The notes below the pieces were generated by a model, which saw only the letters and a program-made list of their open reading frames with translations, was not told the origin of the DNA and did no database searches. 64,000 bases of DNA from an uncultured Paracoccaceae bacterium (GTDB lineage Bacteria; Pseudomonadota; Alphaproteobacteria; Rhodobacterales; Rhodobacteraceae), in the NCBI GenBank assembly GCA_947493335.1, contig CANLQO010000001.1, forward strand, positions 1,116,001 to 1,180,000, read 5' to 3'. Numbering within the stretch: the first letter of the stretch is position 1; each line of letters begins with the position of its first letter. Positions 1 to 64,000 of this stretch are shown here, piece after piece. The position numbers were made by a program, and so were the translations under genes.

Positions 1-42
1 CGGCCTGTGGCGCAGGTGTTTTCGGCCACGAGATGGCCTAAC

Positions 43-90
43 CCGCTATATATGGGGGGTGACTGGCTCGCCACACACAATAGAAGGTGG
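43..90 (+). promoter_or_regulatory. Pair of NrdR-box-like sites
   Basis: Two 16-bp stretches, CCGCTATATATGGGGG at 43-58 and ACACAATAGAAGGTGG at 75-90, each match about 10 of 16 positions of the NrdR box as I remember it. Their start-to-start distance is 32 bp, the roughly three-turn spacing usual for NrdR pairs. The next gene on this strand is a ribonucleotide reductase, the classical NrdR target. The pair lies about 450 bp ahead of that start codon, so it would imply a long leader, or it could belong to a gene left of the window. The individual matches are imperfect. Confidence 0.4.
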
Positions 91-543
91 GTGCCGTGCC
101 CGTGGCGCAACAATAATTTTAAGCGATCGAGGCCCAAGAAGATCTTCGGCGTGCTTCACCCAAAAAGTTAATCTTATGGGCTAAGGGTGCGGGTTCATTC
201 GGTTTTCGGTGTGGAGAAAACTGTGGGGGAATCGCGACCGGTTCCATGCCCCAAAAGCGAGGCCCCCGGTCAACAGGAAAATCCCAAGATTTAGTGAATA
301 ATCCCGTTGACCCACTAGGTGTAGTTGCGTCAGATTGTGTAAGCCGACCGGGATAACACAAGATGTGGGGTTGGCAGGGACGGGGAGTGTTCCGCACAGC
401 AAAGTCAGAAATCGGTGCCGACCGCTGGAGTCGGCGCACAGAGACTTGCGGCCCATCGCCCCGACAAGAGGAACGCACCGGAAAATCCGGGGCAGGTTAG
501 TGAAGCAGCCGCAACGACGGCGAAGGACACGGGGCAAGACGCG
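91..543 (+). other. Long non-coding leader upstream of nrdJ
   Basis: I see no convincing gene in this 453-bp stretch. ORFs on both strands are short and not protein-like. It contains a clean hairpin at 417-435 (GCCGAC, 7-nt loop, GTCGGC). At about 467-520 there is a run resembling the conserved core of cobalamin riboswitches (AAGAGGAACG, then GGAAAATCCGGGGCAG, then CCGCAACG). The resemblance is partial and the usual 3' consensus box is not clear. Reading continues in frame from 415 into nrdJ, but that extension does not look like the family N-terminus. Confidence 0.35.
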
Positions 544-3500
544 ATGAAAATCGAACGCAATTTCACCACCGCTGGCGATGACGCTTATGCAGGCATCGGA
601 TTTCGGAGTGCGACATCAGAGATTCGAAACCCGGACGGCACGATCGTGTTCAAACTGGAAAATTGCGAAATCCCCGAGGCATGGAGCCAGGTCGCCAGCG
701 ACGTCATCGCGCAGAAGTATTTCCGTAAGGCCGGTGTGCCGAGCGAGATCAAGCGCGTGAAGGAAAAGGGCGTGCCCGCGTTTCTGTGGCGCGGCGAGCC
801 TGCCAAAGGCGCCACGATGGGCGGAGAGACCAGTGCCAAGCAGGTGTTTGACCGTCTGGCGGGTGCCTGGACCTATTGGGGCTGGAAGGGTGGCTATTTC
901 ACCACCGAAGAGGATGCGCGCGCCTATTTCGACGAGATGCGGCATATGCTGGCGACCCAGCGGGCCGCCCCCAACAGCCCGCAGTGGTTCAACACCGGCC
1001 TGCATTGGGCCTACGGCATCGATGGCCCGGCGCAGGGTCATTACTACGTTGATTATCAGTCCAAAGAGCTGACCAAGTCGGCCTCTTCCTATGAGCATCC
1101 GCAGCCGCACGCCTGCTTTATCCAATCGGTGTCCGACGATCTGGTGAACGACGGCGGGATCATGGATTTGTGGGTGCGTGAAGCACGCCTGTTCAAGTAT
1201 GGCTCTGGCACCGGCACGAACTTCTCGTCGTTGCGTGGTGAGGGTGAGCCTTTGTCCGGTGGCGGCAAGTCCAGCGGGTTGATGGGTTTCCTGAAAATCG
1301 GCGACCGTGCAGCGGGTGCCATCAAGTCGGGCGGCACGACACGCCGCGCCGCGAAGATGGTGATCGTCGATGCCGACCACCCCGATATCGAGGAATTCAT
1401 CAACTGGAAGGTCATCGAAGAGCAGAAGGTCGCGTCCATCGTGGCCGGTTCCAAGATGCATGAACAGAAGCTCAATGCGATCTTCGCGGCGATCAAGGCA
1501 TGGGATGGTGCTGAGGCGGATGCCTATGACCCCAAGGTGAACAACACCCTGCAAGCTGCTGTTCGCGATGCGAAAAAGGTGATGATCCCGGAGACATACA
1601 TCAAGCGCGTGCTGGATTATGCCAAGCAGGGCCACACCAGCATCGAATTCCCGACCTATGATACTGACTGGGACTCGGAAGCTTATTCGAGCGTGTCTGG
1701 CCAGAACTCCAACAACTCCATCCGGGTCACGGACGCCTTCCTCAAGGCGGTTGAGAATGGCGAGCAGTGGAAGCTGCGCAACCGCAAGAACGGTGAAGTG
1801 GCCAAGATCATTGATGCCCGTGAGTTGTGGGAAAAAGTGGGCCACGCGGCCTGGGCATGTGCTGATCCGGGTATCCAGTACCACGATACCGTGAACGCTT
1901 GGCACACGTGCCCCGCAGATGGTGAGATCCGTGGCTCAAACCCTTGTTCTGAATACATGTTCCTTGACGACACAGCCTGCAATCTGGCGTCGATGAACCT
2001 GCTTACGTTCTACAAAGACGGGGCGTTTCAGGTCGAGGACTACATCCACGCCACACGGCTGTGGACGGTGACGCTGGAAATTTCTGTGATGATGGCGCAG
2101 TTCCCATCCAAAGAAATTGCGCAGCGGTCCTATGACTTCCGCACATTGGGCTTGGGTTACGCCAACATCGGCGGTCTGCTGATGAATATGGGCTACGGGT
2201 ACGACAGCGCCGAAGGCCGCAGCATGGGTGCCGCCCTGACCGCGATCCTGTCGGGCGTGTCTTATGCCACCTCCGCCGAAATGGCCGGAGAACTGGGCGC
2301 TTTCCCCGGCTACAAGAAGAACGCAAAGCACATGTTGCGGGTCATCAAGAACCACCGTCAGGCAGCACTTGGCAAAACGGATGGCTATGACAACCTTGAA
2401 ATCAAGCCGGTTGCCCTTGATCACGCTAACTGCCCCGACGAGCGTCTGTGCAAAATCGCGGTGGAAAGCTGGGACGAGGCGCTGAAACTGGGCAAAAAGC
2501 ACGGTTACCGCAACGCACAGGTCAGCGTGATCGCGCCCACCGGCACTATCGGTCTGGTGATGGATTGCGACACCACGGGGATTGAGCCGGACTTTGCGCT
2601 GGTGAAGTTCAAGAAGCTGGCCGGTGGCGGCTACTTCAAGATCATCAACCAGTCGGTGCCGGCCGCACTTGAAAAGTTGGGCTATGGCAGCGCGCAGATC
2701 GAAGAGATCATCGCCTATGCGGTCGGCCACGGGTCACTGGGGCAGGCGCCTGCGATCAACCACACCAGCCTGATCGGGCATGGGTTTGGGCAGGCCGAGC
2801 TGGAAAAGATCGAAGGCGCGCTGAAGTCGGCGTTCGACATCCGCTTTGTCTTCAACCAGTGGACGTTGGGCGAAGAGTTCTGCACCCAGACGCTGGGCAT
2901 TCCGGCCGCCAAGCTGAACGATCCGACCTTTGATCTGCTGCGGCACCTTGGGTTCTCGAAAAAGGACATTGATGCGGCCAACGACCACGTTTGCGGGACC
3001 ATGACGCTGGAAGGCGCGCCGTTCCTGAAGGACGAGCATTTGAACGTCTTTGACTGCGCCAATCCCTGCGGCAAGAAGGGCAAGCGGTTCCTGTCTGTTG
3101 ACAGCCATATCCATATGATGGCGGCAGCGCAGAGCTTTATCTCTGGCGCGATCTCCAAGACCATCAACATGCCCAACGATGCCACGATCGAGGATTGCCA
3201 GAAGGCTTATGAACTGAGCTGGTCGCTTGGCATCAAGGCCAACGCGCTTTATCGCGATGGCTCCAAACTGAGCCAGCCATTGGCAGCGGCGCTGGTTGAG
3301 GACGATGAAGAAGCGCAAGAGATCCTTGAAAGCGGCACTCCGCACGAGAAGTCTGCGGTGCTGGCCGAAAAGATCGTCGAAAAGATCATCGTCAAGGAAG
3401 TGCTGAAAGAACATGAGCGGACCAAGATGCCTCAGCGGCGTCGCGGTTACACCCAGAAAGCCATCGTCGGCGGGCACAAGGTTTACCTGCGCACAGGCGA

Positions 3501-4173
3501 ATACGAGACCGGCAAGCTGGGCGAGATCTTCATCGACATGCACAAGGAAGGTGCTGGTTTCCGGGCGATGATGAACAACTTTGCCATCGCGGTCTCCGTG
3601 GGCCTGCAATATGGCGTGCCGCTTGAAGAGTTTGTCGATGCCTTTACCTTCACCAAGTTCGAACCTGCGGGCATGGTGCAGGGCAACGACAGCATCAAGA
3701 CGGCGACGTCGATCCTGGACTACATCTTCCGCGAGCTGGCCGTGTCTTATCTGGACCGCACCGATCTGGCCCATGTGAAGCCCGAAGGCGTCAGCTTTGA
3801 CGAGCTGGGTCGCGGCGAAGAGGAAGGTGTGAGCAACTTCACCGAGCTGGAGGGGACACGCGCGTCGTCTCAGGTGGATGTGCTGAAAAAGGTCGTGTCC
3901 ACCGGCTATTTGCGCAATCGCGCGCCACAGGAATTGATGGTGCTGGACGGCGGCATGAACCCGGTGGCGGCGCTGAACACGCTGGTGCCCGAGGTGGCAG
4001 AGGCCGCCGTGGCCGAGGCGGTCGGTGCCACGACCCAGATGTCAGCCCGCGATAAGGCCAAGATGCAAGGCTACGAGGGCGACCCTTGCGGCGAATGCGG
4101 CAACTACACGCTGGTCCGCAACGGGACTTGCATGAAGTGCAACACATGTGGCGGGACAAGCGGGTGTAGTTAG
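544..4173 (+). CDS. nrdJ: Vitamin B12-dependent ribonucleoside-diphosphate reductase (class II)
   Basis: This 1209-residue enzyme reduces ribonucleotides to deoxyribonucleotides using adenosylcobalamin to generate the thiyl radical, so it needs no oxygen and no separate radical subunit. The ATG at 544 (MKIERNFTT) fits the family start; an in-frame upstream extension to 415 is low-complexity and rejected. The ten-stranded barrel signature [11 protein letters not shown] lies near residue 465. The C-terminus (about 1175-1209) carries a cysteine cluster of the type CGECG...CMKCNTCGG, the zinc-ribbon and redox-shuttle tail of long NrdJ proteins. It depends on the B12 made by the cob genes at 30-34 kb. 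Paired palindromes and a terminator follow the stop. Confidence 0.97.
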
Positions 4174-4178
4174 GAACA

Positions 4179-4227
4179 AAAAGTCTTCTCGAAGACTTTT
4201 GGCGCTGCGAATTTTCTAGAAAATTCG
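4179..4227. repeat. Tandem palindromes downstream of nrdJ
   Basis: Two strong inverted repeats begin 5 nt after the nrdJ stop. The first (4179-4200) has core AAGTCTTCTCGAAGACTT; the second (4208-4227) is the perfect 20-bp palindrome CGAATTTTCTAGAAAATTCG. They are separated by 7 nt. A second pair with the same design and the same 7-nt spacing follows aglK at 61971-62021. They probably form mRNA 3' hairpins, although no U-tract follows directly. Confidence 0.8.
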
Positions 4228-4329
4228 ACGCCATTTGGACCCGGGGCGGGTGCGCTCGCCCCCGGCGCGGATCGGGCCGCAGGCAATAAACCGGGCGGTA
4301 CATAAACACGAGCCTGATCAGCGAAACTA

Positions 4330-4359
4330 AAGGGCGGCCTTCGGGTCGCCCCTTTTTTT
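4330..4359 (+). terminator. Rho-independent terminator after nrdJ
   Basis: AAGGGCGGCC, loop TTCG, GGTCGCCCCTT, then a run of T. This is a textbook intrinsic terminator with a UUCG tetraloop. It sits in the 324-bp gap 4174-4497, which otherwise holds the palindrome pair (4179-4227), GC-rich DNA, and presumably the promoter of the sulfotransferase gene. Confidence 0.85.
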
Positions 4360-4497
4360 GTCGACTGTTGTTGAGCAATGGTCGCCGCCTTCTGCGGTGC
4401 AAATCACAAGGGCATTGGACCGCAGGCGGTACACTCACGGGGCTTGAGCCGTGGACGGGGATGGGCGAGGGTTGCGTATTGATTTGGGGGATTTGAC

Positions 4498-5394
4498 ATG
4501 ACAGCCACGACACTGCGCAAAAAAGCTGCGCGTTCTTATCGCGGAGACCTGACGACGCCGGAACTTTGGCAAAACTGGGTCCCGCGTGAAGGTGACGTCT
4601 TGGTTTGTACGCCGCCCAAGTGTGGCACCACATGGACACAGACCATGGTGGCTATGCTGCTGCACGGATCCACCAGACTGCCCGCCAATCTTTCAACCCT
4701 GTCTCCGTGGATCGACAGTGACTTTGGAGTGGCCGACGCTGAAAAGGCCGCACTTTCGGCGCAATACGGACGGCGGGTGGTCAAGACCCACACCCCTGCT
4801 GACGGATTTCCAGTGTGGGAAGGGGTGACGTTCATTGCCGTCTACCGGCATCCGCTTGATCTGTTCTTTTCGCTGCGCAAGCACATCGCCAATGTGTCGT
4901 TCATCGAAGATCATGCCATGAAACAACCTGTTGGCGCATCACTGGAACACTACCTGCACACAGCATTGAACCTGACGGATTGGGACAACGATTCCTTGGC
5001 GCATGTCTGTCACCATTATGCGCAGACCTGCCAATCTGATCGCTGGCCCGGCATGCTGCAGTTGCATTATTCCGACATGCTGGCAGACCATCGTGGCACG
5101 GTCGCAAAACTGGCCGAGGTGCTGGGGATTGCGGCGGAAGAGGCATTGATTGATGCGGTCACGCAGGCCACGGAATTTGCTGCAATGAAGGCCGATGCGG
5201 CGCGGTATGCGCCCGAAGTCAACGCCGAGATCTGGAACGATGAGACGGCATTTTTTGATTCCGGACAAAGCGGCAAGTGGAAAGACAGGCTGTCGCCTGC
5301 GCAAATCGCATCTTATCAGGACGCGCTGGCGAACTTTGTGCCCGATGCAAAGGCGCGGCGCTGGCTTGAATTTGGAAGCCACGTCCATAGGTAA
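4498..5394 (+). CDS. Sulfotransferase (Sulfotransfer_1 family)
   Basis: The 298-residue protein should transfer a sulfonate group from PAPS to an unknown hydroxyl or amine acceptor in the cytoplasm. The PAPS 5'-phosphosulfate loop is seen as TPPKCGTTWTQ near residues 37-47, and the 3'-phosphate motif as YRHPLDLFFSLRKH near 114-127. The length equals that of typical cytosolic sulfotransferases, and there is no signal peptide or membrane segment. It stands alone between nrdJ and the AIM24 gene with its own upstream gap, so context does not indicate the substrate. Confidence 0.88.
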   Translation: MTATTLRKKAARSYRGDLTTPELWQNWVPREGDVLVCTPPKCGTTWTQTMVAMLLHGSTRLPANLSTLSPWIDSDFGVADAEKAALSAQYGRRVVKTHTPADGFPVWEGVTFIAVYRHPLDLFFSLRKHIANVSFIEDHAMKQPVGASLEHYLHTALNLTDWDNDSLAHVCHHYAQTCQSDRWPGMLQLHYSDMLADHRGTVAKLAEVLGIAAEEALIDAVTQATEFAAMKADAARYAPEVNAEIWNDETAFFDSGQSGKWKDRLSPAQIASYQDALANFVPDAKARRWLEFGSHVHR

Positions 5395-5423
5395 TTTTCA
5401 TCTTGTTCTAAAAGGAAAAATTC

Positions 5424-6203
5424 ATGCGGTGCCACGAAGTAGATTATGAGATTTTCGGCGATGATATGCAGATCGTCGAGGTAGAGCTTGACCCCGGAGA
5501 GAAGCTGATCGCGGAAGCGGGGGCGATGAATTACATGGAAGAGGGCATCGCGTTTGAGGCGAAAATGGGCGATGGTACCACGCCCTCATCCGGTGTGATG
5601 GGCGCGCTGATGAATGTGGGCAAGCGGGTGCTGACGGGGGAATCGATTTTCCTGACCCATTTCAGCAATCAGGGCCACGGCAAGCGCCGGGTCGCTTTTG
5701 CCGCACCTTACCCGGGCAAGATCATCCCGATTGATATGGCGCAGATGGGTGAAGAGCTGATCTGTCAGAAAGACGCCTTTTTGTGCGCGGCCTTTGGCAC
5801 CACCACGGACATCGCGTTTCAGCGCAAGCTGGGTGCGGGATTTTTTGGTGGTGAAGGCTTTATCATGCAGCGGTTGCGCGGTGACGGGATGGCTTTCATT
5901 CATGTCGGCGGCACCGTGATCAAGCGCGAACTAGCCGCCGGCGAGACATTGCGTGTCGACACCGGCTGTTTTGCGGCCTGCACCAGCACTGTCGACTACA
6001 ATATTGAGCGGGCTGGCAACCTCAAATCGATGGTTTTTGGTGGCGAGGGGTTGTTTATCGCGACGCTGCACGGACCGGGAACGGTGTTCATCCAAAGTCT
6101 GCCATTCTCGCGTCTGGCTAACCGGGTCATTCAGGGTGTTGGCGGCGGCAAGGGTGAAGGATCGGTGCTGGGTGGCTTGGGCGATATGTTCGGGGATAAT
6201 TAA
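5424..6203 (+). CDS. AIM24 / TIGR00266 family protein
   Basis: This 259-residue protein belongs to the AIM24 family, whose members form a beta-rich trimeric scaffold; the bacterial function is not established. The start ATG at 5424 follows AAAGGAA. Family-like features include the N-terminal [22 protein letters not shown] stretch (about residues 14-35), a glycine-rich centre and the C-terminal Gly-rich segment [14 protein letters not shown]. It has no signal peptide. It lies 29 bp after the sulfotransferase and may be cotranscribed with it. The name is a family label, not a function. Confidence 0.85.
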
Positions 6204-6213
6204 GCCCGTCGGA

Positions 6214-6229
6214 CCGGGGCCATCCCCGG
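6214..6229. terminator. Hairpin between convergent genes
   Basis: CCGGGG, loop CCAT, CCCCGG forms a strong GC stem 11 nt after the AIM24 stop. The interspersed repeat that follows contains a T5 run, so the combination could act as a terminator for the rightward genes. Confidence 0.55.
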
Positions 6230-6230
6230 A

Positions 6231-6257
6231 CCCCGAAGTATTTTTGACCAGAAGAAG
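6231..6257 (+). repeat. Interspersed extragenic repeat, copy 1
   Basis: A 27-bp element beginning CCCCGAAGTATTTTTGACC and ending AGAAGAAG. Near-identical copies lie at 16173-16199 (inverted, one mismatch) and 23135-23162 (one extra A). All three are between convergently ending genes and next to GC-rich hairpins. Confidence 0.85.
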
Positions 6258-6264
6258 GGTTGGA

Positions 6265-6684
6265 TCAGCGCGGGATGTCGAAGTCCGGCGGGGCAAGCGT
6301 GAAGCCTTCAAACTGGAACCCGGGCGAAACAGTGCAGCTGACCAATGTGAATGCGCCAGTCGTTCGTGCGGCCTGCCAATGGTTTTCCGGCACGATTAAC
6401 TGCGGCTCTTGTCCGGCCGCGAGGTCGGGGCCAAGGGTGGTGTCGGTCGCAGGGCCAGCATCGGTGGCCGCGCGCGACAGGATCAGCGGTGCCCCGGCGT
6501 GATAAAGCCAGATTTCGGTCGCATCGACCTTGTGCCAATGGCTCGCGCCGCCGTCTTTCAGCAAAAAGTAGATACAGGTGCCGGACGGACGTCCTGCGTT
6601 TTCCGCGACCCAGGTTTGACGGTAGAAACCGCCTTCGGGATGTGGGGCGAGGTCGAGGTGGGCGATGATGTCGTCTGCGGTCAT
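6265..6684 (-). CDS. Cupin-fold DUF985 family protein
   Basis: A 139-residue single-domain cupin of the DUF985/YML079 type. The ATG at 6684 (MTADDIIAHL) is chosen because the upstream extension is arginine- and proline-rich and unlike the family. The hallmark PHPEGGFYRQTW occurs near residues 14-25, followed by SHWHKVDATEIWLYHAG (about 47-63), which contains cupin-like His/Glu residues. Members bind small ligands and lack a proven common reaction. It runs convergently with the AIM24 gene and is divergent from the FAD oxidoreductase start at 6738. Confidence 0.85.
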   Translation of the reverse strand: MTADDIIAHLDLAPHPEGGFYRQTWVAENAGRPSGTCIYFLLKDGGASHWHKVDATEIWLYHAGAPLILSRAATDAGPATDTTLGPDLAAGQEPQLIVPENHWQAARTTGAFTLVSCTVSPGFQFEGFTLAPPDFDIPR

Positions 6685-6737
6685 GGCAGGCAGGTTACGG
6701 GATTGCACGCCGCGCGCAATGGGGTGAGGGTACCCGC

Positions 6738-7793
6738 ATGACACAGCGTATCTTGATTGTGGGCGCCGGGTTGATCGGGGCGACCTTGGCCTACCGTTTG
6801 GCGCAGGGCGGCGCAGTTGTGACGATCGTGGACCGGGCCGGACCCGCGGCAGGGGCCTCTGGCACATCCTTTGGCTGGATCAATGCGAGTTTTTATGCAG
6901 ATGCAGATCATCACCGCTTGCGCTTTGCCGGGATTGCCGCGCACAGGCGGTTGCATGCAGAGATGCCTGATTGCGGGATCACATGGCAGCAGTGCCTTTG
7001 GTTTGAAGAGCAGAGGGACGCGCTGGACCGGATGGCCAAGGCCTTGATGGAATTGAACTACCCAGTGGAACGTCTTGATAAAGCGCATTTTTCTGAGCTT
7101 GAACCGCACGTGGCGGCACCCGACGCGGCCTTGTGTTTTGCCAGTGAAGGCGTTGCCGACGCGACAGCGCTGAACCGAAACTTGTTTGATGCGGCCCTTG
7201 GACTGGGCGCACGGGCTGTGATGGGCGTCACTGTGAGCGGTCTGATGCGCAAGGACGGACGGGTTTGCGGCGTCTTGACGGATCAGGGGGAGCTTGCGGC
7301 TGATCAAGTCGTTATTGCGGCGGGGACCGGTGCGGCGTCTTTGGTTGGGCTGCCAATGCTAAGCCGCCCCGGATTGTTGATGAAGACCAATGTGTTACCT
7401 CCCGTGTTGGCGCATGTGCTTGTGACGCCCGAGGGCGAGATCAAGCAGGACAGCGCCGGGCGGTTGGTGATGCCAACGGCGATTGGGCATCAAGGGGACG
7501 CGACGCCGCAGTTGAATCAGGCGCCGGATGTGCTGGCGGATGCCGCTTTGGCCCGGCTGCAGAACGTGTTTCCGGATCTGGTGTTGCGTTGGGATCAGGT
7601 CGCGCTTGCGTACCGTCCGGTTCCGCAAGATGGGCTGCCCGTCGTCGGGGCCATGGAAGCAGGCTTATATGTAACGGTGATGCATTCAGGTGTAACGCTC
7701 GCCGCGATCACTGCGGAATTTGCCGCGCAAGAGCTGTTGTGCGGCGCATTGGTGCAGGAACTGGAACCCTATCGCCCGCATCGGTTTTGCTAG
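6738..7793 (+). CDS. FAD-dependent oxidoreductase, D-amino-acid-oxidase (DAO) family
   Basis: The 351-residue flavoprotein starts with the dinucleotide-binding motif ILIVGAGLIGATLAYRLAQ (about residues 5-23) and the downstream acidic VTIVDR, then GASGTSFGWIN. A C-terminal segment AYRPVPQDGLPVVG closes the FAD site, as in glycine/sarcosine/D-amino-acid oxidases. It should oxidise an amine or N-methyl amine. The substrate cannot be read from sequence, and neighbours (cupin, enolase) give no clue. The start ATG at 6738 follows a GGTGAGGG ribosome site. Confidence 0.85.
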   Translation: MTQRILIVGAGLIGATLAYRLAQGGAVVTIVDRAGPAAGASGTSFGWINASFYADADHHRLRFAGIAAHRRLHAEMPDCGITWQQCLWFEEQRDALDRMAKALMELNYPVERLDKAHFSELEPHVAAPDAALCFASEGVADATALNRNLFDAALGLGARAVMGVTVSGLMRKDGRVCGVLTDQGELAADQVVIAAGTGAASLVGLPMLSRPGLLMKTNVLPPVLAHVLVTPEGEIKQDSAGRLVMPTAIGHQGDATPQLNQAPDVLADAALARLQNVFPDLVLRWDQVALAYRPVPQDGLPVVGAMEAGLYVTVMHSGVTLAAITAEFAAQELLCGALVQELEPYRPHRFC

Positions 7794-7899
7794 GCTTGCA
7801 CCAGACGCAAGTATATTGCCGGTGACACAGGGGCCTGTTGCAAAGGCAGTCGGGGGACGACGTCGCATGTGTTGCGGCAGTGCCCCCCGGTGAAACGAA

Positions 7900-10093
<2,194 letters not shown>

Positions 10094-10298
10094 TCCTTGT
10101 CCTATCTTGTAGTGGCCCGCCGCCGCGATACAGAAAGTTGTGCAAAATGAAAAGAAGTCAGGTTTTCCACCATTGAGAGAATCGTAACGCCTTGCGAGCA
10201 TCATTTCATTGAACAGACATGGGGATGTCGAAAATGAAATTTGTAGTGTTGATGTGTGGTTGGGCGACGGCAACCGGGTTCGCAACCCTGATCGCCGG

Positions 10299-10709
10299 TT
10301 AATCCTTGGTTTTGGTGCCGTATAATTCCAGACGGTGCCCAATCAGTTTGTAGCCAAGTTTGGCTGCAATTTTTTCCTGAAGGGCCTCGATTTCCGGGTC
10401 CAGAAATTCAATGACTTCGCCTGATTGCATATCAATCAGGTGGTCATGATGGTCCTGATCTGCGTTTTCATAACGTGCGCGACCATCGCCAAATTCATGC
10501 TTTTCCAGAATGCCGGTCTCTTCCAGCAGTTTTACTGTCCGGTAGACGGTCGCCAGTGAAATGCGTGGATCGGCAGCGGCGGCGCGCTTGTAAAGCTCTT
10601 CCACATCAGGGTGATCGGTGGCAGCTTCCAGCACGGCGGCAATCGTTCGGCGCTGTTCGGTCATGCGCAGGCCTGCGGCTTCGCAACGTGACAGGATGGT
10701 GTTCGGCAT
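10299..10709 (-). CDS. fur: Fur-family metalloregulator (Fur/Mur type)
   Basis: A 136-residue transcription factor with an N-terminal winged helix (LRMTEQRRTIAAVLE about 14-28; ISLATVYRTVKLLEE about 50-64) and a C-terminal dimerisation/metal domain with the histidine motif DHHDHLIDMQSGEVIEF (about 86-102). The CxxC zinc motifs of enteric Fur are absent, as in alphaproteobacterial Fur/Mur proteins, where Mur answers to manganese. Metal specificity is therefore uncertain. The ATG at 10709 (MPNTILSRCE) is preferred; an upstream in-frame ATG at 10736 is possible. It is divergent from the DUF533 gene. Confidence 0.9.
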   Translation of the reverse strand: MPNTILSRCEAAGLRMTEQRRTIAAVLEAATDHPDVEELYKRAAAADPRISLATVYRTVKLLEETGILEKHEFGDGRARYENADQDHHDHLIDMQSGEVIEFLDPEIEALQEKIAAKLGYKLIGHRLELYGTKTKD

Positions 10710-10866
10710 GTGGGCCCCGGTCTGTGTTCTGGTCATGCCATAACGCGCAATCCGCGCGGTTTCCAGACGGGCCGGGTGGCGGAAGGGCGCTTTGCTGCGG
10801 AAATTCCCCTTTGGAAGCGTTGGTGGGCCTGTCAGGCTGCATGGGATTGAACCAAGGGGGATTACC

Positions 10867-11685
10867 ATGAGCTTGATGAAGACATTGGCGAAAGTTGCAA
10901 TCGGTGTGGCAGTCGCGAAAGGCGCGCAGAAGATGATGCAGGGCGGGGGTGCCCGCAGCAGCGGGCAGGTGGCCGCAGACGGGCTTTTTCGCGGTAATCA
11001 TTCGCCGCAAACGGCCGATGCACAGGCTGGCAATCCTCTTGAAGGCATGATGGACAATATCCTAGGCGGAGGTGCCGCACAGGGCGGTTTGGGCGGCTTG
11101 CTGGATCAATTTGCGGGCAGCGACGGCGTGGATACGGCAGCGCGTCCGCAATCGCCGCAGGGATTGGAAGATTTGCTTGGCGGGTTGACCGGTGGCGCGG
11201 CTGGTGGCGGCTTGGGCGGTCTTCTGGGTGGACTGGCAGGAGCATTGGGCGGCGGCGGTGGCGGTCTGGGCGATGTGCTGGGATCGCAGTTCGACAGCAC
11301 GCCGCAAAAGGCTAAAACCCCCAGTCAGGATCAGGAAGCAGCGGCAGGCCTGATGCTGGCCGCGATGCTACAAGCCGCGAAATCCGACGGTACCTTTGAT
11401 CAGGGCGAGCAGGCCAAACTGATGGATAAGCTGGGTGATGTCAGTCAGGCGGAGCGTGATTTCGTCAACCGGGAACTGCAAAAGCCCGTGGATGTCGCAG
11501 GGCTTGCCAATGCGGTGCCGCAGGGGATGGAACGTCAGGTTTACATGATGTCGGTGCTGGGCATTGATCTGGATAGCCAGGAAGAGGCGAAATATCTGCA
11601 CGATCTGGCCTCTGCATTGGGCATTCAGCCACAAGCCGTCAACGCGGTCCATGACAAGCTGGGCGTGCCGCGAATCTACCGCTAG
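10867..11685 (+). CDS. DUF533 / TerB-like tellurite-resistance fold protein
   Basis: A 272-residue protein starting at ATG 10867 (MSLMKTLAKVAIGVAVAKG). The N-terminal third has a weak hydrophobic or amphipathic helix. A glycine-rich linker (about 95-145, repeats of GGLLGGLAG type) leads to a helical TerB/YebE-like C-terminal domain (about 155-270) with acidic residues in helices. No biochemical role is established for DUF533 proteins; envelope-stress links are known for YebE. It is transcribed away from fur, so Fur/Mur control from the shared region is possible. It overlaps the convergent phzF end by 4 nt. Confidence 0.8.
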   Translation: MSLMKTLAKVAIGVAVAKGAQKMMQGGGARSSGQVAADGLFRGNHSPQTADAQAGNPLEGMMDNILGGGAAQGGLGGLLDQFAGSDGVDTAARPQSPQGLEDLLGGLTGGAAGGGLGGLLGGLAGALGGGGGGLGDVLGSQFDSTPQKAKTPSQDQEAAAGLMLAAMLQAAKSDGTFDQGEQAKLMDKLGDVSQAERDFVNRELQKPVDVAGLANAVPQGMERQVYMMSVLGIDLDSQEEAKYLHDLASALGIQPQAVNAVHDKLGVPRIYR

Positions 11686-12530
11686 ATTCGCAATTCGCCC
11701 TCCATCACCATTACGGCCTGACCGCTGATCCGGACCTGTACCGGGTCACCGAAGGTTTCTGCAGTGATGCGAGACGTGCGGCCCATATCCTCACCTTGTG
11801 TGATGCGTAGGCTTTGGGGTTGGCGCAGGTCTTCGTGCAGTAGTGCGGCCAGCGTGGCCGAGGCACTGCCAGTTGCGGGGTCTTCGGGGATATTGTCGAG
11901 CGGTGCGAACATGCGTGCGTCGACCTGCGCGCCGTCGCGCACATAGGCGAAGATCGAAAAATCCATGCCAGCCGGATACCGCTGTGCCCCGTCGCGGCAG
12001 GCGGCCATGTCAGAAACGCAGCGTGCCAGCGTCGCGCGGTCGGTCAATTCAACAAGGACGAATGGCAGGCCAAGAGAGGCCTGAACCGGTGCATGAACGG
12101 CCATATTGATGGCATCAATTGACAGGCCGAGAGCGCGAGCAACAAGGCCGGGGTCCGGTTGCGCCAGCCTTTCCAGCGCGGCAGATGTGGTAAATTGCGC
12201 GCCATTGGGCGTGACGGTGCACGGGATCGGACCGACGCCAAGCTCCAATACCTGATCCTTGCCACGGCCCAGATCAAAAAGTGCAACGGCAGTCCCGATT
12301 GTCGGGTGCCCTGCAAATGGCACCTCATGTGTGGGGGTGAAGATGCGGACGCGGGCCGTATGGGCGGGATCATCCGGGGGGTAGACAAAGGTGGTTTCGG
12401 AAAAGTTGAATTCCGCCGTGATCGCTTGCAGCAAATTGTCGGGCAAAGCGCGTGCATCCGGAAAAATCGCCAATTGGTTGCCACCAAAGGGGTGTTCGGT
12501 GAAGACGTCATAGACGCAATATTTTGTCAT
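11682..12530 (-). CDS. PhzF-family isomerase/epimerase-like protein
   Basis: The 282-residue protein has the PhzF two-lobe signature: [17 protein letters not shown] near residues 8-24, ANFSE-type FNFSETTFV near 39-47 with the likely catalytic Glu, and [13 protein letters not shown] near 225-237. Most genomic PhzF homologues are not in phenazine pathways and their substrates are unknown; no phenazine genes are present here. The start ATG at 12530 is preceded by GGAG; a GTG four codons upstream is less likely. Confidence 0.85.
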
Positions 12531-12686
12531 AGCGTTCTCCACTTTGAGGCGATGATATTACCGGCGTGATCGATACCGGCTGCAGCCGATTGAAGCAGAT
12601 GATGTTGAGGGCTGGCAATCGGGTCCGTGCCGCAACCCGTTGAGAGTTGGTCAAGACGTTGCAATCGCATGTCGGAAAAGTGCTCC

Positions 12687-13553
12687 TTACCTTTGTAACC
12701 CACGACGTCGCGACCATGGCAATCGCATCCAAGTCCCCCCAAGTTCAACGGCGCGCGCGCCTGATCCCAGCTTGAACCGGGCCAGACCCGGCGTGCGCCG
12801 GGTGTCAATCTGCCCCAGATCCAGCGCAGTGATGCCGAGGGCCGCAAAATCTTGGGCCGCTTGAGTCAGCAAGAGGTGATGCGCACAGGCCCGTCGCCCT
12901 TCTTCGCCAGACCAGCCGATGTGATAGGTCGCGGTTGGGTGGTGCAACAGAAAAATCATCGCGGCGATCTTCGCGCGCCCTTGGTATGCGACATAAGTCA
13001 TCGCCGCATCTGGGTTTTCCCGCGCAAAGGCAAAGGTGAACGGGCGCGGGTATCCACGGTAACCAATCACCCTTTGTTGCGCACGCTCCAGCGACATCAG
13101 CCACATATCGCGAGCCTGATCAAAGGGTTGTGCTGTGATCTTGATGTCAGCACGTTGGGCCCTGCGCCAGCTGTGACGCCACTTGGGATGCATGGCTGGG
13201 GCAAGGTCTTGGGTCAGGTCAAGCATCCCGACGTGCGCGGCCGTCATGACTTGCCAATAACCGGCTGCGCGCATCACTCTTGCGGCGGTGATTTCGGGCC
13301 CGAGGACATGCGCACCGGTCTGACGTAGAAATTGCGCCTGTCGCTCCGGATCGTCGGTGTCCCACAAGGGGCCGCGCAGCGCCGCCCGCAGCCTGCCCAA
13401 GGCGGTTTGCCTGCTGATCACGGTGACCTGACCAACCCCATCCGCATGGATCAACTGTGCGTCCTGTCCAAGCGCACGGATCGTGCGTGCATAGGCCGGG
13501 CTTTGCTGCAATGGCAAAGCGTAGGCATAACTGGGCAACGGCGCATTCAGCAT
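12687..13553 (-). CDS. GNAT / BioF2-like acyltransferase (FemAB-type fold)
   Basis: A 288-residue protein whose C-terminal half resembles the Acetyltransf_6 (BioF2-like) domain found in some sugar- and cell-envelope-modifying enzymes. The segments HSWRRAQRADIKITAQPFD and YVAYQGRAKIAAMIFLLHH, followed by HIGWSG, match the layout of that fold. The start ATG at 13553 (MLNAPLPSYAYAL) replaces a longer ORF that would overlap the divergent small gene at 13599. The acceptor is unknown. The 156-bp gap to phzF holds no gene, only the CGGCTGCAGCCG palindrome at 12577-12588. Confidence 0.75.
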   Translation of the reverse strand: MLNAPLPSYAYALPLQQSPAYARTIRALGQDAQLIHADGVGQVTVISRQTALGRLRAALRGPLWDTDDPERQAQFLRQTGAHVLGPEITAARVMRAAGYWQVMTAAHVGMLDLTQDLAPAMHPKWRHSWRRAQRADIKITAQPFDQARDMWLMSLERAQQRVIGYRGYPRPFTFAFARENPDAAMTYVAYQGRAKIAAMIFLLHHPTATYHIGWSGEEGRRACAHHLLLTQAAQDFAALGITALDLGQIDTRRTPGLARFKLGSGARAVELGGTWMRLPWSRRRGLQR

Positions 13554-13598
13554 AAGGCTATTAAGACAGCGGAAACCTAAATCGTGGTTAATCGCGGC

Positions 13599-13727
13599 AT
13601 GAAACACCGCTTTCGCCATCTCTCTGATCTGGATTTGCCAGCACCTCAACTGACAATTGCGGCACTCGGCGTAATTGCGTCACTTCTGTCGGTGCCGGTC
13701 TGGCTGATCCTGACGCTGTTATTCTAG
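13599..13727 (+). CDS. 42-residue predicted membrane protein
   Basis: A short ORF, ATG 13599 to TAG 13727, encodes a charged N-terminus ([17 protein letters not shown]) followed by one long hydrophobic helix ([20 protein letters not shown] and beyond). The composition is that of a single-pass inner-membrane small protein with the basic end in the cytoplasm. It is divergent from the GNAT gene and overlaps the convergent tyrS stop by 4 nt, a tight packing usual for real genes in this window. No function is recognised. The ribosome site (upstream of GCGGC) is weak. Confidence 0.6.
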
Positions 13728-14974
13728 CCCAGTTGCACCAAGGCATGGCGCTTTTTGCCTGCAGACAGCTTGATCGGTTGCGTCAGGGCCGCGGCATCCA
13801 GCATCAGGCCCGCATTGGTCAACGGCTCATCGTTCAGTCTTGCGCCGTTTTCCGCAATCAGACGCTTGGCTTCCTTGCCTGATCCGGCCAGCCCTGATTT
13901 CACCAACGCCTGCACGATGGACAGCCCGTCGCGAAGCTCATCCGCTGACAGCGTAAGTGTCGGCAAATCCTCTCCGACACCGCCTTTTTCAAAGACCTCG
14001 CGGGCGGTCGTCTCTGCGGCCTTAGCTGCATCGGCCCCGTGCAGTAGCGTCGTGACCTCATTGGCGAGGATAATCTTCGCGGCGTTGATCTCTGACCCTT
14101 CCAGCACACCAAGGCGGTCGCATTCTTCCACGGGAAGTTCGGTGAAGATCTTCAGGAACTTCCCGGTGTCAGCATCGGTGGTGTTGCGCCAGAACTGCCA
14201 GAACTCATAGGGCGACAACATGTCGCCATTCAGCCAGACTGCCCCACCTGCCGATTTGCCCATTTTGCGCCCGTCTGACGTGGTCAAAAGCGGTGTCGTC
14301 AGGCCATAGATTTCCTGGTCCAGCACCCGGCGGGTCAGGTCGATGCCGTTGATGATATTGCCCCATTGGTCAGAGCCACCCATCTGCAACATGCAGCCAT
14401 AGCGGCGGTTCAGTTCCAGAAAGTCATAGGCCTGCAGAATCATGTAGTTGAATTCGAGGAACGACAAGGATTGTTCCCGATCCAGCCGGGACTTGACGCT
14501 TTCAAACGACAACATGCGGTTGACCGAAAAATGACGCCCGATGTCGCGCAGGAAATCGAGATAGTTCAGGCTGTCCAGCCACTCCGCGTTGTTCAGCATG
14601 ATCGCGTCGCCCGGGCCGTCACCATAGGTCAGATATTTGCCAAAGACCTGCTGCATGGCCGCGATATTGGCGTCGATCTGTTCTGGCCCCAGAAGCGGGC
14701 GTTCGTCAGAGCGGAATGAGGGATCGCCAACTTTCGTCGTACCGCCGCCCATCAGTGTGATGGGCTTGTGCCCGGTCTTTTGCAGCCACCGCAGCACCAT
14801 GATGTTCATCAAGTGCCCGACATGCAGCGATTGCGCGGTGGCGTCATAGCCGATGTAGGCAGGGGTCACACCCCGGGACAACGCCTCATCAAGGCCTTGA
14901 TAATCCGTGCAATCGGCCAGAAAGCCACGCTGCATCATGACAGCCATGAAATCGGACTTGGGGTGGTAGGTCAT
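13724..14974 (-). CDS. tyrS: Tyrosyl-tRNA synthetase
   Basis: A 416-residue class I aminoacyl-tRNA synthetase that charges tRNA-Tyr. The start ATG at 14974 ([13 protein letters not shown]) is chosen; a longer frame to 15133 lacks homology and would overlap anmK. The HIGH-type motif is HVGHL near residues 48-52, and the KMSKS-type loop is [10 protein letters not shown] near 235-244. A C-terminal S4 RNA-binding domain ([20 protein letters not shown]) completes the enzyme. It is divergent from anmK with a 61-bp shared promoter region. Confidence 0.97.
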
Positions 14975-15035
14975 GCTTGTACCGCTTTGTTGCTTGGCGC
15001 ACTCTATAAGCGCCGAAGGGGGCAAGGGAAAGAGC

Positions 15036-16133
15036 ATGAAGATCAAGGGGCCGGTCAAGGCGCTGGGGGCGATGTCAGGGACCTCGCTGGATGGGGTGGA
15101 TGCGGCCGCAATCGTGACCGATGGCATCACCATCAGCGGTTTTGGGGAAACGGCCTACCGTCCCTATAGCGCGGGTGAACAGGCTATCCTGCGCGCTGCT
15201 TTGGGGCGCTGGCCGGGCGATGATCTGAACGCGGCGGCAAAGGTGGTTGCCGATGCCCATGCAATGGTATTGGCGGACTTTGAGGATATCGCGCTGGTGG
15301 GATTTCATGGCCAGACACTGGCACATGATCCCGCAGGACGCGGGACACACCAATTGGGCGATGGGGCGGCACTGGCCAAGTTGCTTGGCCTGCCGGTTGT
15401 CTGGGACTTTCGCAGCGCAGATGTGGAATTAGGGGGGCAGGGTGCGCCGCTGGCGCCGTTCTATCACTGGGCCTTGGCACGGTTTATCGGTGCGACGGCC
15501 CCATGTGCCTTTCTCAATCTGGGCGGTGTGGGCAATCTCACCTGGGTCGATCCCGCGTCGACCGCGCCGGATATGCCGGGTGCGCTTTTGGCCTTTGACA
15601 CAGGGCCCGCCAATGCCCCGATCAACGATCTGATGCAGCGCCGTTTGGGTCGACCCTATGACACCGCCGGGGCTTTGGCAGCGAAGGGGCAGGTCGACGA
15701 AGCGATCATCACCGCTTTTATGAAACAGTCGTATTTCTACAAGATGCCACCAAAATCGCTGGACCGGGATGCCTTTACAGACCTGGCAGATGCCTGTGAC
15801 CGGCTTGGCGATGCAGATGCTGCCGCCACGCTGACTGCCGCGGCTGCCTTGGCCGTCAGTGAGGGCATGACCCATTGCCCGCGCCCGCCGGACAGGCTTT
15901 GGGTTACAGGTGGCGGGCGACACAACCCGGTGATGATGCAGATGCTCGGCGCCGCGCTTGATTGCCCGGTTCACCCGGTGGAGGATGCGGGGCTGGATGG
16001 CGATATGCTTGAAGCGCAGGCCTTTGCCTATCTTGCGGTGCGCGTGGCGCGTGGATTACCCACGTCGTGCCCCGGCACTACCGGTGTCCGCGCCGCCGTC
16101 TCAGGTGGCACGCTGAGTCATCCGGTTCGCTGA
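15036..16133 (+). CDS. anmK: Anhydro-N-acetylmuramic acid kinase
   Basis: The 365-residue ASKHA-fold kinase phosphorylates and opens 1,6-anhydro-MurNAc to MurNAc-6-phosphate during peptidoglycan recycling. The start ATG at 15036 follows AAGGGAAAGAGC. The N-terminal phosphate loop is [14 protein letters not shown] (about residues 12-25); [13 protein letters not shown] lies near 186-198 and [12 protein letters not shown] near 287-298, as in AnmK. It is divergent from tyrS. Downstream come an interspersed repeat and GC hairpins before the convergent mttB-like gene. Confidence 0.95.
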
Positions 16134-16172
16134 CGGCGACATACTCAACGCCCGCACGTTCCCGGTACCGAT

Positions 16173-16199
16173 CTTCTTCTGGTCGAAAATACTTCGGGG
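16173..16199 (-). repeat. Interspersed extragenic repeat, copy 2
   Basis: An inverted copy of the 27-bp element at 6231-6257 with one substitution (the minus strand reads CCCCGAAGTATTTTCGACC). It again lies between two convergent gene ends (anmK and the mttB-like gene). Confidence 0.85.
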
Positions 16200-16202
16200 G
16201 GA

Positions 16203-16233
16203 GTCCGCCCTGGCGGACGGGGGCTGGCCCCCC
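16203..16233. terminator. Double GC hairpin between anmK and mttB-like gene
   Basis: GTCCGCC, loop CT, GGCGGAC (16203-16218) is followed directly by GGGGG, a short loop, CCCCC (16219-16233). These adjacent stems lie where both flanking genes end and could terminate either transcript. No T-run directly follows. Confidence 0.5.
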
Positions 16234-16247
16234 GCCCTCAAACGCTT

Positions 16248-17798
16248 TTAGCCCGGCAAATGGATATTGAACCGCGCCCGGATCGCCTGATCCTTGACCG
16301 GATCAAACCGCGCGGCAGACGGTTCTGCAAGGATACCTTCTTTCCGCGCGATCGCATTGCGGATCAGGTCAGGCTTGTTGCGCTCTTCCCATTCCTTGGG
16401 CGACGACCGATCCGCGGTGGCGGGATAGACATATTCTGTCTGCATGAGTGCCAGCGTCTGATCAGAGCCAAGATAGTGCCCTGGCCCCGTCAAACAGACC
16501 TCGCGCATCGTCTCAAGCCCCAGCGTCTCCTCGTTCACCTCGATCCCGCGGACGCAGCGCAGGGCCTGACCGATCAGGTCATCACCGAGGATCAGCGATT
16601 CGTGACAGAACCCCAGCAAGGAAGCGTGCATACCCGCTGCCTCATAGACCATGTTCAGTCCGGAAAGACCGGCCATGACGTTGGAACACATCTGTTCCCA
16701 CCCGGCCTGCATGTCAGGCAGTTTGGCATCTGCGATGCCTGCGGCGGCTCCGCCGGGCAACCCGTAATAGCGGTGCATCTGGGCACAGCCTGCTGTCAGC
16801 AGTGCCTGCTCACCCGAGCCACCGGACATCGCGCCGGTGCGCAGATCGGACACGAAGGGCCATGTGCCAAAGATCGCGGGATGTCCCGGCTTGATAGAAT
16901 TTACATAGACAACGCCCGCAAGGCATTCGGCAACAGCTTGCACGATGGCACCCGCAATCGGCGCGGGTGCCGTAGCCCCGGCCTGACCCGCCGAGAGCAA
17001 TAACACCGGCATGCCGCCAGCAATACAGGCCTCCATCACCTGACAGCTCTCGGTGGCGAATTTCATCGGCGGCACCACAAAGCAGTTTGAATTCGACACG
17101 AATGGCCGCGCCCGCCATGTCGCCTCATCCCCGGCGATCATGTGCAGTAACTCAAGCGCGTGGGGCACGAAATCGGGTTCGGTGAACGACGTGCCGACGT
17201 GCTTGGTTGTTCCGGATGTCGTGGCGTAGATGGTGTTGAGATCCATCTCAAGGTTGTCGGTGATATCGCGGGCCACCATCGGTCGCTGCAGGAAGTGCAG
17301 GTTATCGAGCTGATCGACGATCCGGGCGGCGTCATGCAGGTCCTGCACCGTGCTTTCGCGATAGTTACGCCCGTCTACATCGACCATATGCACAGCCGCA
17401 CCGGCGGTGCCGTAATGCACACGGGTGCCGGCAAGGTGCAGGTCATGACGCGGGTCGCGGCCGTGCAGGGTCAGGTCCGTGCAGGCGACGGCCAGCATGT
17501 CCTCGACCAAAGCGCGGGGAAACCGGAGGCGGCCGTCATCGCCCAAAATTGCGCCAGCGGCGGTCATGGTGTCGATGCCGGATTGTGGTGCGTCAATCAG
17601 GCCGATCTCTTCAAGTGCGGTCAGCGCAGCTTCATGAATGGCGGCGACATCGGCCTCGGTCAGTGGGTTGTAGCGGCCACCGGTCAGTCCGGCGCGGATC
17701 GGGCGCAATGCCTCGGCCAATGGTGCCGCACGGGCGGCGGTGCGGGCGGCGCGTCCGCCGGAACGTGTCGGGCGGCCTGCGGGTTTTGTATCGGTCAT
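16248..17798 (-). CDS. MttB-family corrinoid:amine methyltransferase, non-pyrrolysine type
   Basis: A 516-residue TIM-barrel protein of the trimethylamine methyltransferase (MttB) family, which moves a methyl group from a quaternary or tertiary amine to a corrinoid protein. The reading frame is open throughout with no internal amber codon, so it is of the non-pyrrolysine class whose characterised members use glycine betaine or related compounds; the substrate here is unknown. The N-terminus (about 1-30) is rich in Arg, Ala and Gly (GRPTRSGGRAARTAARAA). Likely partners on the same strand are the ASKHA reactivator at 43733 and the MeTr fragment at 63584. A small ORF with a strong ribosome site precedes it. 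Confidence 0.9.
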   Translation of the reverse strand: MTDTKPAGRPTRSGGRAARTAARAAPLAEALRPIRAGLTGGRYNPLTEADVAAIHEAALTALEEIGLIDAPQSGIDTMTAAGAILGDDGRLRFPRALVEDMLAVACTDLTLHGRDPRHDLHLAGTRVHYGTAGAAVHMVDVDGRNYRESTVQDLHDAARIVDQLDNLHFLQRPMVARDITDNLEMDLNTIYATTSGTTKHVGTSFTEPDFVPHALELLHMIAGDEATWRARPFVSNSNCFVVPPMKFATESCQVMEACIAGGMPVLLLSAGQAGATAPAPIAGAIVQAVAECLAGVVYVNSIKPGHPAIFGTWPFVSDLRTGAMSGGSGEQALLTAGCAQMHRYYGLPGGAAAGIADAKLPDMQAGWEQMCSNVMAGLSGLNMVYEAAGMHASLLGFCHESLILGDDLIGQALRCVRGIEVNEETLGLETMREVCLTGPGHYLGSDQTLALMQTEYVYPATADRSSPKEWEERNKPDLIRNAIARKEGILAEPSAARFDPVKDQAIRARFNIHLPG

Positions 17799-17843
17799 GT
17801 GTTTGGAAACTTTCGCAAAAGGAACGGGGTAGGGTGGGCAGGC

Positions 17844-17933
17844 TTACGCCACCGGACGACCACGCGCTGCGCGACCCCGCCGCGCCCCGATGGTGCGGGT
17901 GATGGCAACGAATTGCACATGGTCGACGCGCAT
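17844..17933 (-). CDS. Candidate 29-residue arginine-rich peptide upstream of mttB-like gene
   Basis: On the minus strand an ATG at 17933 stands 7 nt after a perfect AAGGAG and opens a 29-codon frame ending in TAA at 17844, 45 nt before the methyltransferase start. The peptide has 7 arginines (C-terminal part GARRGRAARGRPVA). The ribosome site is stronger than that of most genes here, which argues for translation. It could be a leader/uORF or a small basic protein. The wider gap 17799-18245 otherwise holds the divergent promoters of this gene and the outer-membrane barrel. Confidence 0.35.
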   Translation of the reverse strand: MRVDHVQFVAITRTIGARRGRAARGRPVA

Positions 17934-18164
17934 TGCAGCTCCTTTTTGCTTGGATTGAGTGTGCCGTGTTGATGCCGCCTTGCTGTTCTGTTCGCGACAT
18001 CGCTCCCCGTTTGCGACATGCGCGTTTCAAGACCCCGTCGTTGTTCTTTGGCGGCAAACTGCCAGCCTGCGATCACACCGGCGAAACATGGCGCATGGCC
18101 TTCGGTTTGCGCCTTTTTCCGCCCGCTGGAATGGCCGAATTTTCCAATTTCCGCCGGTCCGTTT

Positions 18165-18178
18165 TCACGCATGCGTGA
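18165..18178. promoter_or_regulatory. Perfect 14-bp palindrome TCACGCATGCGTGA
   Basis: TCACGCATGCGTGA lies 67 bp ahead of the outer-membrane barrel ATG and on the far side from the mttB-like gene. It has the shape of a dimeric-regulator operator; I do not recognise the regulator. Confidence 0.35.
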
Positions 18179-18245
18179 GGCGGTTGCGGCCTACGAATTG
18201 GCGACCGATGTCAGGGCAACGCAACAATCCAAATTGGAGAAACGG

Positions 18246-18851
18246 ATGAAACAGCGTCTTTTGATGACAAGTGCTGTGCTGACACTGGCCGCAGCGCCCG
18301 CGGTCGCCGGTGGCATATCGGAACCGGTCACGGCACCGGCACCTGTACCGGTCGCGGTTGCGCCAGCACCGGTCCATACCGGCGGCGACTGGACCGGGTT
18401 CTATGCCGGTGCCAGCCTTGGCTATGGCCAGCTGGAGGCCGAAGGTTTTTCGGATGACACCGAGGATTACACCTACGGATTACACGCCGGTTACCTTTAT
18501 GACCTTGGTGCCTTTGTGCTGGGCGGGGAGCTTGAGTACGACGCAACCGAGATCACGGATGCGGCCACTGGCATCAATCTTGACGGTGTCGCCCGCGCGA
18601 AGGTCCGCGCTGGTTATGACGCAGGCCAATGGCTGCCCTATGTGACGGCTGGTGCCGCGCAAGCCTATACTTCCGGCGGACTCGAGGCAGATGACACCGG
18701 GTACTTTGCCGGTCTCGGTGTTGATTATCAGGTAACACCCGGCATCCGTGTGGGTGCCGAGGTTCTGCGCCACCAGTTTGATGATTTCAACGGTGGCGGC
18801 ACCGACATTGAGGCGACAACCGCGTCACTTCGGGTTGGGTTCACTTTCTAG
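18246..18851 (+). CDS. Outer-membrane beta-barrel protein (OmpA/opacity-like)
   Basis: A 201-residue secreted protein starting at ATG 18246 after TTGGAG. A signal peptide is clear (MKQRLLMTSAVLTLAAAPAVAGG, cleavage near AVA-GG at about residue 21). A proline/alanine/valine linker (about 27-45) leads to a small eight-strand-type barrel that begins GDWTGFYAGASLGYG and ends in the aromatic SLRVGFTF, the C-terminal Phe being the usual BAM signal. Members are porin- or adhesin-like; the specific role is unknown. It overlaps the convergent ICL-family gene end by 4 nt. Confidence 0.87.
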   Translation: MKQRLLMTSAVLTLAAAPAVAGGISEPVTAPAPVPVAVAPAPVHTGGDWTGFYAGASLGYGQLEAEGFSDDTEDYTYGLHAGYLYDLGAFVLGGELEYDATEITDAATGINLDGVARAKVRAGYDAGQWLPYVTAGAAQAYTSGGLEADDTGYFAGLGVDYQVTPGIRVGAEVLRHQFDDFNGGGTDIEATTASLRVGFTF

Positions 18852-19648
18852 TCAGGAGGGCTCAGCAGCGCGTCAATGGTCGCGCTGCTGATGCCGTTCT
18901 GCAGTCCAACAAAGTTTCCGGCAATCATCGCGGTCCCAATGTCGTGGATAGCGCGATGTGTAACCCGCGCCAGCGAAGAGCCGATCGAAAGCCGTGCCAC
19001 GCCGATGGCGGCGAAATCAGCCCGGCCTTGACTGGCAAAGGCCCCCGCGACCAGCGCGTTCACAGGCTTTGAGGTTGACGCAACAATCCGGGCGAGGGCG
19101 TCCATATCGGGCGGCAGCGGCGCGTAAAGACAATCGGCCCCGGCCTCATCAAATGCAACAATACGCCGGATCGCCTCTGTTGTGTCATAGGCCCCGGTCA
19201 GGATGCCATCGGCGCGCGCTGTGAAGACAAAATCACCCGGAAGCGCACGGGCGGCAGAAGATGCCGCGCGAACCCGGTCAACTGCCAGATCAAAAGCGTA
19301 GGCGTCGCCCGAGGGGAACATCGTATCCTCGATGCAGATACCAGCCAGTCCTGCCTCAAAGGCCAGTCGCACAGTCTCGGCACAGGTCTCTGGCGCGTCG
19401 CCAAATCCGTTTTCAAAGTCACCCTGAACGGGCAAAGGCGTGGCGGCGGCTATTTCGACCGCGTGGGCGAGGCTTTCATCGCGGCTTACCGTGCCTCCAT
19501 CGGGACGGCCGAGCGTATAGGCCAAGGCGGCAGAAGAGGTCGCAAGCGCTTGTGCGCCCGCGCGGTGCATGACCTTTGCGCTGCCCGCGTCCCAGACGTT
19601 GATCATGACCAGCGGATTGCCGGGTTGGTGCAGGGCGCGAAATGTCAT
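18848..19648 (-). CDS. Isocitrate lyase / PEP mutase superfamily protein
   Basis: A 266-residue TIM-barrel protein of the ICL/PEPM superfamily, which makes or breaks C-C or P-C bonds next to carboxylates. Visible family features are NVWDAGSAKV (about 17-26), GDFENGFGDAPE (about 75-86), GICIEDTMFP (about 102-111) and FTARADG. The KKCGH-type cysteine loop of true isocitrate lyases is not seen, so it is more like carboxyvinyl-phosphonate mutase or oxaloacetate-hydrolase relatives. Its ATG at 19648 overlaps the ada stop by 4 nt, so it is probably translationally coupled to ada. Confidence 0.82.
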   Translation of the reverse strand: MTFRALHQPGNPLVMINVWDAGSAKVMHRAGAQALATSSAALAYTLGRPDGGTVSRDESLAHAVEIAAATPLPVQGDFENGFGDAPETCAETVRLAFEAGLAGICIEDTMFPSGDAYAFDLAVDRVRAASSAARALPGDFVFTARADGILTGAYDTTEAIRRIVAFDEAGADCLYAPLPPDMDALARIVASTSKPVNALVAGAFASQGRADFAAIGVARLSIGSSLARVTHRAIHDIGTAMIAGNFVGLQNGISSATIDALLSPPD

Positions 19649-20697
19649 GGGTCTTTCCTTTGATATTGCTGTTCTGTTGCGATCAGGCGGTCCTTGCGCC
19701 ACAGTCCGCCACCATAGCCGGTCAGGCTGCCATCCGCGCCAAGAATGCGGTGGCAGGGGATCAGGATCGCGATCTGGTTTGCACCGTTGGCGCGGGCCAC
19801 CGCGCGGGTCGCTGTGGGGCGGTTCATCTGGGCGGCGAGGGCAGCATAGCTGCGTGTCTCGCCTGCAGGAATGTCCTGCAGGGCCCGCCATACGCTGCGG
19901 GTGAAGGGCGTCCCGTGCAGCGCAAGCGGCACGGTAAAGCGTGCGCTTCGACCATCGAAATAGGCTGAAAGCTGGGTTGCGGTCTGGTCCATGATCGCTG
20001 TGCGACCAAAGCCAAGGTCGCCCTTGACGAGGTCGCGCAGCCGCTTGATTTCGGTCGGCAGCGCTTTGCGGTCAAAGAATTCCAGCAGGTGCAGATGGCT
20101 TTCATCAGCAGCGGCCACCATCGTGCCCAATGGTGTGGCGATCTGATCAATGCGGATGCGGGCAGAGGTCCGAAACGCGCTGGGGTTAAGACCAATCTGC
20201 CGCACAAAGGCATCGCGAAAGGCCTGGCTGCTGTCAAAGCCGGCGTCGATCTGCGCCTCAATCACTCGGCCACCCTCTGCCAGCGTGGTGAACCCGGCGG
20301 CGAGGCGTCGCTGGCGCGCCATGTCCAGAAAGCTCATGCCAAAATGACGTTGAAAGGCGCGGCGCACGGTTGATGGGTCATATCCCATGGCCGAAACGTC
20401 CGCAGCTGACCAACGGTGATCGGGCTGGGCATCCAACGCCGCCAAAAGGGCGGTCACAGTGGCATCCCCTGTGCCCAATGGGTTGCAGCGTTTACAGGGG
20501 CGAAAGCCCGCATCGAGGCAGGCGGCAATGCTGTCATGAAAGCTGCAATGGACGCGTCTGGGTTTGCGTGCGGGGCAGGTCAGGCGGCAAAAAATACCGG
20601 TCGAGGAGACGGCGACCCAATAGTGCCCGTCATAGGCCGCGTCCCGGTTCAAGAGGGCATCATAAAGCGTGTCGGGATCGGGCGGCGTAAACAACAT
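19645..20697 (-). CDS. ada: Bifunctional Ada: methylphosphotriester/O6-methylguanine repair and activator
   Basis: A 350-residue repair protein and transcription activator of the alkylation response. The N-terminal zinc site that accepts phosphotriester methyl groups is complete (Cys37, Cys41, Cys68, Cys71 in FCRLTCPAR and FRPCKRC). An AraC-type helix-turn-helix follows (about 80-180), then the O6-alkylguanine transferase domain with the acceptor motif IPCHRI (Cys315). It heads an operon with the ICL/PEPM-family gene. No Ada-box was recognised in the 60 bp upstream. Confidence 0.95.
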   Translation of the reverse strand: MLFTPPDPDTLYDALLNRDAAYDGHYWVAVSSTGIFCRLTCPARKPRRVHCSFHDSIAACLDAGFRPCKRCNPLGTGDATVTALLAALDAQPDHRWSAADVSAMGYDPSTVRRAFQRHFGMSFLDMARQRRLAAGFTTLAEGGRVIEAQIDAGFDSSQAFRDAFVRQIGLNPSAFRTSARIRIDQIATPLGTMVAAADESHLHLLEFFDRKALPTEIKRLRDLVKGDLGFGRTAIMDQTATQLSAYFDGRSARFTVPLALHGTPFTRSVWRALQDIPAGETRSYAALAAQMNRPTATRAVARANGANQIAILIPCHRILGADGSLTGYGGGLWRKDRLIATEQQYQRKDP

Positions 20698-20757
20698 GAC
20701 CGCAGGCTATGCGATTCCCCCTGCCTCTGCTGCCGGAAAAAAGGCGTCTATTCGACG

Positions 20758-21933
20758 TCAGCTTACAACAAGGGTTTGGGCGAATTCGACCAGTGTTTCC
20801 AAAGCCGCTGCATAGGCGTCATCATCGACGGTCATTGCCACGCGGATGTGACCGGCGGCGGCGGCACCGAAGCTTTCACCGGGCATGACCGCGATGTGGT
20901 GCGCATCCAGAAGTGCATTTGCAAACTCCTCGCCCGTCAGGCCGGTCGCGCGGATGTCCAGCATCACATACATCGCCCCCTGTGCGGGTACCGGGCGCAG
21001 CACGTTCTGATGCGCGAGCAATGCAAGTGTCAGATCACGGCGGCGGCGGAAGGGCGCGGCGATCTTTTCTTCCAGTGCGTCGCCCTGAGTGAGGGCAAAG
21101 AGAGCTGCCTCTTGCACGAAACTTGCCACACCGTAGGTGGTGTTGTTGGCAAGGTTGAAGATGGCGGCAATCGCCGGTTCCGGGCCGCAGATCCAGCCGA
21201 TGCGGCTGCCGGTCATGGCGTGGCTTTTGGACATGGAGCCGACGACCAGCGTGCGCTCGGCCATGCCGGGCAGGCTGCGCGGGCTGATGTGGGTGCCTTG
21301 CCAGACTTGCGTGTCATAAACCTCGTCCGAGATCAGCCAGAGGTCATGATCAATGCAAGCCTGCGCAATGTTGTTCAGGGTCGCGGCGTCATAGACGACG
21401 CCGGTGGGGTTGTTTGGCGTGTTGATCAAAAGCGACGCGGCACCGGGTGCGGCGGCGTTCAGGTCCGCGGCTTGCGGGCGAAAACTGTCGGCGGCGCGGG
21501 TGACGATCGGCTTTGGGATCGCCCCGACTGAGCGCAACGTGCCGGGGTAGGTGGCGTAGTAGGGATCAACGTAAAGGGCTGTGTCGCCTTCGTCGCAGAC
21601 CGCATGATGGGCCGCGAAAAGCCCCGCCTGACCACCCGGCGTGATCTGGATGTTCGCGGGCGTGGTCGGCACGCCGGTTGCCGCTTCGATCCGTGCTGCG
21701 ACGGCTGCGCGCAGAGCCGGGTCACCCTGCACGGGGGAATAGCCCGTCTTGCCCGCCAATGTGGCGGCATGCATTGCCTCAAGGATCACCGGGTCGGTGC
21801 GGATATCATGCTCACCCTGGGTGAGTTCCAGAACCGGGGTGCCAGCGGCGATCATCGCCTTGGCGCGGTAAAAGACGTCCCAGCCGTCAGAGCCGCCGCC
21901 GGTGATGTGTGAGATGCGATGCGAGAGTTTCAT
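20758..21933 (-). CDS. Pyridoxal-phosphate aminotransferase, class I/II
   Basis: A 391-residue fold-type I PLP enzyme starting at ATG 21933 (MKLSHRISHITGGGSDGWD). It has the family landmarks QITPGGQAGLF, NTPNNPTGVVYD (about 170-181), ISDEVYDTQVW and the PLP-lysine segment SMSKSHAMTGSRIGW (about 235-249). These resemble aspartate/aromatic or branched-chain aminotransferases; the substrate is not predictable. It follows soxR by 32 bp on the same strand and may share its transcript, which would place it under oxidative-stress autoregulation. Confidence 0.9.
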   Translation of the reverse strand: MKLSHRISHITGGGSDGWDVFYRAKAMIAAGTPVLELTQGEHDIRTDPVILEAMHAATLAGKTGYSPVQGDPALRAAVAARIEAATGVPTTPANIQITPGGQAGLFAAHHAVCDEGDTALYVDPYYATYPGTLRSVGAIPKPIVTRAADSFRPQAADLNAAAPGAASLLINTPNNPTGVVYDAATLNNIAQACIDHDLWLISDEVYDTQVWQGTHISPRSLPGMAERTLVVGSMSKSHAMTGSRIGWICGPEPAIAAIFNLANNTTYGVASFVQEAALFALTQGDALEEKIAAPFRRRRDLTLALLAHQNVLRPVPAQGAMYVMLDIRATGLTGEEFANALLDAHHIAVMPGESFGAAAAGHIRVAMTVDDDAYAAALETLVEFAQTLVVS

Positions 21934-21965
21934 GCCGCCATCTGCAACACGCCATTTCGGCGCGG

Positions 21966-22400
21966 TCAACCCATCAACTTGCGCGGGCCGGGGCCGTCGC
22001 GCCCCTGCACATCGGCGGGGTTGTAAAGCGCGCAGGACTTGAGGCTGAGGCAACCGCAGCCGATGCAGCCATCCAGCGTATCGCGCAGCGTTTCGAGCGC
22101 TGCGATCTTTGTGTCGATCTCGGCCCGCATCAACCGGCTGATCCGGCTCCAGTCTGCTTTGGTCGGGGCCTTGTGGGCGGGCAGGTGGGCCATGTGGTCG
22201 GCAATGTCCGCCAAGGCAAAGCCCAGCTTTTGTGCCGCCATGACAAAGGACAGCCGCCGGATGTCAGCACGGCCATAGCGGCGATGACCGCCCGCATTGC
22301 GCACCGGGTGCACGATACCGTGGGTTTCGTAAAACCGGATTGCCGAGACCGCGAGCCCGGTGCGCGCGGCAAGGTCGCCAATGGTCAGGCCCTGGGGCAT
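21966..22400 (-). CDS. soxR: Redox-sensing MerR-family activator SoxR
   Basis: A 144-residue MerR-type dimer that activates promoters with long spacers when its [2Fe-2S] cluster is oxidised by redox-cycling compounds. The N-terminal helix-turn-helix is LTIGDLAARTGLAVSAIRFYE. The cluster ligands are Cys112, Cys115, Cys117 and Cys123 in the order C-x2-C-x-C-x5-C, exactly SoxR-like. The start ATG is at 22400. A perfect SoxR box lies 17 bp upstream and is shared with the divergent small-protein/VOC operon. Confidence 0.97.
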   Translation of the reverse strand: MPQGLTIGDLAARTGLAVSAIRFYETHGIVHPVRNAGGHRRYGRADIRRLSFVMAAQKLGFALADIADHMAHLPAHKAPTKADWSRISRLMRAEIDTKIAALETLRDTLDGCIGCGCLSLKSCALYNPADVQGRDGPGPRKLMG

Positions 22401-22412
22401 GAAAGAAACATC

Positions 22413-22443
22413 TTGATCTCAAGTTAACTTGAGAAATTAAAAA
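22413..22443 (+). promoter_or_regulatory. SoxR box with overlapping promoter
   Basis: CTCAAGTTAACTTGAG at 22418-22433 is a perfect palindrome identical to the core of the classical SoxR operator. Rightward it lies between TTGATC (22413-22418) and an A/T-rich -10 candidate at about 22438-22443, a 19-bp spacer that fits MerR-type promoters. It can serve both soxR and the divergent 59-residue gene. Confidence 0.9.
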
Positions 22444-22478
22444 CAGATTCGCAGAGACTTGAATAGAGGAGAGTTACA

Positions 22479-22658
22479 ATGGCACAGGACAAGACAATGC
22501 GGGTTTGCGTCGACCCCGGCGTGATCAGCGCGCTGCAGCGCGATGGCGTTGGCTGGGGCCACGATCTTGATTGCGGCTGTTTTCATGTGGAACAATCGCG
22601 CTTGCCGAAAGGGCCAATCTCGCGGTTTCGGAACTGGATGAAGAAGGGAATTCAATGA
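22479..22658 (+). CDS. 59-residue cysteine-containing protein of the SoxR-controlled operon
   Basis: ATG 22479 follows GAGGAGAG by 4-5 nt and opens a 59-codon frame ending in TGA at 22658, which overlaps the ATG of the VOC gene. The protein has three cysteines (Cys9, and DCGCF in the middle) and a basic, Trp-containing C-terminus (SRFRNWMKKGIQ). There is no signal peptide or membrane helix. I do not recognise the family. Position as first gene behind a SoxR box suggests a role in the response to redox-active compounds. Confidence 0.7.
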   Translation: MAQDKTMRVCVDPGVISALQRDGVGWGHDLDCGCFHVEQSRLPKGPISRFRNWMKKGIQ

Positions 22659-23047
22659 TGGCCTATCTGGAACATGTGAACATTACTGTTGCAGATCCGC
22701 GCGCCACAGCGGCGCTGTTGTCGGACCTGTTCGACTGGCACACCCGCTGGGAAGGCGAATCCATGAATGGCGGCGGCTATACGGTGCATGTGGGCACAGA
22801 GACGAGCTATGTCGCGGTCTATTCAGGCCATGCGCCGGAACAAACGGTGCCTAAGGCCGACGCCAGCTATGCCACGCGCGGCGCGATGAATCACATCGCG
22901 GTGGTGGTGGATGATCTGGACGCAACGCAGGCCCGGATCGAGGCAAAGGGTTATCAGACGCATTCCCACGCCGACTACGAGCCTGGTCGCAGGTTCTATT
23001 TCCACGAGGACAACGGTGTGGAAATTGAGGTTGTTCAGTACGATTGA
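22655..23047 (+). CDS. VOC (glyoxalase/bleomycin-resistance) family protein
   Basis: A 130-residue vicinal-oxygen-chelate protein with two beta-alpha-beta-beta-beta modules: YLEHVNITVADPRATAALLS at the start and MNHIAVVVDDLDATQARIEA in the second half, ending VEIEVVQYD. Candidate metal ligands are His8, His86 and a C-terminal Glu. Such proteins act as glyoxalases, dioxygenases, antibiotic-modifying or -binding proteins. It starts inside the stop of the 59-residue gene (ATGATG/TGA overlap), so it is coupled and presumably SoxR-activated. Confidence 0.85.
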   Translation: MMAYLEHVNITVADPRATAALLSDLFDWHTRWEGESMNGGGYTVHVGTETSYVAVYSGHAPEQTVPKADASYATRGAMNHIAVVVDDLDATQARIEAKGYQTHSHADYEPGRRFYFHEDNGVEIEVVQYD

Positions 23048-23134
23048 TCAAATCGAGCGGCTGCGCCGCACCTGATATTTTGCGCCAGCCCAGGGGCTGG
23101 CGCGGATGAGTGGGCTGTCTGCCCCCTCAAGCAC

Positions 23135-23162
23135 CCCCGAAAGTATTTTTGACCAGAAGAAG
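23135..23162 (+). repeat. Interspersed extragenic repeat, copy 3
   Basis: Same element as at 6231-6257 with one additional A (CCCCGAAAGTATTTTTGACC, ending AGAAGAAG). It lies between the convergent VOC and MmcQ/YjbR genes. The remainder of the 116-bp gap is GC-rich with no gene. Confidence 0.85.
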
Positions 23163-23180
23163 ATCAAAGGTCTTTGATCT
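23161..23180. terminator. Perfect hairpin over the mmcQ/yjbR stop codon
   Basis: AGATCAAAG, loop GT, CTTTGATCT is a perfect inverted repeat that includes the stop codon of the minus-strand gene (23164). It directly follows interspersed repeat copy 3 and may form a 3' hairpin on either transcript. Confidence 0.55.
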
Positions 23181-23505
23181 GCGCCTGCGCTCGTTTGGTA
23201 AGGCTCGACAGGATGATGTCGTAAGAGACGGTGATCCGATGGGTGAGTTCTTCTGGATCGGCGGTGAGGGGAATGGATATCCACGACCGATGCAAGTAGC
23301 GCGCCTTTGTTCCAGCGCCTGCGTCGATCAGCATCTGGGCTGTTTCGACGCTGTCCGTCTTGACCGAGACCACATCGCCAAGTGCGCCGACGATGGCAAA
23401 GAGCTTGCCGCCGACCTTCCAGCTGTCGTGGCCCTCGCCCAGGTTATGATCAAGCGTCGCCCCCTTGTGTGACGCGCAGATTGTGTTGACGGTGTCGCGG
23501 CTCAT
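23164..23505 (-). CDS. MmcQ/YjbR-family protein
   Basis: A 113-residue cytoplasmic protein with the CyaY-like DNA-binding fold assigned to MmcQ/YjbR. Family-like segments are MSRDTVNTICASHKGA at the N-terminus, HDSWKVGGKLFAIVG near 26-40, and HRSWISIPL followed by ISYD-type TVSYDIILSSL at the C-terminus. The physiological role is unproven in the family. The start ATG at 23505 leaves 16 bp to the divergent DUF1697 gene, so the two promoters must overlap coding DNA. Confidence 0.82.
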   Translation of the reverse strand: MSRDTVNTICASHKGATLDHNLGEGHDSWKVGGKLFAIVGALGDVVSVKTDSVETAQMLIDAGAGTKARYLHRSWISIPLTADPEELTHRITVSYDIILSSLTKRAQAQIKDL

Positions 23506-23521
23506 GAGGATAGGCTGGGCT

Positions 23522-24055
23522 ATGGCGGATGATTTGACAAGATGGGTTGCGCTTTTGCGCGGGGTCAACGTGGGTGGCGGCAACAAGGTGCCGATGGCCG
23601 CTTTGCGCGAACTTGCAACGGGCCTGGGGTGGCGCGATGTGAGAAGCTACATCGCCTCTGGCAATCTGGTGTTTTCCGCCCCTGACGGGAGATTGGCCGA
23701 GGATCTGGGCGATGCGATGCGGCAGCAGATGGGGGTGGATGTGCCCAATCTGGTTCTGTCCGGGGAGGCGCTGCGGCTCGCGCTTGCGTCATGCCCGTAT
23801 CCGCCGGACGCAGGCAAGGCGGTGCATGGGTTCTTTTGCGCGGCGCCGCCGGTTATCGACGCAACCCGGCGCGATGCCCTTGCGGTCGCGTCGGAAAGGC
23901 TGGAGGTCCGGGACCACGTGGTGTGGATGTATGCGCCTGACGGGTTTGGCCGGTCAAAGCTGGCCGCCAAGATCGACAAGGTCATCACAGGTACTGAATT
24001 CACCGCCCGCAACCTCAATACAATTCGCAAACTTGTGGAAATGCTGGACGGATAG
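23522..24055 (+). CDS. DUF1697 family protein
   Basis: A 177-residue protein with the DUF1697 opening WVALLRGVNVGGGNKVPMA (about residues 7-25) and the conserved VRSYIASGNLVFSA (about 40-53), then a C-terminal SKLAAKIDKVITGTEFTARN segment. The family is widespread and uncharacterised. The start ATG at 23522 is divergent from mmcQ/yjbR. The cysS leader region follows 24 bp after its stop. Confidence 0.85.
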   Translation: MADDLTRWVALLRGVNVGGGNKVPMAALRELATGLGWRDVRSYIASGNLVFSAPDGRLAEDLGDAMRQQMGVDVPNLVLSGEALRLALASCPYPPDAGKAVHGFFCAAPPVIDATRRDALAVASERLEVRDHVVWMYAPDGFGRSKLAAKIDKVITGTEFTARNLNTIRKLVEMLDG

Positions 24056-24079
24056 CTTTGGGCGTGCTAGGCCGCAGCT

Positions 24080-24124
24080 ATGAAAAAGACCTGCATCATC
24101 ATTTGCTGCATTATTCCCTGCTGA
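24080..24124 (+). CDS. Putative Cys/Ile leader peptide of the cysS-cimA operon
   Basis: ATG 24080 to TGA 24124 encodes MKKTCIIICCIIPC: four of 14 codons are Cys (all TGC) and five are Ile. It ends 81 nt before cysS, which charges tRNA-Cys and overlaps cimA, the first enzyme of the citramalate route to isoleucine. The codon content thus matches both downstream genes, as expected for ribosome-stalling attenuation. The codons TGAAAAAG at 24081-24088 are perfectly complementary to CTTTTTCA at 24139-24146. The ribosome site is weak, and such a short ORF could arise by chance. Confidence 0.55.
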   Translation: MKKTCIIICCIIPC

Positions 24125-24130
24125 ACACCA

Positions 24131-24180
24131 GCGGGCCGCTTTTTCACGTTTCACTCTGATCCTGATTTCGCTAAGCCCGC
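24131..24180 (+). promoter_or_regulatory. Candidate attenuator structures before cysS
   Basis: GCGGGC (24131-24136) is complementary to GCCCGC (24175-24180) and also lies in a small local hairpin AGCG-GGC-CGCT followed by TTTTT (to 24144), which resembles a weak terminator. The T-run is also complementary to the leader-peptide start (24081-24088). These pairings are mutually competing. No folding was computed. Confidence 0.4.
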
Positions 24181-24205
24181 CGGCAAAACCCGTGCGTGAG
24201 GCGCC

Positions 24206-25639
24206 ATGACACCGATCCGTTTCCACAACACCAAGACCCGCCGCAAAGAGGATTTTGTGCCGGCCATTCCGGGCAAGGTCAGCATGTATCTCTGCGGCCC
24301 GACGGTCTATGACCGCGCACATCTGGGCAATGCCCGCAATGTGCTGCTGTTTGATGTGCTGTTTCGGCTGATGCGTCATGAATTTGGCTCAGAGAACGTG
24401 ACCTACGTGCGTAATTTCACGGACGTCGATGACAAGATCAACGCGCGCGCTGCAGAAAGCGGGCGGGCGATTGGCGACATCACGGCAGAAACCACGCAAT
24501 GGTATCATGACGATATGGATGCGCTGGGGGCGACGCGGCCAACCCATGAACCGCGTGCAACCGAATATATCCAGCAGATGATCGAGATGTCAGAAGTCCT
24601 GATCGAAAACGGACATGCATATGAAGCAGAAGGTCATGTGCTGTTTGCTGTGGAAAGCTATGCCGACTACGGCAAACTGTCTGGCCGTTCGATTGATGAC
24701 ATGATCGCCGGTGCACGGGTCGAGGTCGCACCCTACAAGCGCAACCCGATGGACTTTGTCCTGTGGAAACCGTCGCCTGACGGGGTGCCGGGGTGGGACA
24801 GTCCCTGGGGCTATGGACGGCCCGGTTGGCATATAGAATGCTCGGCCATGTCCAAGGCGCTTTTGGGTGAGACATTTGACATTCACGGCGGCGGCAACGA
24901 TCTGCAATTCCCACACCATGAGAATGAGATCGCGCAATCGGCCTGCGCGCATCCGACCGGCGAGTTTGCGCGCGTCTGGCTGCACAACGAGATGTTGCAG
25001 GTCGAGGGCAAGAAGATGTCCAAGTCGCTGGGCAACTTCTTTACCGTGCGCGATTTGCTGGACAAGGGCGTGCCCGGTGAGGTGATCCGCATGGTGTTCC
25101 TGACGACGCATTACAGCAAGCCGATGGACTGGACCGAGGTCAAACGCAACGAGGCCGAAGCCACGTTGCGCAAGTGGTATGGAATCCTGCATGGCCATGG
25201 ATTTGGCACCAAATTGATTTCCGCGCTGGAGGCGGAAGGCAAATGGCAGCCTGATGCAGAGTTCATCGGGGTGTTGGCCAATGACGTGAACACCCCCGGC
25301 GCGATGGCCCGACTGCATGTGTTGTCCAAGGGGCGCACGCCCGAGGCTCTGGCCGGTTTTGCCCATGGATTGGGGATGCTGGGGTTGGTCAATGACTGGG
25401 ATGCCATTCCGATGTTCGATGGTGGCGAGGCCGGGCCTGACGTCGCCCCTGCCGTGGCGGCAAAGGTGGATGCGCTGCTGGCCGCACGGGCCAAAGCGCG
25501 CAGCGACAAGGACTGGGCGACCGCCGATCAGGTACGCGATGTCCTGAATGCAGCGGGCGTACAGGTCACTGACGTGGGCGGGCAGGCGACATGGTCCCCG
25601 GGTCCGGATTTTGACGCCGCCAAATTGGGAGAGCTGTGA
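24206..25639 (+). CDS. cysS: Cysteinyl-tRNA synthetase
   Basis: A 477-residue class I synthetase that charges tRNA-Cys. It has the N-terminal zinc ligand Cys30 in [15 protein letters not shown], with the HIGH-type HLGN at about 39-42, the zinc-binding [10 protein letters not shown] and [18 protein letters not shown] segments, and an intact KMSKS loop near 271. The C-terminal DALR-like helices end in the family's [13 protein letters not shown]. The ATG at 24206 follows GAGG. The stop overlaps the cimA start by one base. Confidence 0.98.
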
Positions 25640-27258
25640 TGGGCAGGGAACGGCTCTACCTTTTTGATACCACGCTGCGGGATGGGCAGCAGACCCAAGG
25701 CGTGCAGTTTTCGACCTCGGAAAAAGTACGGATCGCAGAAACGCTTGATGCCTTGGGTGTCGACTACATCGAAGGTGGCTGGCCCGGTGCCAATCCCACC
25801 GATAGCGAGTTCTTTGAGGCTGGCGTCAAGACCCGCGCCACGATGACCGCCTTTGGCATGACAAAGCGCACAGGACGGTCTGCCGAAAATGATGACGTGT
25901 TGGCGGCGGTGATGAATGCAAGCACGCCTGCGGTGTGTCTGGTGGGCAAGAGCCACCAGTTCCACGTGGAAACCGCCCTTGGGATCACGCTGCCCGAGAA
26001 CACTGAAAATCTTGCGATGTCATTTGCGCATCTGGTCAAGAATGGCCGCGAGGCGTTGTTTGACGCAGAGCATTTCTTTGACGGTTACAAGGCAAACCGG
26101 GACTATGCGCTTGAGGCGGTACATGCAGCCTATGACGCCGGTGCGCGCTGGATCGTGCTGTGTGATACCAATGGCGGGACATTGCCTGAAGAGGTCTCTT
26201 CCATCGTGTCCGATGTCATCGACAGCGGCATCCCCGGCGACCATCTGGGCATTCACACCCACAACGATACCGAAAACGCAGTGGCCAATTCGCTGGCTGC
26301 GGTCCTTGCGGGGGCGCGGCAGATTCAGGGCACGCTGAACGGATTGGGCGAGCGCTGTGGCAATGCCAATCTGACCAGCATCATCCCGACGCTTCTGCTC
26401 AAGGAACCTTTTGCGAGCCGATTTGAGACCGGTGTGACCCTCGAAGGCCTGAAGGGTCTGCGCAAGGCCAGCCGCATGCTGGATGATATTCTGAACCGGG
26501 TGCCGGCAAAGCAGGCGCCCTACGTGGGTGCCAGTGCATTTGCGCACAAGGCGGGGCTGCACGCGAGCGCCATTGCCAAGGATCCCACGACATACGAACA
26601 CATCGACCCCGGCGAAGTTGGCAACAGTCGCATCGTGCCGATGTCCAATCAGGCCGGGCAGTCGAACCTGCGCCAGCGTCTGGCAGAGGCCGGGCTGGAC
26701 GTCGACAAAGATAACCCCGCTTTGCCGCGCATCCTTGAGCGGATCAAAGAGCAAGAGGCGCGGGGGTATTCCTATGACACGGCGCAGGCGTCATTTGAGC
26801 TTTTGGCGCGGGCGGAGTTGGGGACCTTGCCCACCTTCTTTGAGATCAAGCGCTACCGCGTGACGGTGGAGCGTCGCCGCAACAAACACAACCAGATGGT
26901 CAGCATCTCAGAGGCTGTTGTCGTCACCAAGGTTGATGGCAAGAAGTACCTGAATGTCAGCGAAAGCCTTGGCCCCGATGGGTCCGATCAGGGGCCGGTG
27001 AACGCCTTGAGCCGCGCGCTTGCAAAGGACTTAGGTCGCTATCAGGGCATGATCGAGGATATGAAGCTGGTGGACTTCAAGGTGCGGATCACCGATGGCG
27101 GGACAGAGGCCGTCACGCGGGTCATCATCGACAGTGAGGACGGCAAGGGACGCCGCTGGTCCACGGTCGGTGTCTCGGCCAATATTGTTGACGCCTCTTT
27201 CGATGCACTTGTGGATGCAATCAACTGGAAGCTTATCCGGGACGGTGCGGGTGGCTGA
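25639..27258 (+). CDS. cimA: (R)-citramalate synthase
   Basis: A 539-residue enzyme that condenses acetyl-CoA and pyruvate to citramalate, the first step of the threonine-independent route to 2-oxobutyrate and isoleucine. The HMGL-like barrel begins LYLFDTTLRDGQQTQGVQFS and has the metal-binding HTHNDTENAVANS. The C-terminal half is a LeuA-type regulatory dimer domain (VTVERRRNKHNQMVS onward), where isoleucine normally feeds back. The ATG at 25639 overlaps the cysS TGA; a GTG one codon upstream is possible. Translational coupling with cysS is likely. Confidence 0.95.
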   Translation: MGRERLYLFDTTLRDGQQTQGVQFSTSEKVRIAETLDALGVDYIEGGWPGANPTDSEFFEAGVKTRATMTAFGMTKRTGRSAENDDVLAAVMNASTPAVCLVGKSHQFHVETALGITLPENTENLAMSFAHLVKNGREALFDAEHFFDGYKANRDYALEAVHAAYDAGARWIVLCDTNGGTLPEEVSSIVSDVIDSGIPGDHLGIHTHNDTENAVANSLAAVLAGARQIQGTLNGLGERCGNANLTSIIPTLLLKEPFASRFETGVTLEGLKGLRKASRMLDDILNRVPAKQAPYVGASAFAHKAGLHASAIAKDPTTYEHIDPGEVGNSRIVPMSNQAGQSNLRQRLAEAGLDVDKDNPALPRILERIKEQEARGYSYDTAQASFELLARAELGTLPTFFEIKRYRVTVERRRNKHNQMVSISEAVVVTKVDGKKYLNVSESLGPDGSDQGPVNALSRALAKDLGRYQGMIEDMKLVDFKVRITDGGTEAVTRVIIDSEDGKGRRWSTVGVSANIVDASFDALVDAINWKLIRDGAGG

Positions 27259-27967
27259 ACCTGACGCCTTTTTCATCCTGCACGCTGACCTGCCGCGCGA
27301 AGGGCCGGGCCTGCCAGAGGATGTGGCATGGGTCGCCGCGCAAGTCGCGGTTCCCGCAAAGGGACGAATTCTGGACGCGGCCTGCGGCCCCGGTGCGGAT
27401 ATTGCGGCCTTGCTGGATGTGTTTGATCCCAACGCGGTGATCGGCGTCGATTGGATCGAACACTTTGCCGTCGCCGGGGCGGCACGATATGCAGATGACA
27501 CTCGCGTGACCATCATGCAGGGCGACATGTTCGACCAATCCGGTCCCTTTGACCTGATCTGGTGCGCCGGTGCGATATATTTTGCCGGGATCACGCAATC
27601 ATTGAAAAATTGGGATGCAGCCCTCGCGACCGGTGGGGCCATTGCTTTCACGACACCGGCCTATTTTACCGAAAACCCTACTGCCACGGCCCACGCCATG
27701 TGGGAGGGCGAAGGGAACATCCCGACACGCTCTCAGATCGCGGAACAGATCGCGACCGCCAGGTTTCACTTGATTGCCAGCCGCCCTCTGAGTGACGCGG
27801 CATGGCATGACTACTACGATCCGATGCAGGCGCGGATCGCGCAACTGCGCCCCAACGCGGACCCTGCTTTGGCCAAAGTGCTGGACGAAGGCGCCCGGGA
27901 ACGGAACGCGTGGCAGGCCGCAAAGTCCGAGACTGGATATGACCTTTGCGTGGTGCGCCGGGCATGA
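27251..27967 (+). CDS. Class I SAM-dependent methyltransferase
   Basis: A protein of about 238 residues with a Rossmann methyltransferase core: ILDAACGPGADIAALLD (motif I, near residues 37-53), acidic IGVDWIE (motif II) and FDLIWCAGAIYF. The start is a GTG inside the end of cimA (27251; GTG 27245 is equally possible); no ATG is available before the domain. The stop overlaps the next gene as ATGA. The acceptor is unknown. Confidence 0.85.
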   Translation: MAEPDAFFILHADLPREGPGLPEDVAWVAAQVAVPAKGRILDAACGPGADIAALLDVFDPNAVIGVDWIEHFAVAGAARYADDTRVTIMQGDMFDQSGPFDLIWCAGAIYFAGITQSLKNWDAALATGGAIAFTTPAYFTENPTATAHAMWEGEGNIPTRSQIAEQIATARFHLIASRPLSDAAWHDYYDPMQARIAQLRPNADPALAKVLDEGARERNAWQAAKSETGYDLCVVRRA

Positions 27968-28719
27968 GTTTCGATGCATGTGCTGCATTGGTCGAGCGCG
28001 CCGACCCTGACCGTTTTCGTGCCATCATGGCAGGGCCTGTTGTCGCGCGGCGCGTTCTCTTCCCGATTTTTGCATTTAACGTTGAAGTCAGCCGCGCCCC
28101 TTGGGTCACGCAGGAACCGATGATCGCAGAGATGCGCCTGCAATGGTGGCGCGACGCGCTGGAAGAGATTGCGGCTGGTGGCCCTGTGCGCAAACACGAG
28201 ATCGTTGATGCGCTGGCCGAGGTGCTTGATGACGCAGGCGCGCGCTGCCTTGATGCATTGGTCGCGGCACGGCGCTGGGACATCTATAAAGACGCGTTCG
28301 AAGACGCGGACCACCTTCGAGAATACCTTGATGCCACAACTGGCGGTCTGCTTTGGACTGCAGCGCGTCTTTTGGGACCTGTCGAAGAGCGCGTCATCCG
28401 CGACTTTGGCTTTGGCGTCGGTGTGGCGAACTTGCTGCGCGCGGTGCCAGAGCTTGAGGCGCGCGGCCGCATCCCACTGGTGGACGGCACGCCACAAGGT
28501 GTGCGTGATCTTGCGCAGGCGGGACGCGATGCGCTGCGACGTGCTGCGACTGAACGCGCGGGCGTCTCGCGGGGGGCCGCACCTGCCTTGTTGACCGGAT
28601 GGGCCGCGCGGCCGGTATTGGATCAGGCCATCGCGTCCCCGCAGCGGGTCGTTGACGAAGCATTGGGGCCCAACGCGCTACGGCTTTCTTGGGTCGCTTT
28701 GGTGGGCTGGTGGCGCTAA
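27964..28719 (+). CDS. Squalene/phytoene synthase family protein
   Basis: A 251-residue all-helical protein of the trans-isoprenyl diphosphate head-to-head synthase family. FAFNVEVSRAPW (about residues 35-46) and MRLQWWRDALEEI (about 57-69) match the family N-terminus, but the DxxxD aspartate motifs of true phytoene synthases are incomplete. This resembles the NDUFAF6-like subgroup linked to respiratory complex I assembly more than carotenoid enzymes. The start overlaps the upstream methyltransferase stop by 4 nt. It overlaps the convergent MFS gene end by 4 nt. Confidence 0.75.
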   Translation: MSFDACAALVERADPDRFRAIMAGPVVARRVLFPIFAFNVEVSRAPWVTQEPMIAEMRLQWWRDALEEIAAGGPVRKHEIVDALAEVLDDAGARCLDALVAARRWDIYKDAFEDADHLREYLDATTGGLLWTAARLLGPVEERVIRDFGFGVGVANLLRAVPELEARGRIPLVDGTPQGVRDLAQAGRDALRRAATERAGVSRGAAPALLTGWAARPVLDQAIASPQRVVDEALGPNALRLSWVALVGWWR

Positions 28720-29936
28720 GCTGCCGAACGCGGGCGCATGATCAGCCAGATCAATGATCCGCCCGCCAGCACCAGAAATGGCACCATGGCAAGGTTGACG
28801 GCCGTCCAACCCTCAACCGCAGAACCGCCTGAGCAATTCATCAAGCCGCCTGACGCAAGACTAGCAATTGTCACCATACCAAAGACGATCATGTCATTGA
28901 CGCCTTGGATGCGGCCGCGTTCTTCGGGCGCATGGGCCCCAGCGAGCATTGTCGTGGCCCCGATAAAGCCAAAGTTCCAGCCAAGCCCCAAGAGGATCAA
29001 TGCGACGTAAAAATTCGTCAGTTCAACGCCCTGCAGCGCCACGAGCCCGGCAACCGCGAGAATGGCAAGACCAATGCCCATGATCCGCTCGACCCCGAAT
29101 CGTGCAATCAGATGACCGGTGAAGAAAGAAGGCGCAAACATCGCCAGCACATGGCCCGTCACCACGTTTGAGGCGTCGGAAACACTGTATCCACAGCCCA
29201 CCACCGCCAATGGGGTGGAGGTCATCACAAGGTTCATCAGGGCATAGCTGACCATCGCGCAGATCACGGCGACAAGTATCCGCGGCGTGCGCAACATCTC
29301 GGCGGTGGTGCGTCCCGCGGCGTCACCCGGCGCAGACACGGGCGGTTTGGGGATACGCAGAAAAACGAAGAGCGCCATGCCAATCACATTCAGTGCAATG
29401 GCGGCATAATAGACCGGCAGGAACCGCATCACAGTGGCATCTGGGTTGTTGTAGGTCAGCCAACTGACCAACTGCGGACCGATGATGGCCGAGATCAACC
29501 CACCAGCCAGAACATAGGAGATCGCCTTGGGCCGGAACGATTCCGATGCTGTATCTGCAGCCGCAAACCGGAAGAATCCCTGCGCCGACATGTAAATGCC
29601 TGTCAGATAGGACCCGACGAGAAACAGGACAAAACTGCCAAGTGTGATGGCATAGGCCGAGATGGCCGCCCCGACCAGACCACCAATAGCCCCGACATAG
29701 AAACCGGCCTGACGGCCATAGCGTTGCATGAAAGGGCTAAGCCACGGTGCCGTCGTCATTGAACCGAAAACAATCAGTGAAATCGGCAGCGTTGCAAAAC
29801 AGGCAATTGGTGAAAGTTGCTGACCAGCAAGGCCACCGACCACGAAGATCATCGTGATCTGGCTGCCCAGAAGCGCCTGTGCTGCGACCAGCACGGCGAC
29901 ATTACGGCGGGCAAGACTGTCGTTCACCTCTGTCAT
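28716..29936 (-). CDS. MFS transporter
   Basis: A 406-residue carrier with about twelve membrane helices. The start ATG at 29936 (MTEVNDSLARRNVAVLVAAQ) puts the first helix right behind a short cytoplasmic N-terminus. A conserved loop after helix 2 reads PWLSPFMQRYGRQAGFYVGA, a variant of the MFS GxxxDRxGRR signature. The substrate is unknown. The next gene upstream on this strand is cobB, 42 bp away, so it may be the last gene of that transcript. Confidence 0.9.
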   Translation of the reverse strand: MTEVNDSLARRNVAVLVAAQALLGSQITMIFVVGGLAGQQLSPIACFATLPISLIVFGSMTTAPWLSPFMQRYGRQAGFYVGAIGGLVGAAISAYAITLGSFVLFLVGSYLTGIYMSAQGFFRFAAADTASESFRPKAISYVLAGGLISAIIGPQLVSWLTYNNPDATVMRFLPVYYAAIALNVIGMALFVFLRIPKPPVSAPGDAAGRTTAEMLRTPRILVAVICAMVSYALMNLVMTSTPLAVVGCGYSVSDASNVVTGHVLAMFAPSFFTGHLIARFGVERIMGIGLAILAVAGLVALQGVELTNFYVALILLGLGWNFGFIGATTMLAGAHAPEERGRIQGVNDMIVFGMVTIASLASGGLMNCSGGSAVEGWTAVNLAMVPFLVLAGGSLIWLIMRPRSAA

Positions 29937-29978
29937 GGCGCCATCGGTATGCCTGTCGTGAGGCGGGCGCAATGGCGA

Positions 29979-31250
29979 TCAATCGTTTGAAATAATATGC
30001 GCGAATGACCCGCTGACGCGGCCTTGTCGCAGCCCTATCGGTCCAAGGGCGTGGCCCTCCGCATCAAAGGCATCAAAAAGCGGCGTGCCTTCGGCCCGCA
30101 GCGTAGTGGCATAGTGAAATTCATGCGCCTTGATTGCCGGGGCTTTCGTGCCGAACGGAAGCAGGGTGCGATAGCCGAGGTGAAGTTTCCGGGTGGCAAA
30201 ACTGGTCTCGAGCGGTAGCAGACCGGCCATCTTGTAGGTGATCCCATCGGCATCGGTCAGGGTTTCGCCCAATGTCATGTATCCACCGCATTCTCCATAA
30301 ATATCAGTCGTTTGTGCGGCATTTCTCAAGCTATTGAGAAAGATATCCGCACCAGCGAGTTGCGCTGCATAAAGCTCTGGGTAGCCGCCAGGCAGAATGA
30401 TCTTGTCGGCCTTGGGCACAGGTTCATTGGCAAGCGGCGAAAAGGTGCGAATGTCGATGCCCATATGCGCCTGCAGCGCCAGGTCGTAGGCATAGGTAAA
30501 GGAAAAGGCCGCATCACGCGCAATCGCAATCGATTGGCCGTGCCGACAGTCCTGTAACGCGGAGTTTTGCAAGGGGCTGCTGGCCGTGATCGGGTTGGCC
30601 AGCGCCAACAGAGCGTCAAGATCAATGGATGCGGCCATGATGTCGGCGGCTTGCTCCAAGAACATCTCCAGATCAGGCATTTCGCCAGCCTGAACAAGAC
30701 CAAGGTGCCTGGATGGGCGTGCAAGATTTGCGTCTCGCATCACGCTGCCAAGGACCGGTATGTCAATCGGTGCCAGTGCTGCGCGCAACATGCGTTCGTG
30801 GCGTAGTGACCCGACCCTGTTGAGGATGACGCCTGCAATCCTGACTTTTGGGTCTTGATTGGCAAAGCCGTTGACAATGGGCGCGATGGATTGCGCCATG
30901 GACGCCGCATCGACAATCAGCACGACCGGCACATCCAGTATATCGGCAAGGTCGGCGGTTGCACCTTTGCCGTCGGGCGGCGCGCCGTCGAAAAGCCCCA
31001 TCGCGCCTTCAATCAAAAGCGGTCCGGGTCCGGCAGCAACCTCTTTGATCCGCGCAGGCGTCATCGCCCAGGCGTCAAGGTTGAAACAGGGCTGACCACA
31101 GGCTGCGGCATGGAATTGCGGATCAATGTAGTCGGGGCCGGATTTTGCCGCGCGAACCTTGATGCCGCGCCGCGTGAGCGCCCGCAGAATGCCCAGCGTA
31201 ATGGTGGTTTTGCCAGAGCCAGAGGAGGGGGCCGAAAGGATCAGTCCCAT
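29979..31250 (-). CDS. cobB: Cobyrinic acid a,c-diamide synthase
   Basis: A 423-residue two-domain amidotransferase that amidates the a and c side chains of the corrin ring with glutamine and ATP. The start ATG at 31250 begins MGLILSAPSSGSGKTTITLG, containing the P-loop. The C-terminal type I glutaminase domain has the nucleophile motif YGECGGYMTLG (near 312-322) and a distal His. It acts in the aerobic pathway after hydrogenobyrinate. The 106-bp gap to cobA holds no gene. Confidence 0.95.
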   Translation of the reverse strand: MGLILSAPSSGSGKTTITLGILRALTRRGIKVRAAKSGPDYIDPQFHAAACGQPCFNLDAWAMTPARIKEVAAGPGPLLIEGAMGLFDGAPPDGKGATADLADILDVPVVLIVDAASMAQSIAPIVNGFANQDPKVRIAGVILNRVGSLRHERMLRAALAPIDIPVLGSVMRDANLARPSRHLGLVQAGEMPDLEMFLEQAADIMAASIDLDALLALANPITASSPLQNSALQDCRHGQSIAIARDAAFSFTYAYDLALQAHMGIDIRTFSPLANEPVPKADKIILPGGYPELYAAQLAGADIFLNSLRNAAQTTDIYGECGGYMTLGETLTDADGITYKMAGLLPLETSFATRKLHLGYRTLLPFGTKAPAIKAHEFHYATTLRAEGTPLFDAFDAEGHALGPIGLRQGRVSGSFAHIISND

Positions 31251-31356
31251 GATGACTGCCCATTCAAGATCATGGCATGCAAATACGGTCTTTGCCATCT
31301 CGTGGTTCGCCCCCGACCGAGGATTCTTTGTTCAGAAGACGGGGGGATCATAACGC

Positions 31357-32208
31357 TCAGGCGGATTCGGCTGGGCGGCCGCGACCCAAGGGATCAAGGT
31401 TGCGCGGGGCGGCGCCAGCGGCCATGGCCTGCCAGTCCAGCACCTGCCGCATCAGCACGGATTGCCCGACGCAGATGATCGCCGGCGGTTCCATCCCTGA
31501 TGCGGCGATATCGTCCACGATGGTCCCCAAAGTGGTTTCAAGCACCTGTTGGTCGGCGGTGGTCGCGGTCGTGACGACGGCCACCGGCTCTGACTGGTTG
31601 CGCCCGGCGTCCATCAGGGATGCTGCGATCTGGGCGATATGTTTCATCCCCATGTAGATCACGATCACCTGAGAACCTTTTGAAATTGCTGCCCAATCCA
31701 ACGACCCCGGTGTGTTGCCGGATTGGTCATGGCCGGTCACAAATGTCACCGATTGGTTCACGTCGCGATGGGTGACGGGGATGCCCGCATAAGCTAGCCC
31801 GCCGATACCTGCCGAGATGCCCGGAATGATGCGGATCGGCACGCCGTGCTGCACCAAGGTCTGTGCCTCTTCGCCACCACGACCAAAGACGAAGGGGTCG
31901 CCCCCTTTCAGGCGCAGGACCCGTTTGCCAGCGCGTGCGAGATCGACCAATCGCAGGGAAATGTCGCGCTGCTTGGCAGAGGGTTTGCCGCCGCGCTTGC
32001 CTGCATAGATATGTTCCGCCTGCGGTGCCCAAGACAGGATATCTTCCTGCACCAAGGCGTCATAGATCACGACATCCGCCTGCCGCAACGCGTTGAGCGC
32101 ATGCAATGTCAGAAGGCCCGGATCACCGGGGCCTGCACCACAAAGCCAGACCCATCCGGGTTCAAGTTCGGGCCATGCGTGCCCGGGAAGAGAGAGGTGA
32201 TCCGTCAT
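31357..32208 (-). CDS. cobA: Uroporphyrinogen-III C-methyltransferase (SUMT)
   Basis: A 283-residue enzyme that methylates uroporphyrinogen III at C-2 and C-7 to precorrin-2, the branch point to cobalamin and siroheme. The start ATG at 32208 (MTDHLSLPGHAW) fits. Signature segments are VWLCGAGPGDPGLLTLHAL (about 20-38), VVIYDALV and RLKGGDPFVFGRGGEEA (about 99-115), then VIPGISAG-type IIPGISAGIGG. It is the free-standing form, without the CysG dehydrogenase domains. It is divergent from cbiD. Confidence 0.95.
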   Translation of the reverse strand: MTDHLSLPGHAWPELEPGWVWLCGAGPGDPGLLTLHALNALRQADVVIYDALVQEDILSWAPQAEHIYAGKRGGKPSAKQRDISLRLVDLARAGKRVLRLKGGDPFVFGRGGEEAQTLVQHGVPIRIIPGISAGIGGLAYAGIPVTHRDVNQSVTFVTGHDQSGNTPGSLDWAAISKGSQVIVIYMGMKHIAQIAASLMDAGRNQSEPVAVVTTATTADQQVLETTLGTIVDDIAASGMEPPAIICVGQSVLMRQVLDWQAMAAGAAPRNLDPLGRGRPAESA

Positions 32209-32304
32209 AGCCGCAGTATGCACCGGTTCGCAGGGCGCGAAAAGCCGTCAAACGACGCGCTATTGGCGCTTGGCGGCATGGCCCGCGTCGCTATAGTTCG
32301 CCAC

Positions 32305-33366
32305 ATGAGCCGCAAACCGACAGGAGAGCTGCGCCGGGGCTGGACCACAGGCGCTTGTGCCACCGCCGCCACCAAGGCGGCGTTGCTGCGTTTGTGGGGC
32401 GACGGGTTTCCCGATGAGGTCACAATCACCTTGCCAAAGGGCGAGACACCGCATTTTGCGCTGACCCACCGCGACGCTGGCGCAGGCTGGGCCGAGGCAG
32501 GCATTATCAAGGACGCAGGCGATGATCCGGACGTCACGCATGGCGCGCTGATAAAGGTCCGCGTTGCTGCCTCTGCCGGTGGCGTGGTGTTCAGAGCAGG
32601 CGAAGGCGTCGGCACTGTGACCAAAGCAGGCCTGCCAATTCCAGTGGGGGAACCGGCAATCAACCCGGTGCCGCGCGCGATGATGGATGAGGTCGTGGCA
32701 GAGGTTGCAGCAGAGCTTGGTCAGCGCCCGGACATTGAAATCACCGTGTCGATCCCCGACGGCGAAGCCATCGCAAAGAAGACGTGGAACCCGCGCCTTG
32801 GAATCAGCGGCGGGTTATCCATTCTGGGCACCACGGGCGTGGTGCGCCCGTTTTCCTGCGCGGCTTGGATCGCCTCGATCCATCGCGGGATTGATGTGGC
32901 CCGCGCGGACGGGCTGGGCCATGTCGCGGGATGCACCGGGGCGACAAGCGAACGCGTGGTACAAAAGCTGCATGGGCTACCGGATCACGCCATGCTGGAT
33001 ATGGGTGATTTTGCAGGCGGAATGATCAAATACCTGCGCCGCCACCCGGTGGCCCGGCTGACAATTGGCGGTGGCATTGGCAAGCTGACAAAGCTGGCGC
33101 AGGGGGCCACGGACCTGCATTCGGGCCGATCCCAGGTCAATTTTGACCTGCTGGCCGACTGGGCCGGTGATACGCGCGTCAGGGATGCAAATACCGCATT
33201 GGAGGCTTTCGAACTGGCCGGTGCGACAATGGCAGATCGCGTGGCGCAGGTCGCCGCTGCCAAAGCGGTCGAGATGTTTGCGGGCGGCAACGCCCCAAGA
33301 CGGCTTGATATCGTCATGATCGACCGCGCGGGCAAGATCATCGCTCAGGCGGAGCATGCAACATGA
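32305..33366 (+). CDS. cbiD: Cobalt-precorrin-5B C1-methyltransferase
   Basis: A 353-residue protein that methylates C-1 of the corrin ring; in many alphaproteobacteria CbiD replaces CobF. The start ATG at 32305 (MSRKPTGELRRGWTTGACATAATKAAL) shows the CbiD opening LRRGWTTGACATAA. The internal NPRLGISGGLSILGTTGVVRPFS is a family hallmark. A longer frame that begins far upstream overlaps cobA and is rejected. The stop overlaps the cobK ATG by 4 nt. Confidence 0.95.
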   Translation: MSRKPTGELRRGWTTGACATAATKAALLRLWGDGFPDEVTITLPKGETPHFALTHRDAGAGWAEAGIIKDAGDDPDVTHGALIKVRVAASAGGVVFRAGEGVGTVTKAGLPIPVGEPAINPVPRAMMDEVVAEVAAELGQRPDIEITVSIPDGEAIAKKTWNPRLGISGGLSILGTTGVVRPFSCAAWIASIHRGIDVARADGLGHVAGCTGATSERVVQKLHGLPDHAMLDMGDFAGGMIKYLRRHPVARLTIGGGIGKLTKLAQGATDLHSGRSQVNFDLLADWAGDTRVRDANTALEAFELAGATMADRVAQVAAAKAVEMFAGGNAPRRLDIVMIDRAGKIIAQAEHAT

Positions 33367-34088
33367 CGCTGCTGTTGCTGGCCGGTACAGGTGACGCCAA
33401 GGAGATTGCGACCGCGCTGAAAGAGGCAGGGGTGGATGCGGTGGCCTCGCTCGCCGGGGCAACACGGCTGCCAGAGCCGCTTGATCTGCCAACACGCATT
33501 GGTGGCTTTGGCGGGGCGGATGGTTTCACGGACTACCTTGGACACGCTGGCATTACCCGGGTCCTGGATGCCACCCACCCCTTTGCCGCCCGGATTTCAG
33601 CCCGGACCTGCGACATTTGCCGGACCACCGGCTTGCCATACCTGCAATTCATGCGCCCGGGTTGGGAAGCCGGCCCAAATGACAATTGGACCGAGATTGC
33701 ACGCGAAGAAGATGCCATAGCTTTCATTCCAACTGGTGCCACGGTGTTTCTGGCAACGGGGCGGCAAACGTTGGATCGCTTTGCCAACCTCATCGGGCGG
33801 CGCGTCATCTGCCGTCAGATCGACCCGCCCGATGGGCCATTTCCATTTGACGGTGGCGAGTTCCTGATTGGCCGCCCGCCATTCTCGGTCGCGGATGAGG
33901 TGGCGTTATTCCGACGCTTGGATGTCGACGTCTTGATCGTCAAGAATGCAGGCGGACAGGCCAGCCGGTCCAAGCTGGACGCGGCGCAGGAACTGGGCAT
34001 CCCGGTCCTGATGATTAAACGCCCCAAACCACTCGACGCGCCGCGCGTTTCCACCATAGCAGAGGCTTTGGCATGGGCGACGGCATAG
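33363..34088 (+). CDS. cobK: Precorrin-6A reductase
   Basis: A 241-residue NAD(P)H-dependent reductase of the cobalamin ring pathway. It begins MTLLLLAGTGDAKEIATALK, a CobK-type nucleotide loop, followed by VLDATHPFAARIS (about 60-72), which is diagnostic, and ends VLMIKRPKPLDAP. The gene overlaps cbiD by 4 nt and the downstream DNA glycosylase by 16 nt. Confidence 0.93.
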   Translation: MTLLLLAGTGDAKEIATALKEAGVDAVASLAGATRLPEPLDLPTRIGGFGGADGFTDYLGHAGITRVLDATHPFAARISARTCDICRTTGLPYLQFMRPGWEAGPNDNWTEIAREEDAIAFIPTGATVFLATGRQTLDRFANLIGRRVICRQIDPPDGPFPFDGGEFLIGRPPFSVADEVALFRRLDVDVLIVKNAGGQASRSKLDAAQELGIPVLMIKRPKPLDAPRVSTIAEALAWATA

Positions 34089-34711
34089 GGCGGATCATCC
34101 ATTCTGATGCCTGCGTGGCCGAAGGCGCGGCCTGGCTGGCGGAGCAGGATCCGCGTATGGCGAAGGCTCTTGCGGGGCTTGGCCCGCTCCCGCTGCGGCG
34201 CAAGGCAGACGGTTTTGCCCAACTGTTGAACGCCATCGTCGGGCAACAGGTCAGTGTCGCCTCGGCCAATGCGATCTGGGGGCGATTGTGCGCGGCGGGC
34301 ATGAACGATCCCGACCGCGTTGTCCGTACGTCTGCCGAAGAGTTGCGCGCATTGGGATTGAGCCAGCAAAAAGCGCGCTATGCCAAAGCATTGGCCGCTG
34401 CCGGGATCGACTTTGAAGCGTTGCGCGATCAACCGAATGATGAGGTGATCAGAACCCTTACCGCTGTCACAGGCATCGGGGTCTGGACGGCAGAGGTGTA
34501 TGCGATGTTCAGTCTGGGCCGGGCGGACGTCTTTGCGCCCGGCGATCTGGCGCTGCAGGAAGGCGCGCGGATGCTGTTTGACCTGCCCGAGCGCCCCAAA
34601 GACAAGGCCCTGCGCGAAATGGCAAAGGCCTGGTCGCCTTGGCGTTCGGTTGCAGCGCGGCTCTTGTGGGCCTACTACGCACAACAGAAAACACGAGAGG
34701 GGATCAGATGA
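34073..34711 (+). CDS. DNA-3-methyladenine glycosylase (HhH-GPD family, AlkA-like)
   Basis: A 212-residue base-excision glycosylase that removes alkylated purines. The HhH-GPD core is visible as FAQLLNAIVGQQVSVASANAIW (about 42-63), LTAVTGIGVWTAEVYAMFS (about 125-143) and the catalytic aspartate in VFAPGDLALQEGAR (about 149-162). The ATG at 34073 lies 16 nt inside cobK, so translation is coupled to the cob operon. It complements Ada at 19.6 kb functionally. Confidence 0.92.
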   Translation: MGDGIGRIIHSDACVAEGAAWLAEQDPRMAKALAGLGPLPLRRKADGFAQLLNAIVGQQVSVASANAIWGRLCAAGMNDPDRVVRTSAEELRALGLSQQKARYAKALAAAGIDFEALRDQPNDEVIRTLTAVTGIGVWTAEVYAMFSLGRADVFAPGDLALQEGARMLFDLPERPKDKALREMAKAWSPWRSVAARLLWAYYAQQKTREGIR

Positions 34712-35376
34712 CACGCGCATTGCAGGCCGGCCGCAAGGAACCGCTTTCGGAGGAAACACGATCAGCGGTGGTATTCCTGCATGGCTATGGCGCAAATGGC
34801 GCAGACCTGCTGGGGCTGGCCGATCCATTGGGCGAACATATGCCTGATACGCTGTTCCTGTCTCCGGACGCACCAGAGGATTGCGCCGGGTCGCCGATGG
34901 GTTTCCAATGGTTCCCGATCCCCTGGATTGATGGCTCTTCCGAAGAAGAGGCGAATGCAGGTCTTTTGCGTGCCGCCGAAGACCTCAATGCCTTTCTGGA
35001 TGGCGTCATGGTTGACGAGGATTTGCTGCCTGAACAGGTGATGGTTCTGGGCTTCAGCCAGGGCACGATGATGGCCCTTCACGTGTTGCCCCGCCGCGAG
35101 GACCCGGTGGCCGGGATCGTCGCGTTTTCGGGCCGGTTGTTGCAGCCAGAAGTGTTGTCGGATGAGGTCGTTTGTCGCCCGCCGGTCCTGCTGATCCATG
35201 GCGATCAGGATGACGTGGTGCCGCCTCAATCCATGCCGCAGGCGGCCGAGGCCCTGCAAGATGCAGGGTGGAAAGAAGTGTTCGGCCACGTCATGAAAGG
35301 CACCGGTCACGGCATCGCGCCCGATGGGCTGTCGGTGGCACTTGCGTTTATGCGCGACAGGCTTGGGCTGGGGTAA
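34708..35376 (+). CDS. Phospholipase/carboxylesterase (alpha/beta hydrolase)
   Basis: A 222-residue serine hydrolase of the carboxylesterase/lysophospholipase family (YpfH- or EstB-like). The oxyanion region is VVFLHGYGANGADLLGLAD (about 22-40), the nucleophile elbow GFSQGTMMALH (Ser near 117), the acid HGDQDDVVPP (about 167-176) and the terminal His in GTGHGIAPDG. The start ATG at 34708 overlaps the glycosylase stop (ATGA). There is no signal peptide. Confidence 0.9.
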   Translation: MTRALQAGRKEPLSEETRSAVVFLHGYGANGADLLGLADPLGEHMPDTLFLSPDAPEDCAGSPMGFQWFPIPWIDGSSEEEANAGLLRAAEDLNAFLDGVMVDEDLLPEQVMVLGFSQGTMMALHVLPRREDPVAGIVAFSGRLLQPEVLSDEVVCRPPVLLIHGDQDDVVPPQSMPQAAEALQDAGWKEVFGHVMKGTGHGIAPDGLSVALAFMRDRLGLG

Positions 35377-35444
35377 CGACGCCTCCTAACACTCTTGCAA
35401 GGTTTTGCGGTTATCACATCCGCAGATCGCGAGAGGGTTCGGGC

Positions 35445-36200
35445 TTGAAAACGCTCATCCGTATCATCACACCCCAAACGCGCGGACAATGGTTTGCGTC
35501 ATTTGGGCTATGGCTGTTGGCATTTGATGGCGTCTTTCTGGGTGTCCTGTGGACGATCGGCCCGATCGAGGCCGCGCCGATCTGGCTTTGGTCGATAATC
35601 GGCGCGCTGGTTTGTGCGCCCTTTCTGACAACAGCGCTTGCAATGTTGCGTTTGCATCTGCGGTTGCAAAACAAGCTCTACAACGCTTCTCGCACAGACC
35701 TGCTGACCAATATGCCCAATCGGCGCGCCTTTATCGATGTCGTCAGCAAACGGTTGGAAACCTGCGGTGGGGCCTTGCTGATGATCGATGTTGATCGCTT
35801 CAAAGGTGTCAACGACACCTATGGCCACAGTTTCGGGGACGAGGTGTTGCGCCGTATGGCTGACAATATCAAACCCGTTATTCCTTCCAGCTTCTATCAC
35901 GCCCGGTTGGGCGGAGAAGAGTTTGCTGTCATGCTGTTTGATACCAACCAGCAAAAGATCGAAGACCTGGGTCAGGTCATTACGACCGGTATTCGCGTCC
36001 GCCCACCGGGTCAGCGAGAATCGATTCATGTCACCTGTTCCGTAGGTGCCTGCGTTGCGGATGCCGGCGACAGCCTGTCTGCGCTTATGTCGGTTGCAGA
36101 TACCGCACTTTATCGCGCAAAGGATGAGGGGCGCGCGCGTATGGTCATGGCCGAAGCTGACGTGAGCACCCCACCTTTGATGATCCAGTTGGCCAGTTGA
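35445..36200 (+). CDS. Membrane-anchored diguanylate cyclase (GGDEF)
   Basis: A protein of about 251 residues with two N-terminal membrane helices (about 14-35 and 42-65) and one GGDEF domain (about 82-240). The active-site motif is RLGGEEFAV, the acceptable GGEEF form, and the metal Asp lies in LLMIDVDRFKGVNDTYGH. I see no RxxD inhibitory site five residues before the motif. The start is TTG at 35445, after GAGAGGG; no ATG is available before helix 1. It should make cyclic di-GMP at the inner membrane. There is no sensor domain beyond the helices. Confidence 0.85.
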   Translation: MKTLIRIITPQTRGQWFASFGLWLLAFDGVFLGVLWTIGPIEAAPIWLWSIIGALVCAPFLTTALAMLRLHLRLQNKLYNASRTDLLTNMPNRRAFIDVVSKRLETCGGALLMIDVDRFKGVNDTYGHSFGDEVLRRMADNIKPVIPSSFYHARLGGEEFAVMLFDTNQQKIEDLGQVITTGIRVRPPGQRESIHVTCSVGACVADAGDSLSALMSVADTALYRAKDEGRARMVMAEADVSTPPLMIQLAS

Positions 36201-36309
36201 TGCCGCATGTCGCAAAGTTGTGACCTCCTGCCGTTACCCCTGCGACATGTTGGGCAGATTTAGCGATTGCCCTTTGATTGACGCAAGATATAGTCAATGC
36301 AAGCGGCTG

Positions 36310-36326
36310 GAGCGGGGCTCCCGCTC
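36310..36326. other. Perfect hairpin upstream of the HNH gene
   Basis: GAGCGGG, loop GCT, CCCGCTC is a perfect 7-bp stem 41 nt ahead of the HNH start codon. It lies in the 167-bp gap after the diguanylate cyclase and could be the 3' hairpin of that gene or part of the HNH leader. Confidence 0.45.
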
Positions 36327-36367
36327 TGATGCCCATCGCAGGTGACAGAGCAGAGGACCTTTTGTCG

Positions 36368-36952
36368 ATGGACGGCGATTTCAGATCAGATTTTGTACGT
36401 GAACCGGGCGCGCTCAAACACTTCCCGGCCTTGGTGCTGAATGCCGACTACAGGCCCTTGTCGTATTATCCGCTCAGCCTTTGGCCCTGGCAAGAAGCGG
36501 TCAAGGCCGCCTGGCTCGACAGGGTCGACATCGTCAGCGAATACGAAGAGGTGGTCCGGTCCCCCTCGACCGAGATCAGGATACCCTCGGTGGTGGTGCT
36601 GAAAGACTATGTGAAACCTCAAAAGCGCGTGGCCTTCACGCGCTTTAATTTATTTCTGCGGGACGAATTCAGCTGTCAGTACTGTGGGGCGCGGGGCGAT
36701 CTGACGTTTGACCATGTTGTGCCACGTGCGCGCGGCGGGATCACCAGTTGGCAGAACGTCGTGGCCGCCTGTAGCCCATGTAACTTGCGCAAAGGTTCGC
36801 GGCTGCTGAAACACTCCGGCCTCAGCCTCAATCGCATTCCGCGCCAGCCTGAGGCGGAAGAATTGCGCAATATGGGCCGCAAGTTCCCTCCGAACTATAT
36901 GCACGACAGTTGGATGGACTTTCTGTATTGGGACGCAGAGCTTGAGGCCTGA
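36368..36952 (+). CDS. HNH endonuclease domain protein
   Basis: A 194-residue protein with a C-terminal HNH fold: zinc-knuckle CQYCG (about 99-103), LTFDHVVPRARGG (about 108-120, the His-containing beta-beta motif) and ACSPCNLRKGSR. This compact HNH family is common in alphaproteobacteria and cyanobacteria as a stand-alone chromosomal gene, with no proven role. The ATG at 36368 (MDGDFRSDFVREP) is preferred over a TTG at 36278, which would read through the hairpin at 36310. It lies alone between the cyclase and zwf. Confidence 0.85.
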   Translation: MDGDFRSDFVREPGALKHFPALVLNADYRPLSYYPLSLWPWQEAVKAAWLDRVDIVSEYEEVVRSPSTEIRIPSVVVLKDYVKPQKRVAFTRFNLFLRDEFSCQYCGARGDLTFDHVVPRARGGITSWQNVVAACSPCNLRKGSRLLKHSGLSLNRIPRQPEAEELRNMGRKFPPNYMHDSWMDFLYWDAELEA

Positions 36953-37013
36953 ACCGGGCCGCCCGATGGGACGACCCGGCCATCCGCCGCAGTTTGGGGC
37001 CAACGGCGTCTGT

Positions 37014-37033
37014 AAATCCAAAACTTTGGATTT
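37014..37033. repeat. Perfect 9-bp inverted repeat after the HNH gene
   Basis: AAATCCAAAACTTTGGATTT has 9-bp arms around AC. It resembles the A/T-rich palindromes after nrdJ and aglK in size and place, but lacks their CTAG core. In the 258-bp gap 36953-37210 there is also TGTCGCGACA (37049-37058) and the operator-like dyad at 37179; no gene is visible. Confidence 0.6.
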
Positions 37034-37178
37034 GACCGAACTCACGTTTGTCGCGACAGAAAGTTTCACCGCGCAGATCGTGTGAGACCTGAAATGACCG
37101 CAAGTCGCGAAAGCATGGTAGAACCCGCCTAACTGCGCGCGAAACGCTAGACTCACTGATGTGGTCTGCTAAGAGGTC

Positions 37179-37190
37179 GTTAGCGCTAAC
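37179..37190. promoter_or_regulatory. Operator-like palindrome upstream of zwf
   Basis: GTTAGCGCTAAC is a perfect 12-bp palindrome with a central CG, the form typical of LacI-family operators. It ends 20 bp before the zwf ATG, where a bound repressor could block initiation. The regulator is not identified; the aglR-linked sites in this window share the AGCGCT core. Confidence 0.55.
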
Positions 37191-37210
37191 GCAAAACGAA
37201 GAGGTTCCTG

Positions 37211-38665
37211 ATGGTCTCGCGCGTCATTCCGGTTGAAAATTTTGATCTTGTGATCTTTGGCGGCACAGGCGATCTGGCCCGCCGCAAGATCCTGCCAGGC
37301 TTGTTTCGGCGTTTTCTGGCTGGCCAGATGCCGGCCGACAGCCGAATTATCGGTGCGGCGCGCTCCGACATTGATGCCGATGGGTATCGCGCGATGGTCA
37401 GGGATGCGATCGCCGAGTTCGGCGGCGCCGAAAAAAACAACGCAGCGAAACTGTCTGCGTTTTTGGCTCAACTTGACTATGTCACCATCGACGCCATGGG
37501 TGAGGGTGGCTGGGACGACCTTTCAAAATTGATGCGGAAAGATGTGGTTCGCGCCTTCTATTTCTCGGTCGGGCCAAGCCTTTTCGGCGCGCTGGCGGAA
37601 CGACTTCACAAGCACAAGATTGCGGATCGCAAAAGCCGGATCGTTGTGGAAAAGCCCTTTGGCCGTGATCTTGAATCAGCACAAGACCTCAACGCCACGC
37701 TCGCCGCACACTTCAAAGAGGCGCAGATTTACCGGATCGATCATTACCTGGGCAAGGAAACCGTTCAGAACCTGATGGCGGTGCGGTTTGGCAATGTCCT
37801 GTTCGAGCCGCTTTGGAACAACCACTATGTCGACCACATCGAAGTCACGGTGGCCGAAACGGTGGGCGTGGGTGGGCGCGGCGCTTATTATGACAAGTCC
37901 GGCGCGATGCGCGATATGGTGCAGAACCACCTGATGCAGCTTCTGTGCCTGATCGCGATGGAGCCGCCCAGCCGCTTTGGGGCCGATGAGGTTCGCGACG
38001 AAAAACTCAAGGTGATCCGCGCGCTCGACCCGGTAGAGCCGCACCACATCGTGCGCGGCCAATACGAAGCCGATGGCGACGAGAAAAGCTATCGTGACGA
38101 TGCCGAAAACCCCAAAAGCTTTACCGAAAGCTTCATTGCGCTGAAATGCGGCATTTCCAACTGGCGTTGGGCCGGGGTGCCGTTCTATTTGCGCACCGGC
38201 AAGAAGATGAAGGCACGGGTCAGTTCCATCGACGTCGTTTTCAAAGACCTCGGGCACACGATCTTTGAAGGCGATCACGCACGGCACCGCAATATCCTTT
38301 CTATTCGGCTTCAGCCGAATGAAGGAATGGATCTGCAGGTCACCATCAAGGAGCCGGGGCCGGGTGGGATGCGCCTGATTGATGTCCCACTTGATATGAC
38401 CTTTGCTGATGCCTTGGGCGACGATGCCGAGGATTCAGCAGACGCCTATGAACGCCTGATCATGGATGTGATCCGCGGCAATCAGACGCTTTTCATGCGC
38501 GGGGACGAGGTTGAGGCCGCATGGGCCTGGACTGATCCCTTGATCAACGGTTGGGAGGCGCGCAACGATGTACCAAAGACCTATGAACAGGGCAGCGCCG
38601 GACCGGAAGATGCCATGATGCTGATGCATCGTGATGGCCGAAAGTGGCGCGAAATCAAAGGATAA
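37211..38665 (+). CDS. zwf: Glucose-6-phosphate 1-dehydrogenase
   Basis: A 484-residue NAD(P)-dependent enzyme that oxidises glucose-6-phosphate to the lactone, the entry to the Entner-Doudoroff and pentose-phosphate routes. It has the Rossmann start LVIFGGTGDLARRKILPGLF (about 13-32), the catalytic RIDHYLGKETVQN (about 177-189) and EKPFGRD. The ATG at 37211 follows AGAGG. It heads an operon with pgl (4 bp gap) and pgi (3 bp gap). Confidence 0.98.
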   Translation: MVSRVIPVENFDLVIFGGTGDLARRKILPGLFRRFLAGQMPADSRIIGAARSDIDADGYRAMVRDAIAEFGGAEKNNAAKLSAFLAQLDYVTIDAMGEGGWDDLSKLMRKDVVRAFYFSVGPSLFGALAERLHKHKIADRKSRIVVEKPFGRDLESAQDLNATLAAHFKEAQIYRIDHYLGKETVQNLMAVRFGNVLFEPLWNNHYVDHIEVTVAETVGVGGRGAYYDKSGAMRDMVQNHLMQLLCLIAMEPPSRFGADEVRDEKLKVIRALDPVEPHHIVRGQYEADGDEKSYRDDAENPKSFTESFIALKCGISNWRWAGVPFYLRTGKKMKARVSSIDVVFKDLGHTIFEGDHARHRNILSIRLQPNEGMDLQVTIKEPGPGGMRLIDVPLDMTFADALGDDAEDSADAYERLIMDVIRGNQTLFMRGDEVEAAWAWTDPLINGWEARNDVPKTYEQGSAGPEDAMMLMHRDGRKWREIKG

Positions 38666-38669
38666 GCGG

Positions 38670-39341
38670 ATGGAATTCAAGCAATATCCTGACAGCGAAA
38701 TGATGATGATTGATCTGGCCGACACTTTGGCCGGTGAGCTGGAAAACGCGCTGCTGACACATGATAAAGTGTCTTTTGCCGTACCCGGGGGCACCACGCC
38801 GGGCCCAATCTTTGACAATTTGTGTGATGCGCGGCTCGACTGGGGACGCGTGCATGTGATGCTTACCGACGAACGCTGGGTGCCGGAAACGTCAGACCGC
38901 TCTAACACACGGTTGTTGCGGCAGCGACTTTTGGTGGGACGGGCCGCAGATGCTGTCTATGTCCCGCTTTATGCGCAGGCCGAAACGCCGGAAGAAAAAT
39001 TGCCCGACTTGCAGGCCGCCCTTGCCGATGAACTGCCGATCTCGGTGATGTTGCTGGGCATGGGTGCGGATATGCACACAGCGAGCATCTTTCCCGGTGC
39101 GGATCAGTTGGACGCGGCCTTGCACGGCGACGCATCATTGGTGGCGATGCGTGCGCCGGGTGCACCGGAACCACGCATCACATTATCCGCCAAAGTGCTA
39201 CGCGGTGCGATGAGCCGTCACATCGTGATCATCGGCGCAGAAAAACGCGAAGCGCTTGAAAAGGCGCGTCATTTGTCGCCGGAAGAGGCGCCGGTTGCGG
39301 CCGTTCTCGCCGGTTCGACCGTACATTGGGCGGAGAAATAG
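38670..39341 (+). CDS. pgl: 6-phosphogluconolactonase
   Basis: A 223-residue enzyme that hydrolyses 6-phosphogluconolactone. It belongs to the DevB/SOL form: VSFAVPGGTTPGPIFDNL (about 33-50), VMLTDERWVP (about 63-72) and LLGMGADMHTASIFPG (about 130-145). It begins 4 bp after zwf and ends 3 bp before pgi, an arrangement typical of Rhodobacterales. Confidence 0.95.
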   Translation: MEFKQYPDSEMMMIDLADTLAGELENALLTHDKVSFAVPGGTTPGPIFDNLCDARLDWGRVHVMLTDERWVPETSDRSNTRLLRQRLLVGRAADAVYVPLYAQAETPEEKLPDLQAALADELPISVMLLGMGADMHTASIFPGADQLDAALHGDASLVAMRAPGAPEPRITLSAKVLRGAMSRHIVIIGAEKREALEKARHLSPEEAPVAAVLAGSTVHWAEK

Positions 39342-39344
39342 ACC

Positions 39345-40943
39345 ATGTGGAACAAGCTGCAAGCGCATCATGACGCGGTCAAGGATCGTCGGTTTGAAAC
39401 CATGGTTGATGCAGGCCGTGCGGCCGATTTCGTTGCAGAGACGGGCGATATGCGGCTGGACTACGCCAAAACGAACATCGACGCTGAGGGGCGCAAGCTT
39501 TTGATTGACCTGCTGGATCAGGCAGGTGTTGCGGCAAAGCGCGACGCAATGTTTAGCGGGCAGGCGATCAACGACACCGAAGGTCGCGCCGTGTTGCATA
39601 CGGCCTTGCGCAATCTGGACGGCGGTCCCGTCATGGTCGATGGAGAGGACGTGATCCCCGGCGTCCGGGACACCCTGTCGCGGATGATCACCTTTTCCAA
39701 AGCCGTCCGAAATGGGACGATTGAGGGGCAGGGCGGCCCTTATACGGATGTCGTGAACATCGGCATCGGTGGCTCGGACCTTGGCCCAGCCATGGCCGTG
39801 AAGGCATTGGCACCCTATCACAATGGGCCACGGTGTCACTTCGTCTCAAACGTTGATCCCGCTGATATTGCTGAGGTTTTACGCACCTGCGACCCTGAAC
39901 GCACGCTGGTCATTGTCGCATCCAAGACTTTTACCACGATCGAGACCATGACCAATGCCCGCACGGCGAAGGCCTGGATGAGCGAGAAGGTCAGCGACCC
40001 CGCCAGCCAGTTCGTCGCGCTGTCTACTGCGGATGAAAAGACCGCAGAATTTGGCATCGCACCCAACAGGGTTTTCGGGTTTGAGGACTGGGTTGGCGGG
40101 CGTTATTCGATGTGGGGGCCCATCGGCCTGTCGGTCCTATTGGCAGTTGGGGCCGATGCTTTCACTGCGTTTCTACGTGGCGGACAGGATATGGACCGTC
40201 ATTTTCAAGCCGCGCGATGGCAGGAAAATCTGCCTGCGATGCTCGCTTTGGTGGGTATTTGGCACAACCAGATCTGTGGCCACGCGACCCGCGCTGTTCT
40301 GCCTTATGACAATCTTCTCATGCGGTTACCGGCCTATCTTCAACAGCTTGAGATGGAAAGTAACGGCAAAGGTGTGACGATGGAGGGTGAGAGCCTGACC
40401 ATCAACTCCGGCCCTGTTGTTTGGGGTGAGCCGGGCACCAACGGGCAGCACGCATTTTATCAGCTCATCCACCAGGGCACCCGAGTTGTACCTTGCGAGT
40501 TTCTCGTCGCGGCCCGGGGTCATGAGGATGATTTGCATCACCAACACCAGCTTCTGGTTGCCAATTGTCTGGCGCAATCAGAAGCGCTCATGAAGGGTCG
40601 CGATCTGGATGAAGCACGCAGCAAGGTGGCCGGAAAATTTGAGGGGGCGGAGCTGGAACGGCAAGCAGCCCATCGGGTCTTTCCGGGGAATCGTCCAAGC
40701 ATTACAATATCCTATCCGCAGCTGACCCCCCATGTTTTGGGCCAGATCATCGCACTTTATGAACACCGGGTTTTCGTTGAAGGGGTGGTCTTGGGGATCA
40801 ACTCCTATGACCAATGGGGGGTTGAACTGGGCAAGGAACTTGCCACCGCACTGCAACCCGTTGTTGAGGGCAAAGAGAGTGCGGAGGGCAAGGATGGCTC
40901 AACTGCCGCACTGGTCGGATTTTTGCAGAAACATGGTGTCTGA
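39345..40943 (+). CDS. pgi: Glucose-6-phosphate isomerase
   Basis: A 532-residue enzyme interconverting glucose- and fructose-6-phosphate. Signature segments are [14 protein letters not shown] (about 141-154), [13 protein letters not shown] (about 192-204), the PGI signature around [13 protein letters not shown] (about 251-263), and the catalytic Glu and His regions ([21 protein letters not shown]). The length is close to the family norm. In an Entner-Doudoroff organism it recycles fructose-6-phosphate back to zwf. Confidence 0.98.
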
Positions 40944-40990
40944 ACGCAGGTTAAGCCGTTAGTCTGCCTGCAAAAAAGAGGGCAGAGCAG

Positions 40991-41449
40991 ATGTCAGTTG
41001 AACTTATTTCCTATGCGGTTGCGGCGCTCTTGGCAGTGGCTGCCCTGATGGATTGCAAAACCGCGCGCATCCCAAATTGGCTTATTGGGGTGATGGTCGC
41101 GCTTTTCGTCGCCAAGGTAATATTCTTCCCGCAAGCCGTTGATATCTTGTGGCAATTGGTCTTTGCGGTTTGCGTTCTGATTGGCGGTTTCGGGCTGTTC
41201 GCAACGGGCGGCTTTGGGGCAGGCGCGGTAAAGCTGATGGCGGTCACAGCGCTTTTCATGCCTTTGGATCGTCTGGGCATTCTGGGGTTGTCGCTGCTAG
41301 CGGGGATCATCATCTCTTTGTTTTTATTCGGCTTTTTGCGTAGCCTATTTGGGTCGGAGGACAGCAGTTGGAAAGTCCTGCGCGCCCGCGTCATCCCCAT
41401 GGCCGTCCCCATTGGGGCGTCCGGGATTTTGGGACTTTTCGTGCTGTAA
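40991..41449 (+). CDS. Type IV prepilin peptidase (CpaA-like) homologue lacking one catalytic Asp
   Basis: A 152-residue membrane protein with about five helices, of the size of CpaA/TadV, which trims Flp pilins. The first aspartate is present (Asp21 in LMDCKTARIPNWL). The second motif, normally GxGDxKL, reads GFGAGAVKLM, with Ala79 (codon GCG at 41225-41227) where the second catalytic Asp should be. Enzymes of this class need both Asp residues, so the protein is probably inactive or has another role. No tad/flp pilus genes are in the window. It is separated from pgi by 47 bp. Confidence 0.8.
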   Translation: MSVELISYAVAALLAVAALMDCKTARIPNWLIGVMVALFVAKVIFFPQAVDILWQLVFAVCVLIGGFGLFATGGFGAGAVKLMAVTALFMPLDRLGILGLSLLAGIIISLFLFGFLRSLFGSEDSSWKVLRARVIPMAVPIGASGILGLFVL

Positions 41450-41457
41450 CAAAGGCT

Positions 41458-41531
41458 TGGAGCGGGTAACGGGAATCGAACCCGTAACTGAAGCTTGGGA
41501 AGCTTTCGTGATACCTTTTCACCATACCCGC
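41458..41531 (-). tRNA. tRNA-Gly (anticodon CCC)
   Basis: The minus strand folds as a 74-nt cloverleaf including encoded CCA. The acceptor is GCGGGTA/TACCCGC, the D stem GTGA/TCAC, the anticodon loop TTCCCAA (anticodon CCC) on stem AAAGC/GCTTC with one A-C mismatch at its base, and the T arm ACGGG-TTCGATT-CCCGT. The discriminator is U. The 236-bp gap to the next gene (41532-41767) shows no gene or integrase that I can support. Confidence 0.93.
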
Positions 41532-41767
41532 CGCCTGTTGTTGAGGTATGCCCAAGGCATCGTACTGTCAATCAGGCAAGTACAGAACCCGTTCGCTTTC
41601 CGTACACAAACCATACACAAACTATGCGGACCGATGCCTTAACGGGCATTTACCACCTTTTGACCCAGAGGTCGGGTTTTCCTGACTATGGGGAGAACAC
41701 AAGCTGACCTAGGGTCGCAGGGAATTATTGGGATACGTTCCCCCGTTTTTGATTGGGCTCGTGCGTC

Positions 41768-42490
41768 ATGGTGTTTGCGTTTTTGAACCGCCTTTTGGCG
41801 GACCCATTGTTGCTGTTTGGTGTCATCTCTGGCGTGCTGAGCGTTTATGCGTACTTCCCCTATATTCGTGATACGATTGCTGGACGCACCAAACCAGAGC
41901 GCGCGTCCTGGCTGATCTGGTCGGTGCTTGGGTCGATCGCGCTGGCCAGCCAGATAGCCGAAGGGGCCAGCACATCGCTTTGGTTTGCTGTGGTGCAGGT
42001 CAGCGGCACTGTCATCGTGTTTTTGTTGTCGATCACGAAAGGACATGGTGATTATCTGTGTCGTCGCAACCGTTTGATCCTGCCAGTGGCCGGGGCGGGA
42101 CTTGTGTTGTGGTATCTGACAGATGTCCCGGCCTTTGCGTTGGTCATCACGATCAGCATCAGTTTGATGGCAGGTGGCGTAACGATCTGGAAAGCCTATC
42201 GCGATCCGGGCAGTGAAACCATGACCACATGGTTGGTGTCGTTGGCGGCGGCATGGTTTGCGGTGCTGTCGGTGGGCGCGTTGGATTGGTTCATGTTGGC
42301 CTATCCGCTGTATCTGCTGGCGCTTTATACTGGGATCGTCGCGGCCATGACATTTGGGCGCGTCACGGGGCAGGCGCCGTTTGTCGATGATTTTGTCTGG
42401 TATTCACGTCGCGCCCAACAGGGCTATGTGATGCCGCCAAAACTGCCAGTTCCTGTTCCCGCAGAAAAGTCCGTTTTGGCTGCCGCCTGA
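41768..42490 (+). CDS. Predicted membrane protein of unknown function
   Basis: A 240-residue protein with about seven hydrophobic helices, evenly spaced, and a soluble C-terminal tail (VWYSRRAQQGYVMPPKLP onward). The early segment FPYIRDTIAGRTKPERASWLIW, with Pro-Tyr in helix 1-2 and a Trp in the next, resembles PQ-loop/SWEET-like small membrane proteins, but I cannot assign a family. The start ATG at 41768 is preferred over a TTG at 41753. It follows the tRNA gap and precedes an ArsR operon. Confidence 0.7.
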   Translation: MVFAFLNRLLADPLLLFGVISGVLSVYAYFPYIRDTIAGRTKPERASWLIWSVLGSIALASQIAEGASTSLWFAVVQVSGTVIVFLLSITKGHGDYLCRRNRLILPVAGAGLVLWYLTDVPAFALVITISISLMAGGVTIWKAYRDPGSETMTTWLVSLAAAWFAVLSVGALDWFMLAYPLYLLALYTGIVAAMTFGRVTGQAPFVDDFVWYSRRAQQGYVMPPKLPVPVPAEKSVLAAA

Positions 42491-42518
42491 AAGGGGGTTG
42501 CAGCCGGGCTCGAATTGC

Positions 42519-42542
42519 GTAACTTTCAAGTTACGTAACTTG
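42519..42542. promoter_or_regulatory. Overlapping ArsR-type operators
   Basis: Three alternating half-sites give GTAACTTTCAAGTTAC (42519-42534) and the perfect palindrome CAAGTTACGTAACTTG (42527-42542). The cluster ends 10 bp before the arsR-family ATG, so autorepression by that regulator is the simplest reading. Confidence 0.7.
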
Positions 42543-42552
42543 AGGATTACCA

Positions 42553-42894
42553 ATGGAGCCGGTTCTGGCAGCTTCTGAAAATGACGATGTCATGGATGCG
42601 CTTGGCAATGATGTCCGGCGAGAGATCATCGCGATTCTGGCGCAGGGACCACAGCCAGCAGGCGCAATTGCGGCGCATTTTGCGATCAGTCGTCCGGCGA
42701 TTTCCAAACATTTGCGACAATTGAAGGCCGCAAGACTGATCGCCGTTGACCGACATGGCACGCGGCAGGTTTATCGGCTGGATAACCATGGCTTTGATAC
42801 GGCGCGGGCCTGGCTGGATCAATTCTGGCCCGAGGCATTGCAGCGGTTCCGGATGGTGGCCGAAAACACCTATGAAAGGGGCGGCAATGACTGA
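42553..42894 (+). CDS. ArsR-family winged-helix repressor
   Basis: A 113-residue regulator with a wHTH spanning RREIIAILAQGPQPAGAIAA and ISRPAISKHLRQLKAARLI (about 42-60), then VDRHGTRQVYRLD. It has no cysteine metal site, so it belongs to the non-metal ArsR group (SdpR-like) that is typically paired with SRPBCC/AHSA1 proteins, as here. The ATG of the SRPBCC gene lies inside its 3' end. Palindromic operators lie directly upstream. Confidence 0.9.
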   Translation: MEPVLAASENDDVMDALGNDVRREIIAILAQGPQPAGAIAAHFAISRPAISKHLRQLKAARLIAVDRHGTRQVYRLDNHGFDTARAWLDQFWPEALQRFRMVAENTYERGGND

Positions 42895-43333
42895 GGTGCT
42901 TGTGCATGAGGTGGCGCTGCGCTGCTCGGTCGAGCATGCGTTTGCCGTTTTCACCGCAAAGGTCGATCTTTGGTGGCCTCGTGGGCATCGCAAGCTGGAC
43001 GGGTCGGTTCTGCGGCACGAGGCCCATGAAGGTGGCAGATTGTTCGAACGCGCGCCCAATGGTGAAGAGTTCGTACTGGCCGATGTGCTGGTCTGTGATC
43101 CGCCGCATGAGCTGCGGCTGGCATGGCATCCGGGCAAGATCACGGCCCCTACGCAGACGGTGATCACCTTTACCGCACAGGGCCCGCATGAGGCGGTTGT
43201 GCGCGTCGAACATACCGAAGGTGCGGCCGCATTGGGCGCGCATTGGAGCAGCCGTGCAGCGCTGTTCAACAACGGCTGGACCAAAGTGCTGGCCGCACTC
43301 AGCACATTTATCGAAAGGGAAGAAGATGCTTGA
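42887..43333 (+). CDS. SRPBCC / AHSA1-like domain protein
   Basis: A 148-residue START-like protein with a hydrophobic ligand cavity. It shows the AHSA1 pattern: LRCSVEHAFAVFTAKVDLWWP at the N-terminus, EEFVLADVLVCDPPHELRLAW in the middle, and GWTKVLAALSTFIERE at the C-terminus. It overlaps the regulator gene by 8 nt and the DUF1761 gene by 8 nt, a compact three-gene operon. The ligand is unknown. Confidence 0.87.
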   Translation: MTEVLVHEVALRCSVEHAFAVFTAKVDLWWPRGHRKLDGSVLRHEAHEGGRLFERAPNGEEFVLADVLVCDPPHELRLAWHPGKITAPTQTVITFTAQGPHEAVVRVEHTEGAAALGAHWSSRAALFNNGWTKVLAALSTFIEREEDA

Positions 43334-43736
43334 ATTTGCGGGATTGAACTGGCTGGCCATTCTGGCCTGTGTGATTGTCGGACAGATTGTGTTGACGGTC
43401 TGGTTTGCGGTGATCTTCGCTGATCCCTGGGCCAAGGCCTATGGCGCGGCAGACAAGGCACAACATACCGCTGAGGTGCCGATGTACACCTACGGCATCG
43501 GGCTGGTCTGCATGATCCTGCTAAGCCTTGGGCAGGCTGTTCTGCATGCCTCTGTGGGGGTAAGCAGCCTTGGCGCGGGGCTGATGGTGGGTCTGTTTGT
43601 CGCGGTGATGTTCTGCGTTGCGACGGCGCTGCCGGGCTATGCATTCTTGCTGCGTTATGGGGCCTTCAAACTGGCCATTGGCGCGCAGGTTCTGGTGATC
43701 CTGCTGCACGCCATCATCCTGTCGGTCTGGACTTAG
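43326..43736 (+). CDS. DUF1761 membrane protein
   Basis: A 136-residue inner-membrane protein with four helices. The start MLEFAGLNWLAILACVIVGQI and the conserved GPxW-like AVIFADPWAKAYG segment (about 30-42) match DUF1761. It is the third gene of the ArsR-SRPBCC operon, an association seen in many bacteria with no known function. It overlaps the convergent ASKHA gene end by 4 nt. Confidence 0.82.
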   Translation: MLEFAGLNWLAILACVIVGQIVLTVWFAVIFADPWAKAYGAADKAQHTAEVPMYTYGIGLVCMILLSLGQAVLHASVGVSSLGAGLMVGLFVAVMFCVATALPGYAFLLRYGAFKLAIGAQVLVILLHAIILSVWT

Positions 43737-45769
43737 CCACGCCGCCTGCGTCGCCGTCCGCCACCATCCTCGCCGCCCGTGTTGTGGTTTGCCGCCGGAA
43801 GGTCGACGATGGAATTCAGGATCGGGAAAGGTTCAACCGCGTTTGGAATGTTGGACGCGTTGACAAAATGTTCCTGAAAGCGCGGCTCGATCGCGGTTTC
43901 GATCTTGTGGATCTTGTGGACGGTTTCTTCGATTTCGGTTCGAGCGGTGGTATTCAGCAGCGCAATGCGCGCGCCGGTGCCTGCGGCGTTGCCCGCAGAT
44001 GTCACCTTGTCCAGCGGCGCATCGGGGATCATGCCCAGCACCATGGCGTGTTTGGGTGAGATATTCGCGCCAAAAGCCCCGGCGAGGACAACGCGGTCGA
44101 CTTTGTCGATGTCGAACTTGTCCATCAACAGGCGCGCACCGGAGTAGAGCGCTGCCTTGGCCATCTGGATTTCGCGGATGTCGCGGTTGGTAACGGTGAT
44201 GCGTGGGCCACCATCAGCCGTGCCGTCATGGATGAGATAGCTGTTGGTGCGGCCATCAGGAAAGCAATTGGCGCTGCCGGTTTGTTCGGCGGATCCGATC
44301 AGGCCCGGTCCGTCAACGATCCCGGCCATGCGCATCTCTGCCACGATCTCGATAATGCCGGATCCGCAGATGCCGGTGACACCTGTCGTTGCGGTCTCTG
44401 CCGCGAACTTGGGGTCATCGGACCAGAGGTCACACCCGATGACCTTGAAGCGGGGCGTTTTGGTGGCGGGGTCAATTTCAACCCGCTCAATCGCGCCCGG
44501 TGCTGCGCGTTGGCCGCTGCTGATCTGCGCGCCCTCAAAGGCGGGGCCGGTCGGGGACGAGCAGGCAAGCACCTTGTGCTTGTTGCCCAGAATGATCTCT
44601 GCATTGGTGCCGACGTCCACGACAAGCACGAGGTCCTCGGATTTGTCGGGTGCCTCTGACAGGGCGACAGCCGCCGCATCCGCGCCGACGTGACCCGCGA
44701 TGCAGGGCAGCATGTAGACCCGCGCGGCAGGGTGCAGGTTGAGGTCCAGCTCCAGCGCGCGCAACGACAGCGATTCAGAGGTCGCGAGGGCAAATGGGGC
44801 CTGTCCCAGCTCAAACGGGTCGATACCCAGAAAGAGGTGGTGCATGACGGGGTTACAGACAAAGACCGCGTCAACGATGAGGTTGCGGTCAATGCCCGCT
44901 TCGGCCGCGATATTCACAAAGAGGCTGTTCATGCCCTCGCGGACGGCGCGCGTCATCTCTTCGGCACCAGAGGCGTTCATCATGCCGTAGCTGACGCGCG
45001 ACATCAGGTCTTCGCCAAAGCGGATTTGCGGGTTCATGACCCCGGATGAGGCCACAACATCGCCCGTGTGCAGATCGCACAGATGCGCGGCGATGGTGGT
45101 CGAACCAAGGTCCACCGCAAGGCCATAGATAGAGCCATCGTAGAAGCCGGGCCAGACCTGCATGATGCGCGGCGAGAAGGTCGCATCCCCAAGGTGGACC
45201 GCGCAAGTGACCTTCCATTCGCCTTTGCGCAGCGCCGGTTGCAGGGATTTGAGCACGCCAAGGTCAGCCTCAAGCGCGGGCAGGTCCCAGTCACGGCGCA
45301 GCGCGGTGATCAACCGCTCCAGATCGCCAGAGGGGTCGTGCATGTCGGGTTCAGCGACCTCGACATAGTAAAGCCGAGTGGAGGGGTTGAGCGTGATGTC
45401 GCGTGCCTCGGCCCGTTTGCGCACGACCTGCTTGTGGACCTGGCTTTCGGCGGGCACATCAATCACGACGTCCTTTTGCACCGTGGCCTGACAGCCGAGG
45501 CGGCGGCCCTTTCTCAGGCCGCGAATGTCGTCATAACGCTGTTCGGTGCTGTTCCATTCCGAAAGCGCGTCAGGTGCGACCGTCAGCCCGTGTTTGGGAA
45601 ACTCTCCCACGCCCGGCGTGATCTGGCATTTGGAGCAAATCCCACGCCCGCCGCAGACACTATCAAGGTCTACGCCCAACTGCCGCGCTGCAGTCAGGAT
45701 CGGTGTGCCGACGGGGAAGTGCCCTCGCTTGCCGGAGGGGGTAAAGATGACGAGGGGATCGTTGCTCAT
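43733..45769 (-). CDS. ASKHA ferredoxin-type corrinoid-reactivating protein (RamA/DUF4445-like)
   Basis: A 678-residue iron-sulfur protein that, in its family, uses ATP to reduce inactive Co(II) corrinoid back to Co(I) for methyltransferases such as MttB homologues. The N-terminal plant-type [2Fe-2S] domain has Cys39, Cys45, Cys48 and Cys93 (VCGGRGICSKC, GCQ). A linker leads to an ASKHA ATPase module (about 200-620) with AVDLGSTTIAAHL, VVDVGTNAEIILG and LAGAFGANISPKHA. The protein ends in a six-arginine tail (GGEDGGGRRRRRRG). It is separated from the mttB-like gene by 26 kb but serves the same reaction. Confidence 0.92.
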   Translation of the reverse strand: MSNDPLVIFTPSGKRGHFPVGTPILTAARQLGVDLDSVCGGRGICSKCQITPGVGEFPKHGLTVAPDALSEWNSTEQRYDDIRGLRKGRRLGCQATVQKDVVIDVPAESQVHKQVVRKRAEARDITLNPSTRLYYVEVAEPDMHDPSGDLERLITALRRDWDLPALEADLGVLKSLQPALRKGEWKVTCAVHLGDATFSPRIMQVWPGFYDGSIYGLAVDLGSTTIAAHLCDLHTGDVVASSGVMNPQIRFGEDLMSRVSYGMMNASGAEEMTRAVREGMNSLFVNIAAEAGIDRNLIVDAVFVCNPVMHHLFLGIDPFELGQAPFALATSESLSLRALELDLNLHPAARVYMLPCIAGHVGADAAAVALSEAPDKSEDLVLVVDVGTNAEIILGNKHKVLACSSPTGPAFEGAQISSGQRAAPGAIERVEIDPATKTPRFKVIGCDLWSDDPKFAAETATTGVTGICGSGIIEIVAEMRMAGIVDGPGLIGSAEQTGSANCFPDGRTNSYLIHDGTADGGPRITVTNRDIREIQMAKAALYSGARLLMDKFDIDKVDRVVLAGAFGANISPKHAMVLGMIPDAPLDKVTSAGNAAGTGARIALLNTTARTEIEETVHKIHKIETAIEPRFQEHFVNASNIPNAVEPFPILNSIVDLPAANHNTGGEDGGGRRRRRRG

Positions 45770-45868
45770 GCCTGGCCTTTTTGTCGCGTTGCGAGGAACT
45801 TAGCGGGTTCCAACCGCAAAAGAAGGCCAATTCCCGGCATAATGATTATGCGCAGCGGCATGGTTGCC

Positions 45869-46555
45869 CTAGCGCAGCAGGTCCGTGCCCCAAAGCCAGA
45901 CGCCAAGCGGAATGGGCGCGACACCAAGTGCGAGCGTCAAAAGCATCCAGCCGGGGTGGAAAAGGCGGCTGATTCCGGCAACCATCAAAATGCCGCCGCC
46001 ACCGCCGATCACGACAGATCCGGGCAAGTTGATCAGAGCGGCAATCATCAGGTAGCGCCAGTCAACCAGCATCCGCGCAAGTGGCTTTGGCAATGTCGTG
46101 GTAAGACCGTCCAGCCGATCCCGCGGGGCCTGTGTTTTGATCCGGTCGATCATGGCGCAGAGCCGCAAGAGGCGAAGATCGCGCAGGACCCGGTGCAGCC
46201 AGTCGAGCGAGACGAGCCGCCCGAAGATGAATGCCATGAACAGCCCGGCAACAGTGGCCAAAAAGACGAAGGGGGCGACGCGCGCACCTTCCATCAACAA
46301 TAGTGCTGCGCCAATCTCAACACCCGGCATGAAGGGGATGGCAATCAGGATGGCGTACCCAAGAAGCACAAGCGCCAATAGACCAAGCATCATTTGGCTG
46401 CCGCCAATCCCGGTCATCGTCATGGCCTGCAATGTGATCCATTCATAGAATTGCAGACCAACCCAGGCGAAGGCCACGGCAATGCCGACCCGGATCGCCA
46501 GTCGTGGCAGGCTTTGGCGCCAAGGTGGCGGAAGGGTCGGCGGTGGCTCGCGCAT
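45869..46555 (-). CDS. Predicted inner-membrane protein, VTT/DedA-like
   Basis: A 228-residue protein with about five or six hydrophobic segments. A proline-rich N-terminus (MREPPPTLPPPW) precedes helix 1. The region IAIPFMPGVEIGAALLLMEG (about 80-99) with its conserved Pro-Gly-Glu resembles the re-entrant loop of VTT/DedA/SNARE-associated proteins, and NLPGSVVIGGGGGI near 190 could be the second one. The ATG at 46555 is chosen; a longer frame overlaps guaB. The 99-bp gap to the ASKHA gene holds nothing visible. Confidence 0.7.
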   Translation of the reverse strand: MREPPPTLPPPWRQSLPRLAIRVGIAVAFAWVGLQFYEWITLQAMTMTGIGGSQMMLGLLALVLLGYAILIAIPFMPGVEIGAALLLMEGARVAPFVFLATVAGLFMAFIFGRLVSLDWLHRVLRDLRLLRLCAMIDRIKTQAPRDRLDGLTTTLPKPLARMLVDWRYLMIAALINLPGSVVIGGGGGILMVAGISRLFHPGWMLLTLALGVAPIPLGVWLWGTDLLR

Positions 46556-46640
46556 CCCGTGATGTTGCGCCCAAGATGTGGTGGACACAAGCGCGCAAAC
46601 GTCAATTTGTCCTTTCGCAGGTGCGGCATCCGTGCAATAG

Positions 46641-48125
<1,485 letters not shown>

Positions 48126-48164
48126 GTTTATCAGCATGTTGGATGCTGTACCTCATGTAGCGCG

Positions 48165-49322
48165 ATGACGCCCGCTGCGCGATATGCCGCCGCGATTGAG
48201 GTGTTGGATCTGATCCAATCTGGGCGACCTGCCGAACAGGTCCTGACGACTTGGGCACGCCAGAACCGCTTTGCCGGGTCCAAGGATCGCGCCGCGATCA
48301 GAGACCATGTTTATGATGTCCTGCGTCAAAAGCGCAGCGTTGCAGCACGCGGCGGCGGGACCGATGGCCGCGCCCTGATCCTCGGGCTGCTGCGCGCGCA
48401 AGGCTCGGAAGTTGATGAGGTTTTTGGCGCCGGGGGGTACGGACCGACGGCTCTTTCCCCGGCCGAAAAATCCGGTGGTCGAGAACCATCGGCAGGGGAC
48501 GAAGCCGCCGATTTGCCCGATTGGCTGTGGCCGATGTGGTGCGATGATCTTGGTGCGGATGCGGTCCGGGTGGCCGACCTCTTGCGACACCGTGCCGGCG
48601 TGCATTTGCGGGTCAACCTGCGGCGCAGTTCTCTGGCGCAGGCACAAGCGATATTGGCGGAGGATGCGATCACGACCCGCCCCATTGATGGGATCAGAAC
48701 TGCATTGGAAGTCCTTGAAAACCCAAGGCGAATTGGTGTCAGCCGCGCGCTGAAAGTGGGGTATGTGGAACTGCAGGATGCTGCATCGCAAAGGGCGATG
48801 CTGACACTTGCCGACCTCGCGCCGCAAAGTGTCCTGGATTATTGCGCCGGTGGCGGTGGCAAAGCGCTTGCTCTTGCGGATTTGTGCGAGGCGCAGATCA
48901 CCGCCCATGACATTGCCGCCAAACGGATGGCCGATATCCCCTTGCGCGCCGCACGGGCCGGTGTGAAGATTGCTTTGCAGGCGCCTGTTACAAAAGAGAA
49001 ATTTGATCTGGTGCTTTGCGACGCACCATGTTCTGGCAGCGGCACCTGGCGCAGGACACCGGATGCAAAGTGGGCGCTGACGGCCGCGCGGTTGCACGAC
49101 CTGACGCAGATGCAAAGGGATGTCATTCGCAGTGGCGCAGAGCGGGTCGCGCCAAACGGATATTTGGCCTATGCGACCTGTTCAGTCTTGCGCGCAGAGA
49201 ACGAGGCGGTTGTCGACGATTTTCTGGCCGAAAACACCGGTTTTTCATGCGAAACGATGGAACCCCAACAATTGAGCCCCTTAAACGATGGGTTTTTTCT
49301 TGCGGTTCTGAGGCGGGTCTGA
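48165..49322 (+). CDS. rsmB: 16S rRNA m5C967 methyltransferase RsmB-like
   Basis: A 385-residue RNA methyltransferase with a NusB-like helical N-terminus (RYAAAIEVLDLIQ onward) and a C-terminal NOL1/NOP2/Sun catalytic domain. SAM motif I is VLDYCAGGGGKALALAD (about 224-240). The two catalytic cysteines lie in DAPCSGSGTWRR (about 286-297) and YATCSVLRAEN (about 341-351). It starts 40 bp after guaB and may be cotranscribed with it. Confidence 0.93.
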   Translation: MTPAARYAAAIEVLDLIQSGRPAEQVLTTWARQNRFAGSKDRAAIRDHVYDVLRQKRSVAARGGGTDGRALILGLLRAQGSEVDEVFGAGGYGPTALSPAEKSGGREPSAGDEAADLPDWLWPMWCDDLGADAVRVADLLRHRAGVHLRVNLRRSSLAQAQAILAEDAITTRPIDGIRTALEVLENPRRIGVSRALKVGYVELQDAASQRAMLTLADLAPQSVLDYCAGGGGKALALADLCEAQITAHDIAAKRMADIPLRAARAGVKIALQAPVTKEKFDLVLCDAPCSGSGTWRRTPDAKWALTAARLHDLTQMQRDVIRSGAERVAPNGYLAYATCSVLRAENEAVVDDFLAENTGFSCETMEPQQLSPLNDGFFLAVLRRV

Positions 49323-49350
49323 TTGCCTGAAACGCAGGCGCAGAACGCGC

Positions 49351-49365
49351 TTAAGAATTGATTAA
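49351..49365 (+). promoter_or_regulatory. Perfect CtrA box upstream of cckA
   Basis: TTAAGAATTGATTAA matches the full CtrA site TTAA-N7-TTAA exactly. It lies 41 bp before the cckA start and 28 bp after rsmB. CckA is the kinase at the top of the phosphorelay that activates CtrA, so a feedback loop is implied. Confidence 0.75.
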
Positions 49366-49406
49366 GCTCTTTGCGCTAGCAAGGCCCAAAGTTAAGGGGC
49401 ATCGAT

Positions 49407-51752
49407 TTGGACGCAGATCAAAGGCAGCTTCGCAATCTGGTGAAGACAGACAGGCGGCGCGGACCACCGGTGTGGGTATTCGTGGCCGTCAGCGTATTTG
49501 CTGTGGTCGTGGCGTTGGTGATCTCGCAACCTTTTCTGCAGGTAGGTTTGGGCGTATTTGCGGTGGCTTTGGCGGGCATCGCGATCATTTCGACCCGCTG
49601 GCCTGATGCGCTGAACCCTACGCGCAAAAAGGAACATCGCGAAAAAGCGGCGATGGATGACGCCGTCCGCGCGCTGATCAGTCACGATTCCGATCCTGCG
49701 TTCCTGACCGATGCAGAGGGCGAAATCCGCTTTGCCAACGCGGCTGCAGAAGAACGATTTGGCGAATCGAGCATGGATCATCTGACGGTGCCGTTCAGCC
49801 AAATCCTCGCCAATCCCGAGGTGGCGCTTTATCGGTTGCAGAACCGTGCCTTTACGGTTGGCTCTGCCAAAGAAGACCTTTCAACCCGGAATGGTCAGTT
49901 CCGCCTGTCCGTCGTGCAGGTCTCTGATGACGCGCAACTGTGGCGGCTGGATGATACGGGGAAAGGGGCACGTGCAGCCGGTCGGGCGGCGGACACGCTG
50001 ACCTTGCCGATGATGACCGTGGGCCCGTCCAATGCGATCCTTTACATCAACGATGCCTTTCGAAAGTTGCTTGGACGGCGGCCAAAGTCAGTCAAGGACG
50101 TCTTTGGCGCGACGGATGTCACAAGCGGTCAGGTTCTTTCGGTACAAACCGAAACCGGGTCAGAGGATGTTCTGGTTGCGATCGTGAATGGTGCCGCAGG
50201 CCGGCGCGAGTTTTATGCGCTTCCGACGCAAGACGGGGTAACCCAAATTGCGCGACCGTTGGCCGGAGGATGGGATGCAATCGAGGATCTGCCGGTCCCG
50301 CTGTTGAAGATCGCCGATACCGGGCAAATCCTTGCGTCAAACCGCGAAGCGCGGGCTCTCTTGGGGATTGACGAAACCCGCGATCAATCGGTGCAGGATA
50401 TTCTTGATGGCCTTGGCCGACCGATCCAGGATTGGCTGCGTGAAGCGGTGAACGGGCAGGGTGGGAACGTTTCTCAGTTCCTGCGCGGGCGCGGGGCGCA
50501 CCACGAAACCTTCGTGCAGGTCACGCTGAACAGGGCCACGGGCAGGGACGGGCCGCAACTGATCGCGGTGCTGAACGATGTCACCGAGCTCAAGACGCTC
50601 GAAGCGCAATTTGTCCAAAGTCAGAAAATGCAGGCGATCGGCCAGTTGGCGGGTGGTGTAGCGCATGATTTCAACAATTTGCTGACGGCCATCTCGGGGC
50701 ATTGCGACCTGTTGTTGCTGCGACATGATCAGGGTGACCAGGACTACGGTGACCTGATCCAGATCCATCAAAACGCAAACCGCGCGGCGAGCCTTGTTGG
50801 CCAGTTGCTGGCGTTTTCGCGAAAGCAAAACTTGCAGCCGGAGCGGATTGACCTGCGCGATACACTGGCCGATCTGACCCATTTGCTGAACCGGCTTGTC
50901 GGCGAAAAGGTCAGCCTGACATTGGATCACGATCCCGATCTCGCTTGTATCAAAGCCGACAAACGGCAGCTTGAACAGGTAATGATGAACCTTGTGGTCA
51001 ACGCCCGCGACGCGATGCCCAAGGGCGGTGAAATCAAGGTCAAGACTGAGAACGTCGTCGTCGAACGGGTGATGGAGCGTGACCGCGCGACGATTCCGCC
51101 GGGCGAATATGTCGTGGTCAAGGTCATCGATGAAGGCCATGGGATTCCCCCAGAACGCCTGCCCAAAATCTTTGAACCTTTCTACACAACCAAGCGCACG
51201 GGCGAGGGGACGGGGCTTGGTCTTTCAACGGTTTACGGGATCGTCAAGCAAACCGGCGGTTTCATTTTTGCCACCAGTGACATGGCCACCGGGACAGAAT
51301 TTCAGTTGATGTTCCCCGCACATACCTTGCCGGTTGCCGAAAGCCTGCCGGTGGTTGTTGAACAGCCCCGCCCGAAATCGGATGCCGGTGATGGCGTCGT
51401 GCTGTTGGTAGAAGACGAGGCACCAGTGCGCGCCTTTGCCAGCCGTGCGCTGCAACTGCGCGGATATACGGTGCTGGAGGCGGATAGCGCTGAAGCCGCG
51501 CTTGAGTTGTTGGAGGACAAGGACCTGAACGTCGATATATTCGTGACTGATGTCATCATGCCCGGCATGGATGGCCCGACCTGGGTGCGTGAGGCACTGG
51601 TCGACCGGCCAGACACGAAAGTGGTATTTGTGTCGGGTTACGCAGAGGATGCATTCTCGGACACGGATGACCGAATTCCGAATTCGGTGTTTTTGCCAAA
51701 GCCTTTTTCACTGACGGAGTTGACATCAACCGTTCAAGGACAACTTCACTGA
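49407..51752 (+). CDS. cckA: Hybrid sensor histidine kinase CckA
   Basis: A 781-residue membrane kinase that feeds phosphate through ChpT to CtrA, controlling motility, gene-transfer-agent and cell-cycle genes in Rhodobacterales. Two N-terminal helices (about 20-40 and 45-65) precede PAS regions (about 80-400). The HisKA motif GGVAHDFNNLL has its His near 422. The ATPase N box VVNARDAMP and GTGLGLSTVYGIV are intact. A receiver domain (about 660-781) has the phospho-Asp in VTDVIMPGMDG near 715. The start is TTG 49407, after AAGGGG; no ATG lies before the first helix. The stop codon merges into an 8-bp tandem repeat. Confidence 0.95.
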   Translation: MDADQRQLRNLVKTDRRRGPPVWVFVAVSVFAVVVALVISQPFLQVGLGVFAVALAGIAIISTRWPDALNPTRKKEHREKAAMDDAVRALISHDSDPAFLTDAEGEIRFANAAAEERFGESSMDHLTVPFSQILANPEVALYRLQNRAFTVGSAKEDLSTRNGQFRLSVVQVSDDAQLWRLDDTGKGARAAGRAADTLTLPMMTVGPSNAILYINDAFRKLLGRRPKSVKDVFGATDVTSGQVLSVQTETGSEDVLVAIVNGAAGRREFYALPTQDGVTQIARPLAGGWDAIEDLPVPLLKIADTGQILASNREARALLGIDETRDQSVQDILDGLGRPIQDWLREAVNGQGGNVSQFLRGRGAHHETFVQVTLNRATGRDGPQLIAVLNDVTELKTLEAQFVQSQKMQAIGQLAGGVAHDFNNLLTAISGHCDLLLLRHDQGDQDYGDLIQIHQNANRAASLVGQLLAFSRKQNLQPERIDLRDTLADLTHLLNRLVGEKVSLTLDHDPDLACIKADKRQLEQVMMNLVVNARDAMPKGGEIKVKTENVVVERVMERDRATIPPGEYVVVKVIDEGHGIPPERLPKIFEPFYTTKRTGEGTGLGLSTVYGIVKQTGGFIFATSDMATGTEFQLMFPAHTLPVAESLPVVVEQPRPKSDAGDGVVLLVEDEAPVRAFASRALQLRGYTVLEADSAEAALELLEDKDLNVDIFVTDVIMPGMDGPTWVREALVDRPDTKVVFVSGYAEDAFSDTDDRIPNSVFLPKPFSLTELTSTVQGQLH

Positions 51753-51827
51753 GGCTGAGAGGCTGAGAGGCTGAGAGGCTGAGAGGCTGAGAGGCTGAGA
51801 GGCTGAGAGGCTGAGAGGCTGAGAGGC
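51752..51827. repeat. Tandem repeat, about 9.5 copies of AGGCTGAG
   Basis: The 8-bp unit AGGCTGAG repeats nine times without any change (51752-51823), plus a partial AGGC. It begins at the last base of the cckA stop codon. The rest of the 207-bp gap before glk (51828-51959) shows no gene or terminator that I recognise. Confidence 0.95.
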
Positions 51828-51959
51828 GACGGCTGCTGAGGGTCTATAGTCGGATCAGCCACTGTGCTTTGGCTGCATTCAGTTTCATGAACCAATCCAA
51901 TTCAATTGGAACACGACGCGTTGGCATCAATGGTCGCGCCACCAAAACTGGCAACGCCG

Positions 51960-52940
51960 TCAGCTCTCTCCCAGGATCGCGGTCAGATGTGCGGCAGAAC
52001 CTGTCAGTGCTGCATAGTCATCCTCGATCACACTAACCGAAAAGTTCCCCATGAAACCGGCGAAACGGCCCTTGTCGCGGAAGGCTTCGCCAAAGCCGAA
52101 GGCCTGAAGGTGGGGCGCAAATGCGCGGGCCACGCCGCCTGCCAGATAAACCCCGCCAAACGGCAGTTGCACCAACGAGAGATTGCCCGCGACCGTCCCA
52201 AGAATACGGGTGAAAATCCGCGCGGCCTCTGCGCTGCGCGGATCACTCCCGTTGGCGCAGGCGGCCATGATATCGGCGGCCGATGCCTCGCGCGGGTCGC
52301 GTTCTTCCTGTCCCAGAAAGGCATAGACCCGTTCCAGACCGCGGCCGGACAACACGTCCTCGATCGCGGGAAACCCATGCGCGCTGGACACAAATTGGCA
52401 AAGCCGCAACTCCTGCTCCGTCCGGATCGGCAAGTTGGCGTGCCCGCTTTCGGATGGTGTCACCAACCGTCCGTGGTCGGTGTCAAAAACCGGTGCCGCG
52501 TTAAACCCCGTGCCAACGCCAATGACGAGTTTTGCAGCATTGGCCCCGGCATCGACACCGGTCAGGATCGTCCGCACATTTTCAGCCGCCAAATACCCAA
52601 GGGCATGTCCTTGGGCTTGCAAATCATTCAGGATTGCCACCGTTTCTGATCCGGTGGCGCGCGCAAGCGTTTCCTTGTCGATGGTCCAGTCGAGGTTGGT
52701 CATCGACGCGCGCCCGTCCCGCACCGGGCCCGCAACCGCCACACAGGCGGCACGTGCATCCACGCCGTCTTCGTCTTTGACATATTGACGGATGACACTC
52801 TCCAGACCCGGAAAATCAGTGTTGCGATAGCGGCGGATCGTCTCGGTCCGGATCGCACGACCTTCGGCCAATGCAACACGGGTGTTTGTCCCGCCGATGT
52901 CGGCAACAAGACTATAGGTATTGGCGGCGTGTTTTGGCAT
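51960..52940 (-). CDS. glk: Glucokinase
   Basis: A 326-residue ROK-unrelated (GlkA/hexokinase-fold) glucokinase that makes glucose-6-phosphate. The phosphate-1 loop is SLVADIGGTNTRVALAEG (about 10-27), the sugar-binding LNDLQAQGHALG lies near 106-117, and VIGVGTGFNAAPV near 142-154. The ATG at 52940 (MPKHAANTYSL) is chosen because the longer frame runs into bgl. It is the third gene of the aglR-bgl-glk operon and supplies the substrate of Zwf. Confidence 0.95.
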   Translation of the reverse strand: MPKHAANTYSLVADIGGTNTRVALAEGRAIRTETIRRYRNTDFPGLESVIRQYVKDEDGVDARAACVAVAGPVRDGRASMTNLDWTIDKETLARATGSETVAILNDLQAQGHALGYLAAENVRTILTGVDAGANAAKLVIGVGTGFNAAPVFDTDHGRLVTPSESGHANLPIRTEQELRLCQFVSSAHGFPAIEDVLSGRGLERVYAFLGQEERDPREASAADIMAACANGSDPRSAEAARIFTRILGTVAGNLSLVQLPFGGVYLAGGVARAFAPHLQAFGFGEAFRDKGRFAGFMGNFSVSVIEDDYAALTGSAAHLTAILGES

Positions 52941-52950
52941 GTGGCTGTCC

Positions 52951-54270
52951 TTAGCGGGCGATGGCGGCTTTGAGGTCATGGTAAGAGGCTTTGGGCGTCC
53001 GGGTCTGGGTGTCGAAGTCAACATGAACCAGTCCGAACCGCTTTTCGTAACCAAACGCCCATTCGTAGTTATCCAGGAGCGACCAGTAGAAGAAGCCTTG
53101 CAGATTGACGCCTGCTGCAATGGCCGCGTGCATCGCGTCAAGATGGGCGCTGATATAGCTGCTGCGCTGCGGGTCAAATACGGCCCCGTTTTCAACGACA
53201 TCATCCCACGCCATGCCATTTTCGGTCACAAATACCGGCATGTCGCCGACGTAATCCTGTTTCAGCATCAAGAGCATATCGCGCAGGCCGTCAGGATAGA
53301 CCTCCCAACCCATTTGGGTTTTGTCGAGCGGACCAGCGACTGAGCCAACATGCGGCCAAGGCGTATCGGGTGCCGCAACGATATTGGAGCGCGTGTAGTA
53401 ATTGACGCCCAGAAAATCCATCGGCTGGCTGATTTCGGCCATATCGTCTTGCCAGCCATCCGGCATATGGGGCGCGAAGCCTTCAAGTGCTGCATCGGGA
53501 TAGCTGCCTTTGGTCGCGGCCTGAATGAACCAACGGTTGTAAATCGCGTCCTGCCGCGCGGCGGCGGCGCGGGTTTCGGGCTTGTCATCGGCGGGTTGCG
53601 CATATTCGAAATTTAGCACGATACCGCAATTTTTCATGCCCTTGGCCCGCAGGCGCGACATGCCGACACCATGGGCCTTCATGACGTGATGCATCGCGCG
53701 AGACGCCGCGCGAATGTCCCGCAGACCCGGCGCATGATGGCCCAGATAGTGAGAGAGGTAGGCAACGCACCAGGGTTCGTTGAGCGTCGCGATCGACTGC
53801 ATCCGGTCGCCGATGCGATCCGTGATGACATCAACGAAATCGCCAAACCGGTGGGCGATGTCCGGGTGGGTCCAACCGCCCAGATCGGCTAGGGCAGAGG
53901 GCATTTCCCAGTGATAGAGGGTCTGAAAGGGTTTCAACCCGCGGTCCAGAATGGCGTCTGTGAGGCGGTCGTAAAAGTCGAGGCCCTCGGGGTTCACGGC
54001 TACACCATCGGGCATGACCCGCGCCCAGCTGGTGGAAAAGCGATAAGCGTCCATGCCCGCATCAACCAAGAGATCAAGATCGCTTTCAAACCGGTGGTAA
54101 TGGTCGCAAGCAATTGCGCCATCCTCGGCCCGCTCCACATTGCCGGGACCTGCGGCAAAGGTATCCCAATGGGTCGAACCCGCACCGCCGAAACTGTGAC
54201 CTTCGATCTGGTATGCCGCCGTCGCGGCCCCAAAGAGGAACGCTTCGGGAAAGTCGGACCTGTTGCGCAT
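52951..54270 (-). CDS. Beta-glucosidase, glycoside hydrolase family 1
   Basis: A 439-residue GH1 enzyme that hydrolyses beta-glucosides such as cellobiose. The acid/base Glu is in IATLNEPWCVAY (about 160-171) and the nucleophile Glu in VFVTENGMAWDD (about 345-356). The N-terminal FLFGAATAAYQIEG is typical. There is no signal peptide, so it acts on imported sugar. It lies 9 bp after aglR and 10 bp before glk, within an otherwise alpha-glucoside locus. Confidence 0.95.
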   Translation of the reverse strand: MRNRSDFPEAFLFGAATAAYQIEGHSFGGAGSTHWDTFAAGPGNVERAEDGAIACDHYHRFESDLDLLVDAGMDAYRFSTSWARVMPDGVAVNPEGLDFYDRLTDAILDRGLKPFQTLYHWEMPSALADLGGWTHPDIAHRFGDFVDVITDRIGDRMQSIATLNEPWCVAYLSHYLGHHAPGLRDIRAASRAMHHVMKAHGVGMSRLRAKGMKNCGIVLNFEYAQPADDKPETRAAAARQDAIYNRWFIQAATKGSYPDAALEGFAPHMPDGWQDDMAEISQPMDFLGVNYYTRSNIVAAPDTPWPHVGSVAGPLDKTQMGWEVYPDGLRDMLLMLKQDYVGDMPVFVTENGMAWDDVVENGAVFDPQRSSYISAHLDAMHAAIAAGVNLQGFFYWSLLDNYEWAFGYEKRFGLVHVDFDTQTRTPKASYHDLKAAIAR

Positions 54271-54279
54271 GTGGCTTCC

Positions 54280-55308
54280 TTAGGTTGGGGCGGGCCCGGT
54301 GGACTGGCCCACCGTCAACTCTGCCTCGAGCAGGGTATGCACAGGGCTTTTGTCGGGTTGCGCGATTTTCTGCAAGAGCATTGCGGCAACTTGACGGCCA
54401 GCGTCCCGGACGGATGACCGGGTGGCCGTGAAGATTGGCACATCCCCGCCATTGGGCAGGTAGGACAACCGGTCATCATGCGTGATGATCGAGACATCCC
54501 GCCCCATGCGCAGACCCTTTTCTTCTATCGCCCGCCGAACGCCCAGCGCGATGATCATCGACGAGGTCAGGATCGCAGTCGGTGGCGCCGGCATCTCGAG
54601 CATGGTGCGAGTGGTGGTGTAGCCGAAATCCTCTGTCATTTCATCGGCGTGCATCAGCGCAGGATCGGGTGCGATGCCGTGATCGTTCAAGGCATCTTCA
54701 AATCCGCGACGGCGACGCATGGCGAAATCCATCTGCTCGTTTCCGTTAAGCAATGCAATCCGCCGGTGCCCCAGATCAAAGAGGAAATCGGTGGCCCGAC
54801 GGAAGGCCGAGCGGTTGTTCACGTCCAGCCAAGAGTAGGGCATGGCAACACCGCTGGCGCGGCCATGGACCACAAAGGGCAGGTCAAGTTCGTGCAGTAG
54901 CGGGATACGCGGGTCGTCCATGCGCGGGGCATGCACGACGACGCCATCAACGGCGCGGCGGGATTTGAGGCTTTGGTAGACCCGATGTTCGTCTTCGTCG
55001 TCATTCAGGACCGACAGGATCATCTCATAACCCTGGCGGGCATATTCCTCACCCGCGCCCGCGATAAAGTCGGCGAAGATCGGGTTCACCATCTCGTGGC
55101 TTTTGGTGGTGGGGATGACGTGACCAATCGCAAGCGCCTTGCCGGTCGCCAGCCCCTTGGCGCGGGTACTTGGGGCATAGTTGAACTGCTCTGCCGCAGC
55201 CATGACACGCTGGCGCGTGCTTTCGGACACTTCGGGATAACCATTCAACGCACGGCTGACGGTGGTTTGGCTGAGGCCCAGTTGCGAAGACAATTCTTTC
55301 AGGTTCAT
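54280..55308 (-). CDS. aglR: LacI-family regulator of the agl locus
   Basis: A 342-residue repressor with the N-terminal LacI helix-turn-helix (MNLKELSSQLGLSQTTVSRA), a hinge, and a periplasmic-binding-like sugar domain (about 60-335). The ATG at 55308 is where family homology begins. An operator-like site (core AAAGCGCT) lies 14 bp upstream and another in front of the divergent aglE, so it probably controls both directions, released by an alpha-glucoside. Confidence 0.92.
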   Translation of the reverse strand: MNLKELSSQLGLSQTTVSRALNGYPEVSESTRQRVMAAAEQFNYAPSTRAKGLATGKALAIGHVIPTTKSHEMVNPIFADFIAGAGEEYARQGYEMILSVLNDDEDEHRVYQSLKSRRAVDGVVVHAPRMDDPRIPLLHELDLPFVVHGRASGVAMPYSWLDVNNRSAFRRATDFLFDLGHRRIALLNGNEQMDFAMRRRRGFEDALNDHGIAPDPALMHADEMTEDFGYTTTRTMLEMPAPPTAILTSSMIIALGVRRAIEEKGLRMGRDVSIITHDDRLSYLPNGGDVPIFTATRSSVRDAGRQVAAMLLQKIAQPDKSPVHTLLEAELTVGQSTGPAPT

Positions 55309-55322
55309 TTGGCCAAAGTCAC

Positions 55323-55336
55323 CCAAAGCGCTATGA
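55323..55336. promoter_or_regulatory. aglR: Candidate AglR operator near aglR
   Basis: CCAAAGCGCTATGA shares the AAAGCGCT core with the palindrome before aglE. It is imperfect on its right arm and ends 14 bp before the aglR start codon on the other strand, suitable for autoregulation. Confidence 0.5.
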
Positions 55337-55477
55337 ATCTCAAGGGCCAAAATCGATTTAGAACTGCGAATTTGCTGCAGCGGCCAAAAATTCGCGCTTT
55401 TCATGTTCTGTCTAGATCAGTTGGAAACGGTTTTATTTTGTTGACTTGTGGCAGCAGATGCCGGAACTTGGGGGCAC

Positions 55478-55493
55478 TTCAAAGCGCTTTGGA
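55478..55493. promoter_or_regulatory. aglE: Candidate AglR operator before aglE
   Basis: TTCAAAGCGCTTTGGA contains the perfect palindrome AAAGCGCTTT with central CG, the classic LacI-family operator form. It lies 61 bp before the aglE ATG, downstream of TTGACT (55441-55446), in the 246-bp divergent region 55309-55554, which holds no gene. Confidence 0.7.
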
Positions 55494-55554
55494 TTGATTC
55501 CATGGCGCGGAAGATCGTGATGTGCGCGGCAGACGCGCAAATGGGAGGATACTT

Positions 55555-56913
55555 ATGAAAACGAAACTTTATGCCGGCGTTGCTGCGGCTGCCTTGCTGG
55601 CAGGACCGGCTGTGGCAGACGGCCATCTGGTGTTCGCGCCGGGCGAAGGTCCGTTCAACTGGGACAGCTACAATGCCTATGCGGCCAACGCCCCTGACCT
55701 AAGCGGTCAGTCCGTGACGGTATTCGGCCCATGGCTGAGCCCGGAAGACGAGATTTTTTCCAGCGTTCTGGCCTACTTTGAAGAGGCGACCGGTGCAGAC
55801 GTGACCTACACCGGCTCTGACGGGTTTGAGCAGCAGATCGTGATCGACGCGCAGGCGGGTTCCCCGCCCAACATCGCCGTCTTCCCGCAGCCCGGTCTGG
55901 CCGCAAACCTTGCTTCGCAGGGTCTGTTGTCGCCTTTGGGTGATGAGGCCGCGAACTGGGTCAAGGACAACTATGCGGCTGGTTCGTCCTGGGTTGATCT
56001 TGGCACATACGCCAACGCCGAAGGCAATGATGAGTTCTATGGCTTCTTCTACAACGTCAACGTGAAGTCGCTGGTTTGGTATGTGCCAGAGAACTTTGAA
56101 GACGCGGGCTATGAGATCCCTGACACCATGGAAGGGCTGATCGCGCTTTCCGAAGAGATGATCGCCAACGGTGACACGCCGTGGTGCATCGGTCTGGGTT
56201 CGGGTCCGGCAACGGGTTGGCCTGCAACCGACTGGGTTGAGGACATCATGCTGCGCACGCAGTCGCCAGAGGACTATGACAAGTGGGTCAGCAACGAACT
56301 GCCGTTTAACGACCCCAAAGTCATCGAGGCAATCGACACCTTTGGCATGTTCGCCAAAAATGACGACATGGTTGCAGGTGGTGCAGGGGCCGTTGGGTCG
56401 ACCGACTTCCGCGACAGCCCTGCCGGTCTCTTCTCTTCGCCGCCACAGTGCTACATGCACCGTCAGGCGTCCTTTATCCCGGCCTTCATGCCAGAGGATG
56501 TTGTGATCGGTGAAGATGCGGACTTCTTCTACTTCCCGTCTTTCGCTGGCAAGGATCTGGGCAACCCGGTTCTGGGTGGCGGCACGCTGATGGCCGTGAC
56601 CGATGCAAGCGACGCAACGATGGAATTGATGAAGTTCCTGCAAGAGCCGCTGGCACACGAAGTGATGATGGCGCAGACCGGCTTCCTGACACCGCACTCT
56701 GGTGTGAATCTGGACGCCTACAAGGATGCGGCATTGCGCGGGCAGGGCGAAATCCTGCTGAACGCAACCACGTTCCGCTTCGACGGCTCTGACCTGATGC
56801 CCGGCGCGATTGGCGCAGGCACCTTCTGGACCGGTATGGTTGACTATGTCGGTGGTGCATCCGCCGAAGACGTCACCAACGCGATCCAGGACAGCTGGGA
56901 CGCGCTGAAGTAA
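55555..56913 (+). CDS. aglE: Alpha-glucoside ABC transporter, substrate-binding protein
   Basis: A 452-residue periplasmic binding protein. The signal peptide is MKTKLYAGVAAAALLAGPAVADG with cleavage after AVA. The mature protein has the family-1 solute-binding layout with SVTVFGPWLSPEDEIF near the start, then GSDGFEQQIVIDAQAG and GSPPNIAVFPQPG. It delivers alpha-glucosides (trehalose, sucrose or maltose in characterised AglE proteins) to AglFG. It is first in aglEFGAK, with an AglR-type operator upstream. Confidence 0.94.
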   Translation: MKTKLYAGVAAAALLAGPAVADGHLVFAPGEGPFNWDSYNAYAANAPDLSGQSVTVFGPWLSPEDEIFSSVLAYFEEATGADVTYTGSDGFEQQIVIDAQAGSPPNIAVFPQPGLAANLASQGLLSPLGDEAANWVKDNYAAGSSWVDLGTYANAEGNDEFYGFFYNVNVKSLVWYVPENFEDAGYEIPDTMEGLIALSEEMIANGDTPWCIGLGSGPATGWPATDWVEDIMLRTQSPEDYDKWVSNELPFNDPKVIEAIDTFGMFAKNDDMVAGGAGAVGSTDFRDSPAGLFSSPPQCYMHRQASFIPAFMPEDVVIGEDADFFYFPSFAGKDLGNPVLGGGTLMAVTDASDATMELMKFLQEPLAHEVMMAQTGFLTPHSGVNLDAYKDAALRGQGEILLNATTFRFDGSDLMPGAIGAGTFWTGMVDYVGGASAEDVTNAIQDSWDALK

Positions 56914-57006
56914 GCGTGTGAGTGAAAACAACGGGTGGCGCAGCATGTCCTGCGCCGTCCGCCCCAACGCCGGTTGGGACCACTTTCAGAATTGGGGGGA
57001 CTGACT

Positions 57007-58017
57007 ATGCATCCTGCATTGCTAGGACTGGTGACCGTTGCCATCGGCGTCGGTGGATGTATCGGATACTTTTACGGCGCAAACCTGTTTCTTGATAAGG
57101 TTCTGCTGCCTGCCAAAGGCCCCAACGCCGGGCGCAACATCAATCGCGCCAATCAGATACGGCCCTGGCTGTTCCTTTTTCCCGCACTGCTCGCCCTTGG
57201 CCTTTATCTGGCCTATCCGGTGTTCGCGACCCTGCGGTTGAGCCTGCTGGAACGGTTGCCGGGCAATCAATATGCATTTGTCGGTTTGGACAATTACACC
57301 CAGATGTTCGCTGAGCCGAAGTTCTGGGAGGCGATGAAGAACAACGTCATGTGGCTGATCGTGGTGCCGGCGGCCTCGACCGGGTTTGGTCTTTTGGCGG
57401 CTCAGTTGACCGACCGGCTGCGCTGGGGCAGCATCGCCAAGTCGATCATCTTTATGCCGATGGCAATCTCGCTGGTGGGTGCCGCGGTGATCTTTAAGCT
57501 GGTCTACGAGGCCCGGCCCGAGGATGTGGCGCAGATCGGTGTGCTGAACCATTTGTACCTGAACTATTTTGGCGGGTTGGAGCCGCAGCAGTGGCTGACC
57601 AATCCGTTCTGGAACAATTTTTTCCTGATGATTGTGCTGGTTTGGATTCAAACCGGTTTCGCGATGGTGATCCTTTCGGCAGCGCTCCGCGGCATTCCCG
57701 AAGAGACGGTCGAGGCGGCGATTATCGATGGTGCCAACCCGTTGCAGATTTTCTTCAAGATCAAGATCCCGCAGATCATGTCGACCATCGTGGTGGTCTG
57801 GACCACGATCACGATTGCCACGCTCAAGGTCTTTGACATCGTCTTTGCGATGACCAACGGACAATGGGAAACCCAGGTTTTGGCCAATTACATGTACGAC
57901 AAGCTGTTCCGTGCCAATGATTGGGGTGTGGGGTCAGCCGCCGCGATGATCATCATGCTGATGGTGACCCCTATTCTGTGGTGGAACGTGCAAAACGCCC
58001 GTAAGGAGATGCGCTGA
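57007..58017 (+). CDS. aglF: Alpha-glucoside ABC transporter permease AglF
   Basis: A 336-residue inner-membrane permease with an extra N-terminal helix (LLGLVTVAIGVGGCIGYFYG) followed by six core helices. The EAA loop that contacts the ATPase reads EETVEAAIIDGANPLQIFFK (about 236-255). The ATG at 57007 is preferred; the longer frame includes the low-complexity linker after aglE. Its stop overlaps the aglG start by one base (TGATGG). Confidence 0.93.
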   Translation: MHPALLGLVTVAIGVGGCIGYFYGANLFLDKVLLPAKGPNAGRNINRANQIRPWLFLFPALLALGLYLAYPVFATLRLSLLERLPGNQYAFVGLDNYTQMFAEPKFWEAMKNNVMWLIVVPAASTGFGLLAAQLTDRLRWGSIAKSIIFMPMAISLVGAAVIFKLVYEARPEDVAQIGVLNHLYLNYFGGLEPQQWLTNPFWNNFFLMIVLVWIQTGFAMVILSAALRGIPEETVEAAIIDGANPLQIFFKIKIPQIMSTIVVVWTTITIATLKVFDIVFAMTNGQWETQVLANYMYDKLFRANDWGVGSAAAMIIMLMVTPILWWNVQNARKEMR

Positions 58018-59177
58018 TGGAAAATATGGCCGGACAAAAACCCGCTGTCGTCATTGCCCTGAACCTGTCGGTCGTGCTGCTGGTGCTGCTGTGGATTTTC
58101 CCGACGCTAGGTCTGTTTGTGTCGTCCTTTCGGACGGGCGATCAGATCACAACGTCGGGCTGGTGGGCAGCTTTGTTCCCGGCAGAGCAGACGTTGCAGG
58201 TCCGCGCGCAGGACCCCGATGATTTCCGTGTGGATGCGGGCAATGGCGTCTTTGTGGTCGAGGGCAATGTCTTTGTCGAAGGGTTGGGTGATCCTTTGCC
58301 GATCGACAGTTGGGGCACATCTTCGCGCGCGATCGACGCCTATCAGGTCGGAGAGACCGCCGATTTGGGTGATGGCGAGACCATGACCCTTGCTGAAGAC
58401 GGGTCCTACATCTGGCAAGGTGATGATGACCAGATTTCCGGCCGCGCCCAGCGGATGTTTATCAATGCGACGGTGCCACCGGATTTCACGCTCGATAATT
58501 ACAAGTTCGTGCTGTTCAATCCCGAAAACGCAGAGGGCATGGCCAAGGCGTTCTTCAACACGCTCACGGTGGTGATCCCCGCGACAATCATCCCGATCCT
58601 GATCGCGGCTTTTGCGGCCTATGCGCTGGCATGGATGGATTTCCCGGGTCGCGCGCTGTTGATTGCGGCTGTTGTTGGATTGCTGGTGGTGCCGCTGCAA
58701 CTGGCGCTGATACCACTCTTGTCGTTCCACAACTACATCGGCATCGGTAAGGGCTATCTGGGGGTCTGGCTTGCGCATACCGGATTTGGCCTGCCGCTCG
58801 CGATCTATCTGTTGCGAAATTACATGGTGGGCTTGCCCAAGGACATCATTGAAAACGCCAAGGTCGATGGGGCGACGGATTTCCAGATCTTCACCAAGAT
58901 CATCCTCCCGCTGTCGTTCCCGGCCTTGGCGTCCTTTGCCATCTTCCAGTTCCTGTGGACATGGAATGACCTTCTGGTGGCGTTGGTGTTCCTGATCGAC
59001 AGTTCGGGCCAGACCACGGTGATGACCAAGCAGTTGGTGGAATTGCTGGGCACACGCGGCGGCGACTGGGAGATTCTTGCGACCTCTGCATTCGTGTCGA
59101 TTGCGGTGCCGCTGGTGGTCTTCTTTTCGATGCAACGCTACCTCGTTCGCGGCCTGCTGGCCGGATCTGTGAAGTAA
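58017..59177 (+). CDS. aglG: Alpha-glucoside ABC transporter permease AglG
   Basis: A 386-residue permease partner of AglF. Helix 1 (about 10-35) is followed by a large periplasmic insertion of about 110 residues (roughly 50-160, acidic and Gly-rich) before the remaining helices; this long insert explains its greater length than standard permeases and fits AglG. The EAA loop is PKDIIENAKVDGATDFQIFT (about 274-293). Confidence 0.93.
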   Translation: MENMAGQKPAVVIALNLSVVLLVLLWIFPTLGLFVSSFRTGDQITTSGWWAALFPAEQTLQVRAQDPDDFRVDAGNGVFVVEGNVFVEGLGDPLPIDSWGTSSRAIDAYQVGETADLGDGETMTLAEDGSYIWQGDDDQISGRAQRMFINATVPPDFTLDNYKFVLFNPENAEGMAKAFFNTLTVVIPATIIPILIAAFAAYALAWMDFPGRALLIAAVVGLLVVPLQLALIPLLSFHNYIGIGKGYLGVWLAHTGFGLPLAIYLLRNYMVGLPKDIIENAKVDGATDFQIFTKIILPLSFPALASFAIFQFLWTWNDLLVALVFLIDSSGQTTVMTKQLVELLGTRGGDWEILATSAFVSIAVPLVVFFSMQRYLVRGLLAGSVK

Positions 59178-59186
59178 GGGCCTATC

Positions 59187-60845
59187 ATGAACGTGCAAAA
59201 GGGCGCAGCCATGAAGATCGACAATACGGCCGACCGCGACTGGTGGCGTGGCGCGGTGATCTATCAGATTTACCCGCGCAGCTTTCAGGACAGCAACGGT
59301 GACGGCATCGGCGATCTGGCCGGGATCGTGCAGCGATTGCCTTACATCGCGAGCCTTGGTGTCGATGCGATCTGGATCAGCCCGTTCTTCACCTCGCCCA
59401 TGAAGGACTTCGGCTATGACGTCAGCGATTATTGCGACGTCGACCCGATGTTCGGCAATCTGGCGGATTTTGATGCGGTGGTTGAAACGGCGCATGCGCT
59501 TGGCGTGCGGGTGATGATTGATCTGGTGCTCAGCCACACGTCAGAGGCGCACCCCTGGTTCACCGAAAGCCGCAAGGACAAGACCAACGCGAAGGCCGAT
59601 TGGTACGTCTGGGCCGATCCCAAGCCTGATGGCACGGCGCCCAACAATTGGCTGTCGATCTTTGGCGGCTCAGCCTGGCAATGGAATGGTGAGCGGCAGC
59701 AATATTTTCTGCATAACTTTCTGGCCAGCCAGCCGGACCTCAATTTTCATTGTGCGGCGGTGCAGGATGCTTTGCTGGACGTCGCCCGGTTCTGGCTGAA
59801 CCGGGGCGTGGACGGGTTCCGGCTGGATACGATTAACTTCTACATGCACGACGCGCAGTTGCGGGATAATCCGCCGCTGGCGCCGGAATTGCGTAACGCC
59901 ACGATCGCGCCGCAGGTGAACCCGTATAACCATCAAGAACACCTTTACGATAAGAACCAGCCTGAAAACCTTGATTTCCTGCGTCGCCTGCGCGCCGTGA
60001 TGGAACCCTTTGGCGCGGCTGCCGTGGGCGAGGTGGGCGACGCCCAGAAGGGGCTGGAGATCATGGGCGAATACACCGCCGGCGATGATCTGATGCAGAT
60101 GTGTTACGCCTTTGAGTTTCTCGCCAATGATGCGCCGACCGCCGCGCAGATTGTCGAAGTGATGGAACGGGTCGACCGCGTGGCGGGCGAAGGCTGGCCC
60201 TGCTGGGCCTATTCCAATCACGATGTGAAACGACACGCGACACGCTGGGGCTACGAGGCCGCTGGCCTGCGGTTGATGACGACGCTGATGATGTGCTGGC
60301 GCGGGTCGGCCTGTATCTATCAGGGCGAAGAACTGGGCCTGACAGAGGCCGACGTCGCTTATGAGGATCTGCAAGATCCCTACGGCATCGAATTCTGGCC
60401 AGAGTTCAAGGGCCGCGACGGCTGTCGCACACCGATGGTCTGGGAAAAAAGCAATTTGCATGGTGGGTTTTCGAACGCCGGGCGGACGTGGTTGCCGGTT
60501 TCGTCGGAACACCTGCGGCTTGCTGCGGCAACGCAAGAGGATGACCCCGGCGCGCTGATCCATCACTACCGCAAGGCCATCGCGTTCCGCAGGGAACATG
60601 CCGCGTTGCGCGTGGGCGAACAGGACGGGATCAAGGCCAAGGGCGACGTTGTCTATTTCACCCGCAGCAGCAAGGATGAAACACTGTTCTGCGTCTTCAA
60701 CATCAGCGACAGCCCGAGTGATTTCGACATGCCCAAGGGCAGTTGGCACCCCGTTGGCGAGGAGCTGGGCAGCGCCCATGTCTCGGCGGACGGCAAACTA
60801 CATTTAGGCCCCTGGCAGGTATGCCTTGCGGTCAAACGCGCCTGA
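59187..60845 (+). CDS. aglA: Alpha-glucosidase, glycoside hydrolase family 13
   Basis: A 552-residue cytoplasmic GH13 hydrolase (oligo-1,6-glucosidase/trehalose-hydrolase-like group) that releases glucose from imported alpha-glucosides. It shows WWRGAVIYQIYPRSFQDSNG near the N-terminus, the nucleophile Asp in GVDGFRLDTINFY, the acid Glu in AAVGEVGDAQKG and the third acid in YSNHDVKR. The start may be ATG 59187 or ATG 59211; both have AAGGG upstream. Confidence 0.94.
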   Translation: MNVQKGAAMKIDNTADRDWWRGAVIYQIYPRSFQDSNGDGIGDLAGIVQRLPYIASLGVDAIWISPFFTSPMKDFGYDVSDYCDVDPMFGNLADFDAVVETAHALGVRVMIDLVLSHTSEAHPWFTESRKDKTNAKADWYVWADPKPDGTAPNNWLSIFGGSAWQWNGERQQYFLHNFLASQPDLNFHCAAVQDALLDVARFWLNRGVDGFRLDTINFYMHDAQLRDNPPLAPELRNATIAPQVNPYNHQEHLYDKNQPENLDFLRRLRAVMEPFGAAAVGEVGDAQKGLEIMGEYTAGDDLMQMCYAFEFLANDAPTAAQIVEVMERVDRVAGEGWPCWAYSNHDVKRHATRWGYEAAGLRLMTTLMMCWRGSACIYQGEELGLTEADVAYEDLQDPYGIEFWPEFKGRDGCRTPMVWEKSNLHGGFSNAGRTWLPVSSEHLRLAAATQEDDPGALIHHYRKAIAFRREHAALRVGEQDGIKAKGDVVYFTRSSKDETLFCVFNISDSPSDFDMPKGSWHPVGEELGSAHVSADGKLHLGPWQVCLAVKRA

Positions 60846-60877
60846 GCGCGGCACAGCATTAGAGGGAGGGACCACCC

Positions 60878-61969
60878 ATGGCCGATCTTAAACTGACAGA
60901 TGTTGCCAAGACCTACGGCGGCACGGTTGATGTGCTCAAGAACATCAATCTGGATATCAAACAGGGCGAGTTGATCGTGTTTGTGGGCCCATCCGGCTGT
61001 GGCAAGTCGACGTTGCTGCGCATGATTGCGGGTCTTGAAAAGATCACCGGTGGTGAGTTGCAGATCGACGGCACGGTGGTCAACGACATGCCGCCCGCTC
61101 AGCGCGGCATCGCGATGGTGTTCCAGTCCTACGCGCTTTACCCACACATGACCGTGCGCGATAACATGAGCTTTGCTTTGAAGTTGGCCAAGAAATCGCC
61201 CGCCGAGATTGATGAGGCGGTGAACCGGGCAGCCAAGATCCTGCAACTGGATGAATACCTTGACCGACTGCCAAAGGCGCTGTCAGGCGGGCAGCGGCAG
61301 CGGGTTGCGATTGGCCGGTCGATTGTGCGCGACCCCAAGGTGTATCTGTTCGACGAACCGCTATCGAACCTTGACGCGGCCCTGCGCGTGGCGACCCGGA
61401 TCGAGATTGCACAGCTTAAGGAATCCATGCCCGACAGCACGATGATCTATGTGACGCACGATCAGGTGGAGGCGATGACGCTGGCGACCCGGATTGTGGT
61501 GCTGGCAAACAAAGGCATCGCGCAGGTGGGATCACCGCTGGAGCTGTATGAGCGGCCCGAGAACGAGTTTGTGGCGCAATTCATTGGGTCACCCGCAATG
61601 AACCTTTTGTCAGGTGAGATCGTGGAAGGTGGCGCGCAAACCACCGTCAAGCTTGATGGTGGCGGGCTGGTCAAATCGGCTGTTCCGACGCAAGAGGCCG
61701 ACAAGGGCATGCGGGTCAATGTTGGTATCCGTCCCGAAGATATGATCGAAAGCAGCGGTGATGATTATGCTTTTGAGGGCAAGGTGAACATCACCGAAGC
61801 CTTGGGCGAAGTGACGTTGCTGTATTTCGACAAAGTCGGCGACAATGACGCCGTGATTGGCAAGCTGCCCGGCATTCACGCCGATCTGCGCGGCAAGTCG
61901 GTGCGCATGTCAGCCGCCCCGGAAAAGGTTCAGGTCTTCCACAACGGCAAATCGCTTTATTATCGGTAG
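60878..61969 (+). CDS. aglK: Alpha-glucoside ABC transporter ATP-binding protein
   Basis: A 363-residue ATPase of the MalK/UgpC group that powers AglFG. Walker A is GPSGCGKST (about 37-45), the signature LSGGQRQR (about 134-141), Walker B VYLFDEP with the D-loop SNLDAALR, and the H-loop VTHDQVEAMT. A C-terminal OB-fold (TOBE) domain (about 235-363) is the usual place of regulation. It closes the aglEFGAK operon; a palindrome pair follows 1 nt after its stop. Confidence 0.96.
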   Translation: MADLKLTDVAKTYGGTVDVLKNINLDIKQGELIVFVGPSGCGKSTLLRMIAGLEKITGGELQIDGTVVNDMPPAQRGIAMVFQSYALYPHMTVRDNMSFALKLAKKSPAEIDEAVNRAAKILQLDEYLDRLPKALSGGQRQRVAIGRSIVRDPKVYLFDEPLSNLDAALRVATRIEIAQLKESMPDSTMIYVTHDQVEAMTLATRIVVLANKGIAQVGSPLELYERPENEFVAQFIGSPAMNLLSGEIVEGGAQTTVKLDGGGLVKSAVPTQEADKGMRVNVGIRPEDMIESSGDDYAFEGKVNITEALGEVTLLYFDKVGDNDAVIGKLPGIHADLRGKSVRMSAAPEKVQVFHNGKSLYYR

Positions 61970-61970
61970 G

Positions 61971-62021
61971 CCAAATCTTCTAGAAGATTTGGGTGGCGGG
62001 AGATTTTTCTAGAAAAATCTC
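61971..62021. repeat. Tandem palindromes downstream of aglK
   Basis: Two perfect 22-bp palindromes, cores AAATCTTCTAGAAGATTT (within 61971-61992) and AGATTTTTCTAGAAAAATCT (within 62000-62021), are separated by 7 nt. The design and spacing match the pair after nrdJ. The second overlaps the stop end of the convergent small gene (62020) by 2 nt. Confidence 0.85.
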
Positions 62022-62256
62022 AGAACAGAAAGCCAATAGGCCCGTTGTTGCAGATGTTGATGAAATGGCCGTCGCTGACAAGCAGGTGAAAACCGCGGCG
62101 GCGGACTTCAAGTTCAAACAAATCACGGCCAACTTCACGGTCCACATCAGCAATGCGCCGACGGATGACACCACCGTTTGATGCTGATTTGGCACGAAAA
62201 ATCTGGTCAAGCCAGTCGCGCCCCAGAGGATCTGCGGTATCGGACAAGTGAGCCAT
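62020..62256 (-). CDS. 78-residue conserved small protein
   Basis: ATG 62256 stands 7 nt after GGGAGG, a strong ribosome site. The protein (MAHLSDTADPLGRDWLDQIF at the start) contains an RRRIADVDREVGRDLFELEV helix and HLLVSDGHFINICN, ending NNGPIGFLF. I recall similar short Roseobacter proteins, often wrongly labelled phosphoribosylanthranilate isomerase; here no trp gene is adjacent. Charge is mixed, with no signal or membrane helix. No function can be given. Confidence 0.75.
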   Translation of the reverse strand: MAHLSDTADPLGRDWLDQIFRAKSASNGGVIRRRIADVDREVGRDLFELEVRRRGFHLLVSDGHFINICNNGPIGFLF

Positions 62257-62290
62257 CTCTGTAGCCTCCCGCATGCTGGTTAATAACCTG

Positions 62291-63040
62291 TTACGACGCC
62301 AGAAGGTGCAGGGCTGCCTCGGTGGCTTGGTCGGCGGGAAAGAAAAGCTCGATCTTGAAATCATCCAGCGTTTCGTCGGCAATGGTGCTGAATTGCGCGA
62401 TGGTTCCAAATAGCGAAAGCCGCTGGTCACCAAACCGGTAGATTGTCGGGATCGTCGGGGCAGGGGTTGGTGAAACCGGCCCTGCGTCCTGCGACAGTTT
62501 TGCCGCAGCTGCATCCAACGCGGGCAATCCCCCTGCGGCAAGGCTTTCGGCGCGCAGGCGGATCGCGCTGTGATGCGCGACCTCCGCCCAGTTTTCAATG
62601 ATCTGGGGCATCAGGTCACTGGTCGTCATGTCCAGCAGGCTGGAGCCTTCGGCCAGTCCGAAGGGTGCAAATAGTTTTCGCGCAGGGGCGTTCAGCATCC
62701 GGATCGTCCAAAGCCGATCCAGAGCAAGACCCGGATAGGGGGCGTGACGGTCAAGCATATAGCGCACCGCCTGCCGGACCGGGGCCATGGCCGCATCATC
62801 CAGCGGCGTCGCAGGAAACCGGGGGGTAAAGCCCATCGCAACCATCATCTGATTGATCGCATCCAGGGGCAGCGTCAGCACCTCACCCAGATGGGCGATC
62901 ATGTCGCGGCTGGGCCGCGCCCGGCCGGTTTCCAGAAATGAGATGTGGCGGGCCGAGACGTCCGCCTCTAGCGCGAGATCCAGCTGACTAAGTCGGCGAT
63001 GTTTGCGCCAAGTGCGCAGAAGGTCGGGAAATTGGGTCAT
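62291..63040 (-). CDS. XRE-family regulator with MmyB-like ligand domain
   Basis: A 249-residue regulator starting at ATG 63040 (MTQFPDLLRTWRKHRRLSQL). The helix-turn-helix spans about 8-60 (LSQLDLALEADVSARHISFLETGRARPS). The rest matches the MmyB/PAS-like ligand-binding domain of this family, which often controls a neighbouring transporter or oxidoreductase and may bind fatty acids. It is divergent from a small membrane-protein gene, and inverted repeats lie between. Confidence 0.88.
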   Translation of the reverse strand: MTQFPDLLRTWRKHRRLSQLDLALEADVSARHISFLETGRARPSRDMIAHLGEVLTLPLDAINQMMVAMGFTPRFPATPLDDAAMAPVRQAVRYMLDRHAPYPGLALDRLWTIRMLNAPARKLFAPFGLAEGSSLLDMTTSDLMPQIIENWAEVAHHSAIRLRAESLAAGGLPALDAAAAKLSQDAGPVSPTPAPTIPTIYRFGDQRLSLFGTIAQFSTIADETLDDFKIELFFPADQATEAALHLLAS

Positions 63041-63061
63041 GAGGCATATTAGCCCACGCGG

Positions 63062-63089
63062 ACAGGTATGACACTTACCTGTAAGGTAA
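63062..63089. promoter_or_regulatory. Inverted repeats in the XRE divergent region
   Basis: ACAGGTA-N7-TACCTGT (63062-63082) and TTACCT-GTA-AGGTAA (63075-63089) overlap, giving three AGGTA half-sites on alternating strands. This is a good candidate operator for the adjacent XRE regulator, controlling itself and the membrane-protein gene. Confidence 0.65.
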
Positions 63090-63150
63090 TTGTTTTGCTG
63101 CACCGGGCCGGGGCAGATGGGGCATCACCCCTCAACAAAGGAGAAATGTG

Positions 63151-63579
63151 ATGTCACCATTGTCCCAAAGCCTGCGCAAGAACGGTCTGATCATCGCTGT
63201 GATCGGCGTTCTTTTCATGCTCACAGTCTTGCCACCGTTGCATGCCGTTGCGCGCCTGTTCCTGCAGCTGGCCTATTGGCCGTTCTCAAACATTCCCGAA
63301 GCGTCCGCCGCCCCGGTCGGTCTGTTGCTTGCGATCAGTGGCGGGTTGACGGCTGGGATCGGCGCGGCAATGTGGGCGCTTGGCACCCATGTGGCCCCGG
63401 TCGCCCCGGCTGCTGCGGTGCGCGTCACGCGCATCATGGCGCTGACGTGGTTCTGCACCGATAGCCTTGGGTCTGTCATGACGGGCGCGCCTTTTAATGC
63501 GGTCCTGAACCTGACATTTCTGGCGCTGATGTTCTGGGCGGTGCGTGGGGCCGGGCAGGGGCAAACCCACCCGGCGTAA
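63151..63579 (+). CDS. Predicted small inner-membrane protein
   Basis: A 142-residue protein with four hydrophobic helices (about 12-35, 53-75, 88-107, 113-131). The ATG at 63151 lies 7-8 nt after AAAGGAG; a GTG one codon earlier is possible. I do not recognise the family. Its divergence from the XRE regulator, with operator-like repeats between, suggests it is that regulator's target. Confidence 0.72.
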   Translation: MSPLSQSLRKNGLIIAVIGVLFMLTVLPPLHAVARLFLQLAYWPFSNIPEASAAPVGLLLAISGGLTAGIGAAMWALGTHVAPVAPAAAVRVTRIMALTWFCTDSLGSVMTGAPFNAVLNLTFLALMFWAVRGAGQGQTHPA

Positions 63580-63583
63580 CACA

Positions 63584-64000
63584 TCAGGCGCGGCGGCGGC
63601 GTCCGGTCCGGGCGCGGCCCTCGCCCTCTTTCACGGGGGCGCGGTTGAACTTGATCCAATCACCGCCGGAGGGGTCATTGTCGGTCAGGAAATTGGCGGC
63701 GCGAATAGCCTCCATCTCTTTGCCAGCGCGCGGCTTGGTCGACCCCAGACCGAACATCTGAACAAAAGCTTCATCTTCCATGCCTTCGGGCAGGATGATT
63801 CCCGCGGCGGCAACTTCCGCCTTCTTTTCAGCGATCTTCTTGGGCCCGACAGGCAGGGCGACGGGGTTCATGATTGCACTGGTCATGCCCGCAGCCATGG
63901 CCATCGGCAGGAACGCATTGTTGATCCCGTGGCGGTTCGGCAGGCCAAAGGAAATGTTGGAGGCACCGCAGGTTGTGTTGACGCCCAGTTCCTCGCGCAA
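63584..64000 (-). CDS. Methyltetrahydrofolate:corrinoid methyltransferase, C-terminal part
   Basis: The frame is open to the window edge, so only the last 138 or so residues are seen. The segment GVNTTCGASNISFGLPNRHGINNAFLPMA is typical of pterin-binding (DHPS-like) methyltransferases such as AcsE, MetH and MtgA, with the conserved SNISFG. It should pass a methyl group between a corrinoid protein and tetrahydrofolate, downstream of an MttB homologue. The C-terminus is arginine-rich (RARTGRRRRA). The partner corrinoid protein is probably just beyond the window. Confidence 0.88.
   Translation of the reverse strand: MREELGVNTTCGASNISFGLPNRHGINNAFLPMAMAAGMTSAIMNPVALPVGPKKIAEKKAEVAAAGIILPEGMEDEAFVQMFGLGSTKPRAGKEMEAIRAANFLTDNDPSGGDWIKFNRAPVKEGEGRARTGRRRRA

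Follow-up and report, generated by a model that had tools for sequence, protein, structure and literature searches.

Leader and operon in the window

The window, which is the whole 64,000-nucleotide stretch of DNA analysed here, carries on its forward strand a cysteinyl-tRNA synthetase gene, cysS, followed directly by a citramalate synthase gene, cimA (Table 1). Both identities rest on NCBIfam models that score above their cut-offs (TIGR00435, 436.8 bits versus 340; TIGR00977, 595.3 bits versus 450), and the cysS stop codon and the cimA GTG (25636) overlap by 4 nt; a preliminary description of this DNA had called cimA translationally coupled. A DUF1697 gene lies upstream. Downstream of cimA, a methyltransferase-like open reading frame (ORF) and an ORF of the squalene/phytoene synthase family are closely packed at 27095-28719 and possibly share the cysS–cimA transcript.

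Upstream of cysS is a 14-codon ORF (uORF), running from an ATG at 24080 to a TGA at 24122-24124, which encodes MKKTCIIICCIIPC with four Cys and five Ile codons and ends 81 nt before the cysS ATG (24206). The preliminary description had singled out this ORF for its Cys and Ile codons, and a census of the window bears out the choice: among 1273 ORFs of 9-20 amino acids (ATG, GTG or TTG starts, both strands), it alone has at least three Cys together with at least three Ile, and it ranks first in combined Cys and Ile content with nine, the runner-up having six. Rfam covariance models, including those for T-box and amino-acid leaders, gave no match at E ≤ 1 in window positions 22000-30000 and none at gathering score in the cysS loci of six relatives.

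Table 1. Leader, genes, putative promoter elements and RNA helix arms at the cysS–cimA locus (window coordinates).
Feature	Position	Strand	Basis or partner
Putative -35 element CTGGAC	24044..24049	+	aligns with -36 to -33 profile peak
Putative -10 element TGCTAG	24065..24070	+	aligns with -13 to -11 profile peak; +1 would be the first base of the uORF start codon
Leader ORF MKKTCIIICCIIPC, predicted leaderless	24080..24124	+	sequence; 6/6 congeneric species; two orders
P0 5' arm (uORF start), TGAAAAAG	24081..24088	+	pairs with 24139-24146; z -13.8, 109 leaders
P1 5' arm (uORF end and stop)	24117..24123	+	pairs with 24129-24135; z -9.4
P1 3' arm	24129..24135	+	pairs with 24117-24123
P2 5' arm GCGGGC (antisequestor; shares bases with P1 3' arm)	24131..24136	+	pairs with 24175-24180; region z -7.1
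P0 3' arm (T run), CTTTTTCA	24139..24146	+	pairs with 24081-24088
P2 3' arm GCCCGC, same bases begin P3	24175..24180	+	pairs with 24131-24136
P3 sequestor, 24175-24183 with 24190-24202, touches Shine-Dalgarno	24175..24202	+	minimum free energy (MFE); region z -5.5
cysS Shine-Dalgarno GAGG	24198..24201	+	sequence; 4 nt 5' of ATG 24206
cysS, cysteinyl-tRNA synthetase	24206..25639	+	TIGR00435, PF01406
cimA, citramalate synthase, GTG start overlapping cysS stop	25636..27258	+	TIGR00977 above cut-off

Conservation, codon content and predicted leaderless start

A putative cysteine attenuator has been described upstream of cysS as uORFC-8-2 (Brewer 2021, PMC8632094). The main text of that study gives 145 examples, all in Rhodobacterales, names Cys as the signal, reports an intrinsic terminator and places the tandem Cys codons usually at positions 14 and 15. 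The motif shares with the window, whose nearest named relatives are Rhodobacterales, and with its relatives a tandem-Cys uORF 5' of cysS, for which ribosome-mediated attenuation is likewise proposed; with gene, clade and tandem Cys codons in common, uORFC-8-2 as given there is this leader in Rhodobacterales. The tandem codons differ in position, as here they fall at codons 8-10 in 68 of the 76 leaders that bear them; a different start was possibly counted (PMC8632094, main text). The preliminary description had presented a leader for two amino acids as new: its cysteine half was thus already published, and the part that stands is the isoleucine codons and their tie to cimA, as a word search of the main text of PMC8632094 returned no isoleucine, cimA, citramalate or Rhizobiales. 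What is added here to uORFC-8-2 is the Ile codons, the cimA linkage, the leaderless start, the helices P0–P3 and the members in Rhizobiales.

The family sample comprised 130 genomes, 128 with cysS, of which 104 loci were fetched (one, L209, with only 89 nt upstream); the Rhizobiales sample (the order of an Ensifer genome) comprised 61 genomes, 59 with cysS and 53 of these fetched; and named loci came from the best 80 of 591, many of them from outside Rhodobacterales and Rhizobiales. Rhodobacterales leaders were located not by their codons but by a profile of the DNA 3' of the uORF stop, which was seeded from loci with a uORF already noticed and therefore favours homologous leaders, though not particular codons. 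At a cut-off of 9 bits, 104 loci pass: 95 uORFs were taken directly and six by hand (L026, L040, L137, L161, L162, L182), and three loci are without a uORF (L017, L135, L178). The conservation that the preliminary description had proposed to look for is seen: all six species of the window's genus have the ORF, and the ORF and both of its codon types are kept across two orders, a like Cys and Ile leader being found upstream of cysS in Rhizobiales. Judged by these sequence comparisons, the 14-codon ORF is real and conserved.

In 90 leaders (the 95 direct uORFs minus the window's five congeners; 1139 residues), Ile makes up 30.2% and Cys 22.9% of residues, versus 4.3% and 0.6% in the CysS and CimA proteins, and neither of the other two frames over the same bases exceeds 0.7% Ile or 1.4% Cys. 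The third base of the Ile codons varies (ATT 196, ATC 146, ATA 2), and the Cys codons are TGC 242 times and TGT 19 times. A list of 118 Rhodobacterales leaders, 17 of them added by eye (23 by eye in all), has Cys codons in 117 and at most one Ile in only two; tandem Cys is present in 76 and absent from 42. The run CCI is written TGC TGC ATT in 58 of 71 cases, a nucleotide conservation beyond coding need. At codons -5 to -3, counted from the stop, Cys or Ile stands in 87-96% of the 118. Going by these sequences, the Ile codons are as constant as the Cys codons, which is new here.

Leaders range from 10 to 20 codons and differ in how many Cys and Ile codons they hold and in how these are ordered and spaced (MKQNAAICCICIIC, MTRCSIIICICITD, MNRIRIIIGCIPC), which fits the counting of codons and does not fit a fixed peptide. 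An arrest peptide, whose specific nascent chain would use its cysteines to sense a metal, a thiol or the redox state, is suggested by the shortness and cysteine richness of the product; given that variation, and one leader without Cys (MNAPNRIIGIIIGG, at the cimA-bearing locus L029), we consider it very improbable.

The 113 Rhodobacterales leaders aligned on the uORF ATG show a TTG-type -35 element at -36 to -33, a -10 element at -13 to -11 and C at -1 in 84%, with no Shine-Dalgarno peak; 50 Rhizobiales leaders have like promoter peaks at near-identical spacing. This spacing suggests that the ATG itself provides the first transcribed base, so that the uORF is predicted to be leaderless. No promoter was detected in 23950-24330 by a scan for the strict sigma-70 consensus. 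A start downstream of 24080, which the preliminary description had held to be fatal to its proposal, is not what the profile points to, and the poor ribosome site that it had counted as a weak point is indeed missing, but leaderless initiation would explain its absence.

Association of the leader with cimA

We applied a fixed rule for a leader (ATG, 9-20 codons, at least two Ile, at least one Cys and at least four combined) to cysS loci with and without cimA downstream. It holds in 152 of 181 cimA-bearing loci versus 0 of 17 lacking cimA: 102 of 119 versus 0 of 8 in Rhodobacterales and 50 of 62 versus 0 of 9 in Rhizobiales (Fisher p 1.1e-12, without correction for ancestry). Shuffled cimA-bearing sets would yield 1.6 and 1.7 such uORFs in the two orders, respectively. 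Excluded from the count were eight loci short downstream, four with less than 150 nt upstream (L068, L095, L209, L210) and repeats. The 17 loci lacking cimA represent few lineages; three come from one genus, and the CysS of another, L189, is 40% identical to that of the window. Some of the 29 cimA-bearing loci that fail the rule have weaker leaders (L029) and some have none (L017, L135). The leader is also absent from all ten cimA-bearing alphaproteobacterial loci placed outside both orders (for some of which no order was given), and hence cysS and cimA can be paired without it.

Two lineages only bear on what happens when cimA is lost or detached. The genus of G129 has no cimA match in any of its three genomes, and its leaders (MDWICCLCRA, MEWICCPC and MDWICCLCRA) hold three Cys codons and one Ile; on sequence, this is the closest to a natural experiment on cimA loss, and, with the co-occurrence above, it favours the match of Ile codons to cimA drawn in the preliminary description. 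In the genus of G073, cimA lies elsewhere in four genomes and was not found in two. Seven of 12 fetched cysS loci of that genus (L271-L276, L279) have a five-codon ORF, M[I/N/K]WRC, at the promoter-proximal ATG, a possible minimal leader conserved within one genus; codon 2 is Ile in five, Asn in one and Lys in one, so that five of these seven short leaders retain one Ile despite the detached cimA. Of the remaining five loci, one has MNCFF and four have no such ORF. No such leader stands at cysS in G016 or G075, which have no cimA match and whose genera are represented by one genome each, or in G163 (Falsigemmobacter), with cimA elsewhere in the genome. An Ile-only leader upstream of a detached cimA was found in neither of the only two loci checked (L194, L195).

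In Sinorhizobium meliloti CP090106.1 (L191), where cysS has the leader MKTVICIICRNIIR, three GFA-family genes and pip come next on that strand, and then a stretch with no listed gene (9789-11674), within which tblastn detects cimA. This 3.7 Mb record is labelled pSymB, an apparent label error for the chromosome.

Alternative helices and a proposed two-signal switch

Both pairings quoted in the preliminary description are present and are here called P0 and P2 (Table 1). The covariation that it had suggested looking for is found as well: when the pairing energy of each leader's own segments was compared with that of segments exchanged among 109 leaders, z was -13.8, -9.4, -7.1 and -5.5 for P0, P1, P2 and P3, while three Rhodobacterales control pairings stayed flat (+1.0, +3.0 and +0.1), none beating its exchanged partners and one being worse. 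Some shared ancestry is left in by this permutation test, yet controls of the same ancestry stay flat. In Rhizobiales, for which P0 and P1 alone were covered, z was -8.6 and -6.9; the control there (uORF start with the P1 3' window, z -4.5) is not clean, because its window overlaps the P0 target. P1 and P2 share GCGGG, and P2 and P3 share GCCCGC, giving the 1:2, 2:3, 3:4 layout of trp; as in trp-type leaders, the helices are mutually exclusive and one overlaps the ORF end, by energy and by permutation, and the short ORF is rich near its stop in codons that match the regulated pathway.

The naked leader of the window folds as P0, P1 and P3 (MFE). A ribosome edge placed at the stop swaps P3 for P2, and at stop+11 P3 is back. 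Predicted accessibility of the Shine-Dalgarno sequence is 0.54-0.69 for edges at stop-6 to +6, 0.04-0.34 at +8 to +20 and 0.33 for the naked RNA; the cysS start codon moves the opposite way, from 0.19-0.39 (stop-6 to +6, P2) to 0.55-0.67 (+8 to +20, P3). Averaged over 110 leaders, Shine-Dalgarno accessibility is 0.42-0.43 at edges stop-6 to stop+8, 0.36-0.37 further upstream and 0.34-0.35 at stop+12 to +16, with intermediate values for the naked RNA (0.387) and for edges at +10 (0.368) and +20 (0.371). The modelled mean difference is small (0.42 versus 0.35). Accessibility is higher at -6 than at +12 in 77 of 110 leaders (p 4.8e-4), a value that is not a clean prior test, as this pair of edges was picked after a first model had failed and before the scan was finished; that model (113 leaders, stop+9 versus a mid-cluster codon) gave no difference (p 0.34, 57 of 113 as expected). 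If the front edge of the ribosome is assumed to lie 9-11 nt past the A-site codon, the edges with an open site correspond to a ribosome stalled at one of codons -5 to -1. The accessibility model leaves out P0, which might form even while a ribosome sits at the stop.

The T5 run that the preliminary description reported after a small hairpin is present (24117-24135), but a terminator scan matches it at the level of chance (1 versus 0.5 ± 0.9 in shuffles), and a ribosome at the stop would block the stem. We rejected it as an intrinsic terminator: the hairpin is probably not one, and the switch probably ends in sequestration of the Shine-Dalgarno sequence.

We propose that a ribosome-mediated attenuator governs the cysS–cimA operon, and from the comparative evidence we judge ribosome-mediated control very likely. 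Transcription would start at the A of the uORF ATG, where a ribosome would initiate on the leaderless ORF. Were Cys-tRNA or Ile-tRNA short, the ribosome would stall on the Cys or Ile codons three to five codons before the stop; its edge would block P1, leaving GCGGGC free to form P2 with GCCCGC, and P2 would exclude the sequestor P3 and keep the cysS ribosome site open. With both amino acids ample, the ribosome would reach the stop, about 8 nt 5' of the CGGG motif, and cover the P2 arm, so that P3 would close the cysS ribosome site. cimA would follow through translational coupling where it overlaps cysS, as in the window, and where it is further away could be reached through reduced Rho polarity. 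The leader would act as an OR gate, each codon type matched to one gene and either shortage raising both. In E. coli, too much cysteine brings on isoleucine starvation by inhibiting threonine deaminase, which offers a possible reason to read both amino acids.

Whether both codon types are signals is the main point on which other explanations divide. The published proposal (PMC8632094, main text) is that a ribosome stalled on tandem Cys codons keeps an intrinsic terminator from forming; Ile would then be incidental or structural. In favour are the near-universal Cys codons (117 of 118 Rhodobacterales leaders), the T run that comes after the P1 hairpin in the window and the nucleotide-level conservation of the CCI runs. 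We find this cysteine-only form unlikely, as Ile equals or exceeds Cys at codons -5 to -3: of 113 Rhodobacterales leaders, 110 have Ile there, 104 Cys and 101 both, and in Rhizobiales 50 of 50 have Ile versus 10 of 50 with Cys. Further, the P0 and P1 arms flank the window's Ile codons, and across leaders the third base of Ile codons varies; the genus without cimA has fewer Ile codons; and the terminator match is at chance level. P1 as a terminator would moreover mean read-through in fed cells, because a ribosome at the stop itself blocks P1. That isoleucine is instead the main signal and the Cys codons a minor second input, cimA being the gene most in need of amino-acid control, seems to us equally improbable. 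The leader is tied to cimA, Rhizobiales leaders hold 28.5% Ile versus 11.0% Cys, and Ile occurs in all 168 listed leaders versus 167 with Cys; these figures may be biased by selection, as all 50 Rhizobiales leaders were picked by eye or for their Cys and Ile content, and 23 Rhodobacterales leaders by eye. Yet the genus without cimA keeps three leader Cys codons, and Cys stands at codon -5 in 63% and at codon -4 in 68% of the 113 Rhodobacterales leaders.

A further possibility leaves leader and signals as proposed and changes only the output, to transcription through Rho or a non-canonical terminator. This would directly reach a cimA 1-3 kb downstream, and distances of up to 3098 nt between cysS and cimA in Rhizobiales fit poorly with control at the ribosome site of cysS; a T run also lies on P1. 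The covarying alternative of P2, however, is P3, which touches the ribosome site, and not a terminator, and no T run follows P3 in the window. We hold a transcriptional output to be possible but doubtful. Sensing of both Cys and Ile with output at the Shine-Dalgarno sequence, which overlaps with that alternative in its signals, is the best single reading, and the comparisons between leaders make it reasonably probable. Somewhat less firmly, we favour the wider statement that one leaderless uORF, common to two orders, reads amino acids of two unrelated pathways, each matched to one operon gene (Cys to the tRNA synthetase, Ile to the first synthesis enzyme), that either shortage induces both genes, and that leader codons track operon content, Ile codons having been lost from the leader where the operon lost cimA.

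In the thr and ilvGMEDA attenuators of E. coli, a single leader likewise carries codons for at least two amino acids. These belong to one pathway, unlike Cys and Ile here, where moreover one gene encodes a tRNA synthetase for the other amino acid. The rnTrpL/trpL leader of S. meliloti acts through alternative helices and an intrinsic terminator. As outlined in PMC10117765, it resembles the present leader in being a leaderless 14-codon uORF that serves as an attenuator leader, and differs in answering to one amino acid and preceding a biosynthetic operon. Actinobacterial leaders also have runs of Cys codons close to the stop codon of a short ORF, but stand 5' of cys or cbs genes and, as described, are cysteine leaders only; for those of Mycobacterium, no conserved terminator hairpin is reported (PMC1262725). 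Among the matches listed from PMC, judged by titles and abstract openings, none besides PMC8632094 concerned a Cys and Ile leader or attenuation of cimA.

If the two-signal reading is right, attenuators can integrate amino acids of separate pathways, and the codon content of a leader can be taken as a record of operon content, a rule testable in hundreds of genomes for which genera without cimA beside cysS provide a natural experiment. It would also give the citramalate route in alphaproteobacteria a likely isoleucine control and widen the Rhodobacterales Cys-leader motif to Rhizobiales.

Two observations concern other cysS genes. In L200 (G039) and L264 (G045), short ORFs that cluster Cys codons and lack Ile (MARNTVNFETAAARRGGPRWCCA and MTCRCCRKNTTESLA) lie 5' of cysS, with no cimA found within 1.5 and 5.5 kb, respectively; by sequence they may be Cys-only leaders that arose separately. 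In three genomes of the family (G084:C241, G109:C54, G159:C57), a second and diverged match to cysS lies in an open frame of 447 amino acids, with 49-52% identity.
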